Below, piece after piece: positions 1 to 27,080 of a DNA stretch of 27,080 nucleotides (position 1 is the first letter of the stretch; every line of letters begins with the position of its first letter). The stretch is from a virus, in IMG/VR virus record IMGVR_UViG_3300027712_000122, positions 1 through 27,080 of that record; one strand, written 5' to 3'. A program made the translations under genes and the position numbers. Under the pieces are notes generated by a model. That model saw only the letters and a program-made list of their open reading frames with translations, made no database searches and had not been told where the DNA came from.

Positions 1-2961
1 TTCACCCGTATCTTCTTCATCACTTGATGAAGTATCATCTCCCATTTCAGATGCTTTCTTTTCTAGTGCTTCTTCATCAATCTGTAACTTCATTTTTTCC
101 ATATCATTTTCAGACATATTAAGAATATTAGATCTGACCCAATATTCTGAATAGTATGTTCCAATATGGCTTGAGATTGTATCAAGCATTCCTATACGAG
201 ATTGTAAAATTTCAAAGTCCTTTAGTTCGGAATAGAAGTTATCCTCAATAAAGTCGATACCCATTCCTTCACGAATAGTCGGCCAATCTTCAAGAGTAAT
301 AATACCCTTTAGGATACACTGAACGCGAAGCATATCCGAGAACATCATGGAGAACTTCTTACGAAGTCGTGAAATAAACTTTTGGAATTTAACTTCTTCT
401 CGGGAAATTTCAGATGCTCTTCCAATGGAAAAATTAGAATCTGATGCAAGTCGATCAGATGGAACATTCAAAGAACGATATAACTTCTTTTGGAAGAAGA
501 GAATATCTTCGATTTCCGAAAGATTCGAATTCTTAGTAAAGATACCACAGGATAATGCAAATGTATGATGATTATGAATTAATTCATCGTGATCAATAGT
601 AAGAGTTCCAACAGGAATTGTATAATCTAAATATTCAATTTTTACAATTCTATGATTATGAACCGATTCTTTTTTTCTAAAATCTGCCCAATCTACATAA
701 CCAAATTGTTTTACACATTTTACTATTATTGTCGCTGTAAATCCGATAGAAATATTCCAATTAGGCACATTCTTATTTTGATTTAATTCAGATAATCTTA
801 ATCTGCATTCATCATTTGAATTCATTAATTCCACTACATCAGATAAAGAAACTTGATGAGAAGTTTTTCCTGTAATAAGATCAATGATATTACACAATAT
901 AAAATTATCAAATGAAAGTTTTTGATTTATAGTATGATTTTCTTTACGAATAACACCTTTAATAGGATCATTCCAAGAAATAACATTATTTATTTTTGCT
1001 CTATCTGATGCTAAAGCTTTAGCCTCATCAGACCAGCCATCACGTTGTTTTTGTCTAAAGTTAGCATTAAATATAGGATCCTTTAATTTTTCTTGTAATG
1101 ATAATGTTCCTTTATATAAACATTCTTTATAACGATCTATACGAATTTGTTTTTCTTCATCAGTTAAACTAGAATGGTATTTTTTATGTCCTTCACTTAT
1201 TTTATTACAATGATCAGTATATTCTTCATTGGAATAATCAAACCACATTTGTTTGGTACGGTTTCCAATCTCTAAACAAATTTCTTTGTATAATTCAGGA
1301 TCTTCATTCTTAATTCTTTCAAGTCTAGCTTTAGCAGCAATACATCCAAGAGCTGCTGCTTCTTTAGAAAATCCAAAATCAGCATGTAATTTTGAATGAT
1401 CATTCCAAGACATTTTACAAATATTATTAGGACTATTGTTAAACCTATTAAAATCAATATGATGATTTATTTGCTTTATCTCTTCCTCTAATGATTCATC
1501 ATATACATAATCAGATATAAATGGTTTTCCTAATTTTCCAACTAATCTATGGGTATATTTCCACTTTTTATCAGAGTTATCAAAATATTGTTCATAATCT
1601 AATTTTTTATATTCAGCAATATTTTTCTTATCACGGTATAGGGGAATCATACTAGAATTAACAGATAAATCCTCAGCAGCAACAAAACCCTGACCATATA
1701 CAGGGAATTTGTGATCAGGCGTACAAATTAATGATTCTCCATTATCAAGAGTAATTTTCATTACCTTTGCATTTGTTTGAGTTTGACCGGCCCATGATAT
1801 TAATCCAGGTTTTATTTCACCTGTAAATTCATCACATGAATATGTCCAGAGTTGTTTACCTTCTTTCATTTCTAATTCAATATCAAGAATCGAAAGATCT
1901 CTTCCATCCAATAAGGATACTTTGGTATCCATAGCCAAACACCCTCCTGGTAGTGTTGTGATTTCAGTACCTCTTCCGCCTTCACGACGAGGAAGCCAAA
2001 AATCTTCTAACATTGACATGCTCTTACGATCATCTCTAATTTCACCAGAGTTTACATCATAGACAAGTTTATTTCTATACTTTGCCATAATACCCTGAAC
2101 ATATTCTTCAGCTTTACCTTTTGGAAGGTTACCAATATCAATATAGAAAATACGACGTTCAGGCGCACGTGATACACGGTAAATTACCAATGCATCTTCC
2201 ATCATTCTAAGTTGATTAACTAACTTAACCGACTTATGAAGATATGAAATAGCAACCTTACCAGATTCATCAAGAACACCTGATGGAATATAAACAATAG
2301 CATTAGGGTCAATCCTAACACCACTCATTGTATTTGTAAAATCGTCGGAATACAAAAAGTATTCGGCTGTAATATGATTGGTCTTAATGCCTGTAACCTG
2401 ATCAATTGAAGTTGTAACTTCTTTAATCTTCTTAATCTTAAGAGGATCAATTTGAATAATACCCTTAATACCTTCTTTAGGTTTTGCTGAATCTACTTGA
2501 AGATGGAAATAGATTTTTCCATCAATATACCATCTACGGAAAATATCATATCCAGTATAGTTAAAGTCTAGGAGTTCTAGAATGGTTGAAAACTCATCGA
2601 AAATACGATCTTTAATTTTGTCTGTTAATTCAACACTGTCAAGATCTAGTTTAATAGGTGCTCCCTTGGAGTCGGAAACAATTGCTGCATTTGTAATATC
2701 TGCAATAGCATTATCACATTCGGGTTGTCCAGCAGCAGCCCGATATTTAAGGATTAGATCCTTTTCATTAACGAAAGATGTACCATCAATATCTAGGATT
2801 TGTCCATAGTATCCAGCAGCAGATGCTGCAGGCAATAACATAGAACCGTCATTTTGCGATGGTATAGCAAATGACTTAATAGTATTGTCGATTTCAATAG
2901 CACCCGAGGTGGATGCAGTCTTATCAATCTTCTTACTTATTTCAAATCCGAATAGCTTCAT
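1..2961 (-). CDS. 20: Portal protein gp20 precursor with in-frame intein (3' end cut by window)
   Basis: The portal forms the ring at the capsid vertex through which DNA is packaged and to which the neck attaches. The frame is open from the ATG at 2961 to the window edge (987 codons, no stop), so only a short acidic C-terminal tail is missing. The N-extein is 340 residues and ends in GTEITTLPGG. The C-extein resumes at SNLSEIEDILFFQKKLYRSL, which matches the T4 gp20 segment around TEVDTLPG...NMEDIRWF as I remember it. Later segments (CILKGIITLEDW, FYSELKDFEILQSRIGML) also fit gp20. Between the two lies a 471-aa intein, annotated separately. It lies next to the tube gene, in T4 order. No Shine-Dalgarno sequence is visible; the start context is CTTATATG. 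A perfect hairpin lies just upstream. Confidence 0.93.
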   Translation of the reverse strand, partial: MKLFGFEISKKIDKTASTSGAIEIDNTIKSFAIPSQNDGSMLLPAASAAGYYGQILDIDGTSFVNEKDLILKYRAAAGQPECDNAIADITNAAIVSDSKGAPIKLDLDSVELTDKIKDRIFDEFSTILELLDFNYTGYDIFRRWYIDGKIYFHLQVDSAKPKEGIKGIIQIDPLKIKKIKEVTTSIDQVTGIKTNHITAEYFLYSDDFTNTMSGVRIDPNAIVYIPSGVLDESGKVAISYLHKSVKLVNQLRMMEDALVIYRVSRAPERRIFYIDIGNLPKGKAEEYVQGIMAKYRNKLVYDVNSGEIRDDRKSMSMLEDFWLPRREGGRGTEITTLPGGCLAMDTKVSLLDGRDLSILDIELEMKEGKQLWTYSCDEFTGEIKPGLISWAGQTQTNAKVMKITLDNGESLICTPDHKFPVYGQGFVAAEDLSVNSSMIPLYRDKKNIAEYKKLDYEQYFDNSDKKWKYTHRLVGKLGKPFISDYVYDESLEEEIKQINHHIDFNRFNNSPNNICKMSWNDHSKLHADFGFSKEAAALGCIAAKARLERIKNEDPELYKEICLEIGNRTKQMWFDYSNEEYTDHCNKISEGHKKYHSSLTDEEKQIRIDRYKECLYKGTLSLQEKLKDPIFNANFRQKQRDGWSDEAKALASDRAKINNVISWNDPIKGVIRKENHTINQKLSFDNFILCNIIDLITGKTSHQVSLSDVVELMNSNDECRLRLSELNQNKNVPNWNISIGFTATIIVKCVKQFGYVDWADFRKKESVHNHRIVKIEYLDYTIPVGTLTIDHDELIHNHHTFALSCGIFTKNSNLSEIEDILFFQKKLYRSLNVPSDRLASDSNFSIGRASEISREEVKFQKFISRLRKKFSMMFSDMLRVQCILKGIITLEDWPTIREGMGIDFIEDNFYSELKDFEILQSRIGMLDTISSHIGTYYSEYWVRSNILNMSENDMEKMKLQIDEEALEKKASEMGDDTSSSDEEDTGE
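529..1941 (-). other. Contiguous intein with HNH homing endonuclease inside portal gp20
   Basis: This 471-residue in-frame insertion begins with Cys1 (CLAMDTKVSLLDG, block A). Block B contains the canonical T-P-D-H at intein residues 74-77. It ends in a block F/G region (VGTLTID...HTFALSCGIFTKN), with Asn as the last residue and Ser as +1. Residues about 159-190 (NHHIDFNRFNNSPNN...WNDHSKLH) form an HNH nuclease motif of the phage homing type. Removing it leaves a continuous portal sequence. The penultimate residue is Lys rather than the usual His. Exact borders are inferred from the splice motifs and the match to gp20. I saw no internal TATAAATA in it, unlike the two terminase-associated endonucleases. 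Confidence 0.92.
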
Positions 2962-2970
2962 ATAAGATAT

Positions 2971-3004
2971 ATATCCCGCTATTCATTAGCGAATAGCGGG
3001 ATAT
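2971..3004 (-). terminator. Perfect 14-bp inverted repeat between gp19 and gp20
   Basis: Two perfectly complementary 14-nt arms (2971-2984 and 2991-3004) flank a 6-nt loop, with a GC core (CCCGCTATTC). It lies in the 57-nt gap between the tube stop and the portal start. No good U-tract follows on the minus strand, so it could be a weak terminator, an RNA stabiliser or a processing site. The structure is certain; the function is inferred. Confidence 0.5.
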
Positions 3005-3018
3005 TGTAAAATCATCAA

Positions 3019-3543
3019 TTATTGTGTAGGACCATTAATCCAGTATTGATATGCAAATTCAACAGTAAATTCTTCAACCGCATCATTTGTTTCATAATTA
3101 AGATCAATCGTTGAAACAGATAAGGGAAATGCATCAATGAATTCATATGTCTTTGTAACAATTGCATAACGATCCAATTGGGATACTGTCATATTTTGAG
3201 TATATGATAGAGGTGGATTTGCATAAGTTATATTTTGCTCATTTGCAGAAATAATACTCATCCAATCTTCAAATGCATTTCGAAGACTCATATTAGTATC
3301 ATTAATAACAGTAATTGTCCATGTTTCAAATGTACGATCACCTGCAATCTTTAACTTTCGTCCACGGTATGGAACTTCAATTACACCAACAGTACTTGCT
3401 GGTAATGAAGCACCTTTAACCATATATTCAAGGTTAACGACATCTGCAACAACACCTGTTGGGAATTGCATATTAACCTTGAATAGATTGGCACGGGCGC
3501 CTCCCCCAGTTAATTGTCCTTTAAAATTAGAAATATTGCTCAT
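3019..3543 (-). CDS. 19: Tail tube protein gp19
   Basis: 174 aa, slightly longer than T4 gp19 (about 163 aa). It polymerises into the inner tail tube through which DNA passes. The N-terminus MSNISNFKGQLTGGGARANLFKVNM, a beta-rich body with VKGASLPASTVGVIEVPYRGRKL, and the C-terminal AYQYWIN segment are typical of T4-like tube proteins. It sits between sheath and portal as in T4. The start at 3543 has no Shine-Dalgarno sequence; a T4-type late promoter motif lies 10 nt upstream. Confidence 0.93.
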   Translation of the reverse strand: MSNISNFKGQLTGGGARANLFKVNMQFPTGVVADVVNLEYMVKGASLPASTVGVIEVPYRGRKLKIAGDRTFETWTITVINDTNMSLRNAFEDWMSIISANEQNITYANPPLSYTQNMTVSQLDRYAIVTKTYEFIDAFPLSVSTIDLNYETNDAVEEFTVEFAYQYWINGPTQ

Positions 3544-3553
3544 ATATTTTAAG

Positions 3554-3561
3554 TATTTATA
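3554..3561 (-). promoter_or_regulatory. T4-type late promoter motif before gp19
   Basis: Exact TATAAATA followed by CTTAAAAT on the minus strand, 10 nt before the gp19 ATG. With T4 late-promoter geometry this would give an mRNA leader of only a few nucleotides. Confidence 0.65.
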
Positions 3562-3575
3562 TTAGTTTTTAGAGA

Positions 3576-5363
3576 TTAGCCAGAGATTTCATTAAAAGAA
3601 ACGGTATTACGTGTTGCAATAAAGTTAAGAGTAATAAAGTTAATTGAGTGAGTTGGCTTAACGTAAATATCAGCAACAAAGCGATTTGAATCAACAACTG
3701 CTGGTGTATTATTTGTGGAATCACAAACAACAGCATAATCAATAATACCGCGTCTTGAACGAATATCACGAAGATATGGATCAACAGTATTTTTGAATGC
3801 CCGTTGTGTGAACTCATCATTTAATTCAAACAATTGATAACGACTTGCCTTACGGATAGCCTTTTCAATAACAATGAATAGACGGCGAACATTAATACGG
3901 TCAAATGATGATGGACGCATTTGGCCAGTCTTATCACCATAAAGAATAATACCTTCACCTGGAAGACTTACAATAGGATTAATATTATTAGTATATAATT
4001 CATCACGATCTATTTGTATTGGATTATATGCAAGTTTAGTAACACCACGAAGTTGTCCGCGATTTAGACCTGCAGGTGAGAACCATGGATCTGAAATGGC
4101 ATCTGTATATGCACAAATTCCAGCCATATGTCCACAAGCAGGAATCCAATTATATTTGTCAGTATACTTATTGTAAACATACACTGGAGTTGAATCGAAA
4201 ACAAGGAAACTTGAAGGAGTTCCAGATGATTTATATCTACCATTGAGAACTTCATCCTTTTTGCCCGTTGCTGTTATAGTATATAGATTTATAGGAGCAG
4301 AAACAAATGCCATTAAATCTAGTCTCTCGGCAACAATATTTTCTAATGCTTGCGCAATTAAATTTGATCCATTTATATTAGCATCTCCATCAAAACATTC
4401 TGCGAATAAAAGATTAATTTCAGTATTATCAATATCAACAAAAAAGTTGAGACCTAATGTAGCAGTTACATTACCTATACTATGTGAATCATTACCACCA
4501 TTAGTTCCGTATTCAAACATAAAGTTTGCATCACCAAGATCATATGTACCGTCAATCGGTAAGGATGCAATCTGTTCTTCAGCCTCAGCATTAATATACA
4601 GATAAGAAGAGCCAGCATTAATTACATCTGCAAAATAGTTATTACCACCTGATAGTGTTTGTGCACCTGGTTGTAATGACAAACCTTGATATGATTCAAG
4701 AATTGCACCAATTGTACCAGAAATAAAGCCAGTAGAATCACGAACAATAATATGAATTTCATCATTACCTGATCCGTTAGTATCTTGTGACCAATATGTT
4801 TGGCCTGGTAATGTACCAAAATTTAATTTAGCTTCGGTAGCAAGGTCAGCAACATATTTTGGAGCACCGACAGTAGTATTATCATAATGATAAATTTGAA
4901 CTTCTAAACTATTACCAAGTAATCCAGGATAACGTGCATAGATTGGAGAATTTTCTGTAGTAAATATTCCAAGACTTTGAATATCAAAATCTTCCTTATT
5001 TTTAATAAGTATACCAAATGTAATCGGTCCTGAACCAGGAGATGATAGATATGATTGTTGAACACCTGCTGCATTACGGGCATCAATATTTACTGCACGG
5101 GCAACCTTTAAAGAATTACCGTATTGAAGAAAGCTTGCTGCAGTCAAATATGATGGAATAAATTTAGGTTCTGAACCCGCATTATTCTTCGGAGCACCGA
5201 AAATAGTTGCCAAAGTTTTTTCAGAATTTACGTTTATTAGTTGGTCTGCTGGTCCCCAATTAAAGTGGCCTACATAGGCACCAATTGAAGCTGATTGTGG
5301 TGGAACGTAAGAGATTAGATCAGATTCTGTGACCTGAACTCCTACTGATGTTAGATTAGCCAT
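3576..5363 (-). CDS. 18: Tail sheath protein gp18
   Basis: 595 aa, in the size range of T4 gp18 (659 aa). It forms the contractile sheath around the tail tube. The N-terminus (VGVQVTESDL, then GAYVGHFNWGPADQ, TIFGAP, ASFLQYGNSLKVARAV) matches the T4 sheath pattern, and the C-terminal part (INVRRLFIVIEKAIRKASRYQLFE, FNTVDPYLRDIRSRRGI-like) is the conserved sheath polymerisation region. It is followed by gp19. It has an 87-nt upstream gap holding its own late promoter. No strong Shine-Dalgarno sequence; the start context is ACACATGG. Confidence 0.95.
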   Translation of the reverse strand: MANLTSVGVQVTESDLISYVPPQSASIGAYVGHFNWGPADQLINVNSEKTLATIFGAPKNNAGSEPKFIPSYLTAASFLQYGNSLKVARAVNIDARNAAGVQQSYLSSPGSGPITFGILIKNKEDFDIQSLGIFTTENSPIYARYPGLLGNSLEVQIYHYDNTTVGAPKYVADLATEAKLNFGTLPGQTYWSQDTNGSGNDEIHIIVRDSTGFISGTIGAILESYQGLSLQPGAQTLSGGNNYFADVINAGSSYLYINAEAEEQIASLPIDGTYDLGDANFMFEYGTNGGNDSHSIGNVTATLGLNFFVDIDNTEINLLFAECFDGDANINGSNLIAQALENIVAERLDLMAFVSAPINLYTITATGKKDEVLNGRYKSSGTPSSFLVFDSTPVYVYNKYTDKYNWIPACGHMAGICAYTDAISDPWFSPAGLNRGQLRGVTKLAYNPIQIDRDELYTNNINPIVSLPGEGIILYGDKTGQMRPSSFDRINVRRLFIVIEKAIRKASRYQLFELNDEFTQRAFKNTVDPYLRDIRSRRGIIDYAVVCDSTNNTPAVVDSNRFVADIYVKPTHSINFITLNFIATRNTVSFNEISG

Positions 5364-5428
5364 GTGTTGTTTTTGTCAGTTGTTAATTATAAGTTACTAT
5401 CATAATAAGGAATTAATTCAATCTATTC

Positions 5429-5436
5429 TATTTATA
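5429..5436 (-). promoter_or_regulatory. T4-type late promoter motif before gp18
   Basis: Exact TATAAATA on the minus strand in the gap between terminase and sheath, 65 nt before the gp18 start. It gives a conventional leader of roughly 60 nt and could let the abundant sheath be made independently of the terminase. Confidence 0.7.
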
Positions 5437-5450
5437 TTTTTGACACTTTT

Positions 5451-6839
5451 TTAGAGTATTCCCCACTCTTCCATGTCAGCTCTTGCCCTTTCATATAACT
5501 CCATAGATGGAGTAGGCGCTGATTCATAGCCCGTCATTATACCAAACGGAAGAACATCTTCCTCCATTTCTCTAATTCTATCTGCATATAGTAATCCTTT
5601 TAAGTCAACTGAATCCATCTTACCAAATGCCTCAATTGAAATAAACCATGCAAACATAACTAGGTTCATTACCATATCATCATGATTATTTCCTGATGCA
5701 GCATAACTATCACCTTTTGGCTCGAATGATGTTAATTCTATAATAGTAGGTGCATCAAATACTTCTAATTTTCCAAGTTCAAGGAGATCCTTTAGATTAG
5801 AGCATCCAATACGTTTAACCCGTTTTGACATTGTTACACCAATACCAGATGCTTTTGCAGAAGATTGAATAAATGTATTATCATACTCATGATCATAATA
5901 TACCGAATTACACACAACCTGACCTACATCATTATTTTCAATAACAATAACTGCATCATTATATGTCTTTGCAGCACGTACAATCAACTCGGGAAATATT
6001 AGAGGTGAAATCATATTATCACGGAATGTACATACCTGTTTAAAGGTTTCACCCGTTGTATCAAATACAGAGAATGTAGAGTAATCTTGTCCTCGCCCCT
6101 TAGATACATCAACTGTCATTATATAATTATGACCTTCTTGCGGTTCAATATAATACTTAATCTCATACTGAATCTTTATAGGTTCACGAGAAGTTAATGC
6201 CAAAAGAACATCGGAACTAATTAGAGTTGCCGCGGAACCGATCCAAGCGCATTCAAATTCTTGCCTGAATTGAAGTTCTGATGTATTAGATATTGTTCTT
6301 TGTTTCCATGCTTCATCCTTACCAGGAACATCTTGCCATCTAATACGGAATGGTTTAAATTCACTAGTTCCGTTTGTAGCACCTTCCCAAATCTTATAGA
6401 ACATATTACCAACTCCATTAGGTGTTGATGTAATAATAACCTTTGTATCTTCACCTGATGTAATAACAGGGTAAGTTGCAGTGTAAAATTCATTAGCCCT
6501 ATTTACGAAGGCAAATTCGTCAAGAAATAAACAATTATGACTAATTATACCATTTGTAAAATAAGAATGTGTATCCTCAACGTTTAGAAGATCATATACC
6601 CTTTCTGTTTTATAATCAGAAATATTAAGAATTTTGATGTTTGGGTATACAATATCCCCTATTTCTAAAAATCTAGCTGGAATAAATGAAATATTATCAT
6701 TTAATAATATTTCATGATCATATGTACAATTAAGTATCTCTCTATTACTTAAAGAGATAGACAATAATTCATTTGAAATACCCTGATCTATAAATCCATC
6801 AAATGATTTAAAGCCATTTTGTGTTAATACTTCAATCAT
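5451..6839 (-). CDS. 17: Large terminase fragment 3: split-intein C-half plus Walker B and nuclease domain of gp17
   Basis: Residues 1-102 are an intein C-half ending ISHN. Residues 103-462 are the terminase C-extein, beginning CLFLDEFAFV (Walker B D107/E108), then the coupling motif ITSTPNG. The headful nuclease follows, with acidic residues in TVDVSKGRGQDYS (D244), VIVIENND (E301) and HDD (D387/D388), matching the T4 gp17 nuclease layout. I chose the ATG at 6839 because it makes a 4-bp ATGA overlap with the stop of fragment 2; an ATG at 6863 in the same frame would add eight residues (MGIKKEKK). It works only after trans-splicing to fragment 2, so it is one part of a three-part gene and not a pseudogene. 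The tail sheath gene follows. Confidence 0.93.
   Translation of the reverse strand: MIEVLTQNGFKSFDGFIDQGISNELLSISLSNREILNCTYDHEILLNDNISFIPARFLEIGDIVYPNIKILNISDYKTERVYDLLNVEDTHSYFTNGIISHNCLFLDEFAFVNRANEFYTATYPVITSGEDTKVIITSTPNGVGNMFYKIWEGATNGTSEFKPFRIRWQDVPGKDEAWKQRTISNTSELQFRQEFECAWIGSAATLISSDVLLALTSREPIKIQYEIKYYIEPQEGHNYIMTVDVSKGRGQDYSTFSVFDTTGETFKQVCTFRDNMISPLIFPELIVRAAKTYNDAVIVIENNDVGQVVCNSVYYDHEYDNTFIQSSAKASGIGVTMSKRVKRIGCSNLKDLLELGKLEVFDAPTIIELTSFEPKGDSYAASGNNHDDMVMNLVMFAWFISIEAFGKMDSVDLKGLLYADRIREMEEDVLPFGIMTGYESAPTPSMELYERARADMEEWGIL
6534..6839 (-). other. Split intein 2, C-half (AceL-TerL-like)
   Basis: 102 residues. It starts MIEVLTQNGFKSFDGF. A block-B-like NCTYDHEIL (Y-D-H) lies at about residues 37-45, so block B sits in the C-half. 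Blocks F and G end YDLLNVEDTHSYFTNGIISHN, followed by Cys+1. From memory, the AceL-TerL C-intein has the same landmarks (ILSPNGFSNFNGI near the start, YITNGVVSHN at the end) and also comes from a phage terminase. It should pair with the N-half at 7799-7888. Confidence 0.9.
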
Positions 6840-7786
6840 TTTTTTTTCTTTTTTAATACCCATCCTTCTGGTGCATCATTAGGAAAATAATAACCCTTTT
6901 GAGCATTATCATTAGGATTTATAAAATAATTTTTACCTTTATTCATTGCACATCTTCCTTCTTTTTTCCAAGCATCTGACATATTTTTTCTTGTGATATC
7001 AGATCTTTTCATTCCACGATGTTTTTCTGCAGTCTTTTTAATTTTTTCGGGATTCCTATTGATCTTATCCACATGTTCATCGGTCTTTTTTAATCCAGTT
7101 AATCCTTTGCTTACAGCTTCACAAAATTCGTTAGATCTTTTTATACCACGAAATCTATTACCAACCTGTTCTGCTAAAATAGCAACTCTATTAGGTCTAG
7201 TATCATCAAATGATTTTCTTTTCTTATAATACTCTTCTGCTGCTAATTGATCATCTATATTAACATAAAAAATTGATGGGTTATCGGGATTACCACATTC
7301 ATATATCAATTTTACTCGTGCAGCAGATTCTAATATATTTTGAAGAAAATCTATACCATTAATTGAATCTTGAAGATTTTTAAATAGTACTCCATTATAT
7401 AATATATGTTTGCCAGTATCTTTTGGGTTTCCTAAATTAGATTCTGATATTAATTTACGAGATTCAGTAGTATGCTTTTTACCATAGAACCCATTATTTT
7501 CTCCATGCAGTATACAAATGTTACCACCAATGGATAGATTATATGTATCTTCTCTTAAAGTAAAGTCGCGGTCAACAATTCTTTTTTCTTCAGACTCTGC
7601 TTCTTCTTTGGTATCAAATATTGATAATATTTCTTTTGAGAAACAATCTATTCCATATTTTTCTATTGCTCTTTTTATTAATTTACCAGATCCCATATAA
7701 CCATCATCTATATTTTTTGTAGAATGGTATCCAACATAAATTTTTCTATTAATATTATTTGTGATTTTATAAATTATGTATTTCAT
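6836..7786 (-). other. GIY-YIG homing endonuclease domain with NUMOD3-like repeats
   Basis: The part of fragment 2 from Met242 to the stop. It opens MKYIIYKITNN and has YVG about 13 residues after IIY, then GSGKLIKRAIEKYG and a Glu-rich EEAESEEKRI helix that can supply the catalytic Glu. DNA-binding NUMOD3-like segments follow (GKKHTTESRK, GIKRSNE, GLKKTDEHVDK, GMKRSD), then YFPNDAPEGWVLKKKKK. Met242 is preceded by GAGAAAG, so it could also be translated on its own. Confidence 0.85.
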
Positions 7787-8509
7787 TTCTTTCTCGATGA
7801 GTTCACTATTATTTATATAATCTTCTATTTTTTTATAGTAAATATCATTGTTTTTTGATATACATATTTTAGCATCACCAGAAATACAGTTTAAACTTTT
7901 TCCACGAATACTCGATGATGAAGTTGCTGCAGCAATAATTTCTGAATTATTTGAAAATTTAATAGAACCTTTATTAAGGACTCTACAGCCTGGCTGTAAC
8001 CAAAATGGAAGATTCTCCAACATTAATGTCAGGCGAGATAACATCTCACGAGAAATGGCACCTTTATTGGCCAGAATACCAACCTGTTTATCAGCATTAA
8101 AACATATATACCATAATAACCAAGCCACAGACGTCACACTATTATGGCTAAGAATATCATTTGTATAATATCTATTATTATCGGAATCAACCGATAAATC
8201 AAACATATTAGATTGTTTTCCATTTTTCTTTACAGACTCTACTAATACAGATCCGTTAATTGTTTGGATTTTAGTATTATTACAATCCTTTGCAAATACT
8301 TCAGATAAATCTTCATTAAAAAGAATATGAGTATCAGCACATATTATAGATTTACCATCTTCTAATTTTACTTCATATTCATCATAAGGAATAGTGAGAT
8401 TAATATGAGTAAGATCCTCCCAACCGGTATCAGTTAAAACTTCATAGTCATCTATGGGCAGAGTATCTATAAATTTTCTCTCAACTGTATCAGATAATAA
8501 AGGATTCAT
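6836..8509 (-). CDS. 17: Large terminase fragment 2: intein-1 C-half, middle extein, intein-2 N-half, GIY-YIG endonuclease
   Basis: 557 aa in four parts. Residues 1-123 are an intein C-half ending DILSHN. Residues 124-207 are the terminase ATPase middle, from SVTSVAWLLWY (rest of Walker A) through GILANKGAISREMLSR to IRGKSLN; T4 gp17 has similar GILAHKG and VRGNSF segments. Residues 208 to about 237 are an intein N-half (CISGDAKICIS). From about 242 there is a GIY-YIG endonuclease (IIY...YVG) with NUMOD3-like repeats (GENNGFYGKKHTTESRK) and a Lys-rich end. The ATG overlaps the upstream endonuclease stop by 4 bp, and its own stop overlaps the next ATG by 4 bp. Two trans-splicing events would keep only the 84-residue middle segment, releasing the rest as intein and nuclease. 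Confidence 0.92.
   Translation of the reverse strand: MNPLLSDTVERKFIDTLPIDDYEVLTDTGWEDLTHINLTIPYDEYEVKLEDGKSIICADTHILFNEDLSEVFAKDCNNTKIQTINGSVLVESVKKNGKQSNMFDLSVDSDNNRYYTNDILSHNSVTSVAWLLWYICFNADKQVGILANKGAISREMLSRLTLMLENLPFWLQPGCRVLNKGSIKFSNNSEIIAAATSSSSIRGKSLNCISGDAKICISKNNDIYYKKIEDYINNSELIEKEMKYIIYKITNNINRKIYVGYHSTKNIDDGYMGSGKLIKRAIEKYGIDCFSKEILSIFDTKEEAESEEKRIVDRDFTLREDTYNLSIGGNICILHGENNGFYGKKHTTESRKLISESNLGNPKDTGKHILYNGVLFKNLQDSINGIDFLQNILESAARVKLIYECGNPDNPSIFYVNIDDQLAAEEYYKKRKSFDDTRPNRVAILAEQVGNRFRGIKRSNEFCEAVSKGLTGLKKTDEHVDKINRNPEKIKKTAEKHRGMKRSDITRKNMSDAWKKEGRCAMNKGKNYFINPNDNAQKGYYFPNDAPEGWVLKKKKK
7799..7888 (-). other. Split intein 2, N-half (about 30 aa, block A only)
   Basis: Begins at Cys208 of fragment 2 (CISGDAKICISKNNDIYYKKIEDYINN). 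It holds only the block A strand-turn-strand and an IEDY helix start, like the 25-aa AceL-TerL N-intein I remember (CVYGDTMV...IEDLY). The downstream border with the nuclease is approximate. Confidence 0.85.
7810..7817 (-). promoter_or_regulatory. Late promoter motif inside intein-2 N-half coding sequence
   Basis: Exact TATAAATA on the minus strand encoding part of the YINNSE segment. It ends 23 nt before ATG 7786 (Met242), with a GAGAAAG ribosome-site-like sequence between. Could drive separate late expression of the GIY-YIG domain, as T4 does for I-TevI. Confidence 0.5.
8141..8509 (-). other. Split intein 1, C-half (123 aa)
   Basis: Starts MNPLLSDTVERKF, then YEVLTDTGWEDL, then block B with IICADTHILF (D-T-H). 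Blocks F and G read NMFDLSVDSDNNRYYTNDILSHN, followed by Ser+1 of the terminase middle. The VLTDTGW strand matches VLTQNGF of intein 2, so both inteins are split at the same place, between blocks A and B. Confidence 0.9.
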
Positions 8510-9576
8510 AATATTTGATTATTTAATACATCAATTGAAAAAGCTTCTGTTGTAGAGAATCCATTATAATTAATATTAATTCTGTATTCTTTGTATTTAT
8601 TCAAGATTTTTTGTTCGGCTTTGAAAGCATCATAAAAAGTCATAGTATCATTGATAGAAATTACTTCATATTTCAGATTGTGTTTTCTAGTAGAACCAAA
8701 TCGTTTTGATACGCAATCATGGGAAGTAATACCAACTTTCCAAAATTCAATATTATTTTCAATATTATAGAATCTTATATAATATAATAAACTTGGTATA
8801 AGTTTTACTCTAGGATCACTATTAAATAACTGATTCATTCTTCCCGTTGATTTACCTTGATTAATTCTTTCAATTTCTTCAATTGGCTTAGAATTTAATG
8901 TTGTTTGCCATTTTTCTTGTCGCTCTTGCCATTTTTGTTTACCGGCTTCTTCACCATACTTCTCAATGCATTTTTCAAGAGAAAATGTTATTTGACGATT
9001 TGTTATTTCTTTTTTGGCTTCTTCATCTGAGCAGCCACGAGAAGTCCAATAGATTAAAGTTGTATCATTGTTTCCATTTTCTCTATTAGATGTACTACTT
9101 TTATTACAAACACCTTTAATAGATTCTATTATTTCTTCATCTGTCTTATCCTGATATTTTACAAATTTTGGAGAGAATGGCGATAATCTTCCTCCATGTT
9201 GATATGCTGGGTTTTTATCTCCCTTAATCTTTTCTGATAATTTATTTTTTATACTATCCGAAACAAGTTCACCACCATAAACTCTCTTATATTCTTCACC
9301 AGATAACCCATGCGCCATATTAACATGTTGTACTATTATGTTTCTTTTATATAATTTGCATACTTGGCACTCAACTTCGCCTTCCGTATGTTCTCTGAAT
9401 AATTCAGCAAATATTGCAGATACCTTTCTTCCAGTTGTTTTATGTTTATTATTTGGGAAAACTAAATCATGTACTTCTAATATTCTATCAATATTTTCTA
9501 CATATAATGGGTTGTGCCGTCGTTCACGTGGTTTACTAGATGATATTTTCTGGCAAATTTCTTTTAGTTCGTTCAT
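8506..9576 (-). CDS. Free-standing homing endonuclease (GIY-YIG-like) between terminase fragments 1 and 2
   Basis: 356 aa. It probably cuts intein-free terminase genes and so spreads split intein 1. A C-x2-C...H-x4-H zinc-finger-like motif (C70, C73, H84, H89) is followed by GLSGEEYKRVYG, like MucR-type fingers. Next comes a DKNPAYQHGGRLSPFSPKF segment of the kind seen in phage homing nucleases. The C-terminal part (LYYIRF...FWKVGIT...RFG...AEQKIL...TEAF) fits a divergent GIY-YIG fold. It overlaps the end of fragment 1 by 41 bp and the start of fragment 2 by 4 bp. Unlike most neighbours it has a clear AGGAG six nucleotides before its ATG, and a perfect late promoter motif upstream. The exact nuclease family is less certain than the role. 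Confidence 0.8.
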   Translation of the reverse strand: MNELKEICQKISSSKPRERRHNPLYVENIDRILEVHDLVFPNNKHKTTGRKVSAIFAELFREHTEGEVECQVCKLYKRNIIVQHVNMAHGLSGEEYKRVYGGELVSDSIKNKLSEKIKGDKNPAYQHGGRLSPFSPKFVKYQDKTDEEIIESIKGVCNKSSTSNRENGNNDTTLIYWTSRGCSDEEAKKEITNRQITFSLEKCIEKYGEEAGKQKWQERQEKWQTTLNSKPIEEIERINQGKSTGRMNQLFNSDPRVKLIPSLLYYIRFYNIENNIEFWKVGITSHDCVSKRFGSTRKHNLKYEVISINDTMTFYDAFKAEQKILNKYKEYRININYNGFSTTEAFSIDVLNNQIL

Positions 9577-9931
9577 ATAAATCTCCTACTGTTATTTTTT
9601 CAATTAAACCAGTCGTCTTATTGCGAATGGTTACAATAGTATTTATATGTTGACACTTGCCAGATTGGCGCGGAGCTAATACCACATTAAACTTATTATC
9701 AGTAATGTGTTTAATATACTTTTCTTGATATCCTCGTAATGAAAATAATTCAAGACCTCTATCTAGATGAATTATCTTACAATAATTGCATATAAAATAT
9801 GCAGCATCATCCATACATTTTACGTATTCAGTAATCTGCTCTTTTGTAAAATCTATTTTTACTCCATCCTTCTTAACATTCGGGTTACCTAAATATCCGT
9901 TCTCTTTAATCTTCTGGTTATCAAATATCAT
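9536..9931 (-). CDS. 17: Large terminase fragment 1: gp17 N-terminus to Walker A plus split-intein N-half
   Basis: 131 aa. Residues 1-92 are the N-extein: FTKEQITEYVKCMDDAAYFICNYCKII, then LRGYQEKYIKHI (the adenine-binding Q-motif region) and VVLAPRQSGK, the first half of Walker A. Cys93 starts a 39-residue intein N-half. Joined to fragment 2 the motif becomes APRQSGK-SVTSVA, a complete P-loop. The ATG at 9931 overlaps the small terminase stop by 4 bp (ATGA), as expected for translationally coupled packaging genes. The N-extein starts later than T4 gp17, so the assembled enzyme would be about 536 aa against 610 in T4. Alone the fragment cannot bind ATP. Confidence 0.93.
   Translation of the reverse strand: MIFDNQKIKENGYLGNPNVKKDGVKIDFTKEQITEYVKCMDDAAYFICNYCKIIHLDRGLELFSLRGYQEKYIKHITDNKFNVVLAPRQSGKCQHINTIVTIRNKTTGLIEKITVGDLYERTKRNLPENII
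9583..9587 (-). promoter_or_regulatory. Strong Shine-Dalgarno of the free-standing endonuclease
   Basis: AGGAG with 6-nt spacing to ATG 9576, inside the intein-1 N-half coding region. Clear Shine-Dalgarno sequences are rare in this window, which supports this start and suggests separate origin of the gene. Confidence 0.8.
9640..9647 (-). promoter_or_regulatory. Late promoter motif inside intein-1 N-half coding sequence
   Basis: TATAAATACTATTG on the minus strand, very close to the T4 late promoter consensus, encoding the I-N-T-I residues of the intein N-half. It lies 63 nt upstream of the endonuclease ATG at 9576, giving a leader of about 57 nt that contains AGGAG. Confidence 0.65.
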
Positions 9932-10383
9932 ACATCAATACTAACTTGTTGATCTTTCAAAAACTTCTGTAATTCAATTGTTGAACCAACAAATATTGAA
10001 TTATTGTTTGTCACAGATCCTTCTATATTAACACCAGTAGAACTATCCTTTGGTTTATCCTGAGTAAGTTTCTTACGATCTCTTTGAAGAGCCATCAGAT
10101 TATTATTCATATCTGATGAATTTTTAATAAGACCAGATAATACCTCAAATGCCCTTGGATGTTCACTATCAGTTGATAAAGCATGAAGTGTCGCTATTGC
10201 CTCATCAGATACATCAATAAGCTTTTTCATGTGAGATCTGGCAAATTCATAATCTTCCTCAGTATCCTTTGTAATATCATCATGGGTTGGCCCAATATAT
10301 GGTGGTATAACCGCAGGTAATAATATCTCCTTTGGTGTATTAGATGCCAAAGATGCTATTATAAAGTCTTTATCTTTTTTCAT
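9928..10383 (-). CDS. 16: Small terminase subunit gp16
   Basis: 151 aa against 164 for T4 gp16. It forms the ring that recognises DNA and stimulates the large terminase. The central region DTEEDYEFARSHMKKLIDVSDEAI...HPRAFEVLSGLIKNSSDMNNNLMALQRDRKKL corresponds to the helical core of gp16 (DDYGVVRRNM...PRHMEVFATLM...REILKLHKDMK from memory). The C-terminal NNNSIFVGSTIELQKFL matches gp16's ATVFMGSPTEL. Its stop overlaps the terminase start by 4 bp. A CTTAAATA sequence lies 5 nt before the start, resembling but not matching the late motif. Confidence 0.9.
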   Translation of the reverse strand: MKKDKDFIIASLASNTPKEILLPAVIPPYIGPTHDDITKDTEEDYEFARSHMKKLIDVSDEAIATLHALSTDSEHPRAFEVLSGLIKNSSDMNNNLMALQRDRKKLTQDKPKDSSTGVNIEGSVTNNNSIFVGSTIELQKFLKDQQVSIDV

Positions 10384-10391
10384 AATATTAT

Positions 10392-11162
10392 TTAAGCTAA
10401 AAATCCGTATGTAGTTACAACGGTAAAATCAGCAGGTGTATCATTATCGGGATCCCCTAACTCTACCTTAACACCATCAATAGGATGAAGACCTTCTTCT
10501 TTAGGAGTATCATATGAATGAGTTTCAACATATTTAATAATAGGACTAGTAGTTGGAATACCAGTAAACCTAAGTCTCATATCAAAATCTAGTGTGTAAA
10601 TAATAACTCTTCGTCCAGATTCAAAATCACCATCATAGTCATCTTGAAAGGCTGTTCCAGTTAGAACAATTGGAAGATCTGTTAATGAGCCAGGAAATTC
10701 CATATCTTTAACAGTAACAGTATATTCAGGATTAAAATACGGAATTATTTGTTCAAATATCTGAAGAGCATCATCTTGGTGATGCGATATAATTGATAAT
10801 TGAAGTCCTATTTTATAAGGAACTGCTTGATATATCTTATCAAAGGAAGTTGTAGATGTTCCAACGACGGGCCATATATTTGTATTAAGCCGATTTAGTT
10901 TTGCTGTGGGATCAAATCCAATAGAGGTAATTTCAAATGACATACGGGGCATTCTTAATGCAACGTGAGTAATCTTATTTGGCTCATTTGTAGGAAGACG
11001 TTCAAGGAAACGTTGGCGCGGACCATACATAAGGGGAACTCTACTAATACCTTCTGATTTACCAGCAACAACCTTTGCAATTGATATATCATTAAATAGA
11101 CTACCAAAGATAGCAATAACCTTTTTTATTGATCCATTATAGAAATATGGTGTATTAAACAT
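10392..11162 (-). CDS. 15: Tail completion / sheath terminator protein gp15
   Basis: 256 aa (T4 gp15 is 272). It caps the tail tube and sheath and joins tail to head. N-terminus MFNTPYFYNGSIKKVIAIFGSLFNDISI matches gp15's YFYNSSFRRY...LMGDLFSNIQI. The ISRVPLMYGPRQRFLERL, ALRMPRMSFEI and DALQIFEQIIPYFNPEYTVTV segments are further gp15 landmarks. It has a GGAGA six nucleotides before the ATG, inside the last codons of gp14. The genes are separated by only 2 nt. Confidence 0.93.
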   Translation of the reverse strand: MFNTPYFYNGSIKKVIAIFGSLFNDISIAKVVAGKSEGISRVPLMYGPRQRFLERLPTNEPNKITHVALRMPRMSFEITSIGFDPTAKLNRLNTNIWPVVGTSTTSFDKIYQAVPYKIGLQLSIISHHQDDALQIFEQIIPYFNPEYTVTVKDMEFPGSLTDLPIVLTGTAFQDDYDGDFESGRRVIIYTLDFDMRLRFTGIPTTSPIIKYVETHSYDTPKEEGLHPIDGVKVELGDPDNDTPADFTVVTTYGFLA

Positions 11163-11164
11163 AG

Positions 11165-12058
11165 TTATTCTCCAAATGGATTTGATTCATCGAATGATAG
11201 GAACGGGTCTGCTGCGGCCTCAAATGATGCATTCTGCGCAAATGCATCATTCTTAAATAGAATAATATCCGGATCACCCAATCCAATAGTACGTATTATA
11301 GTTGATGTTGCAGTAGGTCCTTCAAAAGTAGTTCCATCGACAATTGTATGAAATTGCCCATCATTAAATGACATAGTTGAAAAGCTTGCAAGTAAACCTT
11401 CATTATTCTTTTCATAATTAAGAAGTTTTGTTGTTCCTGTAATACCAGATGGTAATGTAATAATTAGCATATCATCAATATTATGAACAGTTGATGTTGG
11501 GAATGTAATATATGCTCGATATACTTCCGACAGAACTCGTTGGACATCATCAACTTCATTAACACCTGTTGAAATATCTTGATTAGAATATTCGAATAAT
11601 TCACACACTAGTTTATATATTGGAATTTTACCAAGTTGATAGAACGGTTTCTTATCTTCAACAAATTTAATCTCAAAAAGAGAGAATGCCATAGGAAAGT
11701 AAATAAGATCACCTTCACGTGGACGATTAGACTGATCGGGAAGATATCGGCCAACTAATGTATTCCATCTGCGACGAGATACCAAAAGTGATACCTGATC
11801 TCGAATTTCCAAACCAAACTTTGAAACTAATTTACCGTCACCTTCAAATCCGTCAACAGATTCAATATACATTTCAACCTTGAATGAATTTTCAAACTTG
11901 GAAATAACATCTTCATTAAGAACTAAATCACGAGCAATAATTGTTCGGGGGATATAATAAAGGTCTTGGCCGTAAATAGCAATAGATTCAATAACAAGAT
12001 CTTCATAAAGATTTTGTTCTGATTGAACACTATTATTAAAAAATACATTTCGCGGCAT
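11165..12058 (-). CDS. 14: Neck protein gp14
   Basis: 297 aa (T4 gp14 is 256). It forms part of the neck between portal and tail. The segment EQNLYEDLVIESIAIYGQDLYYIPRTIIARD matches the gp14 pattern YHEVVAESIQLNGIEVYYVPRE. It also has FKVEMYIESVDGFEGDGKLVSKFGLEIRDQVSL, a REGDLIYFP loop, and a FEIKFVEDKKPFYQLG segment typical of the family. It lies between gp15 and gp13 as in T4. The start at 12058 (ATATATATGCC) has a late motif 6 nt upstream and no Shine-Dalgarno sequence. Confidence 0.92.
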   Translation of the reverse strand: MPRNVFFNNSVQSEQNLYEDLVIESIAIYGQDLYYIPRTIIARDLVLNEDVISKFENSFKVEMYIESVDGFEGDGKLVSKFGLEIRDQVSLLVSRRRWNTLVGRYLPDQSNRPREGDLIYFPMAFSLFEIKFVEDKKPFYQLGKIPIYKLVCELFEYSNQDISTGVNEVDDVQRVLSEVYRAYITFPTSTVHNIDDMLIITLPSGITGTTKLLNYEKNNEGLLASFSTMSFNDGQFHTIVDGTTFEGPTATSTIIRTIGLGDPDIILFKNDAFAQNASFEAAADPFLSFDESNPFGE

Positions 12059-12064
12059 ATATAT

Positions 12065-12072
12065 TATTTATA
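12065..12072 (-). promoter_or_regulatory. T4-type late promoter motif before gp14
   Basis: Exact TATAAATA, 6 nt before the gp14 ATG, in the 48-nt gap after gp13. With T4 geometry the transcript would start about one base before the ATG. Confidence 0.6.
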
Positions 12073-12106
12073 TGTTCATAATAAACAGTCTTACAAAGAA
12101 TAAGTT

Positions 12107-12853
12107 TCAACCGACGAAAAAATCGGGCGGCGCGGAATAACGATCCATAAAGTCTTCTTCAAGTTTTGCTATATCTGCTACTGCATCATCATAGATAGCT
12201 CTTGCGTTTACAGTAACTCCTCCAGGAAGAACTACCCCGTCGTACTTTTTGAGATTCTCCCCCCAGTTTTTTTTGATTAATGCCGTCAAGTATCGTTTGA
12301 GCATCATATCATTATAAACTTGCGGATAATTAATAGGATTTATTGTTTGATATCCTTCAACAATAATATACTGTCCAATCTTAAGTGATTTTTTCCAATC
12401 ATCTGCAATCACAAGACGATCCATATGACGAGTAAATACAATCTGTTGGGACATACCAGTTAATGTCATTTCAATCAAACCAAGATATTGCTTGGTCATT
12501 TCATAGTTAACCAAAGATTCTGGATTACGCAAACCATATAGGTCATTTAGAAACATCTGGTATTTAACACCAAACATATCTGCCGCATCACCGGAGTTAA
12601 TATTTAGAACACGAAACACACATAGAAGATCATCAGGAACAGTTATATAATTATTATCATAATCTGCTTGAGTTACTTGATGTTTAACAAATGTTCGCAC
12701 AACACCATCGGAATGATACTCTTGATAAAACTGAAGAGCTTCATCAAAACGATCTTCAAGTTGATCATCATCAATATTGATTTGAATAACTGGTGCTCCT
12801 AAAGAGCGAAGACAGTAATCAATAAGTTCTTGTCGTGATCCTGGTCGTGCCAT
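12107..12853 (-). CDS. 13: Neck protein gp13
   Basis: 248 aa, shorter than T4 gp13 (309). Head completion and neck protein that binds the portal after packaging. N-terminus GSRQELIDYCLRSLGAPVIQINIDDDQLEDRFDEALQFYQEYHSDG is the classic gp13 opening. The body (YITVPDDLLCVFRVLNI, MTKQYLGLIEMTL, YQTINPINYPQVYNDMMLKRYLTALIKKNWGENLKKYDGVVLPGGVTVNA) is diagnostic for the family. The late motif lies 7 nt before the start and there is no Shine-Dalgarno sequence. Confidence 0.95.
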   Translation of the reverse strand: MARPGSRQELIDYCLRSLGAPVIQINIDDDQLEDRFDEALQFYQEYHSDGVVRTFVKHQVTQADYDNNYITVPDDLLCVFRVLNINSGDAADMFGVKYQMFLNDLYGLRNPESLVNYEMTKQYLGLIEMTLTGMSQQIVFTRHMDRLVIADDWKKSLKIGQYIIVEGYQTINPINYPQVYNDMMLKRYLTALIKKNWGENLKKYDGVVLPGGVTVNARAIYDDAVADIAKLEEDFMDRYSAPPDFFVG

Positions 12854-12860
12854 ATAATAC

Positions 12861-12868
12861 TATTTATA
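12861..12868 (-). promoter_or_regulatory. T4-type late promoter motif before gp13
   Basis: TATAAATAGTATTAT on the minus strand, 7 nt before the gp13 ATG. This is close to the extended T4 late consensus. An overlapping TATAAATA on the plus strand (12865-12872) arises from local palindromy. Confidence 0.65.
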
Positions 12869-12888
12869 AATATTTAAACACTAAGTGT

Positions 12889-13365
12889 TTATAATTTAAC
12901 GGCATCAATGAATAATTGATCAATCTGATCACTACTAAGATTTAAAGCTGTTCCAATTTGAGCAATAAGAGGATATGCACGTTCAAAAACCGTTGCATAT
13001 TCCCATTCAATTTGAGCATTCGCTTTTTCTATGGCATTAGGAATAGCAGCAATAGAAGAGGATATAGAATCTTGAGAAATTCCCTTGGCAACAAGAGCCA
13101 AACGAAGTTGCCGAGCTGTAACTGAACGAGGTACGGATATTTTCCTAATACCAGTAGAGCCTAATCCAAATTTCTTAGGAGATGCAGGATTCGGTACTGC
13201 TGTAAGTTTAAGTGATGTAGCAGTAGATGCCTCATCTGTACCGGTAACCTCAGGACTAGAGGTATATACTTTTGCTCCGTCCTTGATTTCAAGAAGGAAA
13301 AATTTATTTCCCGTTGCATCTTGCCAGTCACCTTGAGGAGATGGATGTTGAATGAATGTTGCCAT
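12889..13365 (-). CDS. Virion-associated protein of unknown function, in the place of T4 wac
   Basis: 158 aa. I do not recognise a named family. The C-terminal half (VTARQLRLALVAKGISQDSISSSIAAIPNAIEKANAQIEWEYATVFERAYPLI...LNLSSDQIDQLF) matches a helical module common next to phage tail-fibre genes (RQLRLAL...AIAAL...WE.A....R..PL). The N-terminal half is Ser/Thr/Pro-rich and beta-like. It lies between the neck genes and the fibre cluster, where T4 has fibritin, but shows no long coiled coil. A late motif is 8 nt upstream of the start. Confidence 0.75.
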   Translation of the reverse strand: MATFIQHPSPQGDWQDATGNKFFLLEIKDGAKVYTSSPEVTGTDEASTATSLKLTAVPNPASPKKFGLGSTGIRKISVPRSVTARQLRLALVAKGISQDSISSSIAAIPNAIEKANAQIEWEYATVFERAYPLIAQIGTALNLSSDQIDQLFIDAVKL

Positions 13366-13373
13366 ATATTAGT

Positions 13374-13381
13374 TATTTATA
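13374..13381 (-). promoter_or_regulatory. T4-type late promoter motif before the 158-aa gene
   Basis: TATAAATAACTAAT on the minus strand, 8 nt before ATG 13365, in the 18-nt gap after the first LRR gene. Confidence 0.6.
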
Positions 13382-13383
13382 TA

Positions 13384-14538
13384 TTAATTTGTTATTACAG
13401 TCCAGCCTAAACCACCACTTAGTACGGATGCTTGCAGATTTGCCAATGCAGCAGCACTAGCCGCCGATGGTGCAGCATTAGTTCCCCCAGATAAAGTAAG
13501 AACTCCGTACGAATTTCCATTTGCATTAAGATGAATTATGATATTATCAACTGCAGTTTCTGTTAATGCATTGATATAACAATTCAAGTAAATTAATGTA
13601 GTATTATTAGATATATCAAGAGTTGTAAAGTCTGAGTTTGCAATGATTAAATGACTTACAGAATTAGGAAACGGAACCACCAATCCGGTCTCATTTAAAT
13701 TTATACAATCTTGAAGACCAATAAAGTCTAAAGAATCACATCCAGTAAAGTCAATAGATGTAATAGGAGTTCCATATGCGTGAAGCTGACTAAGATTAGA
13801 ACAACCAAATAGATTAATTGAAGCTAGTGTATTGGTAGGATAATCTATATATGTGTCATAACCACAATAAAGATTAGTTAAGGAAGTACATCCTGATACA
13901 TCCAATGATGTTAGTTTATTGTTGCCGACCCATAGTTGATAAATATTAGTATGATCCTTTACCTTAACATCAGTATAGTAATTCTGACCACACGGTGCAA
14001 TTGTTACCAAAGGATTTAATGTAAGATCAAGAGTACCTTCTATACGGTTGACATAAGTGCCAAGTGTTGTCAGATTAGGTGATCCTGAAGTATCTAGGGC
14101 AGTGAGATTATTTGTATATACACTTAATGTATCAAGTGATGGGCAATTATCAATACTTAGCACCTTTATCGCATTAGTTTCACACTCTACACTGATAAGA
14201 GATGGACAATTATCAAGGTTTAAATCTACTATAAAATTATTGTAACAAGTTACAGTACCAAGAAGAGGATATCCGCTTAGATTTACCATACCTGGTAAGT
14301 AATAATCATGATGACTAAAATCAGTACGAGTACTTTTAAGAGTATCATATGCAGCAATAGCATCCTCGGTACCACCAGCATAAATAATATCAAATCCTAA
14401 CGGAACATTGGCAGCAATAGGTCCAAAGACATTGGGAGTCTTGAATCCTTGAATCGCTTTTGCAATCTGCTTCTTCTGTTGCTCGTTGGGTTTTGTGCCT
14501 CCAGCTTTTGGTTTGCTTCCTAGATCTATATTACTCAT
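13384..14538 (-). CDS. Leucine-rich-repeat adhesin-like protein 1
   Basis: 384 aa. The N-terminus (MSNIDLGSKPKAGG...EQQKKQIAKAI) resembles that of the other LRR proteins and the S74 fibre. The middle has irregular LRRs of about 21 residues (LDVSGCTSLTNLYCGY, LDISNNTTLIYLNCYINALT). The C-terminus (AVDNIIIHLNANG...LTLSGGTNAAPS...LGWTVITN) is shared with the other LRR proteins. Repeats are much more diverged than in the 15366-16586 gene. There is no signal peptide, so it is more likely a virion part than a secreted protein. Probably a receptor-binding fibre tip; this is inference from location and fold. It starts 5 nt after the sulfotransferase stop with context ATATATG. Confidence 0.85.
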   Translation of the reverse strand: MSNIDLGSKPKAGGTKPNEQQKKQIAKAIQGFKTPNVFGPIAANVPLGFDIIYAGGTEDAIAAYDTLKSTRTDFSHHDYYLPGMVNLSGYPLLGTVTCYNNFIVDLNLDNCPSLISVECETNAIKVLSIDNCPSLDTLSVYTNNLTALDTSGSPNLTTLGTYVNRIEGTLDLTLNPLVTIAPCGQNYYTDVKVKDHTNIYQLWVGNNKLTSLDVSGCTSLTNLYCGYDTYIDYPTNTLASINLFGCSNLSQLHAYGTPITSIDFTGCDSLDFIGLQDCINLNETGLVVPFPNSVSHLIIANSDFTTLDISNNTTLIYLNCYINALTETAVDNIIIHLNANGNSYGVLTLSGGTNAAPSAASAAALANLQASVLSGGLGWTVITN

Positions 14539-14543
14539 ATATG

Positions 14544-15341
14544 TTATAGGTCATTGACCCAGCTAAATTTTTGGTTAATTGCTTCTGATAGTTGTTTTCC
14601 TAGCACTTCATTCCAGTCTGGTTTTAGAGGTGCTATTGTAGAACGAATTGTATGATCTCCATAGGGCCACCATTGACCATCCCATTCGGAAGTATATTGT
14701 TCAACATTTCCTGGATTATAGGTAAAAGCTTCTTCACCAAGATAAGTATGAACGGCATCCATTTCCTTCTGAGGATTAGATGTAAGTTTTTCTGCATGAA
14801 CAAAATGAACCTTATCCTTAAAGCGTAATGCCGTCTCTGATAGACGTTCTATGGCAATACCGACCTTTGGAGATGCCAACCATGCCTGTACTCTGCGTTC
14901 AATTGTAGTGAACTGAGTGGCAGGATTTTCCTCGGCATTAAAGTATGCCGGATGAGCCCGCCGCATCTTCTCCATACTGGAAAGCACCCCACGAATATCT
15001 CGCACAGGAACTAGAACTTTTGCATCGGGAAACAGCTGAAAAACTAGATCTAGATAACCATTCCAACTGCGCCCTTTATCAAAGACAATAGGACGATTAG
15101 TTGCCGAGTTGAATGCATTTTGAATGCCACCGCGTGCCCAATCAAGAAACATATTCTCAGCATCTTGGGTTTTCATGGAGCGAAATTCACCACCATCCGA
15201 AAAGTTTTTACGTGCTGGATAAATCAAATCAACAAGACCAGAGGATGCAGTAGAATGAAATCTAGGATTCTGTGCAAGAAGATTACAAAGAAGAGTCGAG
15301 CAAGAACGAGGTGGGCCAGTAACAAAATGAATAGTTTTCAT
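14544..15341 (-). CDS. PAPS-dependent sulfotransferase
   Basis: 265 aa. It would transfer sulfate from PAPS to a hydroxyl or amine acceptor. The 5'-phosphosulfate loop is FVTGPPRSCSTLLCN (residues 6-20), and the 3'-phosphate site is VLVPVRDIRGVLSSM (about 109-123) with Arg and Ser in the expected places. A Cys in the loop (PRSCST) is common in bacterial and phage members. Base composition is clearly richer in G+C (about half in rows I counted) than the flanking LRR genes (near 20-35%), suggesting recent acquisition. Acceptor unknown; the position among adhesins suggests a virion or host surface glycan. Sulfotransferase genes are known in some marine T4-like phages. Confidence 0.87.
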   Translation of the reverse strand: MKTIHFVTGPPRSCSTLLCNLLAQNPRFHSTASSGLVDLIYPARKNFSDGGEFRSMKTQDAENMFLDWARGGIQNAFNSATNRPIVFDKGRSWNGYLDLVFQLFPDAKVLVPVRDIRGVLSSMEKMRRAHPAYFNAEENPATQFTTIERRVQAWLASPKVGIAIERLSETALRFKDKVHFVHAEKLTSNPQKEMDAVHTYLGEEAFTYNPGNVEQYTSEWDGQWWPYGDHTIRSTIAPLKPDWNEVLGKQLSEAINQKFSWVNDL

Positions 15342-15365
15342 ATTATAATATATATCAAGGTAGTA

Positions 15366-16586
15366 TTAGTTTGTTACGATAAGCCACCCTAGAACATTTT
15401 GAAGATTAGCCAATGCGGCAGATACAGTAGGATCTGATAATGTAGGAGCTGCATTGCCAGTTCCATGTAAGATAAGGGCTCCATTAACTACTCCATGATC
15501 ATTAACATCTTTAATAATTTTATCAACTGCAAGAGCTGTTAATGAATTATAACCACAATTTAATATTGATAATGAAGTATTTGTAGATACATCAAGAGCT
15601 GTTAATGCATTATAATAACAATTTAATATTGATAATGAAGTATTTGTAGATACATCAAGAGATGTTAATGAATTATAACCACAATTTAATGTTGATAATG
15701 AAGTATTTGTAGATACATCAAGAGCTGTTAATGAATTATTGAAACAATATAATGTTGATAATGAAGTATTTGTAGATACATCAAGAGATGTTAATGAATT
15801 ATTGTTACACCTTAATATTGATAATGAAGTATTTGTAGATACATCAAGAGCTGTTAATGAATTATAATAACAATATAATGTTGATAATGAAGTATTTGTA
15901 GATACATCAAGAGCTGTTAATGAATTATTGTTACACCTTAATATTGATAATGAAGTATTTGTAGATACATCAAGAGTTGTTAATGCATTATAATAACAAG
16001 CCAACGTTGATAATGAAGTATTTGTAGATACATCAAGAGCTGTTAATGAATTATTGAAACAATATAATGTTGATAATGAAGTATTTGTAGATACATCAAG
16101 AGCTGTTAATGAATTATAACCACAATTTAATATTGATAATGAAGTATTTGTAGATACATCAAGAGCTGTTAATGAATTATAACCACAATTTAATATTGAT
16201 AATGAAGTATTTGTAGATACATCAAGAGATGTTAATGCATTATAATAACAATTTAATATTGATAATGAAGTACACCCAGATACATCAAGAGATGTTAATG
16301 CATTATAATAACAATTTAATATTGATAATGAAGTACACCCAGATACATCAATTCTGCCAAATGCGGACTTATAATAAAGACCACTTAGATCAGTCACTGC
16401 ATCCATATTTTTAGCAAAGGCAAATTGTCCCGGAATTATATTGAATAATGCTGGATCAAAGTGATCAGATATATCGCCAATACCTATAGGATTCTCACAT
16501 ATATTGGTTGCTCTACGAATATTTTTTTTCTGAGAAGTAGTCGGTGCACTTCCTACTGGGGCATTTCCAAGATCTATGTTGCTCAT
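15366..16586 (-). CDS. Leucine-rich-repeat adhesin-like protein 2, with 13 near-identical 21-aa repeats
   Basis: 406 aa. The N-terminal MSNIDLGNAPVGSAPTTSQKKNIRRA anchor-like segment is followed by 13 tandem 21-residue LRRs and the shared C-terminal module ending LGWLIVTN. The repeat consensus is LDVSTNTSLS-(I/T)-L-x-C-x-x-N-(A/S)-LT-x. Differences are concentrated at the x positions of the LxxLxCxxN beta strand, the concave surface of an LRR solenoid. Near-identity at DNA level implies recent expansion or conversion. No signal peptide or membrane anchor. Probably a receptor-binding tip whose specificity can change by repeat exchange (inferred). It lies between the sulfotransferase and LRR protein 3. 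Confidence 0.87.
   Translation of the reverse strand: MSNIDLGNAPVGSAPTTSQKKNIRRATNICENPIGIGDISDHFDPALFNIIPGQFAFAKNMDAVTDLSGLYYKSAFGRIDVSGCTSLSILNCYYNALTSLDVSGCTSLSILNCYYNALTSLDVSTNTSLSILNCGYNSLTALDVSTNTSLSILNCGYNSLTALDVSTNTSLSTLYCFNNSLTALDVSTNTSLSTLACYYNALTTLDVSTNTSLSILRCNNNSLTALDVSTNTSLSTLYCYYNSLTALDVSTNTSLSILRCNNNSLTSLDVSTNTSLSTLYCFNNSLTALDVSTNTSLSTLNCGYNSLTSLDVSTNTSLSILNCYYNALTALDVSTNTSLSILNCGYNSLTALAVDKIIKDVNDHGVVNGALILHGTGNAAPTLSDPTVSAALANLQNVLGWLIVTN
15534..16352 (-). repeat. Tandem array of 13 x 63-bp LRR repeats
   Basis: Exactly 819 bp, an uninterrupted in-frame array. Seven distinct repeat cores are reused: CYYNALT after SILN three times, CGYNSLT after SILN three times, YCFNN twice, RCNNN twice, and ACYYN, YCYYN and STLNCGYN once each. 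Confidence 0.95.
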
Positions 16587-16596
16587 ATATAAAAGA

Positions 16597-18000
16597 TTAT
16601 GTGTTTACAGTGACATTCCAACCAAGAACATCTATTAGATTTGTTAATGCAGCAGATACATCAGGATCCGATAAAGTAGGAGTAGCATTGCCAGCTCCAG
16701 ATAAGTTAAGACGTGCAGGACGTGCAGGTTGACTAGCTACTCCATGGCCGCTAAGATCTTTAATAATATTATCAACCGCAGTATTTGTTAATGCATTATT
16801 GGTGCAATCTAATGATATTAAGGCAGTATTTGTAGATACATTAAGAGTTGTTATTACATTATCAGTGCAATATAGGTGTAGTAAGTTGGTATTATTAGTT
16901 GTATCAAGAGTTTCTAATGTATTATTAGAACAATTTATCATTAATAGTGCTGTATTTGTAGATACATTAAGAGTTGTCAATGTACAAGTATTACAATATA
17001 ATGATGTCAAGGCGGTATTTGCAGATATATCAAATGTATATGTAACTAATGGATTATGAGAACAATATAATGTTGATAATGAAGTACAAGTAGATACATC
17101 AATAAATGTCAAAGCAGAAGAATTACAATATAATGATGTTAATGAAGTACAACCAAGAACATTAAGTGTATCCAATAAAGGATATCCAGATGCATCAAGT
17201 GATGTTAAGTCAGTACATCCCATAACATTTAAATAAGATAATGAACTACAATAATTAGAATTTATGGATGTTAATGAAGTACAATATGATGCATCAATAT
17301 ATGATAATAAAGAAAGACCATATACATCGAGGAATGTTAATGGATTATTATAACAAAGTAATGTAGTTAATGAAGCACAACCTGATACATTAAGAGTTGT
17401 TAATGAATTATTATAACAAGCTAGTGAATTTAATGCAGTATTAGCGGATACATCAAGAGTTGTTAATTCATTACCATTACAATATAATGATGTTAATGAA
17501 GTATTTGCAGATACATCAAGAGCTGTTAATACATTACCAAAACAGACTAAATGAGTTAATGCTGTATTGGTGGATACATCAAGAGTTGTTAATGCATTAT
17601 AATAACAAGCCAACGTTGATAATGAAGTACATCCAGATATATCAAGAGTTGTTAATGAATTACTGTTACAATATAATGTTGATAATGAAGTATTTGCAGC
17701 TACATCAAGAGCTGTTAATGTATTATATGCAATACTACAACTTTGAAGATTTGATAATGAATGAAGATCAAAAATACAATTACCTGCACTATTCGAATCT
17801 ACTACAGTAACAGCCGACGAATCATCTGCGTATAAAAATGCACCACTTCTATATGGTGTCGATCCAACAATGGTAATATTACCGGGAGTTTGCGCAATAG
17901 CAATAGGTGACGGAACTACACCAAGCGACCTCTGGAACTGAGCACTTTGAGATGCTGTTGGTGTTTTTATTGGAACTGTACTATTGAGATTAATGCTCAT
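16597..18000 (-). CDS. Leucine-rich-repeat adhesin-like protein 3
   Basis: 467 aa. The N-terminus (MSINLNSTVPIKTPTASQSAQFQRSLG) is a diverged form of the shared anchor segment. Residues about 81-405 hold some 15 LRR units of about 21 residues (LDVSANTSLTSLYCNGNELTT and variants, some with GCTSL or ANTAL). The C-terminus ends in the shared module (NTAVDNIIKDLSGHGV...LSGAGNATPTLSDPDVSAALTNL...LGWNVTVNT). The insert QPARPAR in this cap looks like a short local duplication. One repeat is identical at DNA level with a repeat in LRR protein 2. Likely a fibre or receptor-binding protein, from context. Confidence 0.85.
   Translation of the reverse strand: MSINLNSTVPIKTPTASQSAQFQRSLGVVPSPIAIAQTPGNITIVGSTPYRSGAFLYADDSSAVTVVDSNSAGNCIFDLHSLSNLQSCSIAYNTLTALDVAANTSLSTLYCNSNSLTTLDISGCTSLSTLACYYNALTTLDVSTNTALTHLVCFGNVLTALDVSANTSLTSLYCNGNELTTLDVSANTALNSLACYNNSLTTLNVSGCASLTTLLCYNNPLTFLDVYGLSLLSYIDASYCTSLTSINSNYCSSLSYLNVMGCTDLTSLDASGYPLLDTLNVLGCTSLTSLYCNSSALTFIDVSTCTSLSTLYCSHNPLVTYTFDISANTALTSLYCNTCTLTTLNVSTNTALLMINCSNNTLETLDTTNNTNLLHLYCTDNVITTLNVSTNTALISLDCTNNALTNTAVDNIIKDLSGHGVASQPARPARLNLSGAGNATPTLSDPDVSAALTNLIDVLGWNVTVNT
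16786..17760 (-). repeat. LRR repeat region of protein 3
   Basis: About 15 units near 63 bp, more diverged than the array at 15534-16352. The block at 17573-17629 is identical over 57 bp to 15964-16020. Confidence 0.85.
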
Positions 18001-18008
18001 ACTTTGTG

Positions 18009-18149
18009 TTACAGATATGTAATATAATCACCATTGAATAGTAGAGGAACTCCATTAAACCAAATCATTACCATAGGAGATACGACTTCTCCTTGAGCAT
18101 ATCCAGTATGCTCATACCCTATTCCCAATGATAATCCAAGATTTAGCAT
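18009..18149 (-). CDS. Small protein of unknown function (46 aa)
   Basis: MLNLGLSLGIGYEH then TGYAQGEVV and a hydrophobic end (MIWFNGVPLLFNGDYITYL). Its ATG starts 1 nt after the stop of the 99-aa gene (TAATATG), and its stop lies 8 nt before the next gene, filling the space exactly. This packing is the main support for it being real. I see no family. Similar tiny proteins are common in phage fibre clusters. Confidence 0.65.
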   Translation of the reverse strand: MLNLGLSLGIGYEHTGYAQGEVVSPMVMIWFNGVPLLFNGDYITYL

Positions 18150-18150
18150 A

Positions 18151-18450
18151 TTAGAATAAAGCTATGATTCCAGTTGACGTTGTTCCGTCTTCAACAATTC
18201 CAGTTCCTCCGTAAGGCCAGCATCCTGCAGGAAGTGTAAGAATAACAACTACATCATCAACTCCACGAATTGCTACATTTCCAGCAACGGAAATATGAAG
18301 GCCCTTAAATGGTGATAGTTGAAGACCTTCATAGACGGTATCAGCTGTTATATCATTTCCTGGAACATATTCCCCATTAGCATAGGTAACGTATTCATAC
18401 CGCAGGGCAGAATTAATATTGCGAAGAACGCTTTTAATGTATGAGTTCAT
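18151..18450 (-). CDS. Unknown 99-aa phage structural-region protein
   Basis: I do not recognise it. It has a helical N-terminus (MNSYIKSVLRNINSAL), a GEYVPGNDITADTVYEGLQLSPFKGLHI segment and a Gly/Ile-rich C-terminus (CWPYGGTGIVEDGTTSTGIIALF). No signal peptide. The start at 18450 overlaps the stop of the upstream membrane protein by 4 bp (ATGA), and a late motif sits 7 nt upstream inside that gene. It is followed by the 46-aa gene with a 1-nt gap. It may belong to the tail or to the fibre attachment; only context supports this. Confidence 0.75.
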   Translation of the reverse strand: MNSYIKSVLRNINSALRYEYVTYANGEYVPGNDITADTVYEGLQLSPFKGLHISVAGNVAIRGVDDVVVILTLPAGCWPYGGTGIVEDGTTSTGIIALF

Positions 18451-19094
18451 ATAGTAGTATTTATAGTATTTTTATGAGAATGAATTGGTTTATCTTGACT
18501 AAGTTTCATCATAGAAGCCATAAAGAGAACAAATGACATAATAAAGGTATTTAGTAAATAATCTTTAATGTGTTTATTATCTTCTTGAATATTTTCATTT
18601 AGAGAATCAATAAATCGGGATCGAGTTGCAATTGTATAATTTATTGTATATAATATTGGGCGGGTTATATTATATACCTGAGGTATTTTCTCCTTAACCT
18701 CTTTAATATTATTTGCATTTATATTAAGTATAATATCATCAATGAATAAATCAATATCTGCATCTTGTTTATGAAGTAAATCAAGGTGATCAGCTTCATA
18801 CGTTTTAGATGTTTTTACATAAGAATAAAGGTGGGAATGACATGAATTCTTTCCAGCGGTAATTAATGCAATTATATTATCTTTATCCTTTGGATTTTCA
18901 ATATACTTATTAAGAATATTACTTATTTCTATATCATACCAAACATAGCATAAACCAAGTTCATGGGTTAAATCATAAGTTTTATGTAATTCTAATGTAA
19001 TATTATTATCGGTAATAACAACATTCCTATAGCCTTCAAAAGTAAAGATACTAAAAATAAGTGCTAATAAAAATACTAAAACTTGTTTATTCAT
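18447..19094 (-). CDS. Membrane protein with two transmembrane segments, next to holin
   Basis: 215 aa. An N-terminal hydrophobic segment (VLVFLLALIFSIFTF, residues 5-19) is followed by a long mixed domain with two close Cys-containing parts (LGLCYVWYD, KNSCHSHLY). A second hydrophobic segment lies near the C-terminus (YLLNTFIMSFVLFMASMM, about 179-196) with a His/Lys-rich tail. This could be a holin regulator, antiholin or second lysis protein, because it is downstream of the holin with a 2-nt gap, but no family is recognised. A class-specific assignment would be a guess. Confidence 0.7.
   Translation of the reverse strand: MNKQVLVFLLALIFSIFTFEGYRNVVITDNNITLELHKTYDLTHELGLCYVWYDIEISNILNKYIENPKDKDNIIALITAGKNSCHSHLYSYVKTSKTYEADHLDLLHKQDADIDLFIDDIILNINANNIKEVKEKIPQVYNITRPILYTINYTIATRSRFIDSLNENIQEDNKHIKDYLLNTFIMSFVLFMASMMKLSQDKPIHSHKNTINTTI
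18458..18465 (-). promoter_or_regulatory. T4-type late promoter motif inside the end of the 215-aa gene
   Basis: TATAAATACTACTAT on the minus strand, 7 nt before ATG 18450. It encodes the last codons (NTTI) of the upstream gene. Confidence 0.6.
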
Positions 19095-19096
19095 AA

Positions 19097-19423
19097 TTAA
19101 TGGAATCTACCAGAGAAAAACCTTTGAGGATATTTCTCAAATTTATTTGCCAATTTAATAAGGCCCGAAATAATCTCAGGGGAAATTACTCCGATAACAC
19201 CATATATAACTGCTTTATATAAGGATGTCATATCAGTTTGCTCAAGAACAAACCACGTAATTGTTGAAGCAGTTGCAGCAGTTACAATTTTCTTAGTTTG
19301 CTGCTTTAGAGTAAATGTAGTATCTGCCGATAATATTCGGGCTACCATACCGCCTGCTCCAATTAATGGGATAACCCAACCAGATTCTATAAATTTTTGT
19401 ATTAGAGTAGTTGGATGTTCCAT
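19097..19423 (-). CDS. Holin (LydA / phage holin 3-like)
   Basis: 108 aa. It would permeabilise the inner membrane at lysis. Hydrophobic segments: WVIPLIGAGGMVARIL (about 16-31), IVTAATASTITWFVL (about 46-60) and AVIYGVIGVISPEIISGLIKLA (about 70-91), then a basic tail (KFEKYPQRFFSGRFH). The GVISPEIISGL region and size fit LydA-like holins. It has its own late motif 6 nt before the start (TATAAATATAAACAATGG). No endolysin gene is seen nearby in the window. The specific subclass is uncertain. Confidence 0.7.
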   Translation of the reverse strand: MEHPTTLIQKFIESGWVIPLIGAGGMVARILSADTTFTLKQQTKKIVTAATASTITWFVLEQTDMTSLYKAVIYGVIGVISPEIISGLIKLANKFEKYPQRFFSGRFH

Positions 19424-19429
19424 TGTTTA

Positions 19430-19437
19430 TATTTATA
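19430..19437 (-). promoter_or_regulatory. T4-type late promoter motif before holin
   Basis: Exact TATAAATA, 6 nt before ATG 19423. This timing would make the holin a late gene. Confidence 0.6.
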
Positions 19438-19440
19438 AAA

Positions 19441-19593
19441 TTATGCAATATTTATGGTATAGTTATTTGAAGTACCGATAATAGCTATATAAGCTTTGCT
19501 ATATGTATAAGCACCAAGAGTAACATCTATAATTGCCTTTTCAAGGATAATATAAACAAATAATGAATTATTTAAGAGATCCCCAAAAATTAC
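19441..19593 (-). other. Open frame without a start codon after the Ig-domain gene
   Basis: A 50-codon open frame overlapping the end of the Ig gene by 26 nt, in its +1 frame, and filling most of the 144-nt gap. It has no ATG, GTG or TTG. The peptide (IILEKAIIDVTLGAYTY, SKAYIAIIGTSNN) looks protein-like. It may be a frameshifted extension, a decayed gene end or chance. Confidence 0.2.
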
Positions 19594-20281
19594 TTAATGA
19601 TATTCGCCCAGAAGTAGGAACACTTACATTTGAAGGTGAATTAACTACCAAACTACCTCGTCTATAAAATGATGATAAATGAATATTAGATTTTGTTACA
19701 TTCGGAACAATAAATGTATCGGCTATATTACCTAATGATATTATTCCTGATGAGGGTAGATGAATCTGTAATGAAGTTGATGCAATAGCTGTTTGGCCAC
19801 TCGTATCTGTTACTTTTACCCAATAGAGTGTATCACCAGTTAACGTTGGAGTAGTAAAACTTGGTGAGTTAGTACCAACTGGAGATGTAATTACATTAAT
19901 ATCCCCTTGATACCATTGATATGTAAATGAGTTATTACCGCCCGCTGCAGTAACACTAAGTGTAACAGTAGAGCCCGTAGTAATAATAATAATCGGTAAT
20001 AATCCGGTGACTGTTAAAAGAGGAATTACTGTTACTGTAGCTGTATCAGAATTTACTGAACCGAAACCCGTAGCCAGAACCCAATAGTTAGTAGTAGTAT
20101 ATAAAATGGGAGTGGTAAAACTAGAACTCGTCTTAAAGCCCTGTTTAGATACAATATTAGATGTGTCACCAGAAGTACCTTGATACCATTTCCAGGTGGA
20201 ATTTAATAAAGTTTGAGCACTAAGAGTTGTATTATTACCGCCAATTATAGTAACTGATGCAGGCTGGAGAGTTAGTGACAT
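19568..20281 (-). CDS. Tail protein with two Ig-like domains
   Basis: 237 aa. Two Ig-like beta domains. The first (about 1-87) has WKWYQGTSGDTS, FTTPILYTTTNYWVLA and DTATVTV. The second (about 90-174) has VTLSVTAAGG, YQWYQGDINV, SFTTPTLTGDTLYWVKVTD. The last 60 residues (SGIISLGNIADTF... RISLSNFWGSLK) match the short ISLSNF(Y/W)G ending common in phage fibre and adhesin proteins. Ig-like domains on phage virions often bind carbohydrate. It begins exactly at the last base of the S74 fibre stop (TAATG, 1-bp overlap), indicating coupling. Probably a decoration or fibre accessory protein. Confidence 0.85.
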   Translation of the reverse strand: MSLTLQPASVTIIGGNNTTLSAQTLLNSTWKWYQGTSGDTSNIVSKQGFKTSSSFTTPILYTTTNYWVLATGFGSVNSDTATVTVIPLLTVTGLLPIIIITTGSTVTLSVTAAGGNNSFTYQWYQGDINVITSPVGTNSPSFTTPTLTGDTLYWVKVTDTSGQTAIASTSLQIHLPSSGIISLGNIADTFIVPNVTKSNIHLSSFYRRGSLVVNSPSNVSVPTSGRISLSNFWGSLK

Positions 20282-21702
20282 TATTTAACTTGTGTTTTTA
20301 ATTCTTCAATTTCACACTTAAGTTCTTTAATACATTCAATTAATAAAGCAACTATCTTATCATACTTAACAGCCTTAGATCCATCTTCACGTGTAGTAAC
20401 AATCTCAGGCAATACAGCTTCTACCTCTTGAGCAATAACCCCAATATCATGACCGATATGGGTACTTTGTTTATCATTCCAATCAAAGGTAACACCATTA
20501 ATTTGTAGTAATTTCTCTAAAGGATTTGTTATGTTAACAATATTATCTTTAAACTTTTTATCAGATGAAGAATATGCAATAATATCGCCAGTTGCAGATA
20601 GATTACCACCTCCATCCCATGTTGGATGCCCTGCTGATAATTTTGCAGGTGTAATTGTTCCATTATTAACATCACCCGATATACTAATAGGCCATGTAGT
20701 TCCATATGATGTGCCATTAGCAATAAGAGTCATATCACCAGCACCGTTACCAGTACCTGATCCAATAATTAATGGCCCAGAACAGCCCTTAACAATATTA
20801 CCGGAAGCACTTCCTGTTAGAGCTCCAATAAATGTAGTTGCCGTAACATCACCAACTACTGTTAATGTAGTACTAGGTGATATAGTTCCGATACCGACCT
20901 TACCATCAGTTCCAATATAAAATCTTGAAGTATTTGGTGATCCTGTATCAAAAATTGAAAAATCAAATGTATTATTTAATGATACATCTTGTCGAATATT
21001 CCAATTGCCAAGTTGTATTGCAGCTCTCTTATTTACGGTTGTTGATGCATTAATTGAAATAGCAGAAGTTCCTGGAGTAGCTGTTGCTATATGTAAGGGT
21101 GATGTAGGAATAGAAACACCTATGCCAATATTACCCGAACCATTAATTACAAATCTATCATTACTACCATTTGTTTGAAATTTAATATTACCTGATCCTG
21201 TATTATTAATTATAAGATCGGAATTGACCCCAATGGCGCGAGAAATAGTTGATGCAGATGAAAATAAAGTAATAGAACTTCCGTCTAATGTAATATTACC
21301 AGATGAATCCCAACTAGGATGTCCAGTTGATAATTTATTAGATGATACAGACCCGTCTAATATCTTCCCTTGTGTAATAGCATTATCAGAAATAGATATG
21401 ACCGGCATTGTAACATTAGATGATCCATCAAAATAAACGGGCGTTGACGTCAATATACCAGAAAGTGTAAATGTACGAGGAGTTGTTAGCCTTGCCGCAG
21501 ATGATCCAGAACCAGTTATATCAACGAAATTAGTACCATCACCAAGCCGTATACTCGTATTAGGATTTGAACCTGAAACTGTTCCAGTAAGTAATGAAGC
21601 AGAACCAAGTTTTAAATTTGTTCGAATCTGTGCTGCTTGTACATCAGTTGGAAGTGGATGAAATTCATCTGGATTTGTTCCTAAATTAAGATATGTGCTC
21701 AT
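20281..21702 (-). CDS. Tail fibre with C-terminal S74 intramolecular chaperone
   Basis: 473 aa. The N-terminus MSTYLNLGTNPDEFHPLPTDVQAAQIRTNLKLG resembles the LRR proteins' N-termini. The middle has trimeric fibre repeats (GNIGIGVSIPTSPLHI, GKVGIGTISPSTTLTV). The C-terminal ~95 residues are an S74 chaperone: SSDKKFKDNI supplies the self-cleavage Ser/Lys motif (S-D-x-x-x-K), then GVTFDWND, HDIGVIAQEVEAVLPEIV, VKYDKIVALLIECIKEL and a coiled-coil end. The domain trimerises the fibre and then normally cuts itself off. This is the likeliest conventional receptor-binding fibre here. A late motif is 28 nt upstream of the start. Confidence 0.92.
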   Translation of the reverse strand: MSTYLNLGTNPDEFHPLPTDVQAAQIRTNLKLGSASLLTGTVSGSNPNTSIRLGDGTNFVDITGSGSSAARLTTPRTFTLSGILTSTPVYFDGSSNVTMPVISISDNAITQGKILDGSVSSNKLSTGHPSWDSSGNITLDGSSITLFSSASTISRAIGVNSDLIINNTGSGNIKFQTNGSNDRFVINGSGNIGIGVSIPTSPLHIATATPGTSAISINASTTVNKRAAIQLGNWNIRQDVSLNNTFDFSIFDTGSPNTSRFYIGTDGKVGIGTISPSTTLTVVGDVTATTFIGALTGSASGNIVKGCSGPLIIGSGTGNGAGDMTLIANGTSYGTTWPISISGDVNNGTITPAKLSAGHPTWDGGGNLSATGDIIAYSSSDKKFKDNIVNITNPLEKLLQINGVTFDWNDKQSTHIGHDIGVIAQEVEAVLPEIVTTREDGSKAVKYDKIVALLIECIKELKCEIEELKTQVK

Positions 21703-21730
21703 ATTATGAAAAATTATAATCTATACTCTA

Positions 21731-21738
21731 TATTTATA
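21731..21738 (-). promoter_or_regulatory. T4-type late promoter motif before the S74 fibre
   Basis: Exact TATAAATA, 28 nt before ATG 21702. It is back to back with the plus-strand CATAAATA at 21743, forming a divergent pair. Confidence 0.65.
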
Positions 21739-21742
21739 CACC

Positions 21743-21750
21743 CATAAATA
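21743..21750 (+). promoter_or_regulatory. Late-promoter-like motif for the plus-strand gene
   Basis: CATAAATA, one mismatch to TATAAATA, 5 nt before ATG 21756. The spacing is like that in front of gp14, gp13 and the holin on the other strand. Confidence 0.4.
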
Positions 21751-21755
21751 ATTAT

Positions 21756-21941
21756 ATGGACAATGAACGTATCTACATCAAATCGGCCTTTCAGGAACTT
21801 CTAGCATCAATGAATATTGGAATTGTTGATTATATTACCATTTATAAAACTGAAGGTGACAAAGTATTTTTCTCTGCAAATAAAGCAAAATTACATCTAA
21901 CAAAAGCTGAATTAGCTGAAGTTATACTTACCACCCATTAA
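21756..21941 (+). CDS. Small protein of unknown function, the only plus-strand gene
   Basis: 61 aa: MDNERIYIKSAFQELLASMNIGIVDYITIYKTEGDKVFFSANKAKLHLTKAELAEVILTTH. It looks like an alpha/beta mini-domain, with no membrane segment or known motif. It fills the only sizeable opening between two minus-strand genes. Its stop overlaps the glycosyltransferase stop by 4 bp in the palindrome TTAA, so the genes converge with no spacer. A late-like motif precedes the ATG at the spacing used by minus-strand genes. Composition is ordinary for a protein, unlike the low-complexity shadow frames elsewhere. Function unknown. Confidence 0.65.
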   Translation: MDNERIYIKSAFQELLASMNIGIVDYITIYKTEGDKVFFSANKAKLHLTKAELAEVILTTH

Positions 21942-22720
21942 TCATTGAATACATAATTGAATGGTAATTGCGTTTGCGCATATACCTTTCTACAAAAAAC
22001 ATTACCGTTAGCTCTCATATCATCAATTGTATTAGTATCAATTGATTCATATGTATAAGGAGTTTCTCTACATCCTAATAGTTGTTGTGTTATAGGTAAT
22101 GTTTCCTTAAACCATTCAACGCTACAGTTATTTGAAAACTGAAACGGTTGTTCATATGTATTAGCAATGAGATGAAAGTAAAATTCATCGGTATAGGTAT
22201 TACGTGCCTTAACAAAAAACCTTTCATTTTCACGGAATACTCTCACAAAAAGTTCAACATCGGGCCTCGTACATACAAACCATTGATGGACCTTACATGC
22301 ATTTCTGAGACGAAATTTACCACTATTAAATAATAGGCCATATTTAAATCTGACTTCTATGCTAGCACCCGAGTTAGGAGGAAATTTAGTAAATGATAGA
22401 ATCGGATAGTTCTCTTTTATTTTTTTACACATAGTTTCCATATTATATAATGGAGCATGTGAATCTGATATAAGAATAAAATGTGTATTATCTTCATCAA
22501 GAAGAGCTTCCTTCATTAGATTAATAGTTGCTGTTACCAATGAGTGATGACCCCATGCAGTATTAATTCTGTTAGGAATACAGAATTGTCTAAATATATT
22601 ACAATCAATCTTATTGTGGATATACAGATTATAGGAATCTGAATCAGTTCCAAAGAAATCCTGCATTATAGGATGAACAAAATCTCCATATGTCAAAGCT
22701 AAAAATGCAACTTTTCCCAT
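21938..22720 (-). CDS. Core-2/I-branching-like glycosyltransferase
   Basis: 260 aa. It resembles the Core-2/I-branching (GT14-type) family: KVAFLALTYGDFVHP at the N-terminus, YNLYIHNK, INTAWGHHSLVTATINLMKEAL, then HFILISDSHAPLYNMETM. The WG(H)xSLV...LL...AL...N..FILLSDSxxPLY series is the family signature. Later CKVHQWFVCTRPDVELF fits the acceptor region. It probably adds a sugar to a surface polymer or to a virion protein; the substrate is unknown. It is preceded by the 660-aa adhesin-like gene and followed by the plus-strand gene. The start context is ATATATGG with no Shine-Dalgarno sequence. Confidence 0.8.
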   Translation of the reverse strand: MGKVAFLALTYGDFVHPIMQDFFGTDSDSYNLYIHNKIDCNIFRQFCIPNRINTAWGHHSLVTATINLMKEALLDEDNTHFILISDSHAPLYNMETMCKKIKENYPILSFTKFPPNSGASIEVRFKYGLLFNSGKFRLRNACKVHQWFVCTRPDVELFVRVFRENERFFVKARNTYTDEFYFHLIANTYEQPFQFSNNCSVEWFKETLPITQQLLGCRETPYTYESIDTNTIDDMRANGNVFCRKVYAQTQLPFNYVFND

Positions 22721-22736
22721 ATATTATATATCTATC

Positions 22737-24719
22737 TCATTCATAAATCACTGTAATGTCTGTGGCATTATCTACAGTAACCAACCACAATCCAGTATAG
22801 AAGTCCAAATCATATTGGTAGAATCCACCATTTGCTGTTGTTGGTTTTATAAGGGCTATTGGATTTGCAGCAGATGTTCCATCGTACAATCTAACAATAC
22901 CACCATTGGCAATAGTATTAATAGTAACTCCTCGAAGTCTTCCCGATCCAAGTTTTAATTGTACCCCAGTATTAACACCAAGGTTATAGAACCATTTTGG
23001 TGAAGATGCTTCTTCTCCCAATCTACTAATACCACAGAACCAATTTTCAAGAACACCCGATGTTACTCCTGATGCCCCATTTATAGATTGAGTTACAATA
23101 GGTAAATCCATATCGGATGTCAAAGGAGCTGTCGTCGGTGTAAATATATGAACTACTTTCCCATTAATAAGAAAATCTACTTGAGCAAAGGCATACACTA
23201 TTTCATAAACATGTCCATTTGTATCAAGAGTAAAGAAATTTAACAGTCCATTAAAGTTACCAGATGACACACTCTGAACTATTGTATCACGTACACAGTT
23301 TACAGATAATGCACCAGCAGGGGTTATTTCAAAGTAAAATCCATCTTGAGGAACCCGAGTTGCTACGGTGAATGCTCCAAATCGTCTTGTATTTAAAGCT
23401 ACTGCCAAAGTTGGTACTCTGTGTTGTCCTCTATAAAGATTTGGAATACCTCCTGCGTATCTTGCATTTCGAACTGATAGGGTTTGGGAATAACCAGCAG
23501 TTGCTGTTCCTGATGATAATGTATTTATTCCATTTGATACTGCATTACCTGAACCAGTGCCATTGGAAGTTAGTGTCCAAAAGTTTGTATCTACAGCGGC
23601 TCCAAATTTCTGACCAGCTAATTTAAATGTTTGACTTGTTCTTAGAGTATGATGAGGGGTTATTCCAACAGTATTACCAGATCCGTCTGCAATTTCATAT
23701 ACGGCAGTCTTAAGATTGCCAGCATCTGACAATGCTCGGGGTACTGCCTCTACAATAGGACATAGCGCAATACTCATTCTTGTATATGATGTCGCAGTTG
23801 TCGGGCTAATATTAGTAAGCCGTACTCTAAAGAATAGGCCAACTGCTTGAAATGTTTGTCCAAAGTTATCTATAATAGGATTATAATTAGTGCTATCATG
23901 AATATCCCAATAATATTGTGTAAACGCTGTTCCCGATGCAGTTGTTGTAAAAGCAGCACTAACTGTTAAATGTGTATCATCTGTAATAGAGTTAATTGTG
24001 CGAGCAGTTTCAGATGTTACAAATATTTGGTCTCCAATAATAAAATCCCGTGTAAACTTAGTGCTAGTTCCAACTAAAGCTGTTGTGCCTGCTGTTTGTA
24101 CGGTCCCTGTACTTGCAATTGGTAAACCCGCTTGATCTATCGTGATAGTGCAGTTTTGGTCTGCTTTAAATGTCATCTGAATGCCTGCAATACCCAGTGT
24201 GCTTGACGCAGTTCCAATATAAGATGCCCCCGCAGCCAAAGTACCCGTATAGGTATTTAATGGATCGGAAAGGATATTTTGTACAATACTTGTCGCAGTA
24301 AAGCTGGGTCCAACTACTTCTGTTGCAGTTAATTTAACAGTAGCGGTTCCAGTCCAAGGAGTTGATACACCGCCAGCGGTAGCAACCGCCCTTACACGAT
24401 AACCAGTAATACCAGCAACCAAGAAGAAAGAATAAGCTCCATTTGTAGTAAAGTAATTAACAGGAGATAAAATAGATGAAGCTAATGTAGGAGTAATAGA
24501 TTGCAACCAGCTAGTAACCCATGTAGTTCCGCCATCAGTGGATGACTCCACAATCATAGTTCCTGTCCAAGTACCTGATACGGTAGCAGAACAAGATTTA
24601 TGACCAGCTAGAGTTATTGCTACGTAACTAGTAGCAGATCCATCATTTGTTGTAATATTCTGAGATACCTGAGTATCTGGCATGTTCGTTAGAATATTAA
24701 CATTATTAAAGTATGACAT
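22737..24719 (-). CDS. Large adhesin-like virion protein, family unknown
   Basis: 660 aa, beta-rich, low in charge and rich in Thr/Ser/Gly. The N-terminal ~150 residues (TSYVAITLAGHKSCSATVSGTWTGTMIVESSTDGGTTWVTSWLQSI) form a beta-sandwich module seen in phage baseplate or fibre-like proteins. The middle has further beta segments (LTVSAAFTTTASGTAFTQYYWDIHDSTN). The C-terminal part (YRGQHRVPTLAVALNTRRFGAF, DGFYFEITPAGALSV, VYEIVYAFAQVDFLINGKVVH) is jelly-roll-like, followed by SGRLRGVTINTIANGGIVRLYDG. I do not recognise a named family. Likely a baseplate or fibre component. A GATAAATA sequence, one mismatch to the late motif, sits 6 nt before the start. Confidence 0.75.
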   Translation of the reverse strand: MSYFNNVNILTNMPDTQVSQNITTNDGSATSYVAITLAGHKSCSATVSGTWTGTMIVESSTDGGTTWVTSWLQSITPTLASSILSPVNYFTTNGAYSFFLVAGITGYRVRAVATAGGVSTPWTGTATVKLTATEVVGPSFTATSIVQNILSDPLNTYTGTLAAGASYIGTASSTLGIAGIQMTFKADQNCTITIDQAGLPIASTGTVQTAGTTALVGTSTKFTRDFIIGDQIFVTSETARTINSITDDTHLTVSAAFTTTASGTAFTQYYWDIHDSTNYNPIIDNFGQTFQAVGLFFRVRLTNISPTTATSYTRMSIALCPIVEAVPRALSDAGNLKTAVYEIADGSGNTVGITPHHTLRTSQTFKLAGQKFGAAVDTNFWTLTSNGTGSGNAVSNGINTLSSGTATAGYSQTLSVRNARYAGGIPNLYRGQHRVPTLAVALNTRRFGAFTVATRVPQDGFYFEITPAGALSVNCVRDTIVQSVSSGNFNGLLNFFTLDTNGHVYEIVYAFAQVDFLINGKVVHIFTPTTAPLTSDMDLPIVTQSINGASGVTSGVLENWFCGISRLGEEASSPKWFYNLGVNTGVQLKLGSGRLRGVTINTIANGGIVRLYDGTSAANPIALIKPTTANGGFYQYDLDFYTGLWLVTVDNATDITVIYE

Positions 24720-24724
24720 ATAAT

Positions 24725-24925
24725 TTATTTATCTATTGTTATTGTTGGGGGTGTTATATTAAAAAATGTATATGCTTCAGTGTCTGTCTCAAACCAATAC
24801 CATCCTTCTACTGGATATTGATACTTATCCTTTTGATCAGCAAAAATCTCAAAAGTTGGTGAGCATACAAAGTTCTGAGCATATAGAAGATTATTATTGT
24901 TGTCGTTTTTGTAAAAGCCTTTCAT
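24725..24925 (-). CDS. Small unknown protein (66 aa), possible fibre accessory
   Basis: MKGFYKNDNNNNLLYAQNFVCSPTFEIFADQKDKYQYPVEGWYWFETDTEAYTFFNI... It is a small aromatic-rich domain with a GWYWFETDTEAYTFF element that I have seen in small proteins near phage tail genes. An AGGAT lies before the ATG. It is separated from the gene before by 4 nt and from the gene after by 5 nt, so it is in a tight operon. No assigned function. Confidence 0.75.
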   Translation of the reverse strand: MKGFYKNDNNNNLLYAQNFVCSPTFEIFADQKDKYQYPVEGWYWFETDTEAYTFFNITPPTITIDK

Positions 24926-24929
24926 AATA

Positions 24930-26474
24930 TTATCCTACAATGGTCCACCCCTTATTGGTTGCTATAAGTCTATCTCCTGCTGTAAGATCAGCAACCCCAT
25001 GATTACCTGTGATTGTTATTGTCTGCCCCCCAATTGTGGCTAGCCCATTGAATATATCTACAAGAGCAGTTCGTGCTAATTTACAAGAGGCAAATGATAT
25101 TGTAGCTTTGGTTCCAGATAGAGGAGCCGATGCCAGAGAACGGCACGTAAGAAATGCATTGGAAGTTGTGGTAAAATCAGTAACAGCAGAAACATTTAAA
25201 GCTGGTACTGATTGCAAAGAGGTACAGTTTGCGAATATCTGATATGCTAATGTGACAGCAATAGTATTCCATAAAGGAAATGTCAGCAATGAACTACAGT
25301 TAAAAAACATTCCAGACATATTAGTAACTAAATGTGTATCAAATAATGGGACTGTTTGTAATGAATTACAATTTGTAAACATTTGATTCATATTAGTAAC
25401 CAATGAAGTATTAAATAGAGGAACTGATTGTAATGCAGTACATGTATAAAACATTTGATTCATAATAGTGCAAGCCCGTGTATCAAATAGGGGAACGGTT
25501 CTTAATGATTGGCATGATTGAAACATACTAGTCATAATAGGACATAATATAGTATTAAATAATGGCACAGATTGTAATGAATAACAACCATAAAACATAT
25601 TGCCCATTGAAACATTAACTTTGGATGTGTCAAATAATGGAACTGTTACTAATTCATAACAACTGTTAAACATACCAGCCATATTAGTAACAGATCCTGT
25701 ATTGAAGAGTGGGACCGATTGTAATGAATAACACATATTAAACATACTATTCATATTAGTAACAGATCCTGTATTGAAAAGTGGGACCGATTGTAATGAA
25801 TAGCAACTCTGAAACATACTATTCATTGCCGTAGCAGATGCTGTATTAAAAAGGTTAATGTACTGCAATGATATACAGTTCAGAAACATATTATTCATTG
25901 CTGTAATAGTCCCCGTTGTTCCTATATTAACTCTCTCTAAAAATGCCTGAGTTATATTAGCTCCCCCAATAGTAATACCAGTTATACTAGTGCCATTTAT
26001 ATTAATATCCAACCAATTTACATTAGAAGCGGCAATCAAACCAGTTCTTGTATTAATGATATTGAAGTTAATAACTGTAAGATTTGCTGTATCTGGTGTT
26101 ATTGTTACAATACATTGTCTATGACCAGCATTCGTTAATGTTGTTGAAGACTTTGCTGTATCAGTTATATTGGCATAAACATATTGATGATTTGCTGTTG
26201 TATTGCTTGTTATACCTGTAACAATCGTGCCGTCCCCCCAGTCAACCGTATAGGTTCCGGCTGATACAGTGGCACGAAGAGCAACATAATTAGAATCATC
26301 ATTTGATACACCATAAAGACCCACAACTTTTTGATCTGATGATGATAGAGTTGGTAGAGCCATCCATAATGGTGAACGAACCCAAGGGGAATTAGTGGGA
26401 ATGGGTCTTCCATAAGCTGGAGAAATACCAACTTTTCCTAAAGGAGTACTTCCAAGATATAATGCTGTAGCCAT
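24930..26474 (-). CDS. PKD-like domain plus BspA/DUF285-type repeat adhesin
   Basis: 514 aa. The N-terminus (MATALYLGSTPLGKVG) is a short anchor-like segment. Residues about 66-105 hold a PKD-like element (VDWGDGTIVTGI...HQYVY). Residues about 192-432 are ten repeats of about 24 residues, with the pattern (M)xxMFxxCxSLQxVPLFxTxxVT, the DUF285/BspA-type repeat of bacterial surface proteins. The C-terminus (DIFNGLATIGGQTITITGNHGVADLTAGDRLIATNKGWTIVG) resembles the cap of the LRR proteins. Such repeats form solenoids that bind surface ligands. Likely a receptor-binding part of the tail. The gene is between the cut-off fibre and the 66-aa gene. Confidence 0.85.
   Translation of the reverse strand: MATALYLGSTPLGKVGISPAYGRPIPTNSPWVRSPLWMALPTLSSSDQKVVGLYGVSNDDSNYVALRATVSAGTYTVDWGDGTIVTGITSNTTANHQYVYANITDTAKSSTTLTNAGHRQCIVTITPDTANLTVINFNIINTRTGLIAASNVNWLDININGTSITGITIGGANITQAFLERVNIGTTGTITAMNNMFLNCISLQYINLFNTASATAMNSMFQSCYSLQSVPLFNTGSVTNMNSMFNMCYSLQSVPLFNTGSVTNMAGMFNSCYELVTVPLFDTSKVNVSMGNMFYGCYSLQSVPLFNTILCPIMTSMFQSCQSLRTVPLFDTRACTIMNQMFYTCTALQSVPLFNTSLVTNMNQMFTNCNSLQTVPLFDTHLVTNMSGMFFNCSSLLTFPLWNTIAVTLAYQIFANCTSLQSVPALNVSAVTDFTTTSNAFLTCRSLASAPLSGTKATISFASCKLARTALVDIFNGLATIGGQTITITGNHGVADLTAGDRLIATNKGWTIVG
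25179..25901 (-). repeat. Ten DUF285-type repeats of about 72 bp
   Basis: In-frame repeats; the two copies around 25685-25815 are nearly identical in DNA (PLFNTGSVTNM-type units), others are diverged. One unit carries an extra residue. Confidence 0.85.
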
Positions 26475-26480
26475 ATGTTA

Positions 26481-27080
26481 TTAAATTATTATCCAACCTG
26501 TACTAACACTCTGAATTGACATCGAATTATACCTTGTTCCAATAGTCATTGTAGCACTTCCATCTATAAGATCTGCCCCAACTGCCGATACTGTTACTGT
26601 GTTTGTTCCAGAGTTCTTAATGTTAAAGATATATCCAGCAGATCCAGATGCTGTTGGTAATGTTATATTGGTTGCTATTGTTGCTATACTATTTACTGTA
26701 TAATCTGTTATAGTAATTGTATAATTTCCTGAAACCGTTACATATTGTCCAATATTACCTCCAACAGTAGAAGCATCAGTAATTATATAAAGAGTAGATG
26801 CTGATGGAGATCCAAGAGCATTATATGCTGCTTGTGTTATTGTTACAACATTGGTAATTGTATTTGAATCTAGAATGTTTTCCCATGCTGATAATGTTGT
26901 ATTATAGGAATTAAGATTTGTTTGAGTTGAATTATAAACCACTAACCCATCAGCGGGAGTAGTAATAGCATCACGCTGAGTTGTTGATAAACGGGGTGGT
27001 AGAAATCCTTTTGTTGTTGAGGAGAGTTCAAGGATGGATGTAGATGCTGGGGAAGCTGTGCCGATTCCAACATTGCCAGA
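26481..27080 (-). CDS. Tail fibre protein, C-terminal part (5' end cut by window)
   Basis: 200 codons are in the window, and the frame is open to the right edge, so the true start lies outside. The first visible residues SGNVGIGTASPASTSILELSSTTKGFLPPRLSTTQRDAI are a standard phage fibre motif. The C-terminal half (TQAAYNALGSPSASTLYIITDAST...GNYTITITDYTVNSIATIATNITLPTASGSAGYIFNIKNSGTNTVTV) is a beta-rich domain found at ends of fibre proteins. A GTG at 26942 could be mistaken for a start but lies inside the motif. The next gene starts 6 nt after its stop. Confidence 0.9.
   Translation of the reverse strand, partial: SGNVGIGTASPASTSILELSSTTKGFLPPRLSTTQRDAITTPADGLVVYNSTQTNLNSYNTTLSAWENILDSNTITNVVTITQAAYNALGSPSASTLYIITDASTVGGNIGQYVTVSGNYTITITDYTVNSIATIATNITLPTASGSAGYIFNIKNSGTNTVTVSAVGADLIDGSATMTIGTRYNSMSIQSVSTGWIII

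Follow-up and report, generated by a model that had tools for sequence, protein, structure and literature searches.

Concerted evolution of leucine-rich repeat units in three paralogous genes of a T4-like phage late module

Three neighbouring genes in a viral genome fragment, here called A, B, and C, encode leucine-rich repeat (LRR) proteins. Comparison of related contigs shows that whole 63-bp units are added to and lost from their arrays, that recombination inside a unit produces hybrids, and that repeats and C-terminal caps move from one paralogue to another. Repeat turnover is well supported, as is concerted evolution through exchange both inside each gene and among A, B, and C. The exchange between genes is the strongest evidence. 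Our best explanation, which we hold at a probability of about 0.6, is that A, B, and C are fibre-like adhesins of a T4-like phage and that recombination of units and caps, by ordinary homologous recombination, remodels their binding surface. An initial annotation of this DNA had described a hypervariable adhesin in gene B and had missed paralogues A and C and the exchange between genes. That description is partly supported and sharpened here, from a lone hypervariable adhesin to a three-gene family in concerted evolution. How phage receptor-binding surfaces change rapidly without a retroelement is an open, practical question. The three genes offer a natural system for it: the anchors are fixed, the LRR units recombine freely, and unit number and order can be counted with long reads and linked to host range.

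Three LRR genes in a late structural module

The window, meaning the whole stretch of DNA analysed, is a 27,080-base virus record and part of a T4-like phage late module on the minus strand. Around the LRR genes the module contains the portal, tail tube, tail sheath, large and small terminase subunits, sheath stabiliser, and neck proteins, and then fibre-type genes. The tail sheath has best annotated matches that are only about 37-42% identical. Gene B lies within this late structural module, as expected of a tail fibre or virion adhesin of a T4-like phage, and a fibre with an S74 chaperone is among the genes surrounding A, B, and C. A scan for relatives with a neck protein returned 55 loci. 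Only two close relatives turned up, each a short metagenomic contig: one syntenic, L011, in which the neck protein is 89% identical, and one conspecific, L001. C, B, a sulfotransferase gene, and A occur in the same order in L011 as in the window, where they are placed as follows.

13384-14538, minus strand: gene A, a 384-aa paralogue with about 4-6 degenerate LRRs and the same cap type; its L011 orthologue has 11 regular units
14544-15341, minus strand: sulfotransferase-family gene (PF13469) between A and B; in the same place in L011, with 97% aa identity
15366-16586, minus strand: gene B, an ORF for a 406-aa LRR protein of the IRREKO/InlJ class (Pfam LRR_4, E = 5e-23)
16597-18000, minus strand: gene C, a 467-aa paralogue with about 12 diverged LRRs and the same cap type; its L011 orthologue has 3

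The three paralogues have a common layout, in which similar N-terminal segments are followed by LRRs and a C-terminal cap. The sulfotransferase gene is far more conserved in L011 than the LRR genes that flank it. Sulfation of tyrosines on the LRR face by its product was considered and left as speculation; comparison of the protein with a solved sulfotransferase showed no sequence similarity, and its match to NoeE is weak. A core-2/I-branching glycosyltransferase family gene (21938-22720, minus strand) also lies inside the fibre module. Gene B itself divides into three parts.

16329-16586, minus strand: N-terminal segment, aa 1-86, with a putative virion-anchor motif (MSNIDLGxxPxG..P..Q) and a lead-in; mostly low-confidence in the model
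15531-16328, minus strand: repeat array of thirteen 63-bp units, of which the final one continues into the cap (TRF, codon tables)
15366-15530, minus strand: C-terminal cap, aa 353-406 (AVDKII..LGWLIVTN), of a type common to A and C; a helix/strand cap in the model

The repeat belongs to the IRREKO class, whose 21-residue consensus LxxLxCxxNxLxxLDLxx(N/L/x)xx (PMC2946307) is fitted by 13 units. InlJ (3bz5) is the best match of B in both sequence (phmmer E = 1.3e-53) and fold (Z 38.2, rmsd 2.0 over 337 residues, 37% identity). The AlphaFold model has a pLDDT of about 97 over the repeats, bearing out the LRR solenoid of the initial annotation, and the model of L011 paralogue A is the same solenoid. 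DSSP on these two models places a strand at positions 3-5 of each unit. In the second half, many units have no more than a bridge of one residue near position 15, and some have short strands. Strands in both half-units, on the concave and convex sides, are predicted for the IRREKO class, and B agrees with this, its second strand being weak. The models support placing positions 3 and 5 on an exposed parallel beta-strand and positions 7 and 8 just after it. In internalin-type LRRs, the parallel beta-sheet forms the concave, ligand-presenting face.

B shares with InlJ and the IRREKO class the 21-residue LxxLxCxxNxLxxLDVxxN repeat with its cysteine ladder, but has its own N-terminal segment and cap and is homogenised at the DNA level across three genes. 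It scores 187 bits against a cut-off of 1700 for NCBIfam internalin_J and therefore is not internalin J proper; fold and repeat alone are in common. Similarly, the best tblastn matches in phage records, which were unannotated Listeria records and an internalin-like gene, were dismissed as resemblance of repeat class only. The 2010 description of IRREKO contained a single virus example, an entomopoxvirus (PMC2946307).

The N-terminal motif of B also occurs on other proteins. One is an LRR-free ORF in L011 (4952-5605, E = 2.4e-5) and another is a BspA-type LRR_5 protein in the contig L112, located upstream of gp25-/gp6-like baseplate genes; neither is a proven fibre. A scan with the N-terminus for orthologues of B returned only L011 and this LRR_5 protein, and the match of the motif to the S74 fibre of the window was not significant (E = 3.7). 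The cap type of A, B, and C is also found in contig L098, at the end of an LRR protein that has collagen-like GPTGPTG repeats and a different N-terminus. The cap alone had no match among annotated phages. The place in the late module and the presence of the motif on other proteins point to probable virion attachment of A, B, and C; the adhesin role is putative, and specificity may change. The class does not consist of virion adhesins alone: one IRREKO LRR gene, in a Vibrio phage, sits next to a helicase in an early region.

Turnover and exchange of repeat units

In B, TRF detects a 63-bp unit repeated 12.8 times at 15530-16335 (score 1262, 90% matches, zero indels), a tandem repeat far beyond chance. 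The thirteen near-invariant 21-aa repeats of the initial annotation are confirmed; its interval for them, 15534-16352, covers the array but not the whole gene. Its reuse of seven cores was equally accurate, as 7 distinct sequences are found among the 13 LxxLxCxxN cores. Codons were compared across the 12 units whose LDV segment is complete. Codons 1, 2, 6, 9, 11, 12, 14-17, 20, and 21 are DNA-identical in 12/12 units, silent sites included, and codon 4 has a single silent change. Unit 6 deviates by ACG/TTG, and codons 18/19 deviate in the first unit only (GGG TGT). The variable codons are 3, 5, 7, 8, 10, and 13. Variation had been thought limited to LxxLxCxxN; the most variable positions are indeed 3, 5, 7, and 8, but positions 3 (I/T), 10 (S/A), and 13 (A/S/T) vary too. 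Inside B, biallelic site pairs within units show all four combinations, and therefore recombination has occurred within units.

The longest exact internal repeat of the B array is 97 bp. Its order should therefore be resolvable with ordinary 150-base reads, and we rejected large block duplication as the origin of the unit order. In this respect B is unlike L105, which with L078 and L099 is one of three further viral contigs carrying DNA-homogeneous IRREKO arrays, and in which a recurring three-unit block gives the signature of block duplication.

The contig L001 is 99.94% identical to the window over 8,707 bp, with two mismatches outside the array (within about 8.6 kb outside the hybrid unit) and three in the last unit of the array. 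Its array ends in a hybrid unit, and the unit order up to there agrees with the window. A self-join of B losing one or two units rebuilds 854 bp of L001 without mismatch, the difference lying at a metagenomic contig end. The breakpoint falls inside a 9-bp stretch that lies between variable codons 10 and 13.

16166-16300, minus strand: region of the L001 deletion allele, joining 16166-16174 with 16229-16237 (one unit lost) or with 16292-16300 (two units lost)

L011 is more distant. N-termini of the window and L011 agree at 65% (A), 81% (B, first 80 residues), and 67% (C) of amino acids, against 26-45% between paralogues. The unit counts from window to L011 change from 4 to 11 in A, from 13 to 7 in B, and from 12 to 3 in C. 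The initial annotation had staked its shuffling on differences in repeat number or order among relatives, and such differences are present in both L011 and L001. The array scaffold reads LDVSTNTSLS in the window versus LDVTGCTALN in L011, each largely common to the paralogues of its phage. For 37 of 40 repeats the nearest repeat from a foreign gene is in the same phage, which none of 2000 label shuffles matched, although the repeats are non-independent and this weakens the test. The caps follow the same pattern, being 81-91% DNA-identical between paralogues in L011 versus 71-80% to the window orthologues. One phage's repeats are thus closer to each other than to their orthologues, while the N-termini remain orthologous, because units and caps swap between paralogues.

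Exact tracts are also shared between paralogues. In the window, B and C share one.

15964-16020, minus strand: 57-bp exact tract in unit 6 of B, LSTLACYYNALTTLDV, common to gene C
17573-17629, minus strand: partner of this tract in gene C

Pairs in L011 share tracts of 70, 61, and 54 bp. In 200 synonymous-codon resamplings the corresponding maxima, starting with B/C, were 38, 32, 32, and 35 bp. The paralogue tracts exceed what codon resampling explains.

Variable positions and alternative explanations

The variable positions of B coincide with those of 22 unrelated IRREKO arrays from viral contigs (rho 0.72, P = 0.0002), and we rejected the idea that the positional pattern is special to B. At face positions 3, 5, 7, and 8, pN is 0.36 and pS 0.30. 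Because per-position pN shows no clear excess over pS, positive selection at the face is not claimed. The agreement with unrelated arrays, and a pN that is not clearly higher than pS, make the focus on one face a largely generic feature, the normal signature of the fold. Taken alone, it is no evidence that new specificities are being selected. The variable sites had been assigned to the binding face, and in the models positions 3, 5, 7, and 8 do fall on or just after the beta-strand, but unrelated arrays vary at these positions too, and the further step from face variation to changing specificity is not supported. Core positions of B have a pN of 0.000. Position 8 is Tyr in 19/34 units (56%) versus 11/142 (8%) in the unrelated arrays, where units are not independent. 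The Tyr-rich face is an unusual feature of these arrays, and the non-independence of repeats weakens its statistic.

Neutral turnover is the serious rival to recombining adhesins. Tandem DNA repeats would grow, shrink, and become uniform through slippage and recombination, and positions left free by the fold would vary with no selected effect on binding. The agreement with unrelated arrays and the pN and pS values at the face are what such a process would leave, and zero silent variation at most scaffold codons shows recent homogenisation. Three paralogues with conserved anchors nevertheless all stay open in both phages, B strictly preserves its hydrophobic core and Cys ladder, and the face is unusually Tyr-rich, though each of these is compatible with neutrality at the face. 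We give neutral turnover a modest but real probability.

The other alternatives invoke dedicated machinery or error. DGRs in phage tail proteins focus variation at the ligand-facing codons of an adhesin, and one elsewhere in the genome might hypermutate the LRR cores as variable repeats; the variable codons are mostly NNT/NNC, loosely resembling DGR targets, and the window is a fragment, leaving room for a cassette outside. However, reverse transcriptase (PF00078) is absent from the window, as the initial annotation said, and from the records of 20 relatives, incomplete but including ones of 174 and 190 kb. The variation is by block recombination, with variants that are few linked multi-base blocks reused across units instead of independent changes, and a GC content of 33% already favours T-ending codons. 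We regard a DGR as very improbable. Lamprey VLRs are LRR solenoids assembled from variable units, and dedicated shuffling of this or a phase-variation type, with a silent LRR cassette store and a recombinase, would agree with the small core set reused in different order and with the donor-like tract common to C and B. It is nonetheless highly unlikely, as the visible donors are complete ORFs (A, B, and C) within 27 kb, neither a silent cassette array nor a recombinase was identified in the window, and plain homology accounts for the observed junctions. The repeat shuffling of the initial annotation is therefore retained as recombination of units and not as a VLR-like system, of which a cassette store, somatic assembly, and a dedicated enzyme were not seen. 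Finally, short-read assembly could have scrambled or collapsed the array, given that the contigs are metagenomic and that L001 ends inside it. The 97-bp limit on exact internal repeats, the agreement of L001, a separate contig, in array order up to the hybrid end unit, and L011 arrays whose protein and DNA differences are much too large for assembly error leave this only a slim chance.

Under the preferred reading of A, B, and C as recombining adhesins, the conserved N-terminal segment probably fixes each protein to the virion, with the InlJ/IRREKO-type solenoid in the middle and the cap at the end. T4-like phages recombine actively. Ordinary homologous recombination among near-identical 63-bp units, through slippage, unequal crossing-over, and gene conversion, would be the driver and would explain the junctions seen. 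The binding surface would be remodelled with the scaffold left intact and without dedicated mutation machinery. The proteins may bind a structure on the host surface, for which the many Tyr and Phe residues of the face would make a glycan a candidate, and changes in the arrays might shift host range. More tentatively, the three genes could act as a standing repertoire generator, in which every gene both encodes an adhesin that is expressed and supplies units to the other two, and frequent recombination yields many binding variants per phage population. We think this doubtful at present; if true, it would be a parallel to the diversification of repeat receptors that works by homology alone and requires no retroelement.

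Related systems and other features of the module

The closest described dynamic is that of the hnwd/HET WD-repeat genes of Podospora anserina, which differ in unit number, exchange homogenised repeats inside and across paralogous loci, and concentrate their variation at a few surface positions (PMC2873952). Likewise, in A, B, and C the unit number differs between relatives (4/13/12 vs 11/7/3, and the L001 deletion) and units are exchanged within and between loci, as seen in the 37/40 repeats, the tracts, and the incompatible site pairs. The hnwd genes, in contrast, encode fungal WD40 propellers in STAND receptors, have laboratory mutants, and have demonstrated diversifying selection, whereas A, B, and C are phage LRRs with the face values given above. 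Fibritin (wac) of T4-like phages is also a fibre-type gene whose C-terminal modules were exchanged, in a process described as ancient and now ended (PMC3797505). Exchange in A, B, and C is recent and on the scale of single repeats, and the comparison with fibritin concerns the kind of gene and of exchange. Accelerated divergence of repeats within proteins has been described as a general phenomenon (PMC5120217). In the literature searched, we found nothing on phage LRR fibres under concerted evolution. The present case would extend concerted evolution of recognition repeats, described in fungi and plants, to genes of a phage tail module.

Several other genes of the window are also unusual. The large terminase subunit (5451-9931, minus strand) is in three pieces, at 9536-9931, 6836-8509, and 5451-6863, and is apparently a doubly fractured gene. 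By eye, the ends of the pieces resemble split-intein halves; a free-standing endonuclease-like ORF lies at 8506-9576 and a homing-endonuclease match lies within the middle piece. In the portal gene (1-2961, minus strand) the coding sequence is broken by a large insertion that resembles an intein and has matches to HNH endonucleases. An Ig-like domain protein (19568-20281, minus strand) has weak matches to a tail protein and to Hoc-like head decoration. A second repeat type occurs among the fibre genes, in a DUF285 gene with 72-bp repeats (24930-26474, minus strand). Its counterpart in another contig (L013:923-3757) has about 15 near-identical units, which suggests similar repeat turnover in a different fold.
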